Assembly: GCF_017545445.1 (NCBI RefSeq)
Contig: NZ_JAFWOM010000136.1
Coordinates: 1-64,000, forward strand
Reading direction: 5' to 3'
Origin: Fibrobacter sp.
GTDB taxonomy: Bacteria > Fibrobacterota > Fibrobacteria > Fibrobacterales > Fibrobacteraceae
Length of the DNA: 64,000 nt
The position numbers were made by a program, and so were the translations under genes. The notes under the pieces were generated by a model, which saw only the letters and a program-made list of their open reading frames with translations, did no database searches and was not told where the DNA came from. The first letter of the stretch is position 1, and every line of letters begins with the position of its first letter. This document shows positions 1-64,000 of the stretch, one piece after another.

Positions 1-101
1 ATTAAATTGGCGAGAGCCTTTCTAACCGTGTTTTCGGGGACGCTGACTTGCGCGTTTTTCCCGAAGAAATTCCTAAGGGTTGCTGATATATAAATTCTCA
101 C
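1..101 (-). CDS. MoaD/ThiS-like sulfur carrier protein, N-terminal part
   Basis: Only the first 33 codons lie in the window. The reading VRIYISATLRNFFGKN followed by a VPENTVRKAL stretch matches the first strand, turn and helix of small ubiquitin-like sulfur carriers of the MoaD/ThiS family, whose C-terminal GG would lie outside the window. The GTG start is chosen because CGGAG sits six bases upstream; the only nearby ATG is in another frame that stops at once. A sulfur-type promoter lies at 178-207, and the GTACGGAG leader sequence is also seen before tusA and metY. It could be a molybdopterin-type or a sulfur-assimilation carrier; the promoter favours the latter. The family call is from a short fragment. 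Confidence 0.55.
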   Translation of the reverse strand, partial: MRIYISATLRNFFGKNAQVSVPENTVRKALANL

Positions 102-176
102 TTTTTTCTCCGTACATTAAAAAGTGGTTGTTCCGTACAAATTTTCCCACAATAGTTGTAGGATTTTTTCGTGCTG

Positions 177-240
177 AAATATAGAACGTAAAAACGCGTT
201 TGTCCAATACTTAATTTTTATGTAGAGTTATTGATTTTCT
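177..240 (-). promoter_or_regulatory. Sulfur-type promoter upstream of the left-edge carrier gene
   Basis: Read on the minus strand: TTGGAC at 207-202, an 18-base spacer, then TATATT at 183-178. AACTCTACATAA lies upstream of the -35 region, followed by TTAAGTATTGGAC. It matches seven other sites in this window. Equivalent reading: TGGACA with a 17-base spacer, a normal sigma-70-like geometry. Confidence 0.7.
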
Positions 241-318
241 TTATAACCAAACGGTTTTTTGCGAGATTCCTTATAACGCTCCACGCAGCATTGTCATTCT
301 GGAGGGCTAATGCAGATG

Positions 319-449
319 CTACTTCTTGAACAAGTCCGAATGTGTTCCCATGCGGACCATTTCCAGAATTAGTTCGTTTTCGTGAATGCGCTAAACTGGG
401 CGAGTTTGTAATCTTTCTTGAACTGGTTTATGAACCGTAAATCAAGCAT
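319..449 (-). pseudogene. YafQ/RelE-type toxin, deleted and frameshifted remnant
   Basis: The minus strand from 449 reads MLDLRFINQFKKDYKLAQF, like the start of YafQ-family mRNA interferases, and then hits a stop. In another frame, RIHENELILEMVRMGTHSDL followed by FKK and a stop at 321-319 matches the YafQ C-terminus, which typically ends in LVRTGTHSDLF. About 50 central residues, including the usual KYRDH-type core, are missing. The start overlaps the stop of an antitoxin-like tail. This is a dead toxin gene. Confidence 0.65.
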
Positions 450-516
450 TCAATGCCGCCATGAAATCGCTGCTATTCTTGTAAACGGGGCTGAAATTTT
501 TCCCGACTAAAAACGC
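442..516 (-). pseudogene. Antitoxin tail, remnant
   Basis: The minus strand carries an open stretch ending NSSDFMAALNA with a stop at 444-442 that overlaps the ATG of the toxin remnant, the usual coupling of RelB/DinJ-type antitoxins with YafQ. Upstream the frame is broken: a FKAESVQNLRF stretch lies in a different frame. The remainder of 520-640 shows no convincing gene. Confidence 0.4.
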
Positions 517-645
517 AAGTTTTGGACACTTTCGGCTTTGAAATGTTCTGCTTGAAAGGGGCTTAGGGAGGCTTTTATTGACCTATTGCGGCTGTTAGAA
601 GTTATATTTCCATTGACATATTGAATTAGCAGAAAGGTGTGTGTA

Positions 646-3429
646 ATGAAAAAATTGTATTTGGCTTTTGCTATAGCGACTTATGCGGCGTTCCTTCTTG
701 CAGCTTGCGGCAGTTCTAGCGGCTCAGATTCAAATGACAATGTATTTAGCGATGCCGATGTTGAAGTAGATTCCTATAAGGATCTTCCATCGTGTTCTGA
801 AAAAAGCGATGGAAAAACAGCTTACGTTATAGATAAGAACCAAGCCTATGTTTGCAAAAATGGCAAATGGAAAGAGGATGAATCTTCTGTAGAAATAAAA
901 AGTTCTAGCAGTAGTAAACAAGAAAATAAATTGTCGTCTTCTCATTCCGAAGAAGATGACCCGTCTTCTTATGTCTCGGAAAAAACTGTCTCTATTAAGA
1001 ATAAGACTATTAGCGGACTAGCACAGAAAGGACCCTTTAAAGCTGGTTCCGTTGTTGATATTTTCGAACTTGAATTGGACGGAAAGACCTTTGCCCAGAC
1101 GGGTAAAAGCTTTACTGGAAAAGTGTCTAACGATAGTGGTTTTTTCAAAATATCGAACGTTTCGCTAAAAAGCCAATATGCTTTGCTCAGGGTAACGGGG
1201 TATTTTAAGAGTGAAATCAATGGCGAAAGTGTCCATGCGACCTTGACTGCAGTAACGGACTTGAGCAAACGTGATAATGTAAACGTGAACATCCTTACGC
1301 ATCTGGAATATGATCGTGTGCTTTATCTGCTTGGCAAGGGGATGAACTTTACATCGGCTAAGAAACAGGCTGAACGCGAGGTATTGGCTGCATTTGGAAT
1401 TGAAGGAAAATTCAAAAATACAGAAGATATGAATGTGTTCGGCGAATCAGAGTCGGATGTCGCTCTTGTAGCCATTAGTAAGATGCTTCTTGCTGGAAAA
1501 GACAAGGGGATGAATCGCAATGAAGAAGACTTGACTGGAATATTGGCTGAAATAGCGACAGACCTTGAAGAAGATGGCGAGTGGAAAAATATCGGTGGTA
1601 CGAATAATTCTCCTGGTGATTATTGCCCTTGGGATAATAAGTGGCAAATAGCCAAACGGGCTCAACGTACGATGGACTTTGTTAATGACGATGAAAATAG
1701 ATGTGGCTGTAGTGAAGATGATCGTGTTTGTCGAAAAATATGCCACTTTGTACAATCTTGGGAAAATGTAGGGAGGTATTGTACATCGTCTATTGAAGAT
1801 GAAGTGCTTTGTGAGTGGAGTTCTGACCATAGGAATGTTGGAGGGGTCTGTTCAAAATATTCTCGTTGCCGGGATGGCGAATGGATTTGTATGTCTCAGA
1901 AAGAAGCTGATACATATAAGTGGTCCAAAGGAAAGGATGGTGAAATAAAGAAGGGGAATGAAACGGGTGTGTATTACATGTATGATGCGGAATTAGGTAT
2001 GTGGCGAAAAGCGACGGATCTGGAAATTGATACATATAAGTGGTCAAAGGGAAAGGATGGTGAAATAAAGAAAGGTGGTGAAACGGGTACGTATTACAAG
2101 TATGATACGGAACTAGGTATGTGGCGAGAAGCGACGAATCTAGAAGTTGATACATATAAGTGGTCTAATGGCAAGGATGGCGAAATAAGGAAAGGTGATG
2201 AATCGGGTACGAATTATAAGTATGATGTTGAACAAGGAATATGGCGAGAAACTACGCAATTAGATTCTATTTTGACTGCGTGCACTATGAAGCGTATTGG
2301 TAAAATTACTAAAACGAGAGAAGATGAGTCTATGTTCTATTGCTGTGGAGAAGATGGCTGGCGTGAAGCAACTGAATCCGAGCTTATGGAATGGGATACA
2401 AAGGGACTTTCTTGTAATAAAAGTGGAAAAATATTAAGTGGTAAGGAATATCCTGAAAATAAATATGTTTGTGACTCCGATACCTTCCGTGTGGCGACCG
2501 TAGTAGATTCTATGTATGACTTTGCCTGCGTCAGTTATACCAATGGAAAAACTTCTGAACGCAAAGCTGCTATCCATACTTATACTTGTGAAAATAATTC
2601 CTGGAAAATGAATGATGACTGGTCGACGAGCAATTGTGCTAAGGATGGTTCCGTTCAGGAACTTGTCTATGATGAAATAGATTCGAAGAAATGCTTTGTC
2701 TGTGATGCGGATACCTTCAGAGTGGCTACGAAACAGGATTCTTCGAATGTGTCGTTCGGCGGTTTTACATGTGCTAGTTATACAGAAAATGTGAGTGTAG
2801 GTGGTTTTAGTTGCTCAGATGGGATTGTTTATGGAATTTTGAAGGATTCCCGTGATGGTCAAACCTATAAGACCGTTAAAATTGGTACTCAGATTTGGAT
2901 GGCGGAAAATTTGAATTTCGATTATAAGGTTGATGGTTCTTCTTATGGTTCTTATTCCAATACAGGGTGCAATACTTGTGGTCATTATTATACGTGGGCT
3001 GCGGCAATGGATTCTGCTGGAATATATTCTGAAAATGGTATGGGTTGCGGTTTCGGTAAGACCTGCACTGTAAAGTTCCCGGTAAGGGGAATCTGTCCCG
3101 AAGGCTGGCAGATTCCATCATTCTACGATTGGGGGGGGGACGATTGGGATATGTTGTATTTGGCGATGGATTCGTCGCCTTATGCTATGCAGGCAAAAGG
3201 ATTTGTCGATTGGTCTAATGCAATCGATGACTACGGTTTCTCTGCCCTTCCTGCTGGTTTCTATTACGATGGCAGCTTCTATGCTGTTGGTGTGTTCACT
3301 GCCTTTTGGAGTGCTGAGGAGTATGATGGCAGCAATGTCTTCTACTGGGGTGTGGAGGCGGACGATGCGTACCTAGACGACAATGGTTATAAGATTTACG
3401 GTTATTCAGTTCGTTGCGTCAAGGACTAG
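646..3429 (+). CDS. FISUMP-domain lipoprotein with three 40-residue repeats
   Basis: Start chosen at ATG 646, with AGAAAGG eight bases upstream, rather than the GTG at 637. The N-terminus MKKLYLAFAIATYAAFLLAAC is a lipoprotein signal (lipobox LAAC). Next come a short module (EVDSYKDLPSC...GKTAYV...YVCKNGKW) shared with the lipoprotein at 4889, a Ser-rich linker, a carboxypeptidase-regulatory-like segment, and three tandem 40-residue units starting DTYKWSKGKDGE (120-bp period, about 1906-2268). The last 200 residues are a FISUMP domain (RDGQTYKTVKIGTQIWMAEN, ICPEGWQIPS, SVRCVKD). It is probably a surface lipoprotein; its ligand is unknown. A run of nine G at 3131-3139 lies inside the FISUMP domain and could make expression switchable. 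Confidence 0.85.
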   Translation: MKKLYLAFAIATYAAFLLAACGSSSGSDSNDNVFSDADVEVDSYKDLPSCSEKSDGKTAYVIDKNQAYVCKNGKWKEDESSVEIKSSSSSKQENKLSSSHSEEDDPSSYVSEKTVSIKNKTISGLAQKGPFKAGSVVDIFELELDGKTFAQTGKSFTGKVSNDSGFFKISNVSLKSQYALLRVTGYFKSEINGESVHATLTAVTDLSKRDNVNVNILTHLEYDRVLYLLGKGMNFTSAKKQAEREVLAAFGIEGKFKNTEDMNVFGESESDVALVAISKMLLAGKDKGMNRNEEDLTGILAEIATDLEEDGEWKNIGGTNNSPGDYCPWDNKWQIAKRAQRTMDFVNDDENRCGCSEDDRVCRKICHFVQSWENVGRYCTSSIEDEVLCEWSSDHRNVGGVCSKYSRCRDGEWICMSQKEADTYKWSKGKDGEIKKGNETGVYYMYDAELGMWRKATDLEIDTYKWSKGKDGEIKKGGETGTYYKYDTELGMWREATNLEVDTYKWSNGKDGEIRKGDESGTNYKYDVEQGIWRETTQLDSILTACTMKRIGKITKTREDESMFYCCGEDGWREATESELMEWDTKGLSCNKSGKILSGKEYPENKYVCDSDTFRVATVVDSMYDFACVSYTNGKTSERKAAIHTYTCENNSWKMNDDWSTSNCAKDGSVQELVYDEIDSKKCFVCDADTFRVATKQDSSNVSFGGFTCASYTENVSVGGFSCSDGIVYGILKDSRDGQTYKTVKIGTQIWMAENLNFDYKVDGSSYGSYSNTGCNTCGHYYTWAAAMDSAGIYSENGMGCGFGKTCTVKFPVRGICPEGWQIPSFYDWGGDDWDMLYLAMDSSPYAMQAKGFVDWSNAIDDYGFSALPAGFYYDGSFYAVGVFTAFWSAEEYDGSNVFYWGVEADDAYLDDNGYKIYGYSVRCVKD
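1906..2268 (+). repeat. Three tandem 120-bp repeats inside a coding region
   Basis: TACATATAAG recurs at 1911, 2031 and 2151, exactly 120 bases apart, and the encoded units (DTYKWSKGKDGEIKKG, then a Y-rich stretch and GMWRxAT) are nearly identical. The third unit has diverged most. Confidence 0.85.
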
Positions 3430-3432
3430 CAG

Positions 3433-3461
3433 GTTGCCAACCGCCAAGGGCGGTAGGCAAC
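3433..3461 (+). terminator. Strong hairpin after the FISUMP lipoprotein gene
   Basis: GTTGCCAACCGCC and GGCGGTAGGCAAC form a near-perfect 13-bp stem with a 3-base loop right after the stop at 3429. There is no T-run after it, so it may stabilise the mRNA end or terminate weakly. Confidence 0.5.
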
Positions 3462-3554
3462 GGGGCTGTCGTATGGTTGTGTACCTGTGCTCCTTCAAAT
3501 CTTAAATCTGATTGATTTGATAAAATTTGTTAAAGAAAAAATTAAGGTTGAAAT

Positions 3555-4079
3555 ATGATTCAGGAATATACTGTAGAAGTAGATGGAAAACATATTCTTT
3601 TTGTAGATGACATTGATGATCAATTGGACGTGTCTTCATTTGAAATAATGATGGATTTTATTCCTGTTTTTTATGCTTATAAGTATCATTCGGTTGGGGA
3701 ATACAAAACAAATTTGGTTTCTGTTTCAAATATTTGTAGTGTTCTCAGTTCATTTTATACAACATTAAAAAAAGAAATCCCAATTGTTAGGGAATTGACT
3801 AAAGAAAAGAACATTAAAGCATATGAAAAATGGCTGCAAAATTGCTGGAAACAAATTACGGAACTCAATGAGAATATTTATGATTTCAAAATATTGGAAC
3901 CAATGCTACAAAAATTTGAGAGAACCCTTCAAGACTTTCGACCTTTATTTAATACCTTTTTGTGGAATTATATTACGAACAATTATGGGATGTTTTTTGA
4001 AAAGATGCAACTGAAAAGTACAAATATATCTGTTGCATATATGAAAAGACGATTCCTTTATTGGATGGTGTATAAGTAA
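3555..4079 (+). CDS. Unknown protein, upstream part of a split deaminase-like gene
   Basis: 174 residues starting MIQEYTVEVDGKHILFVDD, with AAGG-like sequence upstream of the ATG. It has no signal peptide and no recognised domain; it is AT-rich and mostly helical in the second half. The stop TAA at 4077-4079 is followed in the same frame by the next reading frame, so 3555-4853 would be one 432-codon gene but for this stop. It is best read as the N-terminal half of one protein whose C-terminal half carries a deaminase signature. Two separate genes remain possible, but the second half has no good start of its own. Confidence 0.6.
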   Translation: MIQEYTVEVDGKHILFVDDIDDQLDVSSFEIMMDFIPVFYAYKYHSVGEYKTNLVSVSNICSVLSSFYTTLKKEIPIVRELTKEKNIKAYEKWLQNCWKQITELNENIYDFKILEPMLQKFERTLQDFRPLFNTFLWNYITNNYGMFFEKMQLKSTNISVAYMKRRFLYWMVYK

Positions 4080-4082
4080 GAA

Positions 4083-4853
4083 TTGTTTTTTTTAGAAGAA
4101 AGAGGTGTGGAGGTATATCGTCGCTTTGCGAATGCGAATCAAATTTACTATAAAATGAATTCTGGTAATTCGTTGAATTTTGTATTTTCGTTGACTTTAA
4201 ATAATAATGTTGTTGAAAATAATGTTTTTAGTTTGTGCAAAAAATTAGCGTATACGGCTAAGCATATTCCTGATATAAAGTATGCTACTGAATTGGATGA
4301 TTTTTTTAATGATTCAAAAAAGTGTATATCTTGTAAGGATGTTGGTAAATTCAAAAAGGTAAAGAAAGGTACGGGATGTTTTGCTATAATGACGGATGCG
4401 TCAAATAATCTCTACTATGCATTGAGTGGAGAAAAAAATAACGAACATAATTTTGATAAACTTTGTCAAGCAATAGAGCAAAATGTCTTTGTTGGACAAA
4501 ACTCTGTTCGTTGTATGGTTTCTGATAATATGGTTTGTTATGAATTGGTTCCAATGATGGATGGTTCTGTCTTTGCCTATAGACCATTGCTTTTCTGCGA
4601 AAAGAACGGAATTGATGACGGAATGTATGGATGCTGTGAAAGAAAAATTTTAGCAAATCCCAGTGTTCACGAAAAAAATACTTTTTTCATTCGCTGGGCG
4701 CCATGTTCTAAATGTAGACCAGCTCTTTTGAATCGGTATGAAAAAATTTATGCATTTGAAGAAAGTAGTAAGAATTCTGCAAATTATGATTCAACTCAAA
4801 TGAATGAATATACGATTGAATTGAATGGTAACTTTATCTGTAAAAGTGTATGA
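4083..4853 (+). CDS. Deaminase-superfamily-like domain, downstream part of a split gene
   Basis: Counting from TTG 4083, residues 93-115 (KKGTGCFAIMTDASNNLYYA) resemble the first hairpin of cytidine-deaminase-fold proteins. C184-C185-E186 then fits the (H/C)-x-E zinc and catalytic motif, and P207-C208-S-K-C211 fits PCxxC. This is the zinc signature of the deaminase superfamily, which includes bacterial toxin deaminases and APOBEC-like enzymes. The family and substrate cannot be named. TTG has no clear ribosome site and the frame continues from the ORF before it after a single TAA, so this may be a nonsense-broken gene. The C-terminus MNEYTIELNGNFIC loosely resembles the start of the upstream half. 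Confidence 0.6.
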   Translation: MFFLEERGVEVYRRFANANQIYYKMNSGNSLNFVFSLTLNNNVVENNVFSLCKKLAYTAKHIPDIKYATELDDFFNDSKKCISCKDVGKFKKVKKGTGCFAIMTDASNNLYYALSGEKNNEHNFDKLCQAIEQNVFVGQNSVRCMVSDNMVCYELVPMMDGSVFAYRPLLFCEKNGIDDGMYGCCERKILANPSVHEKNTFFIRWAPCSKCRPALLNRYEKIYAFEESSKNSANYDSTQMNEYTIELNGNFICKSV

Positions 4854-4888
4854 AATTTTGCTATTAAGTTAAAAGGAAAAAATGAATT

Positions 4889-6556
4889 ATGGAAAAATTT
4901 TTCATTTCGATTATATTGCTGATGGTGTTGGTCTTTTCCGCTTGCGGTGACGATTCCGGCACAACGTCGGAGCTTTCTGCAAAACTCAGTAATGCCGACA
5001 TGGAAGTGGACTCCTATAGCCAGTTGCCATCGTGTGCTGAAAAGCACGAGGGCAAGACAGCATATGTTGCCGACCAGGATCAGGGTTACATCTGCCAAGG
5101 TGGTGAATGGATCGAGGATGATAACGCTGTAAAAGCGTACAGTTCTAGCAGCGAAAAATCTTCATCATCCGAAAAGAATTCAGATAAAAATAGCGAATTG
5201 ATTAAAATTGTCGCCCCAAGCGATGTGATTGAGGGTACTGTGACCGATACCCGCGACGGCAAAATCTACAAAACAGTAACCATCGGCACGCAGACCTGGA
5301 TGGCGGAAAACCTTGCTTACGAATACAAGGTGAATGACAATGCGTATCGTGATTATGGTGATGATGAACATGGTCCGCATTATATTTGGTCCGTTGTTAT
5401 GGACAGTGCTGCCGTGCTCAGTACGAATGGTGAAGGCTGTGGTTACAGTAAGGAATGTATGCCGAGTAAGACCGTACGTGGAATTTGTCCTGAAGGTTGG
5501 CATGTCCCTGCATCTGAGGAGTGGCTAGTTCTCTACAAAGCCGTTGGAAAGAATCCCTATGCATTGCAGATAGAGGGAATTGAAAAATGGGCGGATGCCA
5601 CGGATGCTTTTGCTTTTTCTGCATATCCAGCCGGCGGTGGTTATTCTCGGACGAACTTTATTGACGAAAGTGCGTATTTTTGGACTTCTTCAGAGTGTGG
5701 TAGCAGCGAGGCTACGCTTTGGTATATGGCAAAAGACGAGGCCGATATCTATGATGCTACAAAAAGGTTCGGAGCTTCCCTTCGTTGTGTGCGTGATGAT
5801 TCTGAACCAAAAGTAAAACCTTCGTGCATTGCAAGAAAAGTGTCTTCTGATAATTCTAGCGTTAAAACATCCAAGCCCGTTAAGGGAACGTTGACCGATT
5901 CTCGCGATGGTCAAACTTACAAGACAGTGAAAATAGGTAACCAAACATGGATGGCTGAAAACTTGAATTTTGATTACAAGATAGATGGAAAGAGTTTCGG
6001 TGTATATTATGCCGATAGCGTAAAGGAGTTCGGGCGTTATTACAATCTGGCAGCCTCTATGGATAGTGCAGCTGTGTTTTCTACAAATGGAAAGGGGTGT
6101 GGAGTTCCTGTATTGGAACAGTGTGACCGCAAAACTGAACCAGGTTGTAAATCTCATTATATTTTCTGTGAAACCGTTTACCCAGTTCGTGGTGTTTGCC
6201 CAGAGGGATGGCATTTACCTGATACAACTGAATGGAGACAATTGTTTAAAGAGGTGGGTGAATCTGCATATGCTCTCGAAGCCGTGGGGAATAATCGGTG
6301 GCCTGACGCTACAGATGAATATGGCTTTTCTGCATTAGCTGCAGGAGTATATTGGCTAAGTGGTGGTTTTGGTCAGGTTTCTGATGTGGGGTCTGCTGCC
6401 CTCTTTAGTACATCGACTCAGGGACATCGTTGGCTTATTTGTGCACCTTGCGGTCTTGTGGATGATGGCTCTCTTATTGCAAATGGGCTTGGTGCTGATT
6501 TTCAAAGCGATTATTCTGGCTATCACTCAGTACGTTGTGTCAAGGATTATGAGTAG
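4889..6556 (+). CDS. Lipoprotein with two FISUMP domains
   Basis: Starts at ATG 4889 behind AAAAGGA. Signal MEKFFISIILLMVLVFSAC with lipobox FSAC. Residues 25-75 repeat the EVDSY...LPSC...GKTAYV...YICQGGEW module of the lipoprotein at 646, followed by a Ser-rich linker. FISUMP domain 1 spans about 115-307 (RDGKIYKTVTIGTQTWMAEN to SLRCVRD) and domain 2 about 330-554 (RDGQTYKTVKIGNQTWMAEN to SVRCVKD). It was probably made by duplication and is exported and lipid-anchored. The function of FISUMP domains is not known. It lies 35 bases after the deaminase-like frame. Confidence 0.85.
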   Translation: MEKFFISIILLMVLVFSACGDDSGTTSELSAKLSNADMEVDSYSQLPSCAEKHEGKTAYVADQDQGYICQGGEWIEDDNAVKAYSSSSEKSSSSEKNSDKNSELIKIVAPSDVIEGTVTDTRDGKIYKTVTIGTQTWMAENLAYEYKVNDNAYRDYGDDEHGPHYIWSVVMDSAAVLSTNGEGCGYSKECMPSKTVRGICPEGWHVPASEEWLVLYKAVGKNPYALQIEGIEKWADATDAFAFSAYPAGGGYSRTNFIDESAYFWTSSECGSSEATLWYMAKDEADIYDATKRFGASLRCVRDDSEPKVKPSCIARKVSSDNSSVKTSKPVKGTLTDSRDGQTYKTVKIGNQTWMAENLNFDYKIDGKSFGVYYADSVKEFGRYYNLAASMDSAAVFSTNGKGCGVPVLEQCDRKTEPGCKSHYIFCETVYPVRGVCPEGWHLPDTTEWRQLFKEVGESAYALEAVGNNRWPDATDEYGFSALAAGVYWLSGGFGQVSDVGSAALFSTSTQGHRWLICAPCGLVDDGSLIANGLGADFQSDYSGYHSVRCVKDYE

Positions 6557-6573
6557 AAAATTTTAAAGGTAAA

Positions 6574-6966
6574 TTACACGCTATTTCGCGTATAGCTTTT
6601 CACGTCCACCACGCCTTGGGTGGATACGGATAAAATGGTGTAAACGAGTCCCGGCACCATGTATTTGATGTCTTCATCCGAAAGGATGGCTTTGCAATCC
6701 GGGTGAGAGTGGTAAAAACCGACGATTTCAAGACCGCGACTTTCGAGCTCGCGTTCGATGTTGTAAAGAAATAGCGGGTCGATGCTGAAATGGGTGGCTT
6801 CTTCTCCGCCCTGAGTTTGGTTGGATGCTTCGCGAATTTCGGTGACCTCGATTTCACCCCTTTCGGACTTTTTCCCAACCAAAATGCCGCAGCATTCACT
6901 TGGGTATGCTTTTTTTGCGGCTAAAGCCATTTGTTCTGAAACTATTTTACTAAATTTGGTTGTCAA
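6574..6966 (-). CDS. JAMM/Mov34 metallopeptidase, second copy
   Basis: TTG at 6966 is chosen as the start because CAGGAGAAG lies just upstream; a longer frame to 7044 would run through a terminator hairpin. The 130-residue protein has the JAMM zinc set: E24 (ECCGIL), H86 and H88 (HSHP), S96 and D99 (SDED). Such small JAMM peptidases trim the tail of ubiquitin-like sulfur carriers (Mec+ acting on CysO, HcyD acting on HcyS). It sits last in the tusA-carrier-moeB-JAMM cluster, after a terminator-like hairpin, and is a paralogue of the gene at 7082. It probably exposes the diglycine end of a carrier, perhaps a different one from its neighbour. Confidence 0.8.
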   Translation of the reverse strand: MTTKFSKIVSEQMALAAKKAYPSECCGILVGKKSERGEIEVTEIREASNQTQGGEEATHFSIDPLFLYNIERELESRGLEIVGFYHSHPDCKAILSDEDIKYMVPGLVYTILSVSTQGVVDVKSYTRNSV

Positions 6967-7042
6967 AATCTTCTCCTGTAAGAAGTGCCCCCAGAGTCGG
7001 AATTTCACAAGGACCCCAGGGGCACCGTTTGTACGGAGATTC

Positions 7043-7079
7043 AAAAAGAGCGCCTTCGCTATTGAGCGGAGCGCTTTTT
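7043..7079 (-). terminator. Bidirectional-looking terminator between the two JAMM genes
   Basis: AAAAAGAGCGCCTTCGCT and AGCGGAGCGCTTTTT form a long stem with an ATTG loop. It has A and T runs on both sides and follows the stop of the first JAMM gene. The second gene would then depend on read-through. Confidence 0.7.
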
Positions 7080-7081
7080 AA

Positions 7082-7492
7082 TTACTCAATCACCAAGCCT
7101 TCGTTCGTGGCGTTGTCGCCTTCGATATGGAACGAATTGAGTACCGGATTTTCGCGGTCCATCAGCGAAAGAATCAAGTAGCTTGCCTTGCTGTCGAAAG
7201 CGAGGCGTTTGTCTTCTTGCGACGGACGCGACGGGGACTCGGGATGAGAATGCCAGTTGCCAAGCGGGGAAAGGCCGTTTTGACGCATATCCTTGATGGC
7301 AGCCAAGTGTTCTTTGGGGTCAAGCGAAAAGTGCTCATTGGAATGGTCTATATTCGTGAGCAAGTAAACCTTTTCAATATGCTTGTCGTTCCCCTCGATT
7401 TTCCCGGCAATCAGCCCGCAAGCCTCTTCAGGGAGGTTCTTCTGGGCATGCTCCAGGATTTTTTGATATTCAGTTTTTGGTAATGTTATCAT
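7082..7492 (-). CDS. JAMM/Mov34 metallopeptidase (HcyD/Mec+-like), first copy
   Basis: ATG 7492 is chosen (AAAGGAATTTCAATG); the frame extends further upstream only through repeat sequence. The 136 residues include E22/E23 (PEEACGLIAG), H81-S-H83-P and S91-Q-E-D94, the complete JAMM zinc and catalytic set. It lies in the same direction as, and downstream of, the MoeB-like gene at 7783 and the ThiS-like carrier at 8592, whose tail has one residue after GGG. The inferred job is to remove that residue so that the carrier can be adenylated, as HcyD does in Wolinella succinogenes. The 290-base gap to the MoeB-like gene is filled by dispersed repeats. Confidence 0.85.
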   Translation of the reverse strand: MITLPKTEYQKILEHAQKNLPEEACGLIAGKIEGNDKHIEKVYLLTNIDHSNEHFSLDPKEHLAAIKDMRQNGLSPLGNWHSHPESPSRPSQEDKRLAFDSKASYLILSLMDRENPVLNSFHIEGDNATNEGLVIE

Positions 7493-7782
7493 TGAAATTC
7501 CTTTTTGTGCTCTGTCGTTCCACTTCGTAGCTTGACGGATTCGCCTCGGCAATGTTAGCCCATAAATGGCTATCGCTGCTCTCGGCTCCCAAGTCATTCT
7601 CGACCGTAGGGAGGGAATCCAGTGCTTGTTCCCGTTGCGATTGTAAAACGAGAAATTATGGTTCCCGTCGCAAATGTAGGAACAAGAAATAATGGTTCCC
7701 CTACGCTTCGCTTCGAGGATGACAGCTCCAGGATGACGCATTCGTGTCACTTCCTACCGTCTACTTCCTACTTCCGACTCGC
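7493..7782. repeat. Intergenic stretch filled with dispersed repeat copies
   Basis: No gene is visible. It contains GTCATTCTCGACCGTAGGGA followed by GGGAATCCAGTG (7592-7624), inverted-type copies with GAGGATGACAG and CCAGGATGACG (7700-7740), and CACTTCCTACCG/CTTCCTACTTCC runs (7745-7780), all resembling repeats in other intergenic gaps of this window. Confidence 0.6.
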
Positions 7783-8592
7783 TTAGTGCTTCATCTCGCA
7801 AACGGCTTGTTCATAATCAATCAGATGATCGATTGTCGGGTGGGTGCCGCAAACCGCGCAATCGTCCGTGCGCGTCGGGAGCTTGATCTTGCGGAATTCC
7901 ATCGTGAGTGCATTGTAGGTGAGCAAGTAGCCCGTGAGCAAATTGCCGACACCGAGAATGTACTTGACAGCTTCCATCGCCTGGAGGCTGCCGATAACAC
8001 CGCCCATAGCGCCGATCACGCCTGCCTGTTTGCAAGTCGGCACGGCATCTTTCGGAGGGGGTTCCTTGAAGACGCAGCGGTAGCACGGACCTTGACCCGG
8101 AACGTACGTCATGAGCTGACCCTGGAAGCGGATGATGCCCGCGTGAGAGAACGGCTTCTTGGCCATGACGCATGCGTCGTTGATGAGGAATTTTGCCGGG
8201 AAGTTGTCGGTTCCGTCAATGATAAAATCGTAATCCTTGATGAGGTCCATGATGTTTTCGCTAGTGACGAACGTGTGGTACGTAATCACCTTGACATCCG
8301 GGTTCATCGCTTCCATCGTTTCCTTGGCGGACTGCACCTTGGGCTTGCCCACATCCTTTGTTGCATGTATTATCTGGCGCTGCAAATTGGAAAGGTCAAC
8401 GACATCGGCATCGGCGATGCCAATGGTGCCAACGCCTGCTGCGGCGAGGTACATGGCGACAGGAGCACCGAGACCACCAGCGCCAATGACGAGTACTTTA
8501 GCGTTCAAAAGCTTCTTCTGGCCCTTCGCACCCACTTCCTTGAGGATGATGTGGCGGGAATAGCGTTCGAGTTGTTCGTTAGTAAATGCCAT
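7783..8592 (-). CDS. MoeB/ThiF-type sulfur-carrier adenylyltransferase (HcyF-like)
   Basis: 269 residues. It has a Rossmann ATP site G37-A-G-G-L-G42, a conserved NLQRQ at 69-73, DGTDNF at 126-131, zinc CxxC pairs C170-C173 and C245-C248, and a candidate catalytic or thiol-transfer Cys at 187 (PTCKQAG). It lacks a C-terminal rhodanese domain. Known family members adenylate the C-terminal glycine of ThiS/MoaD-like proteins so that sulfur can be added. The ATG overlaps the carrier stop as TAATG, giving translational coupling, so the carrier at 8592 is its likely substrate. Sulfur could come from TusA-type carriers or sulfide. Confidence 0.92.
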   Translation of the reverse strand: MAFTNEQLERYSRHIILKEVGAKGQKKLLNAKVLVIGAGGLGAPVAMYLAAAGVGTIGIADADVVDLSNLQRQIIHATKDVGKPKVQSAKETMEAMNPDVKVITYHTFVTSENIMDLIKDYDFIIDGTDNFPAKFLINDACVMAKKPFSHAGIIRFQGQLMTYVPGQGPCYRCVFKEPPPKDAVPTCKQAGVIGAMGGVIGSLQAMEAVKYILGVGNLLTGYLLTYNALTMEFRKIKLPTRTDDCAVCGTHPTIDHLIDYEQAVCEMKH

Positions 8593-8798
8593 TAGCAGCC
8601 ACCTCCCATGAAGTAGAGGAATTCGACGTTGTCGCCGTCCTTGAGAGCGGTAGTTGCGAAATTTCCGTTTTCGACAAATTCATCGTTCACGGAAACGGTC
8701 ACGTATTGCGGCGTTTCGACCTTTTCCTGTTCAATGAGTTCTGCGACGGTGAGGCCGTCTTTAACTTCTTTTTTGTTTCCTGCAACAGTAATATACAT
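8592..8798 (-). CDS. ThiS/MoaD-like sulfur carrier with C-terminal GGGC (HcyS-like)
   Basis: 68 residues starting MYITVAGNKKEVKDGLTVAE, typical of the ThiS fold, behind a clear AAAGGA site. The tail reads M64-G-G-G-C68. Active ThiS/MoaD carriers end in free GG, so the extra Cys must be removed first. JAMM peptidases sit in the same cluster to do it. With the MoeB-like enzyme and MetY nearby, the inferred role is to carry sulfur as a thiocarboxylate to O-acetylhomoserine, as HcyS does in Wolinella. A thiazole (ThiS) role is less likely because no thiamine genes are near. Confidence 0.85.
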   Translation of the reverse strand: MYITVAGNKKEVKDGLTVAELIEQEKVETPQYVTVSVNDEFVENGNFATTALKDGDNVEFLYFMGGGC

Positions 8799-8819
8799 GT
8801 TTGAAATTCCTTTTTGTTA

Positions 8820-8866
8820 AATGTTTTCGCTGTCATCCCGGATTTATTCCGGGATCGCCTTTTTAC
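8820..8866. repeat. Short inverted repeat between carrier and tusA
   Basis: TCCCGGATTTATTCCGGGA forms a small hairpin at about 8836-8854 beside GTCATCC, resembling dispersed repeats elsewhere. It may tune expression between tusA and the carrier. Confidence 0.4.
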
Positions 8867-9115
8867 TTAATCCCCGACTTTCTTCACAAACAGCGTAAAG
8901 GTTCCGTCCTGGTTGTCGTCGAGCTTGAGGATTTCGTGGCCTTCTTCCTTGAGGCTGCGCGGCACGTTTTGCACCGGTTCGCCGTCATTCAGGCGGATGG
9001 CGAGAATTTGGCCTTCGTCAAGTTCTTCGATGGCGACTTTAGCCTTGACAAATGTAGTGGGGCATTTGACGTCGGTAACGTCAACGGTATCGTCAATTTT
9101 GAATTCTTCTGACAT
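8867..9115 (-). CDS. TusA/SirA-family sulfur-transfer protein
   Basis: 82 residues with the family Cys-Pro signature C18-P19 (DVKCPTTFVKAK), whose Cys carries persulfide sulfur in TusA proteins. It has an ordinary CGGAG ribosome site and is first in the cluster, behind a sulfur-type promoter at 9148-9177. Position and family suggest that it hands sulfur to the MoeB-like enzyme or the ThiS-like carrier; that link is inferred. TusA relatives act in tRNA thiolation in other bacteria, but no tRNA-thiolation genes are visible here. Confidence 0.85.
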   Translation of the reverse strand: MSEEFKIDDTVDVTDVKCPTTFVKAKVAIEELDEGQILAIRLNDGEPVQNVPRSLKEEGHEILKLDDNQDGTFTLFVKKVGD

Positions 9116-9146
9116 TTATTTATCTCCGTACTTTAATTTTGATGCT

Positions 9147-9210
9147 AAATATAGAACGCGTTTTTTACTTTGTCCAATACTTATTTTTTATGCTGAGTTA
9201 TTGATTTTTT
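9147..9210 (-). promoter_or_regulatory. Sulfur-type promoter of the tusA-carrier-moeB-JAMM cluster
   Basis: TTGGAC at 9177-9172, 18 bases, TATATT at 9153-9148. Upstream is AATAACTCAGCATAA, one of the best copies of the extra block, then AAGTATTGGACAAAG. The expected transcript starts about 30 bases before the tusA ATG. Confidence 0.75.
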
Positions 9211-9253
9211 TTATATGGTTGTTGGTCAATAGTTAATGGTTGTTGGTTGATAG

Positions 9254-10483
9254 TTACGAAATCTGCTTTATAGCTTGTTCAAAATCTCCTTTGAGGTCTT
9301 CAATATCTTCGATGCCTACGCTAATTCGAACCGTTCCTTCGAACACGCCTGCGTTTTCTTTTTGCTCTTTGGTGGCGTGCGTGAAAATTGTGCTTTCCGG
9401 GTGGATGACGAGCGTGCGCAAGTCTCCAATGTTCGTGGCAATCGTGGCGTATTTCAAGTTGTTGATGAGCTTGAAAGCCTTTTTCTTGGAGCCTGCGTCA
9501 ATCGAAATGATGGCGCCGCCCTTGCCGTTGAACTGTTTTTGAACAAGGTCGTAATAGGGGTTCCCTTTCAAAGCGGGGTAGTTGACCTTGATACCTTCGA
9601 AACCTTGCAAAAATTCTGCGAGCTGCAAGGCGTTATCGCAAAGGCGTTCCATGCGGAGGCCGAGAGTTTCTAGACCGAGCGAATTGAGAAATGCCGTAGC
9701 GGGTGCGATACAACAGCCGATGTTGCGCCAGACTCCGTTGCGGAGCTTCGCGAGGTAAGCGAATTTGCCAAAACGTTTGTATTCTTCGAATCCCTTGTAG
9801 CGTGCCGGATCCCATTTGAATTTGCCGCTGTCAACGATAATGCCGCTAATCGCACTTCCGTTCCCGTTGATGTACTTCGAAGAGGAATGCACGACAATGT
9901 CGGCTCCAAATTCAAAAGGACGTACAAGGTAAGGGGTGGCTGTCGTGCTATCGACAATGAACGGGACGCCATTTTCGTGGGCGACATCAGCGACGCTCTG
10001 CAAATCGACAACGTTCAGTTTCGGGTTGCCGATAAGTTCTGTGAATACAGCTTTCGTTTTTTCGCTCAGCTGCTGCCTGACGTTTTCTGCTGTGACTTCC
10101 GAGACAAAGCGCGTCTTGATGCCGAATGCTTCCAAATCGTGGAACAAGTCAATCGTGCCGCCAAACAAAGCCGTGCTTGCGATAACTTCATCGCCTGCCT
10201 GTAAAATGTTCAAAAGCGAAAGCGTTACTGCCGCCATGCCCGAAGAGCAAGCGACCGCTCCGATGCCTTTTTCGAGTGATGAAATGCGGCGTTCAAAGGA
10301 GTCTGTTGTTGGATTTCCGATACGGGTGTATGCAAAACCAGGTGCCCTGTTGTTGAAAACTGCTTCGAGTTTTTCGGCAGATTCCTGCGAAAAGGCGCTC
10401 ACCTGGTAAATAGGTGTCAGTGTCGATCCCGAATTTTTTTCACTTCCAAAATTATGATGCAATAAAGCCGTATTAAAATCCAT
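9254..10483 (-). CDS. metY: O-acetylhomoserine sulfhydrylase, first copy
   Basis: 409 residues of the Cys/Met-metabolism PLP fold. The PLP lysine is K203 (HSSSKYINGNG); SSGMAAVT (80-87) forms the phosphate-binding region and D178 (FIVDST) the pyridine contact. Length and spacing fit MetY, which joins sulfide or a carrier thiocarboxylate to O-acetylhomoserine to give homocysteine. GGAG lies before the ATG. It stands alone behind its own sulfur-type promoter, next to the carrier cluster, and is probably the acceptor enzyme of that system. A second MetY lies at 33295. Confidence 0.92.
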   Translation of the reverse strand: MDFNTALLHHNFGSEKNSGSTLTPIYQVSAFSQESAEKLEAVFNNRAPGFAYTRIGNPTTDSFERRISSLEKGIGAVACSSGMAAVTLSLLNILQAGDEVIASTALFGGTIDLFHDLEAFGIKTRFVSEVTAENVRQQLSEKTKAVFTELIGNPKLNVVDLQSVADVAHENGVPFIVDSTTATPYLVRPFEFGADIVVHSSSKYINGNGSAISGIIVDSGKFKWDPARYKGFEEYKRFGKFAYLAKLRNGVWRNIGCCIAPATAFLNSLGLETLGLRMERLCDNALQLAEFLQGFEGIKVNYPALKGNPYYDLVQKQFNGKGGAIISIDAGSKKKAFKLINNLKYATIATNIGDLRTLVIHPESTIFTHATKEQKENAGVFEGTVRISVGIEDIEDLKGDFEQAIKQIS

Positions 10484-10522
10484 TCAACATTCTCCGTACA
10501 TATTCCTATAAAATTTGTAGGC

Positions 10523-10600
10523 AAATATAGAACGCGAACATGTAATTGTCAAATACTAATTTTATATGGCTTTTTATAGATTTTGTCTATATGTGGAGGG
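10523..10600 (-). promoter_or_regulatory. Sulfur-type promoter of metY
   Basis: TTTGAC at 10553-10548, 18 bases, TATATT at 10529-10524. The AGTATTTGACAA core has one change from the consensus, and the upstream CTCAGCATA block is poorly kept (AGCCATATAA instead). Confidence 0.65.
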
Positions 10601-10726
10601 GAATGCTCACTCATTTAGAGTGGGGGAAAACTGTAATTTTGTTTTTATTTGTACTTTCCAATGTTTCGAGAGCAAGCAATTATCATTGGGAAAGAACTCG
10701 TGCGGAGCAAACTTTTAGGCCGCAAT

Positions 10727-11002
10727 TTAAGCGGCGGATTTTTTCTTGAAAAAGTTTTTGAGCCTCTTTATACCTTCGACACCCAAAATGGAAAGTCCGC
10801 TGTACTGAAAAAGTTTGGCAAGTCCAAACAGCACGACCCAAAGCACGCCTTTCGCTTCTGCAGAAATGGGGAGAGCCATTTGCGCAAAAGACAATATGTA
10901 AAAGGGGATGCAGAGTAAAAAAACGATTATACCCGTTCTGAACGAAAAACTTTGCAGTTTTTTTACAATTCTGTCTTTTGTTTCTGTCAAAAATTTTTTC
11001 AT
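10727..11002 (-). CDS. Small membrane protein of unknown function
   Basis: 91 residues: a basic N-terminus (MKKFLTETKDRIVKKLQ), two likely membrane helices (about 24-43 and 52-72), and a Lys-rich tail (KRLKNFFKKKSAA). The topology would put both ends in the cytoplasm. It sits between cysA and metY in the same direction. The stop lies in a CCGC/GCGG hairpin that may end the transcript. No family is recognised; a link to sulfur uptake is only positional. Confidence 0.6.
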   Translation of the reverse strand: MKKFLTETKDRIVKKLQSFSFRTGIIVFLLCIPFYILSFAQMALPISAEAKGVLWVVLFGLAKLFQYSGLSILGVEGIKRLKNFFKKKSAA

Positions 11003-11099
11003 AGCTGAAATACCTGAGTATAAAAGATATTTCTTTTTCCTATATATTCAAGGGAAATTTCAAAAATTATTAAAAAGTATGGTTTAAATCGACGTGAAA

Positions 11100-11123
11100 A
11101 ACGCTCCGAAAAATCGGAGCGTT
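11100..11123 (-). terminator. Terminator after cysA
   Basis: AACGCTCCGA and TCGGAGCGTT form a 10-bp stem with an AAAA loop, followed on the minus strand by a short T-run. It ends the cysTWA transcript. Confidence 0.85.
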
Positions 11124-11147
11124 CTGTGTTTTGCTTTTTTTGGATTT

Positions 11148-12206
11148 TTAAATGACGACGACGGGTTCACGAAGGGATTTGTTCTCAAGCAAAAAAGCGT
11201 TTTCGCCTACGGTCACAAAGAGGCGGTAGATGAAAACATCGACTTTTTCGCCCACGGCAATGGCGGCTTCATCGAAACTGCGGCGTGCCGTAAGCGTTTC
11301 CCCGTTGACGAGTGCTGTAATCTCGATGCCGCTCCCGCGGAATGCAACGTCCGTCACGACGCCTTCTTCGGCGGAGTTCTTGAATTTCTGGACTTCGTTT
11401 TTCTTGGTGACCTTGACGAATTCCGGGCGGACTATTGCCTGCTCGACATTCGGGACGGTGTCAAAGCTGTGGAACTTGTTGTAGTCCTTGAATATGCTCG
11501 GCTGCCCGAAGAACGAGGCGACGAAAGCGGTTTTCGGCTTGCTGTAAACGTCAAGCGGCTTGCCGATTTGATCGATGCGGCCTTTGTTCGTGATGATAAT
11601 TTCGTCCGCGACTTCGATGGCTTCGTCTTGGTCATGAGTCACGAAAATGCTTGTAACGCCAAGTTTTGCGATCATCTCCTTGAGCCAGTGGCGGAGCTCC
11701 TGGCGGACTTTTGCGTCGATGGCGGCGAAGGGTTCGTCCAGCAAAAGCAATTGCGGGTTCGGTGCGAGGGCGCGGGCGAATGCGACACGCTGGCGCTGGC
11801 CGCCCGAAAGCTGGCTCGGGTAGCGGCTTTCGAGACCTTCCAGGCCGATGAGCTTTACCAGTTCGGCAACGCGTTCCTTAATTTCGTTTTCGCTTTTCTT
11901 GAGCACGCGAAGGCCAAATGCAATGTTTTCGAAAACGGTCATGTAGCGGAAAAGGGCGTAGCTTTGGAACACAAAGCCGATGCCACGTTTGCTTGCAGGG
12001 ACGTTGTTTATGACTTTTCCGTCGATGATGATTTCGCCGCTGTCGGGATTTTCAAGGCCTGCAATCATGCGGAGAATCGTCGTCTTGCCAGAACCGCTCG
12101 GACCCAAGAGTCCGATGAGCTTGCCTTTTTCGATGCCGAAAGATACGTTGTCTGATGCTTTAAAACTACCGAAATGCTTGTTGATGTTTTTTAATTCTAC
12201 GTACAT
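11148..12206 (-). CDS. cysA: Sulfate ABC transporter ATP-binding protein
   Basis: 352 residues. Walker A is GPSGSGKTT at 35-43; LSGGQRQR, Walker B LLLLDEPF and the VTHDQ switch follow in order. A C-terminal TOBE-like region (about 270-340) is present, as in CysA. AAAGGAG precedes the ATG. It follows the two permease genes with short gaps and powers sulfate or thiosulfate import at the inner membrane together with the binding protein at 14298. Confidence 0.95.
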   Translation of the reverse strand: MYVELKNINKHFGSFKASDNVSFGIEKGKLIGLLGPSGSGKTTILRMIAGLENPDSGEIIIDGKVINNVPASKRGIGFVFQSYALFRYMTVFENIAFGLRVLKKSENEIKERVAELVKLIGLEGLESRYPSQLSGGQRQRVAFARALAPNPQLLLLDEPFAAIDAKVRQELRHWLKEMIAKLGVTSIFVTHDQDEAIEVADEIIITNKGRIDQIGKPLDVYSKPKTAFVASFFGQPSIFKDYNKFHSFDTVPNVEQAIVRPEFVKVTKKNEVQKFKNSAEEGVVTDVAFRGSGIEITALVNGETLTARRSFDEAAIAVGEKVDVFIYRLFVTVGENAFLLENKSLREPVVVI

Positions 12207-12217
12207 AAAAACTCCTT

Positions 12218-13039
12218 TTATATTTTCTTTCGACCTCTATATTCAATCACGCTTCGTGCAATCAAAATGACAATGGCGAGCATCACAAGGATTGACGAAA
12301 CTGCAAAAGCTGGCACGTACTGGAATTCGTTGAAGAGAATTTCGACATGCAAGGGGAGGGTGTTCGTCTTTCCGCGCAAGTGCCCTGAAATCACGGATAC
12401 CGCACCGAATTCACCCATGGCACGGGCGGCACAAAGTACCACGCCGTACAGAAATGCCCACTTGATGTGCGGAAATGTAATCTTGCGGAAAATGGTCCAA
12501 CCTTTAGCACCCATCAGTGCTGCGGCTTCTTCCTCGTCGTTTCCGCGGGCTTCGAGCACGGGAATCAGCTCGCGTGAAATGAACGGGAACGTGACAAAAA
12601 TCGTCGCTAGTACAATGCCCGGCACCGCAAAGACAATCTTGATGTCCCAATCTTGCAATAGCGGGTAAATGGGGCTTTGGCGACCGAACGTGAGCAAGAA
12701 AATAAGTCCTGCGATAATCGGCGAAACCGTTACCGGCAAGTCAATTAAAGTCGTAAGGACCTTCTTTCCCTTGAAATGGAACTTGGTGAGAGACCATGCA
12801 GCGCTCAGACCGAAAACCGTGTTGATGATTACGGCAAGTAAAGTTGCTTCGAGCGTGAGCCAGATGGCTTTAACCGTATAGTTGTCGCTCACGGCCTTTG
12901 CGTAAATGTCGAAACCCTGCTTGAACGCTTCGGCGATAACGGTAATCAGCGGGAGCAAAAGCATGAGAATCACAAAGGCGATGCTTATGCCAATCAAGGT
13001 CCACTTGACAATTTTTGATGAAGTCGTCTCTTTGTACAT
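12218..13039 (-). CDS. cysW: Sulfate ABC transporter permease
   Basis: About 273 residues. ATG 13039 is chosen; it overlaps the preceding stop as TGATG behind GGAGG. Six membrane helices and the permease coupling loop (EARGNDEEEAAALMGAKGWTIFRKI, around residues 170-195) are visible. It forms the inner-membrane channel with CysT and is driven by CysA. The loop with EEEAA...G is the standard contact with the ATPase. Confidence 0.93.
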   Translation of the reverse strand: MYKETTSSKIVKWTLIGISIAFVILMLLLPLITVIAEAFKQGFDIYAKAVSDNYTVKAIWLTLEATLLAVIINTVFGLSAAWSLTKFHFKGKKVLTTLIDLPVTVSPIIAGLIFLLTFGRQSPIYPLLQDWDIKIVFAVPGIVLATIFVTFPFISRELIPVLEARGNDEEEAAALMGAKGWTIFRKITFPHIKWAFLYGVVLCAARAMGEFGAVSVISGHLRGKTNTLPLHVEILFNEFQYVPAFAVSSILVMLAIVILIARSVIEYRGRKKI

Positions 13040-13872
13040 CAAGCGCCTCCTTTCAGAATTCTGGTGTTTCTAGTTTGTATTAAGTTCACGAGGAAAAGCG
13101 TTACAAACGAGGCGATGAGCATGACAAGCGCAATTGTCGTCGCACTCGCGTAATCGTATTCCTGAAGTTCTGACATGATAATCAGTGGTGCGATTTCTGT
13201 TTCGAAAGGCTTGTTGCCTGCGATAAACACCACGCTTCCGTATTCGCCAAGGCAGCGACCAAAAGCAAGGCCGAATCCGGTCAATGCGGCTGGCACGATT
13301 TCCGGGAAAATCACCTTCCAGAAGATGCGGCTCCTGGAGGCTCCCAGCACGCCTGCGGCTTCTTCGTAAGCGGGGTCCAGTTTTTCGAGTACAGGTTGTA
13401 CCGCACGAACCACAAAAGGAATGCCGATAAACACGAGCGCAACCGTAATTCCGACTTGCGTAAACGCAATTTTGATGCCGAATTTTGCAAAGAATCCGCC
13501 AACAAGCCCGGTGTCTGCTGTGAGTGCCGTGAGGGCGATGCCTGCGACCGCTGTCGGTAACGCAAACGGAAGCTCGATCATGCCGTCGATCAGACGCTTG
13601 CACGGGAACGTGTATTTCACAAGCACCCATGCGAGCACGACGCCCATGACGGCATTGATAAGCGATGCGATAAATGCCGTCGTAAAGCTCACGCGAAAGC
13701 TTGAAAGCACGCGGTCACGCGTAACGGTTTCAATGATTTCATCAAAACTCATTTGCGCTGTAAACACCATAAGCGACGCAAGCGGAATCAGCACCACGAC
13801 GCTCAAAATTGTAAGCGTGATGCCTGTAGTAAGGCCGAAACCCGGTATAACACTTCTATTTGTTCTTTTCAT
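13039..13872 (-). CDS. cysT: Sulfate ABC transporter permease
   Basis: ATG 13872 gives 277 residues beginning MKRTNRSVIPGFG; the alternative TTG at 13884 would lie inside the -10 box. It has six membrane helices and the coupling loop YEEAAGVLGASRSRIFWKV. First gene of cysTWA. The -10 at 13884-13889 places the transcript start only a few bases before the ATG, so the message is close to leaderless, and no ribosome site is seen. Confidence 0.93.
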   Translation of the reverse strand: MKRTNRSVIPGFGLTTGITLTILSVVVLIPLASLMVFTAQMSFDEIIETVTRDRVLSSFRVSFTTAFIASLINAVMGVVLAWVLVKYTFPCKRLIDGMIELPFALPTAVAGIALTALTADTGLVGGFFAKFGIKIAFTQVGITVALVFIGIPFVVRAVQPVLEKLDPAYEEAAGVLGASRSRIFWKVIFPEIVPAALTGFGLAFGRCLGEYGSVVFIAGNKPFETEIAPLIIMSELQEYDYASATTIALVMLIASFVTLFLVNLIQTRNTRILKGGA

Positions 13873-13883
13873 AGGTGTAGCCA

Positions 13884-13960
13884 AATTTAGAACGTGTTAT
13901 TGCGTTTGTCCAATACTAAATAATTATGCTGAATTATCGTTTTTTTCTATATCAAACGAG
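13884..13960 (-). promoter_or_regulatory. Sulfur-type promoter of cysTWA
   Basis: TTGGAC at 13913-13908, 18 bases, TAAATT at 13889-13884. Upstream is AATTCAGCATAATTATTTAG then TATTGGACAAACG, a good match to the family. Confidence 0.75.
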
Positions 13961-14185
13961 GAACGATAGGCTCCTAAATTTTTTATTACCGATAAAATAA
14001 AAATGCTTGGCCGTATAACGTACAAAGGGAATTGAGCATGCGGTGAATGCCGGGGAATTTGTTAGTGGAAATGTCGGGGTGATCATCACTGAAAAAGGTT
14101 TGTACCAGATGCAAAAAGTGGACACTGAAAATGATTTCTAGTTGACGTATGGATTGTAAAAGTCAAGAAAAATCGCCAACAAAAA
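13961..14185. other. Gap with a short unidentified coding remnant
   Basis: No complete gene. At 14043-14141 the plus strand has a 33-codon open stretch (VNAGEFVSGNVGVIITEKGL, then YQMQKVDTENDF and stop) that reads like the tail of a lost protein of unknown family. The rest shows nothing recognisable. Confidence 0.35.
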
Positions 14186-14212
14186 AATCCCCGCACCTAA
14201 TGCGAGGATTTA
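14185..14212 (-). terminator. Terminator after the sulfate-binding protein gene
   Basis: AAATCCTCGCA and TGCGGGGATTT pair across a short loop, followed on the minus strand by a T-run. An inverted CAGGGTGACAC-type repeat lies between it and the gene. Confidence 0.8.
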
Positions 14213-14297
14213 TGTTATGACAAATTTCACCTAGGCCCTATCGCGCTGCGCACTCCAGGGTGACACATTTTTTATGCACTTCAGGGTGACACTTTGC

Positions 14298-15320
14298 TTA
14301 CTTCTTTTCGTAAATCTGGTCGAAAATGCCGCCGTTCGAGAAGTGCTTGCCTTGAGCCTTGTCCCAACCGCCGAAGTAGCTGATGTCAATCAGGTTCACG
14401 TTTTGGTCAAATTCCTTGTATTGGTCAAGGATAGCTTTGTTGGAGGGACGGTAGTGGTTCTTTGCGGCAATGTGCTGGCCTTCATCAGAATAGAGGTAGC
14501 TCAGGTATTCGGTAGCGAGTTCGCGGGTGCCACGCTTGTCAACAACTTTATCTACAATAGCGACAGAGGGTTCTGCCAAGATGCTCACGCTCGGGATGAC
14601 GATTTCGTAATCGTTGGGGTAGTCCTTGAGCGAGAGGAATGCTTCGTTTTCCCAAGCGAGCAAAACGTCGCCTTGGCCGTTTTCGATAAACGTTGTCGTG
14701 GAGCCGCGAGCGCCTGAAGCGAGTACGAGTACGTTCTTGTAGAGTTTCTTCACGAAGTCTTTAACTTTGGCTTCGTCGCCCTTGTACTGCTTTTCTGCCC
14801 ATGCCCAAGCGGCGAGATAGTTCCAGCGTGCGCCTCCGGAAGTTTTCGGGTTCGGCGTGATGACTCCGATGCCGTCTTTGACGAGGTCGCCCCAGTCCTT
14901 GAGGCCTTTCGGGTTACCCTTGCGAACGAGAAAGACGATTGTTGATGTGTAAGGAGAGCTGTTCAGCGGGAATTCCTTGACCCAACCCGGTTCGATAAGA
15001 CCTGCATCGCGTACGGCGTTCACGTCGAATTCGAGGGCGAGCGTTACGACGTCGGCTTCGAGGCCGTTGGCAACTTCCAAAGCCTGCTTGCCGGAACCGC
15101 CGTGAGACTGCGTGATTTCTACATCCTTGCCGGTCTTTTCCTTCCAATGCTTTGCAAAGACTTGGTTGTAGTTCGCGTAAAGTTCGCGTGTCGGGTCGTA
15201 AGACACGTTGGTGAGTGTCTGCTTTTCAGCGGATGCAGCCTTTTCTTCGTTAGAAGAGCAAGCGGTGAAAGCGATGGAGATGAGTGCGATGGATGCAATG
15301 GTGATTTTTTTGAAATTCAT
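14298..15320 (-). CDS. sbp: Sulfate-binding lipoprotein of the ABC transporter
   Basis: ATG 15320 is chosen because AGAGGT precedes it and it begins a lipoprotein signal ([21 protein letters not shown]). The 340-residue protein has family motifs: [25 protein letters not shown], a [19 protein letters not shown] stretch, and the C-terminal HYRPSNK. It captures sulfate or thiosulfate in the periplasm for CysTWA. It lies downstream of the porin gene, separated by a large hairpin, so its level may depend on read-through from the porin promoter. Confidence 0.93.
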
Positions 15321-15429
15321 GTAGAATACCTCTTTATTTAAATTTTTTGGTTGTTGTTGTTCTTGGCCATTGTAATCGGGCTTTTTTAATGTCAAACTGT
15401 TGAAAATGAGCTCCTTGTTTCAAAGAAAC

Positions 15430-15478
15430 GCCCTCGGCAAAAATGGATCAAAGAAGCGTGAAATATGCCGAGGGCGTT
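15430..15478 (-). terminator. Large hairpin between porin and sulfate-binding protein genes
   Basis: CGCCCTCGGCA and TGCCGAGGGCG form an 11-bp stem around a loop of about 26 bases. On the minus strand a TTTC run follows. Likely an attenuating terminator, or an mRNA-stabilising end for the porin message. Confidence 0.6.
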
Positions 15479-15493
15479 CGGATTGTGCTTAGG

Positions 15494-16765
15494 TTATTTG
15501 ATTGTTGCCGTGAATCGTGCTGCAAGTGCGACATCGGATGTTTTCTTTTCGCTGAATGCGGTCAGCTGGATCTTGGAATGGGAGCCGAGTTTCTTGATCA
15601 AGCTCACGGTCCAGGCGAGATTGTCTGCATCAGCGTTCAACTCATCGCGATGAGAGACGTATTCAAGTTCTGCATAAACGTTGTTGAAAATGCCTGCGGT
15701 GGGAATTTCAAGACCGACGAAAAACGGTACGTATTTCGTATCTTGAGCGTATTCCGACTTGATGGCGTTTGGAGCCTTGAGGTTTTCTCCATCACCGGTG
15801 GCGATAAGGGCGACTTCACCGTAGAGGCCGAAATTCTTTTGGAAGTAGTAGCTGGCGCGTGCTGCTGCACGGTGGGTGGGTTGGGCCGTGTGCTGGATGA
15901 CATCAAGGGCGTTCACGCGGTAAGCGGCGCCGATTTTTGCATCACCAAACTTGAGTGTTTCTTCGATGCGGATGTAACCCGTGTTGAACTTGGAATCGTA
16001 AGTGCCGAGCAAGGCGTTGAATGTCGAAATGCCTTTTTCAAAACCAAAGGCGATAGCATCGTGCTGGTAATCGCGAGCGAGGAATCCGCGCTTGTTCAGG
16101 TGCACATCTACATAAGTACCGAAGTTACCTGCAACAGTCCAGTCTGTACGGAAACGACCGAATTGAACATTAAATTTACCGTATTCGGTGTCCCACTTGT
16201 AATTGGCGTAGTAGGTATCGGCGGAAATCTTGTCGTAGCTCTTGCCTTCGATGGTGTTGCCAAAAGCGGGGCTGAAAATGCGCAAGTTGATTACAGCTTC
16301 AAAGCTTTCTGATGTGAATTTTCCGCCAATGTTTGCACGCAAGAAGGAATTGTCAAGCGTATTGTCTGCATCGTTATCGTACAGCGACTTGATGGCCTGT
16401 GCTTGAACGTTACCGGTGAGCTTGAAGGAGCTTTCTTTTTTCTTTGAGGCTTTTTCCTTCGGTGCTTCTGCAACAGGAGCTTCTGCTTCAATCGCTGCAA
16501 CGACTGGGGCGGTTTCTACAGGAACTGTGGATTCGGTGGCTGTTGCCACGGGTGCTTCTGCAGGTGCCGCAGATTCGGGGGTTGTTGCCACGGGAGCTTC
16601 TACAGGAGCTGCTGATGCGGAGGTTGTTGCCACAGGTGCTTCTGTAGGAGTTTCCGCCTTCGGAGCGTCTGCAATAGGTGCTGCATCTTGGGCGAAAACA
16701 CTGGAAACAAAAAGGGATGTTGTGATGGCCGCAGCTGCGGCAAGTCTAGAAATTTTCTGATTCAT
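15494..16765 (-). CDS. Outer-membrane porin-like protein with a Pro/Ala-rich linker
   Basis: ATG 16765 follows AAGGAG. The signal peptide MNQKISRLAAAAAITTSLFV ends near SSVFA-QD. Residues 28-110 are a repetitive EAPVATT/SAAPVEAP linker that could span periplasm or peptidoglycan. The remaining 310 residues have alternating polar/aromatic strands (NLRIFSPAFGN, YYANYKWDTEYGKFNVQFGRF, VGLEIPTAG) and end in a strand (VALAARFTATIK), as expected of a beta-barrel. It is first behind a sulfur-type promoter, before the sulfate-binding gene, so sulfate or organosulfur passage is inferred. No specific family can be named. Confidence 0.75.
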   Translation of the reverse strand: MNQKISRLAAAAAITTSLFVSSVFAQDAAPIADAPKAETPTEAPVATTSASAAPVEAPVATTPESAAPAEAPVATATESTVPVETAPVVAAIEAEAPVAEAPKEKASKKKESSFKLTGNVQAQAIKSLYDNDADNTLDNSFLRANIGGKFTSESFEAVINLRIFSPAFGNTIEGKSYDKISADTYYANYKWDTEYGKFNVQFGRFRTDWTVAGNFGTYVDVHLNKRGFLARDYQHDAIAFGFEKGISTFNALLGTYDSKFNTGYIRIEETLKFGDAKIGAAYRVNALDVIQHTAQPTHRAAARASYYFQKNFGLYGEVALIATGDGENLKAPNAIKSEYAQDTKYVPFFVGLEIPTAGIFNNVYAELEYVSHRDELNADADNLAWTVSLIKKLGSHSKIQLTAFSEKKTSDVALAARFTATIK

Positions 16766-16812
16766 TCCAAACTCCTTGTTTTGATTTTTGTTGTTCTTTT
16801 TTTTGTGCGCAC

Positions 16813-16890
16813 AAATATAGAAGGCGTTTTTTGTTTTGTCCAATACTAAATTTTTATGCTGAGCTATTGGTTATTTTTATTATTATAAAT
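16813..16890 (-). promoter_or_regulatory. Sulfur-type promoter of the porin gene
   Basis: TTGGAC at 16843-16838, 18 bases, TATATT at 16819-16814. Upstream is AATAGCTCAGCATAAAAATT then TAGTATTGGACAAAA, one of the closest matches to the consensus. Confidence 0.75.
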
Positions 16891-16993
16891 GAATATAAAG
16901 TTATTTGTTTTATTAAATGTAAAGTAATTTATTAATGGGCTTGATTGAAATAGAACGCTCTTGTAATGTGAAAAAAATCTTGCAATGTGAAAA

Positions 16994-17018
16994 AGCCCCC
17001 GATGCAGAATCGGGAGCT
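16994..17018 (-). terminator. Terminator after cysN
   Basis: AGCTCCCGAT and ATCGGGGGCT pair across TCTGC, followed by TTTTTC on the minus strand. It ends the sulfite reductase-aprA-aprB-cysD-cysN run. Confidence 0.85.
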
Positions 17019-17039
17019 GAAACAAAGTGCGATTGAATA

Positions 17040-18725
17040 TTATTTGATCACGACTTTTCTGTATGTGTCAAAAACTGTCCACTTCTTGAAGAATCCCTCG
17101 CGACCTGTTTCGCCTGCTTCGGCATATTCGCGGAGGAGTCGCGACACGTCTTCGTCGGAGTGCACCTTGATTTCAAAGCCACGTCCGTTGATGACCGGGA
17201 AACCGTCGTAGAGATACTCGTTTGCAGCCGTGATTTCGGCAATGCGCTTGCCGCGCACCTTGACGGCGGTGCTGTCGCGCAAAATGATGATGTCGAAATC
17301 GTCGGGGTAGTGGTAGCTTTCGCCTGTGGTGGGAATTTCGTCGCCAACTGTGTAGTGTTGCTTTACGGGTTGCTGTTTTACGACAGAGAGCGTTGCTGTA
17401 TCGTAGAAAAATTCTTCAAAAATTTCTCCTCGACCATGGCGCTCGCCTTGCACAAAGGCTGCCTTTTCGTTGGATTGAAGTTGCTTTTCGTAGAGCCCTT
17501 CAACAACGCCGCAAGCGGCTGTTGCATGCGTTACGATGTCAATGAGAATGAGCTCGCCAAGCGTTTTGTGCTTTTCAAAAAGATCAACGACAATGGCTTC
17601 GGCGAAAACAAGTTCGCAGACGGCAATCCCGTTTTTGGAAATGCTTTCTGTTTCTAAGTGTGCGCCTGTGTTCACGTCAATGGCATAGTCGATTTTCGTG
17701 AGTGTTCCAGGAATAATCTTTGTCCCGATTTTGACGAGGTAGTCTTTGCCTAGCGAAAGCGGCTCGTCATCCATCCACAAAAGTGACGCCTTGATTTTCT
17801 TGTAGCTACCGATGCTTGCATCTCTAGCGAGCACGCAACCTCTCGATACGTCAACTTCACGGTCTAGCGTAATCGTGACCGGTTCGCCAGCGTGGGCTTC
17901 TTCGACATTCCTGTTTGTGTAGAGAATGCTTTTGACGGATGCTTTCTCGTAGCTCGGAAGAGACTTGATGACATCTCCGACGCGAATCGTTCCGGATTCA
18001 ATCTGTCCTTGAAATCCACGGAATGTACGGTTGGGGCGGCTCACTCGCTGCACGGGCATGTAAAATCCCTTTTCTTGCGCGGAGCTTGATGTATCGACAT
18101 TTTCAAGGTATTCAAGCAATGCGGGGCCTTGATACCATGCAATGTTTTTCGATTTGATGGTAACGTTGTCGCCTTCTGTTGCCGAAAGCGGAATAACTTG
18201 TATGTTGCTCAGGGAATGAGTCTGTGCAAGTTCTGCGATTTGTACCTTGATTTTGTTGAATACATCTTCGCTGTAACCTACAAGGTCCATCTTATTTACA
18301 GCAAAGACAAAGTAACGGATACCCATGAGTTTGCAAATGCGGGCGTGACGGCGAGTCTGCACAAGTACGCCTTGCGACGCGTCCACAAGAATCACGGAGA
18401 GGTCTGCAAAAGATGCTCCCACCGCCATGTTGCGTGTATATTCTTCGTGCCCCGGCGTATCGGCTACAATAAAACTGCGATGATCCGTAGTGAAATAGCG
18501 GTACGCGACATCGATGGTAATGCCCTGCTCGCGTTCTGCCATCAGACCGTCAAGCAAAAGGGAATAGTCGATTTTTCCGCTGCGGCTACCTACCTTGCTA
18601 TCGAGTTCCAAAGCCTTTTCCTGGTCGGTGTAAAGCAATTTGGAATCGTAAAGAATATGCCCGATGAGTGTAGATTTTCCATCATCTACTGAGCCGCATG
18701 TAATAAACTTCAACAAACCTTTCAT
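17040..18725 (-). CDS. cysN: Sulfate adenylyltransferase subunit 1 (GTPase)
   Basis: 561 residues. GTPase motifs G11-S-V-D-D-G-K-S-T19, DTPGHEEY and NKMD are intact, followed by EF-Tu-like beta-barrel domains. CysN hydrolyses GTP to drive APS synthesis by CysD. Residues beyond about 440 form an extra tail (YTVGDEIPTTGESYHYPDDF...) with no recognised APS-kinase P-loop, so a CysNC fusion is not seen. The ATG overlaps the cysD stop as TAATG. Confidence 0.94.
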   Translation of the reverse strand: MKGLLKFITCGSVDDGKSTLIGHILYDSKLLYTDQEKALELDSKVGSRSGKIDYSLLLDGLMAEREQGITIDVAYRYFTTDHRSFIVADTPGHEEYTRNMAVGASFADLSVILVDASQGVLVQTRRHARICKLMGIRYFVFAVNKMDLVGYSEDVFNKIKVQIAELAQTHSLSNIQVIPLSATEGDNVTIKSKNIAWYQGPALLEYLENVDTSSSAQEKGFYMPVQRVSRPNRTFRGFQGQIESGTIRVGDVIKSLPSYEKASVKSILYTNRNVEEAHAGEPVTITLDREVDVSRGCVLARDASIGSYKKIKASLLWMDDEPLSLGKDYLVKIGTKIIPGTLTKIDYAIDVNTGAHLETESISKNGIAVCELVFAEAIVVDLFEKHKTLGELILIDIVTHATAACGVVEGLYEKQLQSNEKAAFVQGERHGRGEIFEEFFYDTATLSVVKQQPVKQHYTVGDEIPTTGESYHYPDDFDIIILRDSTAVKVRGKRIAEITAANEYLYDGFPVINGRGFEIKVHSDEDVSRLLREYAEAGETGREGFFKKWTVFDTYRKVVIK

Positions 18726-19624
18726 TAGAAATATCCCTCCCTCTTGCGGCGTTCCATGCTGCCAGCGGCTTCGTTGTCAATCACGCGGGATGTGCGTTCT
18801 GAGGATACTGCGCTCAATGTTTCGTCAATGATTTCGTCAAGCGTCGTGGCGGTCGATTCAATGCCGCCCGTGAGCGGGTAGCAACCGAGTGTGCGGAAAC
18901 GTACCGACTTGATTTCGGGCGTTTCGCCTTCGCGCAGCGGGAAGCGTTCGTCATCCACCATGATGATGTTGCCGTCGCGCACCACAACCGGGCGCGGTGC
19001 CGCAAAGTAAAGCGGTACGATATCAATCTTTTCGCGTTTGATGTACTGCCAGATGTCCTTTTCGGTCCAGTTCGAAATCGGGAAAACGCGGATGCTTTCG
19101 CCCTTGTTGATCTTGGTGTTGTAAAGCTTCCACATTTCAGGGCGCTGGTTTTTCGGATCCCAGGCGTGGGCAGAATTGCGGAACGAGAAAATTCTCTCCT
19201 TCGCGCGGGACTTTTCTTCGTCGCGGCGACCGCCGCCAAAGGCTGCGGTAAAGCCGTACTTGTTCAAAGCCTGCTTCAATGCCTGCGTCTTCATGATGTC
19301 GGTGTAGGCGGATCCATGGTCAAAGGGATTGATGCCGCGATCAACGCCGTCCTGGTTGATGTATTCCAACATCTCGATGCCGAGTTTTTGCGCCGTGCGG
19401 TCGCGGAACTCGATCATCTCGCGGAACTTCCACGTGGTGTTCACGTGCAAGAACGGGAAAGGTGGCTTTTCAGGGTAAAAGGCCTTCATAGCCAAATGCA
19501 ACATGACGGAACTGTCCTTGCCAATGGAATACAACATCACAGGCTTTTCGCATTCTGCGGCGACTTCGCGAATGATGTAGATGGCTTCGGCTTCCAGCTC
19601 GTCGAGGTGAGAAAATTCGCTCAA
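18725..19624 (-). CDS. cysD: Sulfate adenylyltransferase subunit 2
   Basis: 299 residues of the PP-loop ATP pyrophosphatase family. [18 protein letters not shown] (about 32-49) holds the SGKDS-like loop; [13 protein letters not shown] and the C-terminal [10 protein letters not shown] are typical of CysD. The start is TTG 19624 with AGGAGA eight bases upstream. It makes adenosine 5'-phosphosulfate from sulfate and ATP with CysN. Confidence 0.95.
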
Positions 19625-19679
19625 ATTAAATCTCCTGTGAAATTCCGGATTAAGCCCGGAATAACGTTTGGTGAAACTC

Positions 19680-20006
19680 CTAGTATTTGTTCGATTCCTT
19701 GGGGTCGATATCGATAGTCTTGACGCTTCCGTCGTTCAGTTCAAAGAACCAACGCACGATATCGTTCTTTTCGCCCTTGACTTTTTCGGTATGCACCTTG
19801 CAGCCCTTGCCTCCGATGTCTTCGCCGAGGAAGAAGCTGATGGCGTGAACCGGACATTCCTTGATGCACGAGGTGCAACCCCAGCAATCTTTGGGGTACT
19901 TGATAAACGCTTTTTTATTTTCGTTTATCTTGATTAACGTGCCGGGGCAAACGTCGTGGCAGCGCTTGCATCCAATGCACTTGCCTTGATCAATGATGAT
20001 GCTCAT
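19680..20006 (-). CDS. Ferredoxin-type subunit of an APS reductase (AprB-like)
   Basis: 108 residues with two [4Fe-4S] motifs: C10, C13, C16, C20-P and C41, C44, C47, C51-P. The C-terminal [20 protein letters not shown] resembles the AprB tail but is shorter than in dissimilatory AprB. The ATG lies inside the 3' end of the AprA-like gene, a 17-base overlap, so the two are made together. It should pass electrons to the AprA-like flavoprotein for reduction of APS to sulfite. The donor is unknown. Confidence 0.85.
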
Positions 20007-21792
20007 AGTTCTTTTGCCCTTCTGCGGTGAGTTCGCGCAAGATGATTTTAATTTGTCCGTTTTCGAGACGGGAATTGACGTACTTGCGGAAATTTATGTT
20101 GTCCTTTTCGGGGTAGTCGGTGTTTTCGGCAAAGCTGTGCCAGCGAGTCTCGTGACGCGCGGCCAAGTGCTCAATTACGCTCTTGCAGACCGTGAGGCGT
20201 TCCTTTAGCTCGTAGATGTACATGACTTCTTGCAAGTCGGTGGCGCTAAGCTTGCCCGTAAGGCTTTCGATTTCGTCAATTTTTTCTTTGGCGATATTGA
20301 GCTGCTTTTCGGTATAGCCGTAGCCTGTCGTGATTCCGCCTGCATATTCGTCCATGGCGATTTGCATGGCTTCTTCAAGTTGCTCTGTCGTGTACAGCGA
20401 ATTTTTCTGTGATAGATATGTTTCGATTTCTGCGACGTGGCTTGCGATTTCGGCTTCTTTGATGGTTGCTTCGGCAGGCTCAGCAACCTTAAATCGTGCA
20501 TCAGGTCCCTGAGCTGGTTGATGAGTTTGTCGAATCAGCCGAAGGGCCGACAAACTCTCTATATATTCCACGGCACTCTTCGCTGCAATCTCGCCTTCGG
20601 CAAGGGCCCCCGTCACATACTTTTGCGGAGCGCCTCCTGCTACATCGCCTGCAGCGTAAAGCCCGTCAATTGTCGTTGCGCGTCTGGTATCGACCCAGTA
20701 ACCGCTTGCGGTATGGCCGCCCACGATGTAGGGTTCCGTACCTTCAATTTCGACATTCGCCTTCGACGGCGTGTTGTTTTCAATCCAGCGAATCGTCTGC
20801 GACGGCGCCATGTTCAGGTAAGCCTTCAAAAGCGATTCTTCCTGCTCGGGCGTAATCCCGACGGTGCGCAAGTAGCATGGCCCGCGGCCTTCCAAGTTTT
20901 CCGCCACAGTTCCGTAAACGCGTTCCGATGTAGAAATACCATACTTCGTCTCGTAAACTTCGCCGAGAGCGTTCACCTGCTTGGCACCCACGCCCTGCGC
21001 GAGCGTCCCCGTCGGGGCAATCGTGTCCTTGCAACGCAGCGCAATAAATCGCATCTCGAAAGTCGTCATCTCGGCTCCGTGACGGATACCCATCGCGTAG
21101 CCTGCACCCGTGTTGAACGGCGGGTACCACATCTTGTGCCGCGAAAATCCCGGATTATTCGGGCGGTAAAGCCCGGACGCACCGCCTGTCGCGACAATCA
21201 CGGCATCTGCCTCGATGGCATAGAAAGTGTCGTTCTCTATTCCGAATCCGAAAGCACCGTCAATCTTGTTGTCGTGAACGGAAAAATCGAAAATGTTCAC
21301 GTGGTTCAACACCTGAACGTTCGGGGCCTTCGCGACAGCCGCCGCCAAAATCGGCTTGATGTTCTCGCCGTTGATTTTGATGTTACGGTTCCCGCGAGTC
21401 ACATACTTGCCGTCCTTGTCTTTCAAGATGACAAGCCCCAGCTTTTCCAAGTGTGCCGTGACCTCGTTGAACTTCTCGGAAATGCTATACAGCAAATCCT
21501 CGCGGACGATTCCGTCGGCATCCTTCTTCGCGTAATCCACGTAATCCTTGGGCGTGCGGCCTTCGGTAATGTAGGCGTTCAACGCGTTTACGCCAGCGGC
21601 AAGGCAACCGCTCCGCTTGATATTCGCTTTTTCGACGACGAGTATCTTGAAGCCGGCACCTTTATTTTCTGCGGCATTTAACGTGGCGTTATTTGCAACA
21701 TCCCGTATTCCAGCGGCTGTAATCGCTGCATAACATCCAGCCGTTCCGCCGCCAATAATCAGCAAGCCTGTCTTTATTTTTTCAATTTTCAT
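19990..21792 (-). CDS. Flavoprotein subunit of an APS reductase (AprA-like)
   Basis: 600 residues of the FAD-dependent fumarate-reductase/AprA family. FAD motif GGGTAGCYAA at 14-23, then VEKANIKRSGCLAAGVNALN, ATGGASGLY, and a C-terminal FAD contact AAGDVAGGAPQKYVTGALAEGE. AprA reduces APS to sulfite and AMP. No CysH-type thiol-dependent APS/PAPS reductase is visible, and the gene lies between cysD and a sulfite reductase, so assimilatory use of an Apr-like enzyme is inferred. Low homology to succinate dehydrogenase explains any alternative annotation. Confidence 0.87.
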   Translation of the reverse strand: MKIEKIKTGLLIIGGGTAGCYAAITAAGIRDVANNATLNAAENKGAGFKILVVEKANIKRSGCLAAGVNALNAYITEGRTPKDYVDYAKKDADGIVREDLLYSISEKFNEVTAHLEKLGLVILKDKDGKYVTRGNRNIKINGENIKPILAAAVAKAPNVQVLNHVNIFDFSVHDNKIDGAFGFGIENDTFYAIEADAVIVATGGASGLYRPNNPGFSRHKMWYPPFNTGAGYAMGIRHGAEMTTFEMRFIALRCKDTIAPTGTLAQGVGAKQVNALGEVYETKYGISTSERVYGTVAENLEGRGPCYLRTVGITPEQEESLLKAYLNMAPSQTIRWIENNTPSKANVEIEGTEPYIVGGHTASGYWVDTRRATTIDGLYAAGDVAGGAPQKYVTGALAEGEIAAKSAVEYIESLSALRLIRQTHQPAQGPDARFKVAEPAEATIKEAEIASHVAEIETYLSQKNSLYTTEQLEEAMQIAMDEYAGGITTGYGYTEKQLNIAKEKIDEIESLTGKLSATDLQEVMYIYELKERLTVCKSVIEHLAARHETRWHSFAENTDYPEKDNINFRKYVNSRLENGQIKIILRELTAEGQKNYEHHH

Positions 21793-21827
21793 TTTTGTGC
21801 TTTTGGCTAGCTATGACTGGGAACGGA

Positions 21828-22688
21828 TTAACCGTTATACACGTCCTGGATTTTCTTTGCAAAAACGTCGCGACCGACGCGGTCGATCGTGTACTTGAAA
21901 CGTTCACCGCTCTTTCCGTTGTCTGCAAAGAACTGGATGGCTGCATCGCAAATGTCCAAGAGCTTCTGCTTGTCTTCCACAAACGGAATAATCGTTTCGC
22001 CCTTGTTGATGTTGTTGCCAAAGAGGCCGCCAAACGATACAATGTAGCCGTGAATGTGGCTCCACGCGTCAGTGGGGCAGGACTTGTAGCAACGACCGCA
22101 GTAATTGCATTTTTCCTTGTCGAAAATGACTTTCTTGTTATCAATCTTGATGGCCTCTTTACGACAGACCTTTGCGCAAAGCCCGCAACCAATGCATTTG
22201 TTCTCAAGCCAATCCACCTTGATTGCGCCCTTGATGCCTACGTCGTTTTCTTCGGCCTTGAGGCAGTTGTTCTGGCAGCCCGTCACGCCAAATTTGAACT
22301 TGTGCGGAAGTTCTCGTGCAAAGTAGCGGTCGTCAAGTTCCTTGGCGATAGCGTATGTGTCAATGCAACCGCTCGGGCAAACAGCTTCGCCCTGGCATGC
22401 CGTAATGGTACGCACACGTGCGCCGCAAACGCCGGGTTCTACGCCACCCTCGGCAAGCGCGTTTTTCACATCGTCAATATTTTCAAGCTTGATAAACGGA
22501 ATTTCGACGCTCTGTCTCGAAGTCAAGTGAGCGTAACCTTCGCCAAATTTTTCAGCGACTTCGGCGATTTTGGCTAGCTGTGTTGCAGTGAGGTTTCCGC
22601 CAACAACGCGAACGCGCAGCGAAAAATTGTTCTTCTGCTTTTGGCGCATCCAGCCGCCCTTTTTGAGTGTAGAGTAATCAACTGCCAT
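21828..22688 (-). CDS. Siroheme sulfite reductase with two ferredoxin clusters (AsrC-like)
   Basis: ATG 22688 is chosen (GGGAGA upstream); earlier codons fall in the -10 box. The 286 residues have the siroheme-[4Fe-4S] ligands C98-x5-C104 and C138-x3-C142 (TGCQNNC), followed by two ferredoxin motifs CIGCGLCAKVC and CNYCGRCYKSC. This arrangement matches small anaerobic sulfite reductases such as AsrC. It reduces sulfite to sulfide, and is first in a run with the AprA/AprB-like pair, cysD and cysN. Confidence 0.88.
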   Translation of the reverse strand: MAVDYSTLKKGGWMRQKQKNNFSLRVRVVGGNLTATQLAKIAEVAEKFGEGYAHLTSRQSVEIPFIKLENIDDVKNALAEGGVEPGVCGARVRTITACQGEAVCPSGCIDTYAIAKELDDRYFARELPHKFKFGVTGCQNNCLKAEENDVGIKGAIKVDWLENKCIGCGLCAKVCRKEAIKIDNKKVIFDKEKCNYCGRCYKSCPTDAWSHIHGYIVSFGGLFGNNINKGETIIPFVEDKQKLLDICDAAIQFFADNGKSGERFKYTIDRVGRDVFAKKIQDVYNG

Positions 22689-22713
22689 AGAATGTCTCCC
22701 ATTTTTTGCATGC

Positions 22714-22790
22714 AAATATAGAATGGGGGAGTGCTCATGTCCAATACTTAATAAATATCACGTATGATAAAATTAATTTATTAGTAATCT
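22714..22790 (-). promoter_or_regulatory. Sulfur-type promoter of the sulfite reductase operon
   Basis: TTGGAC at 22744-22739, 18 bases, TATATT at 22720-22715. AAGTATTGGACAT is kept; the upstream CTCAGCATA block is replaced by ATCATACGTGAT, an imperfect inverted repeat. Confidence 0.72.
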
Positions 22791-22839
22791 AAATTTGTAA
22801 GGTGGTTTGCTGTTATAAAAATTTCTGATAACGGATAAT

Positions 22840-22881
22840 TGAAATTTTGTATTGGACGCAGTAAAATATCAATTCTATAAT
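22840..22881 (+). promoter_or_regulatory. Sulfur-type promoter of the rhodanese-TusA-DsrE gene
   Basis: On the plus strand: TTGGAC at 22852-22857, 18 bases, TATAAT at 22876-22881. TTTTGTATTGGACGC keeps the core. It is divergent from the sulfite reductase promoter, about 110 bases away. Confidence 0.72.
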
Positions 22882-22915
22882 TGCAGTTGAAAATAGAAAC
22901 GATGAAGGCCTATCC

Positions 22916-23921
22916 ATGTCCGATGTGAAAAGATTTTCTGCGAAAGATTTTTTTAAGATTGATTTGGAAAACTCAACATTGCTCGATGTTCGTGAACCGG
23001 GCGAAGTGCTTGTGCGGCCCGTGAATGGCGCTATCCAGATTCCTTTTTTTTGAACTTTCGAAAAAAATTGACTCTATTCCGAAGGATAAACCTGTTTATG
23101 TTTTTTGTTCGACGGGAGATCGTTCTGAACAGGTCTCAGAAATTCTTGTCGATCGCGATTTTGACGCGTATAATGTGGAGGGCGGTCTTAATGCTGTTCC
23201 CAAAATCCATTTCGTCGATGCAAAGGGATTGTGTTGTCCTGGGCCGATTGTAAAAGTGAACGATGTTATTCGCGATGCTTTTGTCGGTGATGAATTTCAT
23301 GTGGAAGCGACGGAAAAAGCATTTGCGCTTGATGTCAAAACTTGGTGCGAACGGACGGGAAATCTATTGAAATCGCTCGATGAAAAAGATGGCGTGATTT
23401 ATGCGACAATCGTCAAGCAAAATGCACCCGTTCCTGAAAAAATAGAATTTGAACACGCCAAGACTTTTGTCGTTTTCAGTGGCGATTTGGATAAGGCTAT
23501 TGCGTCGTTCATTATGGCGAATGGCGCTGCTGCAATGGGTCGCCCGGTGACGATGTTCTTTACGTTTTGGGGTGTGAGTCTTTTGCGTAGGCCCGAAAAA
23601 GTTCGCGTCAAAAAAACGTTTATCGGAAAAATATTTAGCTTTATGCTCCCGCGAGGTTCCAAAAAGCTAGGGCTTTCTCGCATGAATTTTGGCGGAATCG
23701 GTGCGAAGATGATTCGTGCCGTGATGAAGCAGAACGGCGTTTCTTCACTTGAAGAACTGATTGAAAGTGCAAGGCGAAAAGGCGTAAAATTTGTCGCATG
23801 TCAAATGTCAATGGAACTGATGGGGATTAAGCCCGAAGAGCTGATTGACGGCGTTGAACTCGGTGGTGTCGCGACAATGCTCGGCTCCACTGAAAAATCG
23901 GACTTGACCTACTTTATTTAG
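22916..23921 (+). CDS. Rhodanese-TusA-DsrE/F fusion with a frameshift in a T8 run
   Basis: The protein starts [15 protein letters not shown] at ATG 22916 with a rhodanese domain ([10 protein letters not shown]). At 23044-23051 a run of eight T shifts the frame; seven T would join it to [20 protein letters not shown]. The rhodanese Cys lies in [10 protein letters not shown] TusA domain ([13 protein letters not shown]) and a C-terminal DsrE/F-like domain ([19 protein letters not shown]) follow. Such domain trains relay persulfide sulfur. The frameshift may be an inactivating mutation, a sequencing error, or slippage-controlled expression. A sulfur-type promoter lies just upstream. Confidence 0.8.
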
Positions 23922-24934
23922 CGAATTTGGTCAAAAATGGCGCCGTCGGCAAAGTGCTTGGCTTGTGCTTTATCCCAACCGCCAAAATGCTCAATCGTGA
24001 TCAGATTGACATTCTGATCGAATTCTTTGTACTCGTCAAGAATCGCCTTGTTTGTCGGACGGTAATGATGCCTTGCCGCAACATGCTGCACTTCGTCAGA
24101 GTATAGATAATTTAGGTATTCCGTCGCAAGTTTGCGCGTGTTGCGTTTGTCTACAATCTTATCTACAATCGCGACAGAAGGCTCTGCCAAAACGCTCACA
24201 CTCGGCATCACGATTTCGTAATCCTTGGGGTAGTCCTTGAGCGAAAGGAAAGCCTCGTTTTCCCAAGAAAGCAGCACATCGCCCTTGCGTTTTTCAATGA
24301 ATGTATTTGTTGAACCGCGTGCGCCCGAAGCGAGGTCAAGAACATTTTGATAAAGCTTCTTCATGAAACCTTTGACTTGCTCCTCATCTCCGTTGAACTG
24401 CTTTTCTGCATAAGCCCAAGCCGCGAGATAATTCCAGCGCGCACCGCCCGAAGTCTTGGGATCTGGCGTGATGATGCCGATGCCATCCTTGACGAGATCG
24501 TTCCAGTCCCTGATTTTCTTGGGATTCCCCTTGCGCACGAGAAACACAATCGTCGAAGTGTAAGGAGCGCTGTTGCGCGGAAATTCCTTGACCTAGCCGT
24601 TTTCAATAAGCCCTGCGTCACGGACGATGTTCACGTCGTATTCCAGCGCGAGCGTGACCACATCCGCTTCAAGCCCATTCACCACCTCATGCGCCTGCTT
24701 GCCCGAACCGCCATGAAACTGCGTAATTTTCACATCCTTGCCGGTCGCCTCTTTCCAATGCTTCATAAAAATATGATTGTAATTGGAATAGAATTCACGC
24801 GTCGGGTCGTAAGACGCGTTGACAAGCGTGTTGTTCTCAATCTCGGGAGCCTTTTCCGAACTGCAACCGAAAAAACAACCCGCGCCCGCCACCAGCGCCA
24901 CTGCAAAAACTGTCTTGAAAAAATGCAGATTCAT
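23918..24934 (-). pseudogene. Second sulfate-binding lipoprotein gene, broken by an in-frame TAG
   Basis: A close paralogue of the gene at 14298 over its full 339 codons: lipoprotein signal ending GCFFGC, then [27 protein letters not shown], and [13 protein letters not shown]. The codon at 24595-24593 is TAG where the intact copy has TGG ([10 protein letters not shown] there, LIENG-stop-VKEF here). No other lesion is visible, so the mutation is recent or an error. It converges with the rhodanese fusion, their ends overlapping by four bases. No clear sulfur-type promoter precedes it. Confidence 0.85.
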
Positions 24935-24955
24935 AGTGAAATTCCTTCTTATTGA

Positions 24956-25129
24956 GAATGATCGTAAAATTTTATTGGCAATATGAAATTATTTTATAAA
25001 AAGGGGGATGAATCCCCCTGGTTCGCACTTCGTTGCTCTCCACCTCCTCTGCGGGGCTCAGACGCCGCCCCGCAACGCCTGGCTTGCCCGCCCAACCCAC
25101 CCCTTTTATGCAAAGGGGGATAGTGCATG
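24956..25129. other. GC-rich intergenic stretch beside the insertion sequence
   Basis: No gene seen. It holds an AGGGGGATGAATCCCCCT hairpin (about 25001-25018), a C-rich core with CGGGGC and GCCCCG, and CCCCTTTTATGCAAAGGGG (25100-25118), all unlike the AT-rich surroundings. Confidence 0.5.
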
Positions 25130-25171
25130 TGTCAGCTACCCATTTTTAGGACTGGTTTAAAGTATACAAAA

Positions 25172-25960
25172 TCACCCTGTTCTCATCAACCGATACTCCA
25201 TTGGAGCGAGGTTGTTTAAGGAGTCGTGGGGTCTTTCGTTGTTGTAGTAATCCGTCCACTTTTCGGTAATTTCCCTTACATCATCTAAAGTCCTGAAAAT
25301 ATAGGCGTCAAGAACAGCCCTTCGGTACGATCCGTTAAACCGTTCGATGTAGCTGTTCTGAGTCGGACACCCGGGCTGCGTGTACAAAATTTTGATTCCG
25401 TTCCCATCGCACCAATCTTGAAATTTATGCGAAATGAATTCCGGACCGTTGTCGCAGCGAATGTTGCTCGGCTTGCCTTTCTCCCAAATGATTTCCTCCA
25501 TGAATCGAATCAAGCGGGATGCCGGTATGGAATGCGCAACCTTCTGTGCAACGGCCACACGGTCGCTGTCGTCGATGACGTTGAGTACGCGGAACTTGCG
25601 GTTGCTTTGCAAAACGTCAGTAACGAAGTCCATCGACCAGGTGACATTTTCCTGGTCCGGTGTCACGAGCGGATTCTTGACTCGGGCTGGCAAGCGTTTG
25701 CGCAACGGCTTTCGCTTGTTGAAATGAATCGCCTCGTAGACGCGGTGGACCTTCTTATGGTTCCACGGATGCCCATCCTTGCGAATCAGCCTGAATATTT
25801 TCCAGAAGCCGTCGTTGGCAGCCTCGGCCTTCTGCCGTATCGCAGCCTCGACTTCGGAATCGTCCTTGGTTGATTCGTAGTAGAAGTATGACTTGTGGAT
25901 GCCCATCAATCTGCACGCCCGAGTAATGCTGATGTCGTGGTCCTCTGCTATTTCGCCCAC
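25172..25960 (-). CDS. IS3-family transposase, OrfB (DDE integrase part)
   Basis: 262 residues from the first ATG. The HTH_21-like start (ITRACRLMGIHKSYFYYES) is followed by an rve integrase core with acidic residues in SMDFVTD, NVIDDSDR and a C-terminal NSYIERFNGSYR (DDE triad). The frame is open upstream to the slippery run, so it is most likely made as an OrfAB fusion after a -1 shift rather than from this ATG alone. All key residues are present. Confidence 0.9.
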   Translation of the reverse strand: MGEIAEDHDISITRACRLMGIHKSYFYYESTKDDSEVEAAIRQKAEAANDGFWKIFRLIRKDGHPWNHKKVHRVYEAIHFNKRKPLRKRLPARVKNPLVTPDQENVTWSMDFVTDVLQSNRKFRVLNVIDDSDRVAVAQKVAHSIPASRLIRFMEEIIWEKGKPSNIRCDNGPEFISHKFQDWCDGNGIKILYTQPGCPTQNSYIERFNGSYRRAVLDAYIFRTLDDVREITEKWTDYYNNERPHDSLNNLAPMEYRLMRTG

Positions 25961-25983
25961 AATTTCCTTGCGGGCCTCGGGCG

Positions 25984-26250
25984 TCAGAGTTTTTTTTCGA
26001 TAACCTCGCGGAGAATCTCGTTATCCAGGGCGAGATTGGCGTACATCTTCTTGAGCTTGGCGTTTTCTTCTTCGAGTTCCTTCAGTTTCTTAAGCTGGCT
26101 AACCTCGAGACCGCCGTACTTCCGTTTCCATTGATAGAGCGTGGCTCTGGAAACGTTGAGTCGCCTGCAGATTTCATCTGCAGACACCCCAGCTTCAAGT
26201 TCGTTTACGCTTTTGACGATTTCCGATTCGGAATGAGTCAGTTTCTTCAT
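25984..26250 (-). CDS. IS3-family transposase, OrfA (DNA-binding part)
   Basis: 88 residues. A helix-turn-helix (VSADEICRRLNVSRATLYQWKRKYGG) is followed by a leucine-zipper-like coiled coil (LKKLKELEEENAKLKKMY), the standard OrfA layout. The run of eight A near its end (25997-25990 on the minus strand), just before the OrfA stop, is the expected -1 frameshift site for OrfAB. Confidence 0.9.
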   Translation of the reverse strand: MKKLTHSESEIVKSVNELEAGVSADEICRRLNVSRATLYQWKRKYGGLEVSQLKKLKELEEENAKLKKMYANLALDNEILREVIEKKL

Positions 26251-26420
26251 GGCTGTTCCTTTGCTACCAAAGGTAGCATTTTGACGCAGGCGGAATTGCC
26301 TTTTGTCTAGTTATGAACAGTCCTAATTATGGGGAAGCTTACACATGAATTTCAAAGAAATCTTAAAATTTCTTTTTTTTTGAATATCGGTTTTTCCGCA
26401 TGGAAAAATCGGCTTAATGA

Positions 26421-27332
26421 TTATCTCGGTCCTAAGAACTTATCACCGTTAAGATGAATCATATGCTCAGGCATATCAGCAATCCATACTTCTGTGTCCC
26501 ACGCCAAATCTGATGCAAATCTTTTATAGGTTGCAAAATCTAAGAATGCGGTCACAAAGATTTTTCCTGCGGTAACATTCTTGGTCAAGTCGCCAAGTTC
26601 AACAATTCTCTTTGGATCCATTGGTCCGACAGATGTAACAGCCTCTACAAAGAAAATCCAGTTCTTTTTCGCGTCATAAAGGACGACATCTGGCATTTTG
26701 TCGTGTAGTGTAATTGTAAAGCCAAGCTTCTTTAGAGTTTCAACGTCCTTCACCAAATCTTTCTCGGTAGTATCGCCCACATATAGACATTTGGAGTTTG
26801 GTGCAAATCTAGGTGCAAAATCTTCGATAATCGCTTTTTGCAGCTTGTTGTGTTTGCCTGGCGAAAGAGTTAACTGCAATCCATTCACAGATAGGGCTTG
26901 TTTTTGCTTGTCTTTCTTTGAAGCGTAAATATGCTTGAGTGAATCATGCTTTTTCAAAAATTTTTTGACAGATTCTTCCGAGCCGTTTGCTTTTAAGACT
27001 TCTAAAAATTCTTCTGTCAGTCGATAGCGGTAATTAGGGCTGTTCGTTGCTAATCCATTATCTTCAACAAATGCTGCTGTTCTAAAATGATGAAGTGCAT
27101 TTTTACGAACGGTTTCGCGTGTGTTTTCTGCGTATGGGGTTTCACGATAGAACATGTTGATAAAACTCATCATGTCATGAATGCGTATCCATTCGTTTTT
27201 CGCGTCTTTCCACTTGCTGTCTGGGTAAATTTTACCCATGACAAGTAATACATAACAGCATAAATCGTTTTGCTGCTTTTCAGGAACGCCTAGAGATATT
27301 AAAATATTGCGAATTTTTTCAACGTTGTTCAT
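26421..27332 (-). CDS. Type II restriction endonuclease, BsuBI/PstI family
   Basis: 303 residues. It has an N-terminal helical specificity region and a C-terminal catalytic part containing KMPDVVLYDAKKNWIFFVEAV, in which PD and E fit a PD-(D/E)xK-like active site as in PstI/BsuBI enzymes. Those enzymes cut CTGCAG; that site is inferred, not shown. The start overlaps the methyltransferase stop by four bases. Neighbouring transposon and AT-rich sequence suggest a transferred module. Confidence 0.88.
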   Translation of the reverse strand: MNNVEKIRNILISLGVPEKQQNDLCCYVLLVMGKIYPDSKWKDAKNEWIRIHDMMSFINMFYRETPYAENTRETVRKNALHHFRTAAFVEDNGLATNSPNYRYRLTEEFLEVLKANGSEESVKKFLKKHDSLKHIYASKKDKQKQALSVNGLQLTLSPGKHNKLQKAIIEDFAPRFAPNSKCLYVGDTTEKDLVKDVETLKKLGFTITLHDKMPDVVLYDAKKNWIFFVEAVTSVGPMDPKRIVELGDLTKNVTAGKIFVTAFLDFATYKRFASDLAWDTEVWIADMPEHMIHLNGDKFLGPR

Positions 27333-28807
27333 GCACAGGCCTCCTGAAGAATTTCATCGCAGTTCTCTTCTGAAAAATCTTTACTTTTTATAAGCTTTCT
27401 GCCCATTTCTTGAATCTGAATCAGGTTCGGAATAGGCATAGAATTTACTTCGGTTGAATTGACCTGGGTTGAACCATTCAAAATTCTATAGTAAGAATCA
27501 TAAAGAGTTGAATTGAACAATACGTACAGTCCATAAACTGTGCATTCAGAAAGTTCTTCTTCGCCATCTATGAAGTTAATCTTATTTTGTGTGCTTATAA
27601 ATTGATACCCAGGGAATTTTCGTTTTAAGTAGATTCCGCTTTGCAATCTGCGTTTTTCTTCTTTGGAGGTAAATCGTTTTACGAAAAGGTAATTTCTATT
27701 CTTTTGCAGCAGGCTTTGTTTTTCGTTGGATACGAATTCATGTTCAATTCCCGCAGGGAATGAAACTTTTCCTTCTTTGATGTGGCGGCTGTAGAATAGG
27801 GGAACATTATTTTCAGATTTTTCTGATTCGAGTAACTCAGGAACACGAAAATCAACAACCAAGCCAGTTTTCATTTTCATTCCTAAGCTCGGTAATGTGT
27901 TTCCGAAAGAACTAATTGTCTTTAAGACTTTCAGGTTTTCTTTGTTTGCTGGCAAATAAACGTAATTGGTCAATGGGGACACAACTGTATCGTATGGAGC
28001 CTCGAAATGATGTATTTTGCTAAAATCGCCATTTCCATTTGTTGTTGAAATAGTAACCTTTGGAGAATGATTTTGTTGCTTTTTCAACTTGAAAATCATC
28101 GTTTCTTGCAAAACGGATTCCTTGTCAAACACATCGGTTCTGCTTTCAAATAAGTGTATTCGTTCTAACGAAGAGTTGCTGATTAAATATCTTCTAAAAC
28201 TTTCAAAATAGGCTCCCGATGTCCAAGAGCGGGGCGTAATGTAAACCATTTGCCCGTTTTCTTTAAGATTGAAAATTCCCATCGCAGCAAACAGGAAATA
28301 CAAATTGGGGGCTCCATGACAAACTTCTGGCATTGCCAAAGCCTCTGGGGCATCCTTCGATATTTTCTTGTAGGGCGGATTACCGATAACCAAGTCGTAT
28401 TTCTTCGTTTCCGAAGCAAAAAGATTTCCATTGAAAGAATCTCTTTGGGAGAGGATATAATTGTCTTCAATGATTTCGTAAGAAAACTTCTTGTATTCCT
28501 TTTTTACCAATTCAAGGTTAGACTTGAGTAACGGCAAAACATGTGGATCGTTTTCATAGCACACAACTTCAACTTTTACCGAAGAATCTTGTTGCAAAAT
28601 TCTTTCTGCAATCGAAATTGCCAAAATGCCGGAACCTGCCCCCGCATCTAAAATGGAAACACTCTTTTTTAAACCTGCCAAATCAAATAATGACGACATA
28701 AAACGAGCTGTTTCGATACTCGTAAAAAATTGCCCGTACTCTTTTCTCAAAGTTTTGGGCATCTGTGATATGAAGTCATTTGTTTTTTGACAGATGATGT
28801 TTAGCAT
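27329..28807 (-). CDS. DNA N6-adenine methyltransferase of the BsuBI/PstI system
   Basis: 492 residues. The SAM motif lies in ILDAGAGSGILAISIAE (about 49-65) and catalytic motif IV is NPPYKKIS, the N6-adenine type. A C-terminal target-recognition region follows (GMKMKTGLVVDFRVPEL, NSTEVNSMPIP). It protects host DNA at the site cut by the neighbouring endonuclease and lies first in the pair, so methylation starts before cutting. Confidence 0.9.
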   Translation of the reverse strand: MLNIICQKTNDFISQMPKTLRKEYGQFFTSIETARFMSSLFDLAGLKKSVSILDAGAGSGILAISIAERILQQDSSVKVEVVCYENDPHVLPLLKSNLELVKKEYKKFSYEIIEDNYILSQRDSFNGNLFASETKKYDLVIGNPPYKKISKDAPEALAMPEVCHGAPNLYFLFAAMGIFNLKENGQMVYITPRSWTSGAYFESFRRYLISNSSLERIHLFESRTDVFDKESVLQETMIFKLKKQQNHSPKVTISTTNGNGDFSKIHHFEAPYDTVVSPLTNYVYLPANKENLKVLKTISSFGNTLPSLGMKMKTGLVVDFRVPELLESEKSENNVPLFYSRHIKEGKVSFPAGIEHEFVSNEKQSLLQKNRNYLFVKRFTSKEEKRRLQSGIYLKRKFPGYQFISTQNKINFIDGEEELSECTVYGLYVLFNSTLYDSYYRILNGSTQVNSTEVNSMPIPNLIQIQEMGRKLIKSKDFSEENCDEILQEACA

Positions 28808-28986
28808 AATTCAAAAATACATAAAATAAAAGTCAGTAAAATGACAAACTGAGACATTCTGCTTGTTTCAGTGGCTTAATTAATAACGTACACTAGTGCA
28901 AATTGAAAAATGGTAAGAAAAAAAACTCAATTTCGTGTAGTTGGCTCTCTTGGTTTATTGACTAGAAATATATATCTTACTCTGCT
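28808..28986. other. AT-rich gap between the methyltransferase and a broken small gene
   Basis: No gene is visible. The stretch holds likely promoters for the restriction-modification pair on the minus strand, but no clear boxes could be assigned. Confidence 0.3.
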
Positions 28987-29180
28987 ATGGATCTCAAAAC
29001 TGCTTTACCCTTCATTCTCGATTACTACAATCGCGAAGTCTATCAGATGATTAGCCCAAAGTATGGCTGTTCAGCTATGGACGCTTACAAAAAATCATGT
29101 TTTCGAAGATGTACGAGATGCTTTGCAATCCAGAACTCCAAATGTGGGAAGCTAAATCCAAACAAAGGCTCTTGTTTTGA
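28987..29180 (+). pseudogene. Small unknown protein gene with a frameshift
   Basis: ATG 28987 starts MDLKTALPFILDYYNREVYQ and runs to SAMDAYKK. One base more in the A6 run near 29087 would continue it as FMFSKMYEMLCNPELQMWEA and end at the TGA at 29180; as it stands the frame reads CFRRCTRCF and ends at 29187. The original family is not identified. It is a decayed small gene beside the restriction-modification module. Confidence 0.45.
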
Positions 29181-29202
29181 CTTTTAATCCTTTTAAACCG
29201 GT

Positions 29203-29253
29203 AAAATGTTTGGATTTTTACGAAAATGACTGATTTAAATGTTTGGATTTTAA
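29203..29253. repeat. Two direct 14-base repeats
   Basis: AATGTTTGGATTTT occurs at about 29205 and 29239, with TACGAAAATGACTGATTTA between. No gene lies here; it could be an operator or a remnant. Confidence 0.4.
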
Positions 29254-29332
29254 CAAAATTCGATAGTCTAAAACAGTAGGTGTGGTATTGTTGAATATTT
29301 TCGGACTTGCAAAAGGTGTGGACAAAAGTTCC

Positions 29333-29929
29333 TCACTTCACAATCCCAATGGCGCAATACAATAGCGAGAGTCCCATAAGTGTATAGAATATTCTGTGGT
29401 GCTTTTTGAAAAGCCCTTGCAGTAAAACGCCTGCGAAAAGCCACGCCAAATTGCAGATGGGGCCTGTAAGCGGCAATAGTATGCCGAACAGCAGCAAGTG
29501 CGGAAAATCTTGGTGGTAGGGGAGAATGTAGGTTGTGATTGCCGTGAGGCAGAACACCATGATTTTAACGTTCGTGAGTTGCACGAAAAGACCTGTGCGG
29601 AAACTACCGGTTGTGCGGCTGTTGCGGATTTCTTCGAGTGGCTTGAACGCTTGAATTAAAAGGCTGATTGCCAAATATGCAATGTAAATTGCTCCGACGA
29701 AAGCAAATACTCGGATGAAATTTTCAAATGCACTACTGATAAAATAAACTATAAAAACAGATATTAGCGAGACGATTGTGTATCCGGTGAAAAGTCCGTA
29801 CCACTGCTTTATGGCGGTGCTTTTCCCGCTCCCCATCGCTACTGAGAGTGAACAGAGGTTCGCGGGTCCCGGTGTAATTCCCGAGACGAATGCGTATAGT
29901 AAAAAAGAAAGTGCTACTTCTAATGACAC
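29333..29929 (-). CDS. LysE/RhtB-family exporter
   Basis: 198 residues from a GTG start. The N-terminal SGITPGPANLCSLSVAMGSG holds the family GPxN signature, and six membrane helices are predicted by eye. LysE-type proteins export amino acids or related small molecules. It follows bioB by about 20 bases in the same direction and is probably co-transcribed; the substrate is unknown. Confidence 0.85.
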   Translation of the reverse strand: MSLEVALSFLLYAFVSGITPGPANLCSLSVAMGSGKSTAIKQWYGLFTGYTIVSLISVFIVYFISSAFENFIRVFAFVGAIYIAYLAISLLIQAFKPLEEIRNSRTTGSFRTGLFVQLTNVKIMVFCLTAITTYILPYHQDFPHLLLFGILLPLTGPICNLAWLFAGVLLQGLFKKHHRIFYTLMGLSLLYCAIGIVK

Positions 29930-29948
29930 TAAGCGACCTGTTCGGTGA

Positions 29949-30938
29949 TTATTCGTCCTTGCTTTCTACAGCCCACGTGAAGCCTGCGTTTTCGATTTGG
30001 CGGAATGTGGCTTCTAGGCTTTGGCCGCCTTCGGTGAGATAACCAGATGCGAAAATGGAATCGGCGACTTTGAACAGTTCCTTCTCGTGTCCCTTGAAAT
30101 AGACTTCTCGACCTGCTGCACAGCGAATGTCCGATTTAGGGAGCAACAGACGTGCAAGGCAGAGAATTTTGATGCCGTATTCGAATGTGAGACCAGAAAT
30201 ATCGCGGTTGGCGAGGCGAGTTCCTTTTACCGGCAACAAAAAGTTTATGGGAACGGATTCTGGATTGATGGCGACCAAGTCGAAAAGCATATCGACCACG
30301 TCTTCTTTGGATTCGCCCATGCCGATGATTCCGCCGCAGCAAATTTCAAAGCCGATGCTTTGCAACATGCGAATGTTTTGGATGCGGCGCTCGTATGTGT
30401 GGGTGCTGCAAATCTCGGGGTAAAAACGGCGGCTCGTATTCAAGTTGTGGTTGATACGGTCGAGGCCTGCAGCCTTTAAAATGCGGGCTTGATGTTCCGT
30501 CAAGAATCCAATGGAACAGCAAATATGCGTGCCCGATTTTTTCATGTGCGCAATGCGTTCGGCGAGTTCTTCGATTTCTTTGTCTGTGAAACCCATGCCC
30601 GAAAGCCCGATGCAATGCCTGGATAGGTGAAATTCTTCGACAAGATTGTTGTCGCCGTAAAGCTTTTCGTCCGAGACGCTTTTGTACTTTTCGATGGGCG
30701 CTTCGGAATCGCGAGATTGGGCGCAATAGGCACAATTTTGGGTGCAGTTGCCGCTACGGACGTTCGTCAAAAGCTGGATGTTGACACTGTTGCCTTTGTA
30801 CTTCGTGCGCAACTTGAATGCGGTTTCAATTAGCAAATCTAGCTGATTGTCAGGAAAATTCAGAATCTGCAAACATTCTTCGCGAGTAAGTGTTTTACTT
30901 TCATCCCAATCCTTCGTCAGATAATCTATAATTGCCAT
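29949..30938 (-). CDS. bioB: Biotin synthase
   Basis: 329 residues. Radical-SAM motif C65-TQN-C69-AY-C72 (CAYCAQS), followed by the Cys/Asn positions of the [2Fe-2S] site (CIGLSGMG, CCGGIIGMGE). Inserts sulfur into dethiobiotin. Its need for sulfur fits the neighbourhood, but it has no sulfur-type promoter. Confidence 0.95.
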   Translation of the reverse strand: MAIIDYLTKDWDESKTLTREECLQILNFPDNQLDLLIETAFKLRTKYKGNSVNIQLLTNVRSGNCTQNCAYCAQSRDSEAPIEKYKSVSDEKLYGDNNLVEEFHLSRHCIGLSGMGFTDKEIEELAERIAHMKKSGTHICCSIGFLTEHQARILKAAGLDRINHNLNTSRRFYPEICSTHTYERRIQNIRMLQSIGFEICCGGIIGMGESKEDVVDMLFDLVAINPESVPINFLLPVKGTRLANRDISGLTFEYGIKILCLARLLLPKSDIRCAAGREVYFKGHEKELFKVADSIFASGYLTEGGQSLEATFRQIENAGFTWAVESKDE

Positions 30939-30986
30939 TTTTTAAACCGTCGTTGTGCTTGTTGAATTTTTGTGACAAATATAAAA

Positions 30987-31004
30987 GCCAAGTGGGAACT
31001 TGGC
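30987..31004 (-). terminator. Terminator after the His-tail membrane protein
   Basis: GCCAAGT-GGGA-ACTTGGC is a perfect 7-bp stem, followed on the minus strand by a T-rich TTTTATATTT. Confidence 0.75.
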
Positions 31005-31055
31005 TAATACAAAAAAGCTATGACTTGCGGTGGAGTTTTTCCAGAAAACGGGCAC

Positions 31056-31604
31056 TTAATGATGGTGATGGCCTTCGTGCATGGAATCCATGTGGTGCGT
31101 GGGGGCTTGTACTTCTGAAAACGATTTCGCTTTGGGTTTGTAGCCTGCGATTCCCGGGTCAACCATTCCAAAAATCATGGCGATGTGAGAAAGCACAAGG
31201 AATGCCGCAAGTAGAAGAATAGCGTATGTCGTTCTTTTCTGTTCAATAACTTTGCGGAATAAAAGCTTCAAGTTCAAAAGGGCGAGCAATATCATCGGGA
31301 TGCCCGCGAGGATATAAGAGAATATGGCTACGACATCAATCCAAGTTCTGAATTCACCAGCAGTTGCTAGCGGAATAATGACATTTGGAATAAAATAGAT
31401 TATGATTCCTACAAATGCAAGCCCGGCTAGAACACCCGCAATGTGATTCACTTTGGAAAGCATCGGGTACGCATTTGGCGATTTGAGCAGGAACAATTCC
31501 GTTATGGCGATTGTCTCTGCGAGAATGACAGGAATTGCCATGAAGAGAATCAGATTCCAGGGAGAATTCTGCATCAGCAGATCCATATAGTGGGTCGAGT
31601 ACAT
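31056..31604 (-). CDS. Membrane protein with a His-rich tail, unknown function
   Basis: 182 residues with GAGGA before the ATG. It has four to five membrane helices (NLILFMAIPVILAETIAITE, HIAGVLAGLAFVGIIIYFI and so on) and a cytoplasmic or periplasmic tail THHMDSMHEGHHHH that may bind metal. It belongs to an uncharacterised family of short bacterial membrane proteins. It follows the cupin gene in the same direction and may be the last gene of that operon. Confidence 0.65.
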   Translation of the reverse strand: MYSTHYMDLLMQNSPWNLILFMAIPVILAETIAITELFLLKSPNAYPMLSKVNHIAGVLAGLAFVGIIIYFIPNVIIPLATAGEFRTWIDVVAIFSYILAGIPMILLALLNLKLLFRKVIEQKRTTYAILLLAAFLVLSHIAMIFGMVDPGIAGYKPKAKSFSEVQAPTHHMDSMHEGHHHH

Positions 31605-31725
31605 GTTGTATCCTCTTTGTTATTGGTTTGACATATTCCCCATCTCGTGCAGTAATGTACAAAATGAACTTCTCAAAAGTGTTATTGAAAATTTCGATAC
31701 CCGACAATCAAATAGTGTAATTTTT

Positions 31726-32328
31726 TTACACATATTTTGAAAGCGTTTTGACATCGTTTCCGCTCCACGTATAGAGCGCGAGCATGGGTTCGTTTTCGGT
31801 TTGCATGGAATGAATATGATTGGATGGATGCAATACAAATTCACCGGGACCGCGTACTTTTGAAATCCCGTCTAGTGTCCAAATGGCGTGTCCAGATAAA
31901 ATAACGTAAAGTTCTGTGGCGGGGTGCAAGTGGGAGGGGTAAAAGGTGTTTTTGCCGAGGAGCGTAAAGCCGAAACAAAAATGCTCATCGTGGTAGGGGG
32001 CTTCCGGGCCGAGAATTTCTCCCCATCCCATTTGATCGGCTAAATCAGGCATGTCGGGCCGCGGCTCGTAATTGTATTTCCATGGCAAATAGGGGAGGGC
32101 GGGTTCTAGTGCTTTTAGCAAATCCGCTGTTTCGGGGGTGCCGTGCTTGATGGCTTCTTCGATATAGCGGACTAACGGCGAATCGCTTTTCTCGAATTTT
32201 CCAACAGGCTTGGGGATGTCACGGACTGCAAAATTGGCCGCTTCGAGCCCGATTTTATCGTCTATTTTTGCTCTCTTGAAAAGAAACTTTTGGGATTCCT
32301 CAATTAAATTTTGAATAACGTTTTTCAT
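31726..32328 (-). CDS. Cupin protein resembling DMSP lyases (DddL-type)
   Basis: 200 residues. The cupin motif PSHLHPATELYVILSGHAIW (131-150) gives metal ligands H133, H135 and E139, with Y141; a second motif HPSNHIHSM supplies H171/H173. The DMSP_lyase family shares HxHxxxExYxxLxGxAxW. Real DMSP lyases split dimethylsulfoniopropionate to dimethyl sulfide and acrylate. Whether this one does so is unknown; a related thioether or sulfonium substrate is possible. It is third in the MetY2-methyltransferase-cupin operon. Confidence 0.75.
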   Translation of the reverse strand: MKNVIQNLIEESQKFLFKRAKIDDKIGLEAANFAVRDIPKPVGKFEKSDSPLVRYIEEAIKHGTPETADLLKALEPALPYLPWKYNYEPRPDMPDLADQMGWGEILGPEAPYHDEHFCFGFTLLGKNTFYPSHLHPATELYVILSGHAIWTLDGISKVRGPGEFVLHPSNHIHSMQTENEPMLALYTWSGNDVKTLSKYV

Positions 32329-32335
32329 AGCATCC

Positions 32336-33295
32336 CTATTCTACACTTGATTTTAATACGGCAACGGTATGGCCGATGATTTCGCCTTTTTTGAATGCTT
32401 CGTATGCGGCGGTTGCGGTAAGCTTTACGGAATCGAGAGTTTTTTCAATTTCAAAAGCCCGTTTGCCGGAATCCTTGACAGAAATGTTTGCAAATGCTTT
32501 TTGCAAGTCTTCAGCGCGGTAGAATCTGAACGGGCCGAGGCCAGCTTTTTCTTGCGCGACGTATCCCGAAATCACATCTTCCGGCTCGGCTTGGACTTTC
32601 CAGGAATACGTGAAAATTTCAGAACGGAGTCCGGCGAGTTCGCCAAGCTTGATGAAGGCATTGAGCGGAACGCGGCCTCCGAGCGTCGAATAGACAGCCC
32701 CATTTTCGGCTAAGTAATCGCGTGCTTGCTTGAGTGCCAAGTAATGCAAGTCGAGCATTTGTTCATGCACAAATTCGGGAATAGCCTCTTCGCGTTTTTC
32801 CAAGTAATGCCCGCTGTTGCGTTTGTCTTCAATTTTTGTATTGCTTGCAAGCGGAACGTTGGGGAGGTTCTCGTAAATCACATCGAAATTACGCTTGCCG
32901 TTTTGGAGCGGTTGCAAAAGATCGCCGTTGCCGAATTCAAATTCGATTTTGGAGGTCTCTTTGATATTGCTTCGAACGTTCTGTGCCGCGGCTGCAACAA
33001 CGCTTCTTTGCAAATCCGTGAAGCCTACGCGTTTTGCTCCCAAAAGTTCAATGCCGGTCAACACGTCAATGCCGGATCCAGTGCCTATGGAAACGAATGA
33101 ATCAATGTCGTGGCCCAGCTTTTCGCGGATTAGCTTGAATGCAGGGGCTGCAATGTAGGCGACCCAGTCGCTTTTGATATCTTCTGTTTTCGGCAGGTAG
33201 GCGTGATCGGCAACTTCAATCGAAAGATAATCTTTGATGTGTTTTGCCGCACTGTTCAATGCAAGGTATTTATTGACATCTACAACTATACTCAT
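32336..33295 (-). CDS. SAM-dependent methyltransferase
   Basis: 319 residues. SAM loop S69-I-G-T-G-S-G75 and an ENLPNVP motif at 142-148, similar in place to the NPPY motif of N-methyltransferases. The substrate is unknown. The ATG overlaps the MetY2 stop as TAATG and the cupin gene starts after a few bases, so the three are translated together. A role on a methylated sulfur compound is a guess from the neighbours. Confidence 0.8.
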   Translation of the reverse strand: MSIVVDVNKYLALNSAAKHIKDYLSIEVADHAYLPKTEDIKSDWVAYIAAPAFKLIREKLGHDIDSFVSIGTGSGIDVLTGIELLGAKRVGFTDLQRSVVAAAAQNVRSNIKETSKIEFEFGNGDLLQPLQNGKRNFDVIYENLPNVPLASNTKIEDKRNSGHYLEKREEAIPEFVHEQMLDLHYLALKQARDYLAENGAVYSTLGGRVPLNAFIKLGELAGLRSEIFTYSWKVQAEPEDVISGYVAQEKAGLGPFRFYRAEDLQKAFANISVKDSGKRAFEIEKTLDSVKLTATAAYEAFKKGEIIGHTVAVLKSSVE

Positions 33296-34650
33296 TACTT
33301 ACCGCCTTTGGTGCTTGCTGCAATAGTTTGTTCAAAATCTGCAATGATGTCGCGGGGATCTTCGATGCCCACGGATACGCGAATCATATCGTCAGGGATG
33401 CCTGCGGCGAGCCTGTCTTTTGGCGAAAGCTGCGAATGCGTGCTTGTCGCCGGGTGCAAAACGCTTGTGCGGGCGTCGCCCACGTGAACGACGAGGGCGG
33501 CGACTTTCAATGCTTTGACGAAGGAACGGATGGCGGCTCTGCCACCTTTGAGGCCGAAGGTGAGCACACCGCTGCCGCCTTGATAATCAAAGTATTTGCG
33601 GATACGCTTGAAATTCGGGCTAGATTTGAGTCCTGGATAGCTGACCCAATTCACGGCGGGGTGCTTGGACAAAAATTCAGCCAATGCGAGTGCGTTGTTG
33701 CTGTGTTGCGGCATTCGCAAATGGAGCGTTTCTAGGCCCAAATTCAAAAGGAATGCGTTGAACGGGCTTAATGCGGCTCCGAAATCGCGCAAAAATTGAG
33801 CACGTGCTTTCGCGATAAATGCGGCTCTGCCAAATTTTTGAGTATAGGAAGTGTTTGCGTATTGCGCGTCAGGTTCCACGAGGTCCGGGAACTTTCCGTT
33901 TTCCCAGTTGTAATTACCGCCGTCAATGACGACACCGCCGAGTGCAACGGCATGTCCGTCGATGTACTTTGTTGCTGAATGAATGACGACGTTTGCACCG
34001 AGTTTCAAAGGCTTCACGAGGAATGGCGTTGCGAGCGTGTTATCGACGAGGAATGGAACGTCAAATTCCTTGGCGAGCTTGGAGAACTTTTCAAAGTCCA
34101 AAATGCCCAAGGCGGGGTTGCCAATCGTTTCGCCGAAAATGAGCTTGGTGTTCGGGCGGAATGCTTTGCGAAGTTCTGCGATGGAATCTTCCGGGTTGAT
34201 GAACGTCGTTTCAATGCCGAGCTTGGAAAGTCGCACGCTGAGCAATGTGTAGCTGCCGCCGTAAATGGTCTTGCTGGCAACAATATGGTCGCCTGCTTTC
34301 ACGAGGTTCGAAATCGCGAGGAGGACTGCTGCTTGTCCCGAAGCGGTCGCGACAGCTCCCACGCCGCCTTCGAGTTCCGTAATCTTGCTTTCGAATGCCG
34401 CAACGGTCGGGTTTCCTGTGCGGGTGTATTTGTTGCCCGATTGCTTGAGCGCAAAGAGTCGTTCCACTTCATCGACGTCTTCGTACTTGTACGTCGTGGA
34501 TTGAAAAATCGGGAGCACGCGCGGCTCGCCAATCTTGGGTTTCCAGCCAGCCTGTAAACACTTTGTTGCAAAATTCCATGTGCTCGGATCGGTAACGTTT
34601 GCTATATTCTTTGCAGATTCAATTTTCTTTTTAGATGAAGTCTTTGTCAT
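33295..34650 (-). CDS. O-acetylhomoserine sulfhydrylase, second copy
   Basis: ATG 34650 is chosen (GAGGAG upstream). The 451-residue PLP enzyme has K in HSATKYIDGHAVALGG, VDNTLATPFL and SVGIEDPRD as in MetY. It differs from the copy at 9254 by a 30-residue basic N-terminal extension (TKTSSKKKIESAKN) and many substitutions, so its sulfur donor may differ, for example methanethiol giving methionine. It is led by a sulfur-type promoter and coupled to the methyltransferase. Confidence 0.88.
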   Translation of the reverse strand: MTKTSSKKKIESAKNIANVTDPSTWNFATKCLQAGWKPKIGEPRVLPIFQSTTYKYEDVDEVERLFALKQSGNKYTRTGNPTVAAFESKITELEGGVGAVATASGQAAVLLAISNLVKAGDHIVASKTIYGGSYTLLSVRLSKLGIETTFINPEDSIAELRKAFRPNTKLIFGETIGNPALGILDFEKFSKLAKEFDVPFLVDNTLATPFLVKPLKLGANVVIHSATKYIDGHAVALGGVVIDGGNYNWENGKFPDLVEPDAQYANTSYTQKFGRAAFIAKARAQFLRDFGAALSPFNAFLLNLGLETLHLRMPQHSNNALALAEFLSKHPAVNWVSYPGLKSSPNFKRIRKYFDYQGGSGVLTFGLKGGRAAIRSFVKALKVAALVVHVGDARTSVLHPATSTHSQLSPKDRLAAGIPDDMIRVSVGIEDPRDIIADFEQTIAASTKGGK

Positions 34651-34708
34651 TTTTAAACTCCTCTTTAGCAAAATATTTGCTCTTAAATTTTTCTATTTGT
34701 TCGACGAA

Positions 34709-34790
34709 AATATAGAACGGAACTATTACCTTGTCCAATACTAAATTAATATGGTGAGTTATAGAATTAATTTATTAGTGATATAAAACA
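34709..34790 (-). promoter_or_regulatory. Sulfur-type promoter of the MetY2-methyltransferase-cupin operon
   Basis: TTGGAC at 34738-34733, 18 bases, TATATT at 34714-34709. Upstream is TATAACTCACCATATTAATT then TAGTATTGGACAA, keeping the extra block. Confidence 0.75.
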
Positions 34791-34800
34791 CTCGCCTTGC

Positions 34801-34832
34801 ACGTCATTCCGAACGTAGTGAGGAATCCAGTG
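34801..34832. repeat. Dispersed GTCATTCC repeat
   Basis: GTCATTCCGAACGTAGTGAG then GAATCCAGTG. The same sequence with one change recurs at 54393-54424, and relatives occur in other gaps. Confidence 0.65.
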
Positions 34833-34967
34833 ACTTCTTGTCTATCGAAATAAGTAATCATTAGCAATTAGAAAAATTTATAGCTCGCTGCATATTGCGT
34901 TTCAAAGCACGAAAAAACGTGGGCGAACGCTGGCGATTATCCTCGTAAAATTCTTATATTTCGGGTC

Positions 34968-35531
34968 ATGGCATTATCAGCAAACATTACACGTGAAGGA
35001 GCATTTGAACTCCTTAAGAAATACAACAAGGATCCGTTCCACCTTGAACATGGCGAAATCGTAGAGAAAACATTGCGTTATTTTGCTCGCGAATTGGGCT
35101 ATGGCGAAGACGAAGAATTCTGGGGAATCGTCGGACTCTTGCACGATCTTGATTTTGAACAGTGGCCGGAACAGCATTGCATCAAGGAACGCGAATTGAT
35201 GCAAGAGGCGGGTCTTTCGGAAGAGCTGATTCACGCGACAACGAGTCACGGCTGGTCTATCACGGTGGATGTCAAGCCGGAACATGAAATGGAAAAAGTG
35301 CTTTATGCCGTTGACGAACTCACGGGCTTGATTGGTGCGGTCGTTTTGATGCGTCCGTCCAAGAGCGTACAGGATTTGGAGCTGAAATCCGTCTTGAAAA
35401 AGTACAAGTCCCCGAAATTTGCGGCAGGCTGCTCTCGCGAAGTCATTGAACGCGGTGCAAACCTCCTCGGTTGGGAACTGAACGACCTCATTTCCCGAAC
35501 CATCGCCGCTCTTAAATCTTTTAGACCGTAA
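34968..35531 (+). CDS. HD-domain hydrolase
   Basis: 187 residues with H-x(n)-HD pattern: HLEHGEIVEKT, LLHDLDFEQ (metal HD), then HATTSHGW and DELTG. Probably a small HD-type phosphohydrolase; substrate unknown. A TTATATTTCG -10-like box lies just before the start. It stands alone. Confidence 0.8.
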   Translation: MALSANITREGAFELLKKYNKDPFHLEHGEIVEKTLRYFARELGYGEDEEFWGIVGLLHDLDFEQWPEQHCIKERELMQEAGLSEELIHATTSHGWSITVDVKPEHEMEKVLYAVDELTGLIGAVVLMRPSKSVQDLELKSVLKKYKSPKFAAGCSREVIERGANLLGWELNDLISRTIAALKSFRP

Positions 35532-35591
35532 TTTGCCGTTATTCCATAAAAAATGTAATTTATAAATGAACGTCATTTGGGAGCGTTTTTT

Positions 35592-36221
35592 ATGGACAAC
35601 GAACTTAAGCTGTTAATTGGCAAAGACGAAGAAATAATTTATACGGGCAAGCCCAATAAAAAGTGCTTCATCTTCGAAAGCATCTTTAATCCGCTGCTTC
35701 CGTTTGCGTTGATTTGGGGCATCATTGATTTTGGCTTTATCGGCTTTTCCATGTCGTCTAAAGATGAACATCTCGGTTTTTTTATAGTCCCGTTCATGTT
35801 GCTACATCTGATGCCGGTCTGGATTTATCTCGGCGGGGCGCTCTTGTCATTTAGGCGTTACCACAATACGAGCTATATCATCACGGACAAGGCGATATAT
35901 GCGTCAGGCGGTGTATTCAGCAAACACTACAATTCAAAACCGTTTGCGGAACTTTCGCACGTAGATTTGCACCGTGGAATATTTGACCAATGGTTTGGCG
36001 TGGGGGATGTTATCACGACGTCTGCTCAGGCAAATCCTGTAACGCAGAACGGAAGAACGACTTCTACGAATGCCGGCATTTCTATCGATAGTATTTCCAA
36101 TTACATCGAAGTCTATAATATCGTGAAAAAGCTCCAGCAAGATGTGTATGCTGATGTGATGTACCCTAACGACTTGCGCCCCAAAGGAAATCACGGGTAT
36201 AATACAAAATATCGCGGGTAG
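35592..36221 (+). CDS. Membrane protein with bacterial PH domain
   Basis: ATG 35592 is chosen (GGGAG upstream). Two membrane helices (35-55, 65-90) precede a YdbT/bPH-like region with RYHNTSYIITDKAIYASGGVFSKHYNSKPFAELSHVDLHRGIFD. Function unknown; such proteins sit at the inner membrane. Confidence 0.7.
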   Translation: MDNELKLLIGKDEEIIYTGKPNKKCFIFESIFNPLLPFALIWGIIDFGFIGFSMSSKDEHLGFFIVPFMLLHLMPVWIYLGGALLSFRRYHNTSYIITDKAIYASGGVFSKHYNSKPFAELSHVDLHRGIFDQWFGVGDVITTSAQANPVTQNGRTTSTNAGISIDSISNYIEVYNIVKKLQQDVYADVMYPNDLRPKGNHGYNTKYRG

Positions 36222-36251
36222 TAATGATTTGAATAATTACGGAATGGGTAG

Positions 36252-36950
36252 ATGAAATTTTATTTAATTTGTTGTTTATTACTTTTAACGGCTTCATTTT
36301 CTTTTGCTAGTGATGACGAAAAACGTGAAATAAGAACGTATGAATTTCAATCTTCTCAAGAGGTGTTCTTGGATTTTGATCGTCCCGTGAAAACGACTTC
36401 TTTTATGCTTGACGCTGAACAAGCGGAAAATGCGCCTATAGCGACTATCTTGAATTTTTACTGGTGTTGGTCACAACGCGATGATTCTCCTCGTTGCAAA
36501 ATCGAATTTTTAGATGAGGCGGGGAAGCCTATTCTTACGGGGAATGTGGTTCGCAAAAACGAAACGAATTGTTTTGGAAATCAGACGGAAAATTGTGAAG
36601 AATCTAGAGTCAGAATTACTCCGATGGACAAATGGATTCCCCTTAAAAAAGAGGAACTGAAAAATTCTCTTGGTGATAAAATCAATCAAGTGAAATCGGT
36701 TCATATGTATCAAGATACCGAAACAAGCATAGGTTGGGGAGTATTGGGTGGGATTGTTTATACACCGATTGTGGCTCTTGCCGCGATGTTGGTGGAAATT
36801 CCTGTGTCATACGCTTTGGATGAAGACTATAACTGGAAACATGTGGGCTTAGCGTCACTTGCTGGTTTTGTTGGTTTTTCCACTTGGGGAATGATTCGTA
36901 TAGCGAAAAATCCTAATGCCACACGAGTCGATGTGACCATCAAATTTTAG
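36252..36950 (+). CDS. Exported protein of unknown function
   Basis: 232 residues. Signal peptide MKFYLICCLLLLTASFSFAS, a Cys-containing exported domain (FYWCWSQRDDSPRC, NCFGNQTENCEES), and two C-terminal hydrophobic segments (about 157-180 and 195-215). No family is recognised. It lies 31 bases after the PH protein in the same direction. Confidence 0.65.
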   Translation: MKFYLICCLLLLTASFSFASDDEKREIRTYEFQSSQEVFLDFDRPVKTTSFMLDAEQAENAPIATILNFYWCWSQRDDSPRCKIEFLDEAGKPILTGNVVRKNETNCFGNQTENCEESRVRITPMDKWIPLKKEELKNSLGDKINQVKSVHMYQDTETSIGWGVLGGIVYTPIVALAAMLVEIPVSYALDEDYNWKHVGLASLAGFVGFSTWGMIRIAKNPNATRVDVTIKF

Positions 36951-36964
36951 ACGACAAAAATAAA

Positions 36965-37447
36965 TTAATCTAGTTTGTCAAAGAAAATCTCGCCGTTTTG
37001 CTGGACGATTGAGATGGTGTGCGTACCTTTGTTGCCCATGTCGTTGTAATGAACGAGGTATCTGCCATTGCCAAGAGGTTCGATTTTTTCGACTTCGTGA
37101 ATGTTCTCGCCATCTTGCGCGTTGCTGCGGAATTTCCAGACCGCGTAGCCGCCACCATCGCTGAACTCGTTGTCGTACGCTTTTGAAAGCTCTTGGGCGA
37201 GACTCTTTGTGCAATACTTAGCAATGACGGAATCGTTCGCGAATTCGTTCCCGAAGATATGCTTGCTGTAGAACGTTTGGATCTTTTCGATAGCTTTTGT
37301 ATCAAGAGCGTTGTCGTTGCTTGATTCTTGCAGAACTGTGGCTGGCTGGTGATCGGCTGAATTCTGTTGCGGTTGTTCTTGCTTGTCGCTACAGGAAAAT
37401 GCTATTGTTGCTGCCAGTAAAATTAAAAACTTTTTAATGGAATTCAT
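36965..37447 (-). CDS. Lipoprotein of unknown function
   Basis: ATG 37447 begins a lipoprotein signal (MNSIKKFLILLAATIAFSC). The 160 residues contain an FYSKHIFGNEF segment and a WKFRSNAQDGENIHEVEKI to NNGRYLVHYNDMGNK region, like small NTF2-like exported domains. The upstream TPR gene ends eight bases before, so the two are probably co-transcribed. Confidence 0.65.
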   Translation of the reverse strand: MNSIKKFLILLAATIAFSCSDKQEQPQQNSADHQPATVLQESSNDNALDTKAIEKIQTFYSKHIFGNEFANDSVIAKYCTKSLAQELSKAYDNEFSDGGGYAVWKFRSNAQDGENIHEVEKIEPLGNGRYLVHYNDMGNKGTHTISIVQQNGEIFFDKLD

Positions 37448-37454
37448 GGAAATA

Positions 37455-38129
37455 TTATTCCTTGCAGAACAAATCTTTTTTCTTCTTGTATTCATCTTCT
37501 TTTTTCGTATCGCCTTTTCGCTCGTAATATAGTGCTAGGTTCGATAGGACTATGCAATCGGTAGGGGCGATTTTATTTGCTCGTTCAAGAAGTGCTAGCG
37601 CACTGTCGTTTTTCTGAAGCATGTAGTGGATGCTCATGGCGTTCAACGCTTCGACGCTGTTGGGAAGAAGTTTGTACATCTGGCGAGACATGTGTTCGTA
37701 GCAGGAATCGTACTCCAGATCAAAGTATTTCTTTATGACAATGGTAAATTCGCCTTCGAGCAGCTTCTCGGCGTTGTCGATTTTTTTTCCACCGGCAAGT
37801 TCGCATTTATCTTTTTTCGTTTTCAGCAATGTGTTAATCTTGTCGAAAAATTTAGACTGCATTCCGCATTCGTTTATTTCGCCGAATAACTGTACTTGCC
37901 CAAGCCACATGTCGATTCGGTAGGGGTATTCCTTGGTTGCTGAATCCAGTATTGCAGATGCTTCAAATACGCTACTCGGTTCAATACCTGGGTAAATATA
38001 TTTTGATGAAATGCGAAGTTGTTCTTTCAGTACTCCGTTGGCTTTTGCAATCCATTGCTCTGGCGTGGCTTTGGCTGCGAAAGTTTGTATAATGCAAATT
38101 GTGAATAGGGTAAATAAAATCTTTTCCAT
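37455..38129 (-). CDS. Exported TPR-like protein
   Basis: 224 residues with signal MEKILFTLFTICIIQTFA. Helix-turn-helix repeats of TPR type occur at about 145-210 (NSVEALNAMSIHYMLQKNDSALALLERANKIAP...). Probably a periplasmic scaffold; partner unknown. It precedes the lipoprotein gene. Confidence 0.65.
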   Translation of the reverse strand: MEKILFTLFTICIIQTFAAKATPEQWIAKANGVLKEQLRISSKYIYPGIEPSSVFEASAILDSATKEYPYRIDMWLGQVQLFGEINECGMQSKFFDKINTLLKTKKDKCELAGGKKIDNAEKLLEGEFTIVIKKYFDLEYDSCYEHMSRQMYKLLPNSVEALNAMSIHYMLQKNDSALALLERANKIAPTDCIVLSNLALYYERKGDTKKEDEYKKKKDLFCKE

Positions 38130-38149
38130 GATAAGTAATATAGTTTATA

Positions 38150-38590
38150 TTAAGGAAGAATTGTTATTGGTGTTCCGTCTTTGACGGCATCGTAGATTTC
38201 TTCGATTTCGTCGTTTGTGACTGCGATGCAGCCGGCGGTCCAGTCTTTCCACTTGTGCCAGAACTTAAAGAGAAACGCAGGAACCTTGTTCGGGTGGCCG
38301 TGGATCATGATGTCTCCGCCGGGCTCGTAGTTGCCTTCTTTTGCAGCATTGATTTGCTCCGCATTCGGGTACGAAACCTTCAGCGATAAGTGAAAGACGT
38401 TTTTGGGATTGTGGCGTTCGATGGTGTAGTCGCCTTCGGGAGTCTTGTTGTCGCCGGATTTGACTTTCGTTCCCACAGGATTCTTGCCCAATGAAATTCT
38501 GTACGTCTTGACAACTTTATCGCCGTTGCGCAGGTGCATTTGGCGCTTCGCCTTTTCTACGAGAATGTTGTCGATGGGGGAGATGAGCAT
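38150..38590 (-). CDS. YkuD L,D-transpeptidase, copy 1 (no signal peptide)
   Basis: 146 residues. The YkuD fold carries H97-G98 (IMIHGHPNK) and the catalytic Cys C121 in WTAGCIAVTN, matching the S/T-x-G-C motif. Family members crosslink peptidoglycan or attach proteins to it in the periplasm. This copy lacks the lipoprotein signal seen in copy 2: alignment shows a deletion of about 95 bases joining its start to the upstream palindrome. Without a signal it would be cytoplasmic and probably inactive. Confidence 0.8.
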   Translation of the reverse strand: MLISPIDNILVEKAKRQMHLRNGDKVVKTYRISLGKNPVGTKVKSGDNKTPEGDYTIERHNPKNVFHLSLKVSYPNAEQINAAKEGNYEPGGDIMIHGHPNKVPAFLFKFWHKWKDWTAGCIAVTNDEIEEIYDAVKDGTPITILP

Positions 38591-38611
38591 GGCTTAAAAT
38601 GTTGTTTGTTA

Positions 38612-38636
38612 AACATTTTGTAATATACAGAATGTT
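38612..38636. promoter_or_regulatory. Palindromic operator-like site upstream of ykuD copy 1
   Basis: Arms AACATTTTGTA and TACAGAATGTT around ATA, with one mismatch. Same site as at 40902 and 42062. Confidence 0.55.
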
Positions 38637-38639
38637 AAA

Positions 38640-38856
38640 TGTGTTCGATGGAGGCGGGCTTCAAAAGTTTTGTATGCAACTTCAATTTTGGGGGATAGCT
38701 GGATGGCGATGACGCCTCGGAAAAACAAAAATGGTCGCGAAAGTGGCCGAAAACGGAGACTGTAATGTTGTCTTTTAAGGAACATGCGAAAATGTTCAAT
38801 CTCGATGATGAGGATTAACGATGGATGATGGCAATGCTGAAATTGACTTCAATTTA
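38640..38856. other. Gap with small coding scraps
   Basis: No full gene. MLSFKEHAKMFNLDDED with a stop (about 38764-38817) and MAMTPRKNKNGRESGRKRRL (about 38705) read like ends of lost proteins. Confidence 0.35.
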
Positions 38857-38914
38857 TGCTAATATTTTAGCAATTTACTTGATTTTTATATGAAAATTGC
38901 TTATATTTTAGCAT
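38857..38914 (+). promoter_or_regulatory. Paired operator of hipBA
   Basis: TGCTAATATTTTAGCA and TGCTTATATTTTAGCA lie 41 bases apart, each nearly self-complementary, directly before the hipB ATG. This fits the paired-site autoregulation by HipB. The same pair with the same spacing recurs at 42141-42200. Confidence 0.65.
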
Positions 38915-38916
38915 AT

Positions 38917-39201
38917 ATGAACAACAAATTCGATATCAGCACTTTCGTGGATACACTTACTGTTCCTGCGGCGGCAACCAGGGTGGTGGAGCGCATGAAG
39001 GTTCGCAGGCGTGCCATGAAAGTTTCGCAGCAGGAACTCGCCAGGCGTTCCGGCGTAAGTTACGCGTCTATTCGCAGGTTTGAAACTACGGGCGAAATTG
39101 CGTTCCTTTCGCTGTTGAAAATTGCGCTTGCACTTGATTGCCTCGAAGATTTTACGAGCCTTTTCCATAAACCCGAACCGCAGAACTTGAAAGATTTGTA
39201 G
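38917..39201 (+). CDS. hipB: HipB-like antitoxin, XRE-type regulator
   Basis: ATG 38917 gives 94 residues. The helix-turn-helix is SQQELARRSGVSYASIRRFE, of Xre/HipB type. It should bind the paired sites just upstream and inhibit HipA. hipA starts eight bases after its stop. The first ATG at 38890 would start inside the operator and is unlikely. Confidence 0.8.
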   Translation: MNNKFDISTFVDTLTVPAAATRVVERMKVRRRAMKVSQQELARRSGVSYASIRRFETTGEIAFLSLLKIALALDCLEDFTSLFHKPEPQNLKDL

Positions 39202-39208
39202 GTAGCCG

Positions 39209-40312
39209 ATGAATATCGTCGATGTGAAAAAGTTGACTGTCAAGTATAACGGCAGGGTGGTGGGCTATCTCGCGGAAGTAAATGGAAAAATTGCATTTCA
39301 GTACGATCGCGAATGGCAAGAAAACGGGTTCTCTATTTCTCCGTTTTCGCTTCCTATTTCGAATAAGGTTTTTGTTTGTAATAAGCCGACTTTTGGCGGA
39401 CTGTTCGGTGTCTTTTACGATTCGCTGCCGGATGGTTGGGGTGAACTCTTGTTTAGGCGCCTTCTTGCGTGGCAGGGACTGAATGCAGATAGAATCTCTC
39501 CGCTATCCAAGCTTTCGCTTGTCAATGAATTCGGTTTGGGTGGGCTGCGCTATGAACCGAATTATGCCGAAATGACGGCGACGGAACACTTTGATTTAGA
39601 TGAACTGTCGCAAGAGGCGGAAACCATCTGGAAAGATCGCGACGACGGCGTGAATCTTGATGAAATCTACAAGCTGGGCGGCTCCAGCGGCGGCGCGCGC
39701 CCGAAGGTACATCTCAATATAAAGGGCGACCATTGGATTGTTAAGTTCCCTTGCTCTTATGATGTCCCGAATATCGGTAAGCACGAGTTTCATGCGAATA
39801 CGCTAGCCCGTACAGCGGGAATCTGCACGAACGATTTCAAACTGTTCCCGTCAAAAAAGTATAAGGGATTCTTTGGCGCGAAACGCTTCGATTACTGCGA
39901 TGGCGGGCGAGTCCACATGATTTCGCTTTCTTCTGTTCTAGAAACATCGCACCGGATTCCGAACCTCGATTACACGCACCTGTTGCAAGTCATCGAAAAA
40001 ATTTGCATCAATAAGGAAGACCTCTACGAAGCTTTTAGACGAATGTGCTTTAATGTGTTATTCGGCAACAAGGACGATCACGGCAAGAATTTTGCTTTCC
40101 TGTACGATGAATGTCTTAGCGGCTACAAGCTTTCGCCTGCATACGACATCACGAAAACACCCGAGAAGGCTGAACACGAAATGTCTGTCAACGGGAACGG
40201 AAAACCGTGCGAAAAAGATATCCTCGCCGTAGCCGAAAACTGCAAGCTGAATATGGAACGCTGCCGCACGATAATGGGCGAGGTCAAGAATGTGGTTTCC
40301 TTGTCACCCTGA
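39209..40312 (+). CDS. hipA: HipA-family Ser/Thr kinase toxin
   Basis: 367 residues. HipA parts are all present: GGSSGGARPKV (around 156-166), the kinase core NVLFGNKDDHGKNFAFL with catalytic Asp (DDHGKN), and YKLSPAYDITK. E. coli HipA phosphorylates GltX, and related kinases have other targets. It lies directly after hipB in one operon. The protein is full-length, so the module looks intact. Confidence 0.88.
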   Translation: MNIVDVKKLTVKYNGRVVGYLAEVNGKIAFQYDREWQENGFSISPFSLPISNKVFVCNKPTFGGLFGVFYDSLPDGWGELLFRRLLAWQGLNADRISPLSKLSLVNEFGLGGLRYEPNYAEMTATEHFDLDELSQEAETIWKDRDDGVNLDEIYKLGGSSGGARPKVHLNIKGDHWIVKFPCSYDVPNIGKHEFHANTLARTAGICTNDFKLFPSKKYKGFFGAKRFDYCDGGRVHMISLSSVLETSHRIPNLDYTHLLQVIEKICINKEDLYEAFRRMCFNVLFGNKDDHGKNFAFLYDECLSGYKLSPAYDITKTPEKAEHEMSVNGNGKPCEKDILAVAENCKLNMERCRTIMGEVKNVVSLSP

Positions 40313-40350
40313 GCGTCGTGCGTAGCACGAAGTCGAATGGGTCTAGCCGC

Positions 40351-40875
40351 CTAGGGTTTAATTGTTATCGGCGTGCCATCTTTGACGGCATCGTAGATTT
40401 CTTCGATTTCGTCGTTCGTGACTGCGATGCAGCCGGCGGTCCAGTCTTTCCACTTGTGCCAGAATTTAAAGAGGAATGCAGGAACTTTGTTCGGGTAGCC
40501 GTGGATTATGATGTCGCCGCCGGGCTCGTAGTTGCCTTCTTTCGCGGCTTTGATTTGCTCCGCGTTCGGGTACGAAATCTTCAGCGATAAATGAAAAATG
40601 CTTTTGGGGTTGTGCAGTTCGATGGTATAATTGCCCTCGGGCGTCTTGTTGTCGCCGGATTTGACTTTCGTTCCCACAGGATTCTTGCCCAATGAAATTC
40701 TGTACGTCTTGACAACACTATCGCCGTTGCGCAAGTGCATTTGGCGCTTCGCCTTTTCTACGAGAATGTTGTCGATGGGTGAGGTGGTCATGGCTTTAGG
40801 AGATTCCTTTTCTGAAGAGCAAGAGAACACAAGAAATGAGAGTAAAAGTAAGAGGGGTGTTCGTTTAATTATCAT
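40351..40875 (-). CDS. YkuD L,D-transpeptidase, copy 2 (lipoprotein)
   Basis: ATG 40875 begins a lipoprotein signal (MIIKRTPLLLLLSFLVFSC, lipobox FSCSS). After SSEKESPKAM the 146-residue YkuD core matches copies 1 and 3 closely, with catalytic Cys in WTAGCIAVTN. It is the only copy fit for export, and so the likely active one. It lies convergent with hipA, 39 bases apart, and next to a palindrome and the ATPase. Confidence 0.85.
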   Translation of the reverse strand: MIIKRTPLLLLLSFLVFSCSSEKESPKAMTTSPIDNILVEKAKRQMHLRNGDSVVKTYRISLGKNPVGTKVKSGDNKTPEGNYTIELHNPKSIFHLSLKISYPNAEQIKAAKEGNYEPGGDIIIHGYPNKVPAFLFKFWHKWKDWTAGCIAVTNDEIEEIYDAVKDGTPITIKP

Positions 40876-40901
40876 TAGATGTTTTGAAATGTTATGTGTT
40901 A

Positions 40902-40926
40902 AACATTTTGTAATATACAAAATGTT
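40902..40926. promoter_or_regulatory. Palindromic operator-like site before ykuD copy 2
   Basis: AACATTTTGTA-ATA-TACAAAATGTT, perfect 11-base arms. It also covers the stop of the ATPase gene and matches the site upstream of that gene, so the ATPase is flanked by two copies. Confidence 0.65.
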
Positions 40927-42049
40927 AAATGGTTTCCAACCAGCGGCTTAGAAATACATTGTAAACAGAGTAGCTCTTGCTTTCAAGAGAAAGTGTTTCT
41001 AACAAGAGTTCTTTGTCAATCAAAGATGTGAGTACACGTTTTACAGCGGCACTGGTTCCTAATTTGTATTTGTTGATGAAACTGCCTGCAGTTGGCTGCA
41101 ATACCGTTTCTTCTTTGGCTACGGCTTTTAGAAATTGCCATTGCTTATCGGTTAGCAAGTTTCGGCGTTCCAAGAAGCTGTTTACATTTTCGTTCAAAAT
41201 CTCTGAACAAGCTTGACGGACATCATTTAAGGTGATATCCTTGCTTCCGTTGCGGAAAATTCGGTGGCAAAGATACTGGACGTAAAAGGTGTGGCAACGG
41301 CACCATTCTAAAATAAAATTGATTGTTTCGTCATCGATATGCCGTTTATCCATGCCGAAAAGTTTCTTGATGAAGACTGCGTAGATTTCTGGATTGATTT
41401 TATCAAGATAGACGATGTGCGTGCTTTCGTAGAAAGGGCTTTTTTCGTTTACGAACATATCTGCCATAACGTGCTTCTGGCTGCCGCAAAAGACGAATCG
41501 GACATTTTTTAAAGGCTGCATGTATGTTCGCAATAAGGCTTCCATATTCACACCCTTGAAGTTTCGAATAGTTTGAAATTCATCAAAGGCGATGATAAAT
41601 GATTTCTTTTGACTTCCTAGAAAATCAAAAATATTTTTTAATGTGGTTTGCTTCTGACCTTCATTTTGATATGTGATACTTACTTGCGGATCTCCTGAAA
41701 TTGGATCAAAAGAAACCAGAGGACGGATCCCGCTCAAAGCCGAAAAGAATTTTTTGATGAGGGACTCAGTCTTTGTGCTTGCTAAGATTGATTCCGATAA
41801 AAGTTTGATGAATCCATCGAGACAGTCTGCTGCATAAATATCGCAGTAACAAAGCGTGATGGATGGGCGTGTACGGGCGATTTCATTGAAGACATGGTAA
41901 ATCAGTCCTGTTTTCCCATAGCGTCTTGGGGAAATCAGCGTAACGTTGACTCCGTTTAGCAAGTCATCGATGATTTCCTGAGTTTCTTTTTCTCGATCGC
42001 AAAAAAGTTCTGCGTTTTTGTAAGGTTGCAAGACAAATGGATTTTCCAT
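40925..42049 (-). CDS. AAA ATPase of the archaeal-ATPase-like family
   Basis: 374 residues with GGAGG before the ATG. Walker A SPRRYGKTGLIYHV (about 38-51), Walker B-like SFIIAFDEFQT, and a sensor region VRFVFCGSQKHV; a winged-helix-like tail follows (LKAVAKEETVLQPTAGSFINKYKLGTSAAVKRVLTSLIDKELLLE). Such ATPases are common in Bacteroidetes/Fibrobacter genomes and often carry DNA-binding tails; their role is unknown. It is flanked by identical palindromes, so it may be a mobile cassette. Confidence 0.75.
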   Translation of the reverse strand: MENPFVLQPYKNAELFCDREKETQEIIDDLLNGVNVTLISPRRYGKTGLIYHVFNEIARTRPSITLCYCDIYAADCLDGFIKLLSESILASTKTESLIKKFFSALSGIRPLVSFDPISGDPQVSITYQNEGQKQTTLKNIFDFLGSQKKSFIIAFDEFQTIRNFKGVNMEALLRTYMQPLKNVRFVFCGSQKHVMADMFVNEKSPFYESTHIVYLDKINPEIYAVFIKKLFGMDKRHIDDETINFILEWCRCHTFYVQYLCHRIFRNGSKDITLNDVRQACSEILNENVNSFLERRNLLTDKQWQFLKAVAKEETVLQPTAGSFINKYKLGTSAAVKRVLTSLIDKELLLETLSLESKSYSVYNVFLSRWLETI

Positions 42050-42061
42050 ATACGCCTCCGT

Positions 42062-42090
42062 TTAACATTTTGTAATATACAAAATGTTAA
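42062..42090. promoter_or_regulatory. Perfect palindrome upstream of the AAA ATPase
   Basis: TTAACATTTTGTA-ATA-TACAAAATGTTAA, 13-base arms. It is probably an operator bound by a dimeric regulator, perhaps the ATPase itself through its winged-helix tail. Confidence 0.65.
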
Positions 42091-42140
42091 GTGAATGGTC
42101 AAGTAAAGAATCTATGTTTTTGAAGCTTAGGATGAAAACA

Positions 42141-42200
42141 GCTAATATATTGGCGTTTTTGCTAGAATTTAATCGAAAATCGCTAATATTTGAGCATGTG
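42141..42200 (+). pseudogene. Remnant of a hipBA operator and promoter
   Basis: GCTAATATATTGGC and GCTAATATTTGAGC lie 41 bases apart, as in the intact hipBA operator at 38857, and the second is followed by ATGTGGGTG where hipB would start. No hipBA follows; instead ykuD copy 3 begins. A deletion seems to have removed the pair. Confidence 0.5.
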
Positions 42201-42208
42201 GGTGAATT

Positions 42209-42649
42209 CTAAGGCTTGATGGTTATCGGCGTTCCGTCCTTGACGGCGTCGTAGATTTCTTCGATTTCGTCGTTCGTGACGGCAATGCAACCTGCTGTCC
42301 AGTCTTTCCACCTGTGCTTGAATTTAAAGAGAAACGCTGATTTTTTGTTCGGAAAGCCGTGGATCATGATGTCGCCGCCGGGCTCGTAGTTGCCTTCTTT
42401 CGCGGCCTTGATTTGCTCTGCGTTCGGATACGAAATCTTCAGCGACAAATGAAACTTGCTTTTGGGGTTGTGACGTTTGATGGTGTACTCACCTTCGGGT
42501 GTCTTGTTGTCACCGGATTTGACTTTCGCTCCCACAGGATTCTTGACCAAAGAAATTCTGTATGTCTTGACAACTTTATCACCGTTGCGCAAGTGCATTT
42601 GGCGCTTCGCCTTTTCTACGAGAATGTTGTCGATGGGTGAGATAAGCAT
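42209..42649 (-). CDS. YkuD L,D-transpeptidase, copy 3 (no signal peptide)
   Basis: 146 residues, closely matching copies 1 and 2 (IMIHGFPNKKSAFLFKFKHR, WTAGCIAVTNDEIEEIYDAV). The catalytic Cys and HG are kept. Like copy 1 it lacks the lipoprotein signal and may be stranded in the cytoplasm. It ends beside the hipBA operator remnant, mirroring copy 2 beside intact hipBA. Confidence 0.78.
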   Translation of the reverse strand: MLISPIDNILVEKAKRQMHLRNGDKVVKTYRISLVKNPVGAKVKSGDNKTPEGEYTIKRHNPKSKFHLSLKISYPNAEQIKAAKEGNYEPGGDIMIHGFPNKKSAFLFKFKHRWKDWTAGCIAVTNDEIEEIYDAVKDGTPITIKP

Positions 42650-42667
42650 GACTTTGGTGAAATTTAA

Positions 42668-42702
42668 ATAAAAAACGCCCAGGCTTTGAACCTGGACGCT
42701 TT
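42668..42702 (-). terminator. Terminator after the TPR lipoprotein gene
   Basis: AGCGTCCAGG and CCTGGGCGTT pair across TTCAAAG and are followed by a T-run on the minus strand. Confidence 0.75.
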
Positions 42703-42746
42703 GTAATACTTGTGGCGATAAGCTTGTATGAACTCAGCTTGGCGAA

Positions 42747-43376
42747 TTAGTTGCAGCCTGCACGTTTCTTGATGTTGTCGCGGTCGCTTTTGCAAGAAGA
42801 TGTCATGATTTGGCATACCTCTTCGTTCTTCTTTTCGCGGAAAAGTTGATAGGCATAGATGCAGGCCGCTTTCTCGTTTCCCGCTTCGATTTCGCTCTTG
42901 AATAGGTTGTCCGCTTCGGCTAGTTTTTCGCTGTTGTTTTCTTTTTTGGCTGATTCGCGGAGCACGATGGCGTATTCCGGATTTAGAATTTTCGTGTCGC
43001 CGTTATGGCTGAGCGCTTTTTCGTAATAGTGCTTAGATGTTTCTAGATTGTTTAGACGGCCTTCGGCGGCAGCGAACCCCCAGTATGACTCGTAGCGGGT
43101 AGAATCGATGAGCCATGCCTGGTTAAAACGCTTGATTGCCGTACCTATATCGCCACGTTGGAAAAAGGACCATCCGACTTTCATCATGTGGTCAAAGGAT
43201 TCTTTTTCCTTGCCTTTGACTGTGTTTAGAAATTCTTGGTCGGCCTGCAACAATTCTGGACTCTTGGGTTGGTTGCCATATTCAGGAATTTCGTTGATGC
43301 TGCGTTGACGATGGCCTCCTGCGCAGCCGATAAGTGCGATGATGCTCAATGTTGAGATGATGGTTGAAATTTTCAT
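42747..43376 (-). CDS. TPR lipoprotein
   Basis: ATG 43376 follows GAGGA and begins MKISTIISTLSIIALIGC with lipobox LIGC. TPR-like repeats lie at about 65-150 (GWSFFQRGDIGTAIKRFNQAW, YWGFAAAEGRLNNLETSKHYYEKAL). Exported and lipid-anchored; the partner is unknown. Confidence 0.75.
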   Translation of the reverse strand: MKISTIISTLSIIALIGCAGGHRQRSINEIPEYGNQPKSPELLQADQEFLNTVKGKEKESFDHMMKVGWSFFQRGDIGTAIKRFNQAWLIDSTRYESYWGFAAAEGRLNNLETSKHYYEKALSHNGDTKILNPEYAIVLRESAKKENNSEKLAEADNLFKSEIEAGNEKAACIYAYQLFREKKNEEVCQIMTSSCKSDRDNIKKRAGCN

Positions 43377-43425
43377 GATAAATCCTCTGCAAACGAATGT
43401 AGTTTTTTTTACGTTCGTCAATTAT

Positions 43426-43456
43426 AAAAACACCCGGCTTTTAAACCGGGCGCTTT
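43426..43456 (-). terminator. Terminator between leuD and the TPR gene
   Basis: GCGCCCGGTTT and AAGCCGGGTGT pair and lead into TTTTTATAATTG on the minus strand. It shares its layout and AAAAAC/GCGCTTTGTAAT edges with the terminator at 42668. Confidence 0.7.
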
Positions 43457-43466
43457 GTAATGCTGG

Positions 43467-43636
43467 TCTGGATCCTTCGACTTCGGGCTGGCGCCCTTCG
43501 CTCAGGATGACACTTCGTCGTAAGAGCACTTCGGCAAGCTCAGTGCCCTTGATGCTTTTTGCTCATCGCTCAAAGGCACGAAGTGCCGACCTCATAGCTT
43601 ATGGCCGGATGGCTGTTCCTAACCACTAACCACTGT
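43467..43636. repeat. Dispersed repeat copies between the TPR gene and leuD
   Basis: CTGGATCCTTCGACTTCGGG then CTGGCGCCCTTCGCTCAGGATGACAC is a copy of the dispersed repeat at 50150. CTAACCACTAACCACTG (43618-43635) belongs to the second repeat class seen at 58755. No gene is present. Confidence 0.55.
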
Positions 43637-44239
43637 TTACTTCAAGAACTGCATATACGGCAGCTTGCTTGCAAGTTCCTGCACCTTGTCGGCGTTGGCC
43701 ATGAGGGCGGAACGTGCGTGCCAAGAACCGTCGAGGAACTGGCCGCGGGGGCCGTCAGCAAGCGTGAGCTCGATGGTTTCGTCACCCATCTTGAGCGTGC
43801 GGCTTTCGGTGCTGGTGACGAGTTCTTCGCTCGGGTGTGCTTCGATCCAGGCGAGGATTTTGTCTGCAATTTCGTGGCTTACCTTGTAGCAAGGAACGCC
43901 GATAGCGACGCAGTTACCGAAGAAGATTTCGGAGTAGCTTTCGGCGATGATGGCACGGATGCCCCAGCGCTTGAGAGCCTGCGGAGCGTGTTCACGGCTG
44001 GAACCGCAACCGAAGTTCTGGTTCGAGACGAGGATGGAGCCGTTCTTGTAGGCCGGATCGCGGAACGGGTGAACCTTGCCCTGAGCGGCGAGGCCTGCGA
44101 TATCGTCGGCAAAGGCGTTGTCGCCGAGGCCTTCGAAGGTGACGCACTTGAGGAAGCGTGCCGGGATGATACGGTCAGTGTCGATGTCGTTGCCGCGTAC
44201 AGGAACGCCGGAACCTTTAACAATGTCGATAGAATTCAT
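43637..44239 (-). CDS. leuD: 3-isopropylmalate dehydratase small subunit
   Basis: 200 residues with GSGVPVRGNDIDTDRIIPARF and FGCGSSREHAPQAL, the standard LeuD motifs. GGAG precedes the ATG. Works with LeuC to isomerise isopropylmalate in leucine synthesis. Confidence 0.96.
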   Translation of the reverse strand: MNSIDIVKGSGVPVRGNDIDTDRIIPARFLKCVTFEGLGDNAFADDIAGLAAQGKVHPFRDPAYKNGSILVSNQNFGCGSSREHAPQALKRWGIRAIIAESYSEIFFGNCVAIGVPCYKVSHEIADKILAWIEAHPSEELVTSTESRTLKMGDETIELTLADGPRGQFLDGSWHARSALMANADKVQELASKLPYMQFLK

Positions 44240-44258
44240 TTTTTAAATCTCCTTAGCG

Positions 44259-45668
44259 TTACTTGATGTACTTGCGGACGTCGGTGACACAGCCTTCGAT
44301 GGCGGCGGCGGCCACCATGGCGGGGCTCATGAGGATGGTGCGGCCCGAAGGGCTGCCTTGACGGCCCTTGAAGTTACGGTTGCTGGAGGAGGCACTCACC
44401 TGGCGACCCTTGAGCTTGTCCGGGTTCATGGCGAGGCAGAGCGAGCAGCCTGCTTCGCGCCATTCGGCACCGGCTTCCTTGAAAATCTTGTCGAGACCGA
44501 GAGCTTCGGCTTCCACCTTGATCTTCATGGAGCCCGGAACGACCCACATCTTCACCGTCGGGGCAACCTTGTGGCCCTTGATGATTTCGGCGGCGGCCTG
44601 CAAGTCGCTGAGGCGGCCGTTGGTGCAGCTACCCACGAAAGCGATGTCGATCGGGCGGCCAATCATCTTGGAACCTTCTTCCCAGCCCATGTATTCATAA
44701 GCTTCGGAGATGACCTTCTTTTCGCTGCCTTCGAATTCGTCAATCTTCGGCATGTTGCCGTTGAGCGGAATGGCCTGGGCAGGCGTAATGCCCCAAGTGA
44801 CCATCGGTTCGAGGTTGTCGCAGTTGATTTCGACTTCGTCGTCAAACTGGGCGTCGGCGTCGGTAGCCACGGACTTCCAGTAAGCGACGGCTTCGTCCCA
44901 CTTGTCGGCCTTCGGGGCGTACGGACGGCCCTTGAGGTATTCGAAAGTCTTTTCGTCGGGGTTGCAGTAACCGACGCGGGCGCCACCTTCGATAGCCATG
45001 TTGCAGACCGTCATACGGCCTTCCATGCCCATTTCTTCGATGACCGGACCGGCAAATTCGTAAGCGTAGCCAACACCACCGTTCACGCCGAGCTTAGCGA
45101 TGTAGGCGAGGGCCACGTCCTTGGCGGTCACACCCGGCTTGAGCTTGCCGGTGAACTTGATGCGGCGAGTCTTGAGCGGGCTCATGGCGAGCGTCTGGGT
45201 GGCCAAAACGTCTGCCACCTGGCTCGTACCGATACCGAACGCGATTGCGCCGAATGCACCGTGCGTTGCCGTGTGAGAGTCACCGCAGGCAACGGTCATG
45301 CCCGGCTGGGTCACGCCTTCTTCGGGGCCCACGATGTGGATAACGCCCTGTTCGGCGGTAGCGGGGCCAAAGAACTTGATGCCGTTGTTCTTGGTGTTGT
45401 TTTCAATGTGGGAGAACATCTCTTCGGAAATGCCGTCCTGGAGCGGGCGGTTGCGTTCCGGGAAAGTGGTCGGAATAATGTGATCGACCGTTGCAAAAGT
45501 GCGTTCCGGGAACAGCACCTTCTGGCCTTCTTCGCGGAGCTGGGCGAAGGCCTGCGGACTCGTCACTTCGTGGCAGAGGTGAAGCCCGATAAAGAGCTGG
45601 CACTGACCGCTCGGGAGCTTAGCTACCGTGTGGCTTTCGAAAATTTTCTGATAGAGTGATTTTCCCAT
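44259..45668 (-). CDS. leuC: 3-isopropylmalate dehydratase large subunit
   Basis: 469 residues of the aconitase family. The [4Fe-4S] cysteines lie in VGSCTNGR and [10 protein letters not shown], with [14 protein letters not shown] near the middle. Starts at ATG 45668 after AAGAGATAAATCT. It is followed by leuD after 19 bases. Confidence 0.96.
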
Positions 45669-45688
45669 AGATTTATCTCTTTTAGGTT

Positions 45689-45760
45689 TTCGATTCTTGC
45701 CACCTTAGCCCCTATCGAACCCTTACAGGGCTTTCCAGAGTGATAAATGAGATCAAGAAT
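45689..45760 (-). promoter_or_regulatory. Leader of leuCD with an inverted repeat
   Basis: GATTCTTG (45690s) and CAAGAATC (45753-45760) can pair across the leader. A core promoter lies upstream: ATGGAC at 45812-45807, 18 bases, TAAATT at 45788-45783. It lacks the AGTATTGGACAA and CTCAGCATA parts of the sulfur sites. No T-box signature is recognised. Confidence 0.4.
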
Positions 45761-45825
45761 CTTTATGCTTATTTGCTGGGCAAATTTAGAAAATTGTTGG
45801 GCTTTTGTCCATTACGAAACATCGG

Positions 45826-46374
45826 CTAAATAAACATCTTCACGCCGATTCCAATCAGAATAAGTCCTGCAATAATTTCGGGAATCTTCGTCTTGAATCG
45901 CTTGGAAGCATGGCGACCGATTTCAAAGCCGATGACTCCCATTACAAAGCTTGCCAAGGCGATGGCTGTTACTGCAAAACTCATGTTGACGTTCATGAAT
46001 GCAAACGAGATGCCGACGGCAAACGCATCGATGCTTGTCGCGATAGACAAAAGCAAAATGTTCATGATGCTCAAGTGTGCTTTGGCGGCGGTCGCTTCGC
46101 CTCCCTTGATGGCTTCCCAAATCATGCGTAAACCCAGCACGCAGAGAATGGTGCAGGCAATCGGCGTTCCGACCGCATTGAACCAGCGTTCGGCGAACAG
46201 CCCGAAAAAATAACCGAGGAGCGTCATGCCGCCTTGAAAAACTCCGAACGAAACCGCTTGGAGCAACGCACGCGAACGCTTGACGCACGATTTGCAAAGA
46301 CCGGTAGAAATGGCGACCGCGAAGCAGTCCATCGCCTCGACAATTGCAATGATAATGATTTCAAAAACAGTCAT
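45826..46374 (-). CDS. mntP: Putative manganese efflux pump
   Basis: 182 residues, six membrane helices. The N-terminal EIIIIAIVEAMDCFAVAIS and IATSIDAFAVGISFAF carry the two MntP-type Asp motifs. MntP exports manganese from the cytoplasm. Its ribosome site is weak. Confidence 0.9.
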   Translation of the reverse strand: MTVFEIIIIAIVEAMDCFAVAISTGLCKSCVKRSRALLQAVSFGVFQGGMTLLGYFFGLFAERWFNAVGTPIACTILCVLGLRMIWEAIKGGEATAAKAHLSIMNILLLSIATSIDAFAVGISFAFMNVNMSFAVTAIALASFVMGVIGFEIGRHASKRFKTKIPEIIAGLILIGIGVKMFI

Positions 46375-46429
46375 GATTTGCTTTTTTTAGAAAAATCGAA
46401 AAACGATTCCAAAAATAAAAAATATATTG

Positions 46430-46500
46430 TAGTTATTAGGTCTTAGGTATTAGGTAATAGGGGGGGGAGCGCAATATTGATTGTGCTAAGTATGCTTAAT
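46430..46500. repeat. GGTATTAGG-like repeats and a poly-G tract
   Basis: TTAGGTCTTAGGTATTAGGT then AATAGG runs into a poly-G tract of about eight G. CACCTAACTCCTATAACCTA nearby is a weak inverted version. No gene is visible. Confidence 0.45.
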
Positions 46501-46538
46501 TCACCTAACTCCTATAACCTAAAAATAGCAGCTTAAAA

Positions 46539-47798
46539 TTGAACAGCAAAATTGTTACCATATTTTTTGTCGCCTTGAGCTTGATGCTCCTGCTTTCTGT
46601 GGGGGGCTCGTTTTGGGATGGTTCCATTGATTTGCTTTTGCACGACAACGGTAGCTGGAAGTTCCCCAAGACGTTATTTGTCTTTTGGCTGGGCTTGTCG
46701 CCGTCTGGCATTCTGCTTTCTGCGTTTTTGCTTATCATGAAGGTGAGAATCCATCGGCGTACGTCACTTCTGTTGGAGCTAAGTTCTTTTTGCTGTTTGG
46801 CCGTATCGTTCCTTTACGCATGGCTTTATGAAAATTCCCTTGCGATGAACTGCAATGTTTATAGCATTGGCATTGTCGGCTTTATTTCGCTACTGTATTT
46901 CGTGACGCATCTTATTGCAGCAGATTCCGCCGAAGACCTCACGCTTTGCAAGGAGTTGGCAAAAATCAGGCGACCGCTCGCATGGATCATTCTTCCGACA
47001 GTGTTTTGGGTCGTGTCGGCGTTCGGCCTTGATTTTGCTCGTGTCGAGAATTCCTTTTGGCAAGGTGCGTTTTTTCCGCTGTACTTGGTCGCTTGTACAT
47101 TTTATTTAGGCCTTGCGATTGCGGTCGCGCTTCTCTTGTTTGAAAATTACTTCAATCGCTTGATAGAACGCCTTCTCGTGCTTTGCAGCTGGTTCATGTT
47201 ATTGATGTTCTTGTGGATTATTCTATTGAAAGGGGAGGGGTGCTTTACATCGTTTGTATTTTGCTGTTTGGTTCCGCAGCTTTTGTTTATCGAAGCGGTT
47301 CGTGAAAACGTATGGGGGCGCTTGATTGTTGTGATGTCTATTTTATTTGGGGTTTTGCTTAAATGTGACTACTTGGTGAATTCTAACGAATTGCTTTTCT
47401 TTTCAAATGCAAATTTTGCCGATGTAAGTCTGATTCTTGCTGGAGCGATGCTGTTTGTTTGTCTTTTCTTGGGTGTACGTTTTTTGTTATCGCGATTCTT
47501 TGAAAATGACGAAATTCTGATGGGCGAGGTGGATTCTAGCTTGGATTCTTCGGACGGCGAAGTTCCTGACGAAAACGAAAAGAAGTATTATCCTTCGTTT
47601 TCGGCTCCAGAATTCAAGGTGGTGCGTTTGCCCGTGTTGTGCGGAGTCCTTGCCGCCGTGGCGTATGGTTATTTTACTTCAGACTGGATCAATCTTGCTG
47701 GGCCGTTTGGAGCTTATGTGAGTTGCTTACTGGTTTGCTTGAAACCATTTGTCCATTTGGGCTTTTTTAGAAAACGCAGGGAGGAGGGCCGCAAATGA
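46539..47798 (+). CDS. Multi-pass membrane protein, unknown function
   Basis: 419 residues from a TTG start that lacks a clear ribosome site. About ten membrane helices, a Ser/Asp/Glu-rich cytoplasmic stretch (EVDSSLDSSDGEVPDENEKK), then one more pair of helices. The stop overlaps the next ATG as ATGA, so the two are translated together. Family not recognised. Confidence 0.7.
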   Translation: MNSKIVTIFFVALSLMLLLSVGGSFWDGSIDLLLHDNGSWKFPKTLFVFWLGLSPSGILLSAFLLIMKVRIHRRTSLLLELSSFCCLAVSFLYAWLYENSLAMNCNVYSIGIVGFISLLYFVTHLIAADSAEDLTLCKELAKIRRPLAWIILPTVFWVVSAFGLDFARVENSFWQGAFFPLYLVACTFYLGLAIAVALLLFENYFNRLIERLLVLCSWFMLLMFLWIILLKGEGCFTSFVFCCLVPQLLFIEAVRENVWGRLIVVMSILFGVLLKCDYLVNSNELLFFSNANFADVSLILAGAMLFVCLFLGVRFLLSRFFENDEILMGEVDSSLDSSDGEVPDENEKKYYPSFSAPEFKVVRLPVLCGVLAAVAYGYFTSDWINLAGPFGAYVSCLLVCLKPFVHLGFFRKRREEGRK

Positions 47799-48238
47799 GC
47801 ATGTTTGCCAATGCTGTGGCATGCCTCCTATGCCTGTTCTTTGCAGCGTTCCTCTGGAAACAGAAGGGGATGCTTCATGTTACTCTCATGATGTTCGTTG
47901 TCGTCATGACGAGTTGCCTTTATACGGCTTTTGCAGGGAACTTTTCGATAGAAACTTTAGAAAATTACCCGTTCCGTATGTTCGCTCTTACGATGTGCGT
48001 TTTTACAACGGGGTTGCGCGAAAACCGCCGCCGCTTCATGGTGCTTGCGCAGGCGTTCTGGCTTTGGGTGGAACTTGTCGGGAATGTTTCTTTGTTGCAA
48101 ACGGGAATGGATGCCCCGTGGCTACGTTTGGCTGCAATTGCCGAAATAGGACTCGGCTGCTGCTTTATGGTCAGAATTTCAAGAGAAATTGAGTTCGGGC
48201 TGATTGTCTTGTGGATGGCCGTCTGGATGTTCTTTTAG
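47795..48238 (+). CDS. Small membrane protein coupled to the preceding gene
   Basis: 147 residues with four to five membrane helices (MSMFANAVACLLCLFFAAFL, TLMMFVVVMTSCLYTAFA, VLWMAVWMFF). It has AGGAGG before an ATG that overlaps the previous stop. Probably a subunit partner of that protein. It converges with the EAL protein gene, overlapping by four bases. Confidence 0.7.
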   Translation: MSMFANAVACLLCLFFAAFLWKQKGMLHVTLMMFVVVMTSCLYTAFAGNFSIETLENYPFRMFALTMCVFTTGLRENRRRFMVLAQAFWLWVELVGNVSLLQTGMDAPWLRLAAIAEIGLGCCFMVRISREIEFGLIVLWMAVWMFF

Positions 48239-49929
48239 AGCGCATCCTTATAGCCCGATTTATTCGAAAGCCTCTGCTCAAATTCATCTTTCGAAAGGGG
48301 CTTGTCGTAAATAAAACCTTGGACCGTCGAACATTTGGCGTCGTGCAAAAAGTCCAGTTGCTTGGAGTTTTCGACACCTTCCGCAACGACTTCGAGATGG
48401 AGTTCGTTGATCATGTTGACCATGTTCTTTACGACTACTTCGTCATGATGCTTCTCTTCGCCAATGTGGTCGAGGAGGGATTTGTCCAGCTTGATGACGT
48501 TCACGTTCAAGTCCTTGAGTGCGTTGAACGTGGAGTAGCCCGTACCGAAATCGTCTATGGAAACGGAAATTCCGTGACTGCGGAGTTCGTTCACGAATTT
48601 TTGCATAGCGACTTTATCTTCAAAATCCGAAGCTTCGGTCAATTCAATTTCGATGTACTTGCTGTCGATATTGAATTCTTTCATGATATCGAGAATGTCT
48701 TGGGCAAGGTGCGGGTTGCTCAAGTGACGTCTCGAAAAATTCGATGAAACACGGACAGGGTCAAAGCCCATGTTCAGCCAGGAGCGAATGTCTTCGCACA
48801 CTCTGTGGAACACGTAAAAGTCCAACTGGCAGACGGAGGCTTCTTTTTCGAGAATCGGCAAAAATTCACCCGGTGAAATAATTTGCCCATTGCGGTTCCA
48901 TCGTACGAGGGCTTCGCAGCCGCACAGGCTTTGTTCGTTCACAGAAACCTTCGGCTGGTAATAGACCACAAATTCCTTGCGGTTCAAAGCCTCTTGGAAC
49001 ATTGCCGAGATTTCTTTTTCGTGCGATACCGTTTCGAACATGCGTTTTTCGAAGAAGACGACGTCCATTCCGGGGTGCATTCTCGATTCGTTCATCGCGA
49101 TGGACGAACAATGCAATATTTCGTTCAACGTATCGGTCGGCTTCGCGTCATAGACGCCAATCCTACAATGGATGGTCAGCGAAAAGACTGGCATTTGGGG
49201 CATCAAGATTTCTATCCGCATGGGGGTAAGTTGGCGGATGAACATGTCCCTATTTTCTTTTCTGACAAGAATAAAGAAATTATCGCCACCCAGTCTAGCA
49301 ATCATTTCGTCTTCGTGGCACATCGACATGACAGTGCGGGCAAACGTGATGATTCCCTTGTCTCCTACAGCAGGGGATTTGGACTGGTTTACGTACTTGT
49401 AATTTTTGAGGTTGATGAAAAGACCGGCGAAATTTTGCAGCTTTTGCGCTGCTTTGAGTCCGATACAGTGTTGGACGAGTCTCGACATGTTGGGGGCGCC
49501 CGTCAAGGTATCGGTGTGGCTTGCGTAGTGGACGGCGCTCATCAAACGGCATCTGCCCAAGATGATGAACAAATCGTCACAAATCAGTTTCGCGGCTTGA
49601 ATTTCAGTGTTTATGAATTTATGTTTTTTCTTCGCTCGAACTTCGACGGTAAAGATGCCGTTTTCGCCAGTTCTGTATGTCTGAATGATGGGGGCTGTCT
49701 CGTAACCGTTCGGATCTTCGTAAATTATTTTTTCATCATTGGTGCCGTGTCTCGCGATAATTGAAACCGGGGCGACGAGTTTGACTTTTACAAAACCGAT
49801 ATTTAGAATATTACAAATTGGACCGATTGCAATGCTAATACGACGCATCATCCCGAAAATATCGGGAATATTGTCTAAAATCGCTTCCCTAAAATTTTTG
49901 TATTCACTACTGAAAATGATTAGATCCAT
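48235..49929 (-). CDS. GGDEF-EAL protein, likely c-di-GMP phosphodiesterase
   Basis: ATG 49929 is preferred (GGGACGAG upstream) over 49947. The 564 residues have an N-terminal sensor-like region, a GGDEF domain whose signature is GGDNF (so cyclase activity is doubtful), and an EAL domain with CEALVRW, ELTEASD, IDDFGTGYST, KLDKSL and VAEGVEN, most catalytic residues kept. It should hydrolyse c-di-GMP. The sensor ligand is unknown. Confidence 0.85.
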   Translation of the reverse strand: MDLIIFSSEYKNFREAILDNIPDIFGMMRRISIAIGPICNILNIGFVKVKLVAPVSIIARHGTNDEKIIYEDPNGYETAPIIQTYRTGENGIFTVEVRAKKKHKFINTEIQAAKLICDDLFIILGRCRLMSAVHYASHTDTLTGAPNMSRLVQHCIGLKAAQKLQNFAGLFINLKNYKYVNQSKSPAVGDKGIITFARTVMSMCHEDEMIARLGGDNFFILVRKENRDMFIRQLTPMRIEILMPQMPVFSLTIHCRIGVYDAKPTDTLNEILHCSSIAMNESRMHPGMDVVFFEKRMFETVSHEKEISAMFQEALNRKEFVVYYQPKVSVNEQSLCGCEALVRWNRNGQIISPGEFLPILEKEASVCQLDFYVFHRVCEDIRSWLNMGFDPVRVSSNFSRRHLSNPHLAQDILDIMKEFNIDSKYIEIELTEASDFEDKVAMQKFVNELRSHGISVSIDDFGTGYSTFNALKDLNVNVIKLDKSLLDHIGEEKHHDEVVVKNMVNMINELHLEVVAEGVENSKQLDFLHDAKCSTVQGFIYDKPLSKDEFEQRLSNKSGYKDAL

Positions 49930-50149
49930 TTTCTCGTCCCTAAGCATTAAATCTCATATACACCAAATTTGTTTCTAAATGTAAATAAAATTTTCAAAAA
50001 AACAACAGGATTTTTTCAAAGTAATTTTTTCTTAATCTTTTGGAGTGAAGATTGTATTTATTGCTTCGGTGATTTTATAATTAGAGAACAACGTCATGGC
50101 AAACAAATCATGACGGGCTCTAGCCCTTTAGCGCTTATTAAAACTGTGA

Positions 50150-50180
50150 CTGGATCCTTCGGCTTCGCCTCGGGATGACG
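50150..50180. repeat. Dispersed CTGGATCC...GGATGACG repeat
   Basis: CTGGATCCTTCGGCTTCGCC then TCGGGATGACG. Relatives at 43470-43515, 54351-54384 and 7700-7740. The rest of 49930-50218 has no gene. Confidence 0.55.
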
Positions 50181-50218
50181 AGCCCAAAAGTTTCCCTCTA
50201 TCCTCTATCGTCTCTCGT

Positions 50219-51463
50219 CTAAACCGGCGGGAAGAATATGTAAGCTATTATGATAGCAGCAATTACGCCAACTGCATCCGCGATTAAAGCACAGGTGACG
50301 GCATGGCGTGTCTTTTTGACTCCGACGGAACCGAAATAGACGGCGATGATGTAGAATGTCGTGTCGGCGGCTCCTTGGAACATGCAGCTGAGGCGACCGG
50401 CAAAGCTGTCCGGACCTAAGTTCTTCATGGCGTCGATCATCATGCCGCGGGCTCCGCTTCCACTGAGAGGCTTCATGAGCGCGGTGGGGAGAGCCGGGAC
50501 GACATCGTTTCCGACACCAATGAGCCCGAGTAAATAAGAAATTCCGTTCATCACGAGGTCCATCGCGCCGCTTGCACGGAACACGGCGACGCCCACGAGA
50601 ATCGCGACGAGGTTTGGGATGATCATTACGGCGGTATTGAAGCCTTCTTTGGCTCCTTCGACGAACGCTTCGTATGCTTGGACCTTCTTGTAGCAGGCGA
50701 GGCCAAGGAATGCAACGATGATGCCGAACAGCACGATTCCGCTAATGAATAGGCTTGTAGTTCCGATGGCTTCTGCGGTGAGGTGGCTAAAGTAGAACAT
50801 GATGGCGATGACGCATGCGCTGATGCCGCCGAGCCATGCTACGGTGATGGGATCTTTGAGCTTGATTTTTTGGAAAAAACTGAGGGCGAAAATACCTGCG
50901 ATTGTGCTGAAAAATGTGGATAAAAGAAGCGGCAGAAAAACATCGCTTGGATTTGAGGCTCCGAGCTGAGCTCGGTAAGTCATTATGCTAACAGGAATTA
51001 GCGTAAGTCCGCTTGCATTGAGGACGAGGAACATGATTTGCGAATCGCTTGCGACGGTCTTGTCTTCGTTCGGGTTCAGCTCTTGCAACTGTTTCATCGC
51101 TTGGAGGCCCATCGGTGTCGCGGCGTTGTCGAGGCCGAGCATGTTCGCGCTGATGTTCATGAGCATCGTGCCCACGACGGGGTGGCCTTTCGGAATTTCG
51201 GGGAAGAGCCTTGAAAAGAGCGGCTGTACGATTTTGGCGAGAATTTGGACTGCTCCCGCTTTTTCTCCGATTTTCAAGATGCCGAGCCAAAGGCTTAGGA
51301 TGCCCGTGAGGCCGAGTGCAATCTCGAACGCGGTCTTGGACATGTCGAACGCTCCGATGATTGCTTTGTTGAAAATGCCGGTATCGCCGAATGCGAGCCA
51401 CTGGACGATGCAGGCGATAAATGCACCGAAAAAGAAAATGAGCCAAATGACGTTTAAAACCAT
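50219..51463 (-). CDS. SpmA-SpmB-like membrane protein fusion
   Basis: 414 residues. The first half matches SpmA-type Gate domains (SKTAFEIALGLTGILSLWLG, MLMNISANMLGLDNAATPMG) and the second half SpmB-type (AKEGFNTAVMIIPNLVAILV, PLSGSGARGMMIDAMKNLG, FQGAADTTFYIIAVYFGSV). Fused SpmAB proteins occur in non-spore-formers, probably as small-solute transporters; the substrate is unknown. Confidence 0.85.
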   Translation of the reverse strand: MVLNVIWLIFFFGAFIACIVQWLAFGDTGIFNKAIIGAFDMSKTAFEIALGLTGILSLWLGILKIGEKAGAVQILAKIVQPLFSRLFPEIPKGHPVVGTMLMNISANMLGLDNAATPMGLQAMKQLQELNPNEDKTVASDSQIMFLVLNASGLTLIPVSIMTYRAQLGASNPSDVFLPLLLSTFFSTIAGIFALSFFQKIKLKDPITVAWLGGISACVIAIMFYFSHLTAEAIGTTSLFISGIVLFGIIVAFLGLACYKKVQAYEAFVEGAKEGFNTAVMIIPNLVAILVGVAVFRASGAMDLVMNGISYLLGLIGVGNDVVPALPTALMKPLSGSGARGMMIDAMKNLGPDSFAGRLSCMFQGAADTTFYIIAVYFGSVGVKKTRHAVTCALIADAVGVIAAIIIAYIFFPPV

Positions 51464-51607
51464 GATGGAAATGTTAGAAAAAATTTATTGGCTGGTGATC
51501 CGTGGCTAGTGGTTAAACTTATTTTTTTGTAAAAAAAAATTGGTTTTGTGATAAATTTTTTAATATATTATTTTTGTTGTAACAATCAAAGTATAACGAG
51601 GTCTTTT

Positions 51608-52129
51608 ATGAATAAGCTTATGCTTACCTTCGCTATGTCGTTCATGTTGCTGAGCACTTCTGCTATGGCGTTGACGATTAACGTTGAACCCAAGAAGGAG
51701 GAAAACACCCGTGTAGCACCTCCTCCGCCACCGCCACCTCCGGCAACGGTCCCTAGAACTTCGCCGGTTCCTCCTCCGCCTCCGCCACATTCTCAGTCAG
51801 CTGTGATTAGCTGTAAGTTTGCGGAACCGAGGTGCGATCGCAATGATAGAATTCATGCAGAACGTTACGACAACGATCAGAAAATGTTTAGTCGCGGCGA
51901 ATGCATGCGTGGTGAAAAGGAACGCAATTTCGATTTCTATTGCAACAACGGTGACGTCTGGATGAAAATCGATTACCGTCGCGACCGTGCAGACCGTATC
52001 GAATGCATGGATCCGCGTACTAAGAAGTTCTTTGCCGCTCGTTCTATTCGCGAATGCGAAGACCTCCAGAATCGAGCCAACCGCCCGGAACCGCCGCGCA
52101 AGCACCACAAACATCGCGACTTCCGCTAA
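51608..52129 (+). CDS. Exported proline-rich protein
   Basis: ATG 51608 follows CGAGG. Signal peptide MNKLMLTFAMSFMLLSTSAM ends near SAMA-LT. Two Pro runs (PPPPPPPPA, PPPPPPH) form a linker to a basic C-terminal part with repeated Cys (KFAEPRCDRNDRI, RGECMRGEKERNF, DFYCNNGD, IECMDPRTKK, RECEDLQNR). Unknown family; probably a secreted or wall-linked protein with disulfides. Confidence 0.75.
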   Translation: MNKLMLTFAMSFMLLSTSAMALTINVEPKKEENTRVAPPPPPPPPATVPRTSPVPPPPPPHSQSAVISCKFAEPRCDRNDRIHAERYDNDQKMFSRGECMRGEKERNFDFYCNNGDVWMKIDYRRDRADRIECMDPRTKKFFAARSIRECEDLQNRANRPEPPRKHHKHRDFR

Positions 52130-52150
52130 TTGCTTGCGTTCCAATTTGCA

Positions 52151-52181
52151 AACCCCGAAAGCATTTGCTTCCGGGGTTTTT
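52151..52181 (+). terminator. Terminator after the proline-rich protein gene
   Basis: AACCCCGAAAGC and GCTTCCGGGGTT pair across ATTT, followed by TTTTTG. Confidence 0.85.
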
Positions 52182-52223
52182 GCTATAGTAAATTGTTATA
52201 GTAAATGAAAATAATTTGCTCAA

Positions 52224-52259
52224 AAAAAGCGAGCCTCTAACCCTAGAGACTTGCTTTTA
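52224..52259. terminator. Convergent hairpin before the FISUMP protein gene end
   Basis: AAAGCGAGCCTCTA and TAGAGACTTGCTTT pair with mismatches around ACCC. It can serve the minus-strand gene at 52344. Confidence 0.55.
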
Positions 52260-52343
52260 ATCATTCGTTCTTAATGCAACGTCATAACAGACAGCGGAGT
52301 CGATTTGCCTTCTGTTGTTCATGAAAACGCGACCAAATAGCCG

Positions 52344-52952
52344 CTATTTCTCTATGCATCTGACAGAGAATGCGTTGTTTTCTTCGATGGCTCGTTCCGC
52401 ATAACGTTCATTATAGCCGCCGATGGTTACGAAATTTGCAATATAGGTTGTTTCTTCTGTTGCTGTCCAAAAAAATGCGGACTTGTCCATATCTTCGTAA
52501 GCAAAGTGAGTGCCGTTTTGACCGGATGCTCCAAATGCTTTGGTGGCTTCACAGTATGGACTCCACATTTCGTTGTTGCCAAAGCAGATTCGCTGCCCGA
52601 CTTGCTTGACCCTGAAACCGTTTTTCTTGCTGGAACCGAGATACTTGCTCAAAAAATTCCAGTCCTTGCGGTCGGGGAGCCTCCAGCCTGTAGGGCATGC
52701 GTTCATGGCGGCTTTCCACGTATAGAGACGACCGTACTTGTTGCAGTTCTTGTCGTCATCGTCGTAGCAGTAGCTGCCACGTGTCTTGTACGTGAGGTTT
52801 TCGGCAAGCCAATTGTGGTTTCCGATTTTTACGATTCTATAAGTATGTCCGTCGCGAGGATCCTTGAATGTTTTTTTCGAAGGCGCTTTTTTGGAGGGGG
52901 CGGCAATGGCGATACTTGTTACTAAAAGTGTTATTACTAATCCAAATCTCAT
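52344..52952 (-). CDS. Single-FISUMP-domain exported protein
   Basis: 202 residues. Signal MRFGLVITLLVTSIAIAA, then a FISUMP domain (RDGHTYRIVKIGNHNWLAEN, ACPTGWRLPDRKDW, FWTATEETTY, SVRCIEK). No lipobox, so probably periplasmic or secreted, unlike the two lipoproteins at 646 and 4889. Divergent from the regulator at 53020. Confidence 0.8.
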   Translation of the reverse strand: MRFGLVITLLVTSIAIAAPSKKAPSKKTFKDPRDGHTYRIVKIGNHNWLAENLTYKTRGSYCYDDDDKNCNKYGRLYTWKAAMNACPTGWRLPDRKDWNFLSKYLGSSKKNGFRVKQVGQRICFGNNEMWSPYCEATKAFGASGQNGTHFAYEDMDKSAFFWTATEETTYIANFVTIGGYNERYAERAIEENNAFSVRCIEK

Positions 52953-53019
52953 AAGGTCAAATGTACAAAATTTGATTGCTGAAAAATTTTTATTTTATGA
53001 ATTGTAGAGGTTTTAAAAG

Positions 53020-54345
53020 TTGCTAATCGAAGATGTAAAAAAATCAATTATAAGTGCAGGGTTCCGCGAGGGCGAAAAATTGCCTTCTGTGCGGAAAATG
53101 GCTGTGCGGCTTGGTCTTTCTGTGAATACGGTTCACAAGGCGTACAAGTTGTTGTCTGAAGAAAAAATCATCCAGCTGGTTCACGGCAAAGGATGTTTTT
53201 GGGGTGTTGCTCCTTCGTTCGATGTCAAGCCCGAAGAAAGCGTTTATTCTGTAGTCGAACGTCATTTTTTGAATGATTTAGATAGCGGATTTTTGAACGC
53301 ATTCGATGAACTCCCTTCGTGCAAGGAACTTTCGAACCGTTACAATGTTTCGCCTTATATTGTCAAAAAGTTCCTTATGCAAAAAAGTGCACAGGGAATT
53401 TTGCGTCACGTCGGGCATCGTTTTTTCTTTAGTGAAGAACGCCCTGTTGAAAAGTCTGATTACGTCTTGTTTATCCATCGCTCGGACGAATTTGGCCGTT
53501 TGAGAATTGAATCGGAACGCGAGTCCGATGTGTTTCGCACATTTGCACAGATTGCCGCTGAGCAGAAAATTGCAGTAAAGTTTATCGGGTATCACGAACC
53601 ATCGAATCAGTTCTATTTGTCGAACGGGGATTGCTATGCAATCAAGAACGAATTGCATTGTTTGGGCGTATTCCTTTCAACATGGCTAGTCGATGATGCG
53701 TCGAAACTTTTTGCTCATTTTGCAACATTCAAAAACCCTATTTCGGTGTGGTGGGAATATGCTCCGGATATGGTGCCCGTGAGTGCGAGAAACCGCAAAA
53801 AGTGGGCATTCTATAATGTTGCATTTGGCAAAGAAGCTGGCGTGATTGTCGGGCGTTACCTCAAGAGCAAAAAAGTGGGGCCTGTGCATTACTTGTCACC
53901 GTACCATGCGAGCTTTTGGTCGAAAGCACGGTTACAGGGTCTGCTTGATGCGGGTACGGACGTTGTTCCGCTTGTCGATGTACGTTTTGCTTCTCCGTTT
54001 GATTTGGCGGATACCGCAGAGCGTGAGGGCGTTGAACGTCAGGTGCTTTTGGACCGCATTTTGGAATCGCTTTTGAAAAACGCAATTTTGGATAGATTTG
54101 TGTGTTCAAATGACTGGGTGGCAGCTTCGCTGATTGATTACTTCAAGGCGAAAAAGTTACCGGCGCCGTACGTGGTCGGCTTTGACGATACGATTGAAAG
54201 TTATCGCTATGTTTTTGATTCGTTTGCGTTTAATGTCGGGACGATGGTGAAAGAAGCTATTTACCATATCGTTGCGCCGACCATCTATGCAGAACAGCGC
54301 CGCCAGATGCAAACCCCGCTCGGAAGAGTTGTCGAGAAACACTAG
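53020..54345 (+). CDS. GntR/LacI hybrid transcription regulator
   Basis: 441 residues from TTG 53020 with GAGG upstream. Winged helix at 1-68 (EGEKLPSVRKMAVRLGLSVN, TVHKAYKLLSEEKIIQLVHG), GntR type. A second DNA-binding-like stretch (ELSNRYNVSPYIVKKFLMQK) follows, then a LacI-like sugar-binding domain (DRFVCSNDWVAASLIDYFKA, YVVGFDDTIES). It likely senses a sugar or polysaccharide product. It is divergent from the FISUMP gene and convergent with the GH8 gene; targets are unknown. Confidence 0.85.
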   Translation: MLIEDVKKSIISAGFREGEKLPSVRKMAVRLGLSVNTVHKAYKLLSEEKIIQLVHGKGCFWGVAPSFDVKPEESVYSVVERHFLNDLDSGFLNAFDELPSCKELSNRYNVSPYIVKKFLMQKSAQGILRHVGHRFFFSEERPVEKSDYVLFIHRSDEFGRLRIESERESDVFRTFAQIAAEQKIAVKFIGYHEPSNQFYLSNGDCYAIKNELHCLGVFLSTWLVDDASKLFAHFATFKNPISVWWEYAPDMVPVSARNRKKWAFYNVAFGKEAGVIVGRYLKSKKVGPVHYLSPYHASFWSKARLQGLLDAGTDVVPLVDVRFASPFDLADTAEREGVERQVLLDRILESLLKNAILDRFVCSNDWVAASLIDYFKAKKLPAPYVVGFDDTIESYRYVFDSFAFNVGTMVKEAIYHIVAPTIYAEQRRQMQTPLGRVVEKH

Positions 54346-54350
54346 ACATT

Positions 54351-54424
54351 ACTGAATCCTTACGCCTTCGGTGTCAGGATGACGTTACGTGTTCGTCATT
54401 CCGAACGAAGTGAGGAATCCAGTT
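54351..54424. repeat. Two dispersed repeats back to back
   Basis: CTGAATCCTTACGCCTTCGG then TGTCAGGATGACG (54351-54384), and GTCATTCCGAACGAAGTGAG then GAATCCAGT (54393-54424). They lie between two convergent genes. Confidence 0.6.
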
Positions 54425-54446
54425 AAGTTTCGGAATGCGATAAAAA

Positions 54447-55565
54447 TTAAACATCAAACTTCGCGGAGCAGGCGAGGAGCCCGAGCATATAAAGCAATCC
54501 GTCGTAGTAACGCCAAGTTCCTGTCGGAACTTCCATGTTCCACAAGTCTTCGGCGAATGGCTTGATGAGCGGATCGCCGGCGGGGAGTGCTATTGTTGCA
54601 GCTCCGTTCATTGCAATGAGGCCGCCTGTTGCTAGCCTTGCCTCGCGCGGGAATGCACTCCCGTCAACTCGCATGTCGGCGAGATACGGACGACGCCCGT
54701 GGAGGTAGCCGAGAATCTTACGGACTTCAGAAACTTCCCATTCGCTAACGTCGGTGCGTTCGCACTTGTCTTGCAATTTTGCGGCATCAAGCCCGATGTT
54801 CCACACGACGCGCCAAGCGTCACCGCAGAAACAATCGCTTTCTGGATGCCACGGTGTTTTCTTCGGTGAGCCATCAAATTCGCTGTAGTCGGCGGCAAGT
54901 CCCGTGACCGGGTGGCAAGCCTTTTTCAAGTAGGCGACGCTGTTGTCTGCAATTTTGTTCCAAATTTCATCGCCGCTGGCTTCGCCGTACATTCTGTAAA
55001 ACGCGACTGTGTTGTAGCTCGGGTCGGTGTAATCGTTGCCCTTCATTGGCGAAAATCGCACGAGACCTGCATTCGCATCCATCATTGTATAAACATCGCC
55101 AGCTTGCGGCTTGTGTGCCATGTCGTTGATGAGCTCGACGGCGTCGCGTTTGTATTGTTCGTTTTTGAAAATCTTGGCAGCGAAAAGGAGCGCCGCGGCA
55201 AAGTATTCTTCGCCATCCGGGGCGGCACCCGGGTCCATCATCGTGAAATCGGCTGTTGATACCTGCCAAGCGTAATAACCGGCGAGGTCGCCTTCGGTGT
55301 TTTTCATGTATGTTTTGGCAAATTTCCAAAGCTTGTCAAAAAGGTCTTGCTTGCCGAGGAGTGCGGCAACCGTCATGCCGTAGCTCATGCCTTCGGAGCG
55401 GATGTCGTTGTGACCGATATCCACGATGTACGCCATGTCGTCGCCTTTGTCAAAGCAAATGCGTTCGTTTTCGCGGTCGCCTTCGAACAGTTGTGTGAAA
55501 GCCTTGTTGAGTTTAGCCTCGATTTCGGCGGGAGTCTTACCAATTTCTTCAAAAATGTTTCTCAT
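54447..55565 (-). CDS. GH8 glycoside hydrolase, Rex-like exo-oligoxylanase
   Basis: ATG 55565 gives 372 residues with no signal peptide, so the enzyme is cytoplasmic. SEGMSYGMTVAALLGKQDLFDKLW carries the catalytic Glu and AQ-region of GH8; TMMDPGAAPDGEEYFAAALLF and the C-terminal AFPREARLATGGLIAMNG follow. Length and lack of export fit reducing-end xylose-releasing enzymes acting on xylo-oligosaccharides. No other xylan genes are adjacent. The ribosome site is weak. Confidence 0.87.
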   Translation of the reverse strand: MRNIFEEIGKTPAEIEAKLNKAFTQLFEGDRENERICFDKGDDMAYIVDIGHNDIRSEGMSYGMTVAALLGKQDLFDKLWKFAKTYMKNTEGDLAGYYAWQVSTADFTMMDPGAAPDGEEYFAAALLFAAKIFKNEQYKRDAVELINDMAHKPQAGDVYTMMDANAGLVRFSPMKGNDYTDPSYNTVAFYRMYGEASGDEIWNKIADNSVAYLKKACHPVTGLAADYSEFDGSPKKTPWHPESDCFCGDAWRVVWNIGLDAAKLQDKCERTDVSEWEVSEVRKILGYLHGRRPYLADMRVDGSAFPREARLATGGLIAMNGAATIALPAGDPLIKPFAEDLWNMEVPTGTWRYYDGLLYMLGLLACSAKFDV

Positions 55566-55707
55566 GACAAGTAAAATAGAAATGTATTGGGTTACTGTCT
55601 TGTTTACAAGATGAAATATTGAAAAAGTGTTGTTGGTGTTTCCTATGGAACTATAAAAAAGGTGGTAAAAATTTTTGACCACCTCGGCAAGTTGATATTA
55701 TGTTTTG

Positions 55708-56343
55708 CTATTCAATGTCTTTACTCAAGCTTTCTTGTACTTCTAGCATTATGATATAGACTTTATTAGTACTTAAATTGGGAGGATTGTTTAGATCCTC
55801 GATTTTTTTAACTCTTTCTTCGTTTTTTATAAGGTCGTCAACGGCTTTTGATGTGTCATAATCGCTGTATTTATAATCTAGTACAATAAGAAACTTATAA
55901 TCTTGTGTTGGATCATGTTTGTCTTTTGTTTTTTTTATTGGGCTCAGTAAGCCGTTGATGTCTTTTTTTAATCCTGTTTTTTGGCTTCCTCCGTATTTCT
56001 TCTTTTCATAGGGGATGTTTGCCTTAACTTCGGCTGTGACGGATGAATAAACAAAATCATATCCGTTAGCGTTTACATTTACAATGCTGTTATTGTCTTT
56101 TAATTTTTTTATGTCGATGTTTTCAAAAATATTAGATGTATTTTTGAATAGTTTGGGTAGAACTTCTATAAATCTATTTGTTAATTCTTTTGTGATATAA
56201 TTATTGATTGGACTTAATGCTTTTTTGAGTTCAAGCCATTTGCTTAGAGAAATATTTTTCTTTAGAGTCACGTCTTCTTTGACAACGTTTTTTATAGCAT
56301 CTAATAATTTGATTTCATTTACCTTTACGTTATCATTTTTCAT
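55708..56343 (-). CDS. Unknown AT-rich protein, possible nuclease fold
   Basis: ATG 56343 (GGAG upstream) gives 211 residues. It is helical in the first half and has GYDFVYSSVTAEVKANIPY, where D...E-V-K fits a PD-(D/E)xK-like pattern, followed by FLIVLDYKYSDYD. A restriction-like or DNA-damage role is only a guess. The very low GC and the flanking terminator repeats suggest acquisition. Confidence 0.5.
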   Translation of the reverse strand: MKNDNVKVNEIKLLDAIKNVVKEDVTLKKNISLSKWLELKKALSPINNYITKELTNRFIEVLPKLFKNTSNIFENIDIKKLKDNNSIVNVNANGYDFVYSSVTAEVKANIPYEKKKYGGSQKTGLKKDINGLLSPIKKTKDKHDPTQDYKFLIVLDYKYSDYDTSKAVDDLIKNEERVKKIEDLNNPPNLSTNKVYIIMLEVQESLSKDIE

Positions 56344-56382
56344 GTCAGACTCCTTGTGCTTCTGAGTAATATATAACAAAAA

Positions 56383-56408
56383 ACGCCCGCATTACTGCGA
56401 GCATTTTT
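56383..56408. terminator. Terminator-like hairpin, copy A
   Basis: ACGCCCGC-ATTACT-GCGAGCATTTTT. A near-copy lies at 57152-57180, including the following AAGCTTGA. The two flank the small genes at 56556 and 56959. Confidence 0.65.
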
Positions 56409-56555
56409 ATAAGCTTGATTTTGGGCGGTCAGAAAGCTTTTTTGCTTATTGTAACTGCTCTCTAATCGCTCAAAACTATCAATTTCGTTATTTTTTTTCA
56501 ATTACGTTTTGAAATACGCCTAGTTTGATTAAAAAAAATTATTTTTTTTGTGAAT

Positions 56556-56927
56556 ATGAAGTCTAAATTCGATTTTAACCACTTTATGAACCGCAAACAG
56601 TTGAAGCAGAAAGATGCTGCTTCTCTTATAGGAGTTTCTTGTGGTTTGGTTGGAATGTGGGCTTCAAACAAGGCTGTGCCGAGCTATGAAAAAATTGTAA
56701 GGCTTATTGATAACGGTGCGACTGCCGAAGAACTTTTTGGCAAGGAATGCGCTGATAAACTTCTCCAAAATTCCTCCGGCTTGTCTCAGCTTCCACCGGA
56801 AATGTCAAATGATCCCGGCATCCTTGTCGCTCATCAACAGGGGTTAGAAGACTTCGAGACCAAAGTCGCCACTCGTGTCAAGACCGAAATCCTAGCCGAC
56901 CTCAAAAACATGGGCGTAATCAAGTAA
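56556..56927 (+). CDS. Xre-like DNA-binding protein
   Basis: Start at ATG 56556 or GTG 56550; neither has a clear ribosome site. The 123-residue protein has a helix-turn-helix (LKQKDAASLIGVSCGLVGMW) and a C-terminal helix (DFETKVATRVKTEILADLKN). Looks like a phage- or plasmid-type regulator. Probably paired with the next small gene. Confidence 0.6.
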   Translation: MKSKFDFNHFMNRKQLKQKDAASLIGVSCGLVGMWASNKAVPSYEKIVRLIDNGATAEELFGKECADKLLQNSSGLSQLPPEMSNDPGILVAHQQGLEDFETKVATRVKTEILADLKNMGVIK

Positions 56928-56958
56928 GACTTCCAAAAGCTTTTGGAGAATTACACTT

Positions 56959-57150
56959 ATGAGTGGAATTGATAAAAAGACCATGAATTTAGCGGATATT
57001 CAAAGCGAATATTTGGGTTTCCCGAATCCCTATAAAGATGCTCCGTCTTGTAGGTATGATCATCGTGCGCTCGTTGCTTACGCTCAAAAAGTTGGCAAGT
57101 CTATAAATGAATTGTCATACGAAGAAAAACTTGCTTTTGTGATAAAATAA
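56959..57150 (+). CDS. Small protein of unknown function
   Basis: 63 residues starting MSGIDKKTMNLADIQSEYLG with GGAG before the ATG. Mostly helical with no signal or membrane segment. No family is recognised. Lies 31 bases after the Xre-like gene. Confidence 0.55.
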   Translation: MSGIDKKTMNLADIQSEYLGFPNPYKDAPSCRYDHRALVAYAQKVGKSINELSYEEKLAFVIK

Positions 57151-57151
57151 A

Positions 57152-57182
57152 AAACGCCCGCATTTCTGCGAGCGTCTTTAAA
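57152..57182. terminator. Terminator-like hairpin, copy B
   Basis: ACGCCCGC-ATTTCT-GCGAGCGTCTTT. It can end both the small gene and, from the other side, rpsD. Confidence 0.7.
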
Positions 57183-57216
57183 AGCTTGAGTCTTTGCAAC
57201 TCGAGTCGATTTTTTA

Positions 57217-57822
57217 TTAACGAGAATAATATTCGACGACGAGCTGTTCTTCGAGCTTGACCGGGATCTGGTCGCGGAGCGGAAGCTTCACGAGAGTACC
57301 CTGCATCTTGCCGAGATCGACAGACAAGTATTCCGGAGCGGCGGCAGCAGAAGCGATTGCTTCCTTGATCTGCACGTGTTCCTTGGACTGTTCACGAACG
57401 GCAACCACGTCGCCAGCCTTGATGAGGCGGCTCGGAGAGAAGCTACGAACACCGTTCACAGTGAAGTGACCGTGTGCAACGTACTGACGGGCAGCGAAGA
57501 TCGTACGGGCAAAACCCATGCGATAAACCATAGCGTCAAGACGAGTTTCGAGCAAGATCATCAGGTTATCACCTGCAGAACCTTCACGACGGTTAGCTTC
57601 CTTGTATGCCTTGGCAAGCTGAGCTTCGGAAATGTTGTAGGTGAAACGAAGACGCTGCTTTTCGACCAACTGCTGCTTATAAACGGAAGCAGACTTCTTG
57701 CGGGTCTGACCATGCTGGCCAGGTGCGAAGTTGCGGCGGTCGAGAGCCTTTTGAGTCTTCTGAGAAACGGCAACGCCGAGAGAGCGTGCTACTTTACCTT
57801 TAGGTCCGCGGAAGGAGGACAT
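57217..57822 (-). CDS. rpsD: 30S ribosomal protein S4
   Basis: 201 residues. The S4 domain (LDAMVYRMGFARTIFAARQY, VAHGHFTVNG) and GPKGKVARSLGV start are standard. It lies alone here, away from other ribosomal genes. The promoter is TTGACA, 17 bases, TAAATT at about 57900-57935, a useful housekeeping reference for the region. Confidence 0.97.
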   Translation of the reverse strand: MSSFRGPKGKVARSLGVAVSQKTQKALDRRNFAPGQHGQTRKKSASVYKQQLVEKQRLRFTYNISEAQLAKAYKEANRREGSAGDNLMILLETRLDAMVYRMGFARTIFAARQYVAHGHFTVNGVRSFSPSRLIKAGDVVAVREQSKEHVQIKEAIASAAAAPEYLSVDLGKMQGTLVKLPLRDQIPVKLEEQLVVEYYSR

Positions 57823-57916
57823 ATTTACCTCTTTGAGGAAGCTCTTTGGTTACGCTTGCAAGTTGGCAGAGCTTGGCACGACTTGCAAGATTTGGACTAC
57901 AAATTTAGTCAATTGT

Positions 57917-58708
57917 TTATGGATTGTCAACGGATTCGGTCGGCTCAACGGGCTGGATGGGTTCGGATGAGGCAGCCTTTTCTTGGCATTTTTCAAAGAC
58001 AAACGGGTTGTGGTCGCCCTGAACCTTGAAAATGCGACGGTCGCGCTCGCATTCGCGTTCGGTGACAGGGTACATTTTGTCCCAAGCTTGGAATAGTTTG
58101 CGGTCTTGCTTGGAGAGCTTGACTCCGTAAGTCTTTTCCATGTAAAAATGCACGCGGGCAATAAGGCCTCGGACTTCTTTTCTCGGTTGGGCCTTTTTCT
58201 CTTGGAAGTCAATGATGGTTTCGCACTCTCCGTACATCGGGGTGGGGTTGTTCGTCCATTGGCTGAACATAAAGTTGCTGCGGTCTCCGTTCACTTCGCC
58301 GATGGCGGGGTAGAGGTTGTGCAGGTCGCCTTCCATTATTTTGAACGTAGTGTCGTTCGCGCTACAGTTCTTGCGACCGCCGTCACGCCAGCAGGGGAGG
58401 TGCTGCCCCATGTTGTGGGCGGTGACGATATGTTCCCATTCGATGCGTTCGGCTCGCTTGAAACTTTTGCGTTTTTCGTTTTCGCGGGGCTTAAAGTTGC
58501 AACTGCTGAAATCGACTGTCTTTTTGTCGATGTATCGGCAATCGCAGTAGAGCGTCCGCTGGAGGTCTCCGTAATAGATGCGTCTCATTTGTTTGCCCGC
58601 ATCGCGGTAGTTGTAGTGTTGTGGGGCTGCTTCGGGATTCACCTTCGCAAATGAGAATGTTGAGAAAACGCAAAAAATCAAAGCGACAGCACTTGCTGAT
58701 ACTTTCAT
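57917..58708 (-). CDS. Endonuclease I family nuclease, exported
   Basis: 263 residues. Signal MKVSASAVALIFCVFSTFSFA. EndA motifs: RAERIEWEHIVTAHNMGQHL, DLHNLYPAIGEVNGDRSNFMF (His-Me finger metal and catalytic residues), CETIIDFQEKKAQPRKEVRG. Cuts double-stranded DNA in the periplasm or outside. A C-terminal Pro-rich tail follows the domain. Confidence 0.9.
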   Translation of the reverse strand: MKVSASAVALIFCVFSTFSFAKVNPEAAPQHYNYRDAGKQMRRIYYGDLQRTLYCDCRYIDKKTVDFSSCNFKPRENEKRKSFKRAERIEWEHIVTAHNMGQHLPCWRDGGRKNCSANDTTFKIMEGDLHNLYPAIGEVNGDRSNFMFSQWTNNPTPMYGECETIIDFQEKKAQPRKEVRGLIARVHFYMEKTYGVKLSKQDRKLFQAWDKMYPVTERECERDRRIFKVQGDHNPFVFEKCQEKAASSEPIQPVEPTESVDNP

Positions 58709-58754
58709 ATAAATAACCCTTGATTTAAAATGTGAACGATTTAAATGTAATCAT

Positions 58755-58925
58755 TTTAGTGGTTAGTAAACAGTGGTTAGTAAACAGGAAATGTTTTTAA
58801 GTGGCTAGTAAGCAGGAATGAATTTAGTGATTAGTAAACAGTGGCTAGTAAACAGGAATGTAAAAAGAACGTTCTATTTGCAATCCTAACCACTAACCAC
58901 CAACCACTAATCACTTCCTACTTAC
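58755..58925. repeat. Degenerate tandem GTGGTTAGTAAACAGGAA repeats
   Basis: Five units of the type GTGGTTAGTAAACA(GGAA) lie at 58759-58860, then inverted CTAACCACTAACCACCAACC (58887-58906) and CACTTCCTACTTAC. Related runs occur in other gaps. No gene in 58709-58982. Confidence 0.65.
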
Positions 58926-58982
58926 ACTTTCACTTCGTTCAAGTTCTTCTTTCGTCTCTCGTCTTTTTTCTAAATTAAGCCC

Positions 58983-60320
58983 ATGCTTCAAAACGGATTG
59001 GAATATTTAAATTCCCGGCTTATGTTCGGGATGATGCCGGGACTTACTACGACTCGTAAACTTTGTGAAGTCCTCGGAAATCCTCAAAAAAAGTTTAAGA
59101 CGATTCATGTCGTGGGGACGAACGGCAAGGGCTCGACGAGTTATTACTTGTCTGGAATTTTGCAAGCGCATGGTCTCAAGACGGGACTTTATACGAGTCC
59201 GCATTTGGTAAGCATGCGCGAACGCATCCGTGTGAACGATTTGCCGATTGACGATGAATCGCTAGACCGCTTGATTATGCAGGTCAAGGCGGCTGCCGAA
59301 GAAGCTCAAGTGGAGCCGACGTTCTTTGAAGTGTTGACGATTGTCGCGTTTCTCTATTACGCTGAACAGCAAATTGATGTTGCCGTTTTGGAAGCGGGCA
59401 TGGGCGGTCGCTTGGACAGCACTGCCGTTGCCGATGGTGAACTGATTGTGCTCACGAGTATTGGACTGGAACACACCGAAGTTCTCGGTAGCACAGAATC
59501 TGAAATCCTCAAAGAAAAAATGGGTGTTGCCGGTTCTGCACAAAGTATTCTCTCGAACGGTTGCCGCAAGACATTTGTTGTGGGCGGACTGAACGATGCG
59601 TTAATTGCCGAAGCTAAGGTATTTGCATCTTCGCACGGTTGCTCTTGCGTCGTCCCTAAAATCCGTAATGATATCGAACTTCCGAATTTAGGACAACATT
59701 ACATTGAAAATGCAAGCCTATCCTTGAAAGCGGCGGAGCTGTTCTTGCAAAGTTCGCACGACCATTCTACTGCGGATGCTGTTGCGAATAAAGGAATTGT
59801 ATATAACGATACGCTTGCTCTCAAGATGCTTGCGACGCGTTCTTGGGCGGGACGTATGCAAAAATTGATGGACCGCAACGGCGTAACTCAATTTATTTTG
59901 GACGGAGCTCATAATTCCCATGCGGTCCGCCGCTTGGTCGAAGCGTTGGACAAGTATTATCCGAATCAAAAATTCCATTGCGTATTCGGGGCGCTGCGCG
60001 ACAAGGATGTGGGCGAAATGCTCAAGCTCATGGCCCCGCATGTGAGCCATTGGCATATCACGCGTACGCCGTACCCGCGATTCCGCGAACTTGAAGATTT
60101 ACAGAGCGAACTTGAAAAGCTTGGGTTGAACGTTGCAAGTGCAGGTGAATTTTCCCGCGAATATTTGGACGAGGTGAAAGCCTGCGTTATGGATGGTTCG
60201 CCGGTTCTTATTACCGGGAGCCTCTATATGATAGGCGCGACGGTGCAAGCACTTAAGGATGACTTTGACGGGCTTGCATTTTTCCGTGGCATGGAACCAT
60301 CGACGAACGAACACCGGTAA
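58983..60320 (+). CDS. folC: Folylpolyglutamate / dihydrofolate synthase
   Basis: 445 residues of the Mur-ligase type. P-loop VVGTNGKGSTSYYLSGILQ, DVAVLEAGMGGRLDSTAV, LEHTEVLGSTESEILKEK, and LDGAHNSHAVRR are in order. Adds glutamate to folates, and may also make dihydrofolate. Not in an operon with folate genes here. Confidence 0.93.
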   Translation: MLQNGLEYLNSRLMFGMMPGLTTTRKLCEVLGNPQKKFKTIHVVGTNGKGSTSYYLSGILQAHGLKTGLYTSPHLVSMRERIRVNDLPIDDESLDRLIMQVKAAAEEAQVEPTFFEVLTIVAFLYYAEQQIDVAVLEAGMGGRLDSTAVADGELIVLTSIGLEHTEVLGSTESEILKEKMGVAGSAQSILSNGCRKTFVVGGLNDALIAEAKVFASSHGCSCVVPKIRNDIELPNLGQHYIENASLSLKAAELFLQSSHDHSTADAVANKGIVYNDTLALKMLATRSWAGRMQKLMDRNGVTQFILDGAHNSHAVRRLVEALDKYYPNQKFHCVFGALRDKDVGEMLKLMAPHVSHWHITRTPYPRFRELEDLQSELEKLGLNVASAGEFSREYLDEVKACVMDGSPVLITGSLYMIGATVQALKDDFDGLAFFRGMEPSTNEHR

Positions 60321-60382
60321 TGCTGATAAACTTCGGTAAAGCGGAATCTATCGCAGTCGCGTCATTTTGCACCCAAACGAAA

Positions 60383-60407
60383 AACCCCGACACATTTGGT
60401 CGGGGCT
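60383..60407. terminator. Terminator between folC and the LPP20 gene
   Basis: ACCCCGAC and GTCGGGGC pair across ACATTTG, flanked by A and T runs, so it serves both convergent genes. Confidence 0.8.
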
Positions 60408-60434
60408 TTAAATTGGATTGAAATTTAAACGGGA

Positions 60435-60980
60435 TTAGTCTTCAATTTCATCGAGTTCGGCGTATGCCTTTTCAGCAGCGGCACGGACCTTTTCGGCTTC
60501 GTCCTTCTTTTCCTGTTCTTCGAGCATCTTGATGTATTCGGAGACGAGGTCGGAGTCAAGAGTCATGACTCCATAGACCTTGAACTTGCCGTCGGGAGTC
60601 GTTTCAACCTTGACGTCGCCGAGTGTGGCTCCGTTGAGACGCTGGCTTACGGTCGTCTTGGAGGTGCTCTGGAAGTGTTCGGCGATTTGATCGCTTACGT
60701 CTTCCTTGAAGTTCTTGATAAGAGCCTTGGTGTGTGCGTCGATGGACTTGGCGAGATCGACACGAGCATTCTGGTCTGCTTTTTCAAGGGCTATCTGTTC
60801 GTCAGCGGATTCGCCGATGCCGATACCAGCCGGGATATGCTGCTTGAGATAGGATTTCTTCTGCATCTGCATTTCGATGAGAAGGCTAGCTTGCTTTTCT
60901 TGCGGGGTCTGCTGCGGGGGATTGCTGGAACAGCCTGCGAAAAGAGCTGCAAGAGCGAGGCATGCGAACAGTTTTTTCAT
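60435..60980 (-). CDS. LPP20-family lipoprotein
   Basis: 181 residues. Signal MKKLFACLALAALFAGC with lipobox FAGC. QHIPAGIGIGESADEQIALE followed by KADQNARVDLAKSI and the TTPDGKFKVYGVMTLDSDL segment match LPP20-like outer-membrane lipoproteins. Strong AGGAG site. It is divergent from the tol cluster. Confidence 0.8.
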   Translation of the reverse strand: MKKLFACLALAALFAGCSSNPPQQTPQEKQASLLIEMQMQKKSYLKQHIPAGIGIGESADEQIALEKADQNARVDLAKSIDAHTKALIKNFKEDVSDQIAEHFQSTSKTTVSQRLNGATLGDVKVETTPDGKFKVYGVMTLDSDLVSEYIKMLEEQEKKDEAEKVRAAAEKAYAELDEIED

Positions 60981-61163
60981 TTTTAGATCTCCTTGGATGT
61001 TTATCCATTTTGTTTATGTGATTTTAATATACAAAAATATTTTGACAAAGATGTACTTTTCTTACATTTGTTAAAAAAAGTACTGATACTTGATTTTTTA
61101 TTTTTTTGTTTTTGTATCTTGTATCCGTACTCTGTAAAAAAAAATAAAATTTTGGAGGTTGTT

Positions 61164-61865
61164 TTGAACAATACAGTTCCTGTCTTGCAGATGATAGCCC
61201 AATCTGATATTGTTACAATGATTATTCTTGGAATTCTTGCTTTTATGTCGCTGGGTTCCTGGGGAATCATTATCGTGAAGTTCTTTAAACATAAGTCGAA
61301 CTTGCGTGCAAATTCAGCTTTTTTCAGGGAGTTTTCTAGAATTAAACGATTCTCCGATTTGCAAAAGCTATGTGATGTTTCTAAGAATAGCGCACTGCGT
61401 TTATTGAGTGCCGAAATTCTGAAAGAAGCATCCAAGTTTAAGGGCAAGGTGACGTTTGAATCCATTCAGCACCGAGCATCACTCCTTGAAGATGCCATCC
61501 AGCGTTCCATTGAGGGCATTCGTATGGGCGAGGACCGCTATTTGACGTTCCTTGCGACAAGCTCAAATTTGGCTCCGTTCTTTGGACTGCTGGGTACCGT
61601 TTGGGGTATCATGATTGCATTTTTCCAAATCGGGCATCACGGTTCTGCGGACTTGACGGTTGTCGCGCCGGGTATTGCTATGGCTCTTATTACTACGGTG
61701 GCGGGCCTTGTCGTTGCAATTCCTGCTTCTGCCGGGTATAATTATTTTACTTCGTGTAACGGAAAAAATGAAACTTCGTATTATAATTACGGGTCTCAAG
61801 TTTTAAGTTTATTTAAGAGAGGGGACTTGCTGACTGTCGAAGGGGTTTCCGAGGAGGATGCGTGA
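61164..61865 (+). CDS. tolQ: TolQ/ExbB proton-channel subunit
   Basis: TTG 61164 is chosen: TTTTGGAGGTT lies upstream and the long frame before it is AT-rich and unlike the family. 233 residues with three membrane helices and the TolQ/ExbB core NLAPFFGLLGTVWGIMIAFF, ALITTVAGLVVAIPA. Uses the proton gradient to power the Tol complex. Confidence 0.9.
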   Translation: MNNTVPVLQMIAQSDIVTMIILGILAFMSLGSWGIIIVKFFKHKSNLRANSAFFREFSRIKRFSDLQKLCDVSKNSALRLLSAEILKEASKFKGKVTFESIQHRASLLEDAIQRSIEGIRMGEDRYLTFLATSSNLAPFFGLLGTVWGIMIAFFQIGHHGSADLTVVAPGIAMALITTVAGLVVAIPASAGYNYFTSCNGKNETSYYNYGSQVLSLFKRGDLLTVEGVSEEDA

Positions 61866-62269
61866 AACGCCGCCGCCGTAAAGACCTTAAGCAGGAACTG
61901 AACCTCACGAACATGATCGATATCGTGTTCGCCATCTTGATTGTATTTATCTTGTGTGCACCGTTGATGAGCCAAGGCGTAAAGGTCAATCTCCCGAAAG
62001 TCGAAGCTCCGACGATGGAACAGCAAAAATTATTGAAGGTATCCATCACCAAGAATCTTGAAATTTTCATTGCCGACATGCAGGTGGATATGGAAAGTTT
62101 CGAGAGCATTTTCAAGTCGCTGTGGAATGGCGAAATGGCTGTAGTCATCAACTCTGACGAGGCGGTAAGCTACGGCTTTGTGATGAAGGTGGTGACGCAG
62201 GTACAAAAGCTTGGCGTGACAAAGCTTGGATTCCTTACGATGACTCCCAAAGATGAATTGAATAAATGA
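61862..62269 (+). CDS. tolR: TolR/ExbD subunit
   Basis: 135 residues from GTG 61862 (GAGGA upstream), overlapping tolQ. One membrane helix with the key Asp (LTNMIDIVFAILIVFILCAP), then a periplasmic domain. Overlaps the next gene as ATGA. Confidence 0.9.
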   Translation: MKRRRRKDLKQELNLTNMIDIVFAILIVFILCAPLMSQGVKVNLPKVEAPTMEQQKLLKVSITKNLEIFIADMQVDMESFESIFKSLWNGEMAVVINSDEAVSYGFVMKVVTQVQKLGVTKLGFLTMTPKDELNK

Positions 62270-63315
62270 ATAGAAATAAGGAACAAATTCAGTATTTCTC
62301 GACGAAAGACGACGGAACGATGATAAAAATCATCGTGTCTGCCGTTGTATTTCATTTGGTTGTAGTCTTTGTTCTGTACGGTTTGCATTGCATTGATACG
62401 AGTAAGCCTGCCAAGGAAATACCCGTGTTTGAACTTGTTCAAATAGACGAACCGGTAAAGCAGCCTGTAGTTGCAGAAACTCCTTTGGAGCCAGAAAACG
62501 AAACTCCGAAGGAAGAAATTCCGCCGGAACCCCCGAAAGAGGAAATTGTGCCCGAGGTACCTGTAGAAACGCCTAAGGAAGAATTGCCTCCTGAGCCTGT
62601 CGTGGAAACGCCGGCAGAACCTGTGGTGGAAAATCCGCCGCCAGAGTTGCCGCCCGAAACGCCTCCAGAACCGGTGCCGGAGACAGTTACTTCGAAGGAA
62701 CCTGCGGTAGAACCGACTCCAGAAAAGAAACTTACGCCGGAAGCTCCTCCAAAGCCCGAAGAAAAACCTGCTCCTGAGATGAAACCGGATACGCCGAAAC
62801 CAGTGCCTGTGCCGAAGAAACCTCCGCAGCCGGAAAAGGTAAAACCTGTTGAAAAAGCGAAGCCAGAAAAAAATAAGCCAGTCGAAAAACCGGCGAAAAA
62901 AGTTGTAGAAAAGAAGACAGAGACGAAACCCGCCAAGAAGCCAAAGGAAAAAGATGATTTCGACATCAATGACTTGGATTTGCCGAAATCGTTCGAATTG
63001 CCTAGTTTGAAGGCGGTGAACCCGATTGACATGGATCCTTTGATGCAGGTGTTCTTGGAACGTGCAAAGCAAAAGATTATGAGCAATTTCAATCCGCCGA
63101 ACGGACTTTCGATTCCGCGTGACGCAAAGACTACAGTGCAGTTCTCCGTGGAACGTTCTGGACAAATTACGGCGGTACTGCTCAAGCGTTCTTCGTCGAA
63201 CAGCACTTGGGATCACTTGTCTGTCCGTGCTGTGAAAATTTCGAAGTTGCCGGAATTGCCTCCGACGTATAGCGGTTCAAGTCTTGTGTTGCAGTTTAAC
63301 TTTACGCCGAACTAA
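62266..63315 (+). CDS. TonB/TolA-type energy transducer
   Basis: 349 residues. One N-terminal helix (IKIIVSAVVFHLVVVFVLYG), a long Pro/Glu/Lys spacer (about 60-225, with PEPPKEEI-type and PEKVKPVEKAKPEK stretches), and a C-terminal TonB-like domain (VQFSVERSGQITAVLLKRSS, VLQFNFTPN). By position it is the TolA equivalent; by its C-terminus it is TonB-like. Confidence 0.85.
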   Translation: MNRNKEQIQYFSTKDDGTMIKIIVSAVVFHLVVVFVLYGLHCIDTSKPAKEIPVFELVQIDEPVKQPVVAETPLEPENETPKEEIPPEPPKEEIVPEVPVETPKEELPPEPVVETPAEPVVENPPPELPPETPPEPVPETVTSKEPAVEPTPEKKLTPEAPPKPEEKPAPEMKPDTPKPVPVPKKPPQPEKVKPVEKAKPEKNKPVEKPAKKVVEKKTETKPAKKPKEKDDFDINDLDLPKSFELPSLKAVNPIDMDPLMQVFLERAKQKIMSNFNPPNGLSIPRDAKTTVQFSVERSGQITAVLLKRSSSNSTWDHLSVRAVKISKLPELPPTYSGSSLVLQFNFTPN

Positions 63316-63317
63316 GG

Positions 63318-63352
63318 AAGTTGACAGTGGTTGGTGATTAGTGGTTAGGGTG
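63318..63352. repeat. GTGGTTAG-type repeat between tonB/tolA and tolB
   Basis: GACAGTGGTTGGTGATTAGTGG followed by TTAGGGTGG (63325-63350), a relative of the repeats at 58755. It lies inside an apparent operon. Confidence 0.45.
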
Positions 63353-63437
63353 GCTGATGAAAATGCATGGTCGTTCTAGAGTGCTCGCTGAACGCGATAG
63401 AATCTAGGCTAGTTCGAAGGATATATTGAGGTTTATG

Positions 63438-64000
63438 ATGAAAAAGATGAAGTTGTTAGTTGCTTTGATTGCGATGGCACTTGCTGTGCCTTCGTTTGCG
63501 GCGATTGATACGATTGCCGTAGATGTCGGAATTTCTGTGTTCAAGACGATGCCGATTGGCATTGTGCCTTTCGAAGAAGAGTCTGCAATCAAGTGGCCGA
63601 GCGAGGCTCCGCATAAGATTCTGGCCCGTGATGCGAATCTCTCCGGGCGTTTCGAGGCAGTTCCGTCGGATCGCTTTGACTTGGTGCTTTTTAGCAAAAA
63701 GCGTGCTCGCCAGTACGTGACCGGGAAAGCGGAAAAACTTGCGAATGGAAAAATCAAGTTGGACTGCTTTTTGTATGCGGCAGAGACGAAGGATGTGCTG
63801 CTCGGCGAAAGCTATACTGTGAAGCCTTACGAAGTGCGTCAGGCGATTCATTCGTTCTTTGACAAAGTCGTTTATCGCTTGTTTGGTGAACGCGGTGTCG
63901 CTTCGACGAAACTTGCTTACGTGTCGAAAATCGAAGGCGTGAAGCAAGTCGTGATTTCGGATTACGACGGTTTCTCTCGCAAGCAGATTACTCGCGATTC
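63438..64000 (+). CDS. tolB: TolB translocation protein, N-terminal part
   Basis: Starts at ATG 63438 (or 63435) behind TTGAGG. Signal peptide MKKMKLLVALIAMALAVPSFA. The N-terminal TolB domain contains ARDANLSGRFEAVPSD, DCFLYAAETKDVLLGESYTV, HSFFDKVVYRLFGERGVAST, and the first propeller strand starts KLAYVSKIEG then VISDYDGFSRKQIT. The gene is cut at the right edge after 187 codons. Its periplasmic product works with TolA and Pal. Confidence 0.92.
   Translation, partial: MKKMKLLVALIAMALAVPSFAAIDTIAVDVGISVFKTMPIGIVPFEEESAIKWPSEAPHKILARDANLSGRFEAVPSDRFDLVLFSKKRARQYVTGKAEKLANGKIKLDCFLYAAETKDVLLGESYTVKPYEVRQAIHSFFDKVVYRLFGERGVASTKLAYVSKIEGVKQVVISDYDGFSRKQITRD

Follow-up and report, generated by a model that had tools for sequence, protein, structure and literature searches.

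The locus raises the question of why a Fibrobacter genome should carry, in one tight operon, a second gene for an O-acetylhomoserine sulfhydrylase together with those for a methyltransferase and a cupin of the DMSP-lyase family, and what such a combination could contribute to sulfur metabolism. In the window—the whole stretch of 64,000 nucleotides that was analysed—the initial annotation had placed three genes linked through a TAATG overlap and a gap of 7 bases, and exactly these three minus-strand open reading frames were found between positions 34650 and 31726: metY2 (33295..34650, 451 aa), a member of the O-acetylhomoserine sulfhydrylase family; MT (32336..33295, 319 aa), encoding a class I SAM-dependent methyltransferase; and the cupin gene (31726..32328, 200 aa), whose product belongs to the DMSP-lyase family (DddQ/DddL-type). 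The ATG of MT overlaps the stop codon of metY2, the gap lying between MT and the cupin gene, and the ATG of metY2 at 34650 is preceded by a Shine-Dalgarno sequence (AAAGAGGAG), so that the upstream TTG at 34671 is unneeded as a start. Purifying selection acts on all three genes, with dN/dS of 0.02-0.08 in comparisons with unsaturated dS. A search of the 64-kb window for Rfam elements found none.

Concerning the first gene, its reading as a second O-acetylhomoserine sulfhydrylase is borne out by a score of 559.1 bits with TIGR01326 (OAH/OAS sulfhydrylase; curated cut-off 495.1), by the match to PF01053 and by the closest solved relatives, which are O-acetylhomoserine sulfhydrylases. Orthologues of metY2 with at least 90% identity occur only in genomes possessing MT and the cupin gene, the other MetY paralogues being at most 55% identical; the genomes with the metY2 clade hold several of these further paralogues, one of which adjoins a dedicated sulfur-carrier system. 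As for the cupin, described initially as DddL-like, the family assignment stands (PF16867, DMSP_lyase, 91.7 bits against a gathering cut-off of 27, E-value 5.6e-26), whereas the closer label does not, since the nearest proteins of solved structure are DddQ-type lyases. The metal ligands and catalytic tyrosines named for DddQ (PMC4437653)—Y120, H123, H125, E129, Y131 and H163—align to Y130, H133, H135, E139, Y141 and H173 of the cupin, i.e. six out of six are kept, and all of them are invariant in 12 orthologues. With the complete active-site set in place, the elimination of a sulfur leaving group appears a reasonable reaction to predict for this protein. It should be noted that another DMSP-lyase-family cupin sits in a cluster of CoA-ligase and hydratase genes, the family thus not being confined to one pathway.

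The methyltransferase agrees with its initial assignment to the SAM-dependent enzymes (PrmA, 8.9e-5; PRK14968, 2e-9), it matches no named family and its close relatives include none of known function. It is built of a PrmC-like core and a C-terminal part of its own. The invariant GTGSG SAM motif and Asp94 are the counterparts of the GxGxG motif and Asp69 of MmtN, both features being shared by most class I methyltransferases, while among the other functional residues of MmtN (PMC9135737) Cys121 and the Met-binding Glu127 are not conserved, aligning to Asn143 and Leu149, and Arg132 and Glu250 have no sure placement in the alignment. An AlphaFold model built on the 12 orthologues from the genus reached a pLDDT of 34; once distant PrmC-type sequences were added, a usable core was obtained (pTM 0.71, pLDDT 65). 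With this model of pLDDT 65, the top Foldseek match among 350,542 PDB chains was MmtN (7vvw, E = 8e-10, TM 0.43-0.50), and MmtN accounted for 9 of the best 22 chains despite the PrmC padding, with other methyltransferases following close behind. Profile searches do not bear this out: a three-sequence MmtN/MMT profile does not detect MT in its own genome, and the hidden Markov model of MT scores PrmC higher than MmtN, giving no profile link to the latter. Shuffle tests revealed a weak similarity of MT to MmtN and to plant MMT, in the case of MMT via a C-terminal GGR region. A presumed plant MMT sequence, supported as such by its first PDB match, MmtN 7VVV, served only as a lead. With the shuffles in favour and the profiles not, the relatedness to plant MMT is suggestive only, and from the modelled fold MT may possibly be a distant relative of the methionine S-methyltransferases MmtN and MMT. 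All orthologues of MT retrieved from GTDB, by two search patterns that were both genus-specific, come from Fibrobacter records, mostly metagenome-assembled genomes of F. succinogenes; a search of plasmids found no relatives of MT.

The sulfur-type promoter proposed ahead of the operon was recovered as an exact match to TTAGTATTGGACA-N14-TTCTATATTT at 34708..34744 on the minus strand, which is kept upstream of the operon in other genomes. With up to three mismatches allowed, the window contains nine such sites against 0.00 expected in shuffled sequences, and the whole genome of 4.88 Mb contains 11, the reversed control giving 0. The nine sites mostly precede genes of sulfate assimilation; the other two of the 11 lie at the locus of a methylthio-alkane reductase (MAR), described below. 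The sites in the window include those, each on the minus strand, upstream of metY1 (10523..10559), of the genes for TusA, a ThiS-like carrier, ThiF and JAB proteins (9147..9183), of sulfate-type ABC permease genes (13883..13919), of a gene for a predicted outer-membrane protein with no Pfam match (15494-16843; site at 16813..16849), and of a gene run with sulfite-reductase-like, AprA-like and CysDN members (22714..22750). The last part of the motif resembles the general promoter -10 element, and the specific regulatory signal is therefore probably GTATTGGAC, lying over the -35 element. Because of the kinds of genes that the motif precedes, the corresponding regulator is taken to sense sulfur.

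Several of these neighbouring genes deserve a brief description. The segment 6574-10483 (minus strand) comprises metY1, followed under its own motif by genes for a TusA-like protein, a ThiS-like carrier ending in GGGC, a ThiF/MoeB-like adenylyltransferase and two JAB-domain proteins; this cluster probably makes homocysteine in a thiocarboxylate-dependent manner, like HcyS/HcyF/HcyD. The run at 17040-22715 (minus strand) encodes CysD and CysN, a 4Fe-4S ferredoxin-like protein of the size of AprB, an AprA-like flavoprotein and a ferredoxin-containing sulfite reductase, and possibly represents an AprAB-like route of APS reduction used for assimilation. At 23918-25960 (minus strand), a second sulfate-binding-protein-like gene is split over two frames beside a transposase-like open reading frame, and is thus probably a pseudogene.

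The trio proved to be conserved as a unit. MT, the cupin gene and the metY2 clade (at least 90% identity) were found in an identical set of 12 of the 61 genomes compared, and MT and the cupin gene are adjacent in all 54 of the 54 loci. In a scan of 151 genomes every strong cupin match falls in a genome bearing MT; four MT genomes lack a cupin among the matches listed in that scan, one of them (G014) having a cupin in the search of the 61 genomes. Two arrangements were recognised. In arrangement A, seen in the window and in other genomes, metY2, MT and the cupin gene form a single operon. In arrangement B, metY2 follows a set of DUF4418, FtsX and ABC genes and stands ahead of a gene for an SsuA-type binding protein, with a divergent metK between metY2 and the MT-cupin pair, the latter lying mostly 2.5-2.8 kb downstream and farther away in some loci. 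The initial annotation had regarded independent regulation of the cupin, or a trio not kept together, as evidence against a common function; in the split lineage, the sulfur motif is situated directly upstream of MT, its GTATTGGAC part being preserved in nearly all loci, and metY2 is preceded by a degenerate copy. Since motifs thus precede both MT-cupin and metY2, co-regulation has been kept despite the separation. A gene for a DUF6803 membrane protein with a His-rich tail (31056-31604 of the window, minus strand) lies directly 3' of the trio in some A-type genomes and does not adjoin it in B-type genomes. In the finished genome of a sister genus (G078, locus L096, 9948-12384), a transposase gene interrupts MT, the cupin gene being intact. 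The occurrence of the trio is patchy even among close relatives: two genomes (G007 and G011) are without it, though their LeuC proteins share about 100% identity with the one encoded in the window.

The partner locus is found on another contig of the same genome (C83:15440-23649, equal to L114 1441-9650), where a marH-marD-marK-type run on one strand continues into genes for a predicted porin and an SsuABC-type importer. The α subunit, which is NifD-like, scores 617 bits with R. rubrum MarD (9FMG) versus at most 128 bits with true nitrogenases, and the Arg428-His429 hallmark of MarD is present (IRHPGLA versus IRHNGLA of 9FMG); both the structure 9FMG and the Arg-His hallmark are those of the R. 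rubrum methylthio-alkane reductase (PMC12552129). A NifB-like gene on the same contig (C83:7930-8748) scores under the NifB equivalog cut-off. The two promoter motif copies lie next to the MAR genes, one before a divergent gene for an aminotransferase-fold (PatB/MalY-like) protein and the other before DUF4418-FtsX-ABC genes; the region upstream of marH itself shows only a loose resemblance to the motif. This DUF4418-FtsX-ABC ATPase set (L114 12480-14792) has its homologues upstream of metY2 in the B-type genomes. Nitrogenase-like genes of Fibrobacteres were noted in 2012, with no function given (PMC3464626); in five genomes (G001, G004, G013, G018 and G026) a second nitrogenase-like D/K pair occurs, which differs from MAR and shares about 33% identity with MarD.

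MAR is common among the MT genomes (27 of 32) and infrequent among the rest (9 of 136; Fisher 1e-18, a value that ignores relatedness). In five B-type genomes MAR and MT share a contig and are 13-29 kb apart. A strict dependence of the trio on MAR was nevertheless rejected, as MAR was undetected, at the threshold used, in five MT genomes (G078, G082, G113, G141 and G147). MAR is thus probably dispensable for the existence of the trio, which suggests another route to methanethiol in those genomes or its direct release by the cupin.

What, then, might the operon do? We tentatively regard it, with a confidence somewhat short of even, as an organosulfur-salvage module of the Fibrobacter sulfur-starvation regulon, in which a sulfonium compound would be made and cleaved and methanethiol fixed into methionine. 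MT, perhaps acting like a thioether S-methyltransferase, would make the sulfonium, a DMSP-like dimethylsulfonium compound, from which the cupin, as a lyase, would eliminate the methylated sulfur as leaving group. Such a hand-over from an S-methyltransferase to a sulfonium lyase would account for the fact that MT and the cupin are never apart. The dimethyl sulfide (DMS) released, or methanethiol set free directly, would feed a methanethiol pool. MAR turns DMS, ethyl methyl sulfide and 2-methylthioethanol into methanethiol and methane, ethane or ethylene (PMC12552129), and its Fibrobacter counterpart may likewise reduce DMS and other methylthio-alkanes to methanethiol and a small hydrocarbon. 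MetY2 would finally condense methanethiol with O-acetylhomoserine to methionine, a coupling performed in R. rubrum by MetY-type enzymes (PMC4958253), and sulfide would be left to MetY1 and its sulfur-carrier system. The earlier proposal of a thiol freed from a thioether and fixed on O-acetylhomoserine has gained support from the MAR operon with its sulfonate-type importer and the two promoter copies elsewhere in the genome. The data support the linkage of the genes, their common promoter and the identification of MAR; the substrates and reactions are predictions. In its fully specified form—MT methylating a thioether, the cupin freeing DMS, MAR yielding methanethiol and methane, and MetY2 forming methionine—the route is, in our estimate, unlikely to hold in every step.

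The invariable pairing of MT with the cupin, which favours a joint reaction, also speaks against the view that the cupin cleaves dimethylsulfonium compounds of the plant diet, such as S-methylmethionine or DMSP, with MT serving separately, e.g. in methylation of a by-product, and MetY2 fixing the sulfur after MAR. That view would suit the intact active site of the cupin, the SsuA-type binding proteins adjoining both MAR and, in the split arrangement, metY2, as well as the origin of the orthologues mostly from rumen-type Fibrobacter records, and it is considered unlikely. The trio genomes lacking MAR would be accounted for if the cupin freed methanethiol directly from a methylthio intermediate, like the MTXu-5P cupin of R. 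rubrum in the salvage of 5-methylthioadenosine, with MetY2 using the product and MAR being a parallel source; a cupin and an O-acetylhomoserine sulfhydrylase indeed end the MTA-isoprenoid shunt (PMC4958253). The cupin, however, is a PF16867 member bearing the active-site residues of DMSP lyases, the shunt has no role for MT, and inspection by eye of the loci read revealed no RLP-type gene next to the trio; this explanation appears decidedly improbable.

More conservatively, MetY2 could be an ordinary sulfide-using homocysteine synthase co-regulated with sulfate assimilation, MT and the cupin forming a sensor or other unrelated pair. The score of MetY2 as a plain OAH/OAS sulfhydrylase and a regulon consisting mostly of sulfate assimilation agree with this, but several other MetY paralogues are present, including the one beside the dedicated sulfur-carrier system, and the MetY2 clade is found only with MT and the cupin; we hold it to be quite unlikely. 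The constant pairing of a methyltransferase with a lyase-family protein would also fit the detoxification of volatile sulfur, with sulfide or a toxic thiol as the substrate methylated by MT and the product dealt with by the cupin; a promoter common to sulfur-acquisition genes is, however, the opposite of what detoxification needs, and this last explanation is very improbable.

All the enzyme families of the trio and MAR are already known; the combination of metY2, MT and the cupin was not found in the literature searched (an open-access subset), and the trio is part of a definable regulon whose host genomes carry MAR. Were the salvage reading correct, DMSP-lyase-type chemistry and methylthio-alkane reduction would be brought together within one sulfur-starvation regulon of major rumen fibre degraders, and a physiological context would be available for assigning function to a non-marine DMSP-lyase-like cupin. 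If the sulfonium is both made and broken by the pair, a rumen fibre degrader would assimilate organic sulfur anaerobically and emit methane derived from DMS; with MAR emitting methane, ethane or ethylene, the pathway could be a non-archaeal gut source of small hydrocarbons.

It remains to compare the operon with the systems already described. The thiocarboxylate homocysteine synthesis by HcyS, HcyF and HcyD of Wolinella has its similar genes in the window (ThiS-like carrier, ThiF and JAB) with MetY1, not with the trio. With the cupin DMSP lyases DddQ, DddL and DddW (PF16867) the Fibrobacter cupin shares the family, the six DddQ residues and the cupin motifs, although the relationship is distant (about 30% identity to annotated plasmid-borne members), the protein comes from a gut anaerobe and its lyase activity is a prediction. 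MT resembles MmtN and plant MMT in the PDB fold match and the weak C-terminal GGR similarity, and differs from them in the profiles and at the positions of Cys121 and Glu127. The MTA-isoprenoid shunt of R. rubrum, with its MTXu-5P sulfurylase cupin and OAH sulfhydrylase, is alike in the pairing of a thiol-freeing cupin with a sulfhydrylase, whereas the Fibrobacter trio has the extra MT, a cupin of the DMSP-lyase family and no RLP-type gene recognised alongside. The MAR-based methionine salvage of R. rubrum (marBHDK and MetY) has not been described with an MT-cupin pair, the promoter motif near the Fibrobacter MAR genes differs from that of R. rubrum and these genes run into those for the porin and the SsuABC-type proteins; the two systems nevertheless have in common MarHDK, a NifB-like protein, MetY and an apparent regulation by sulfur.
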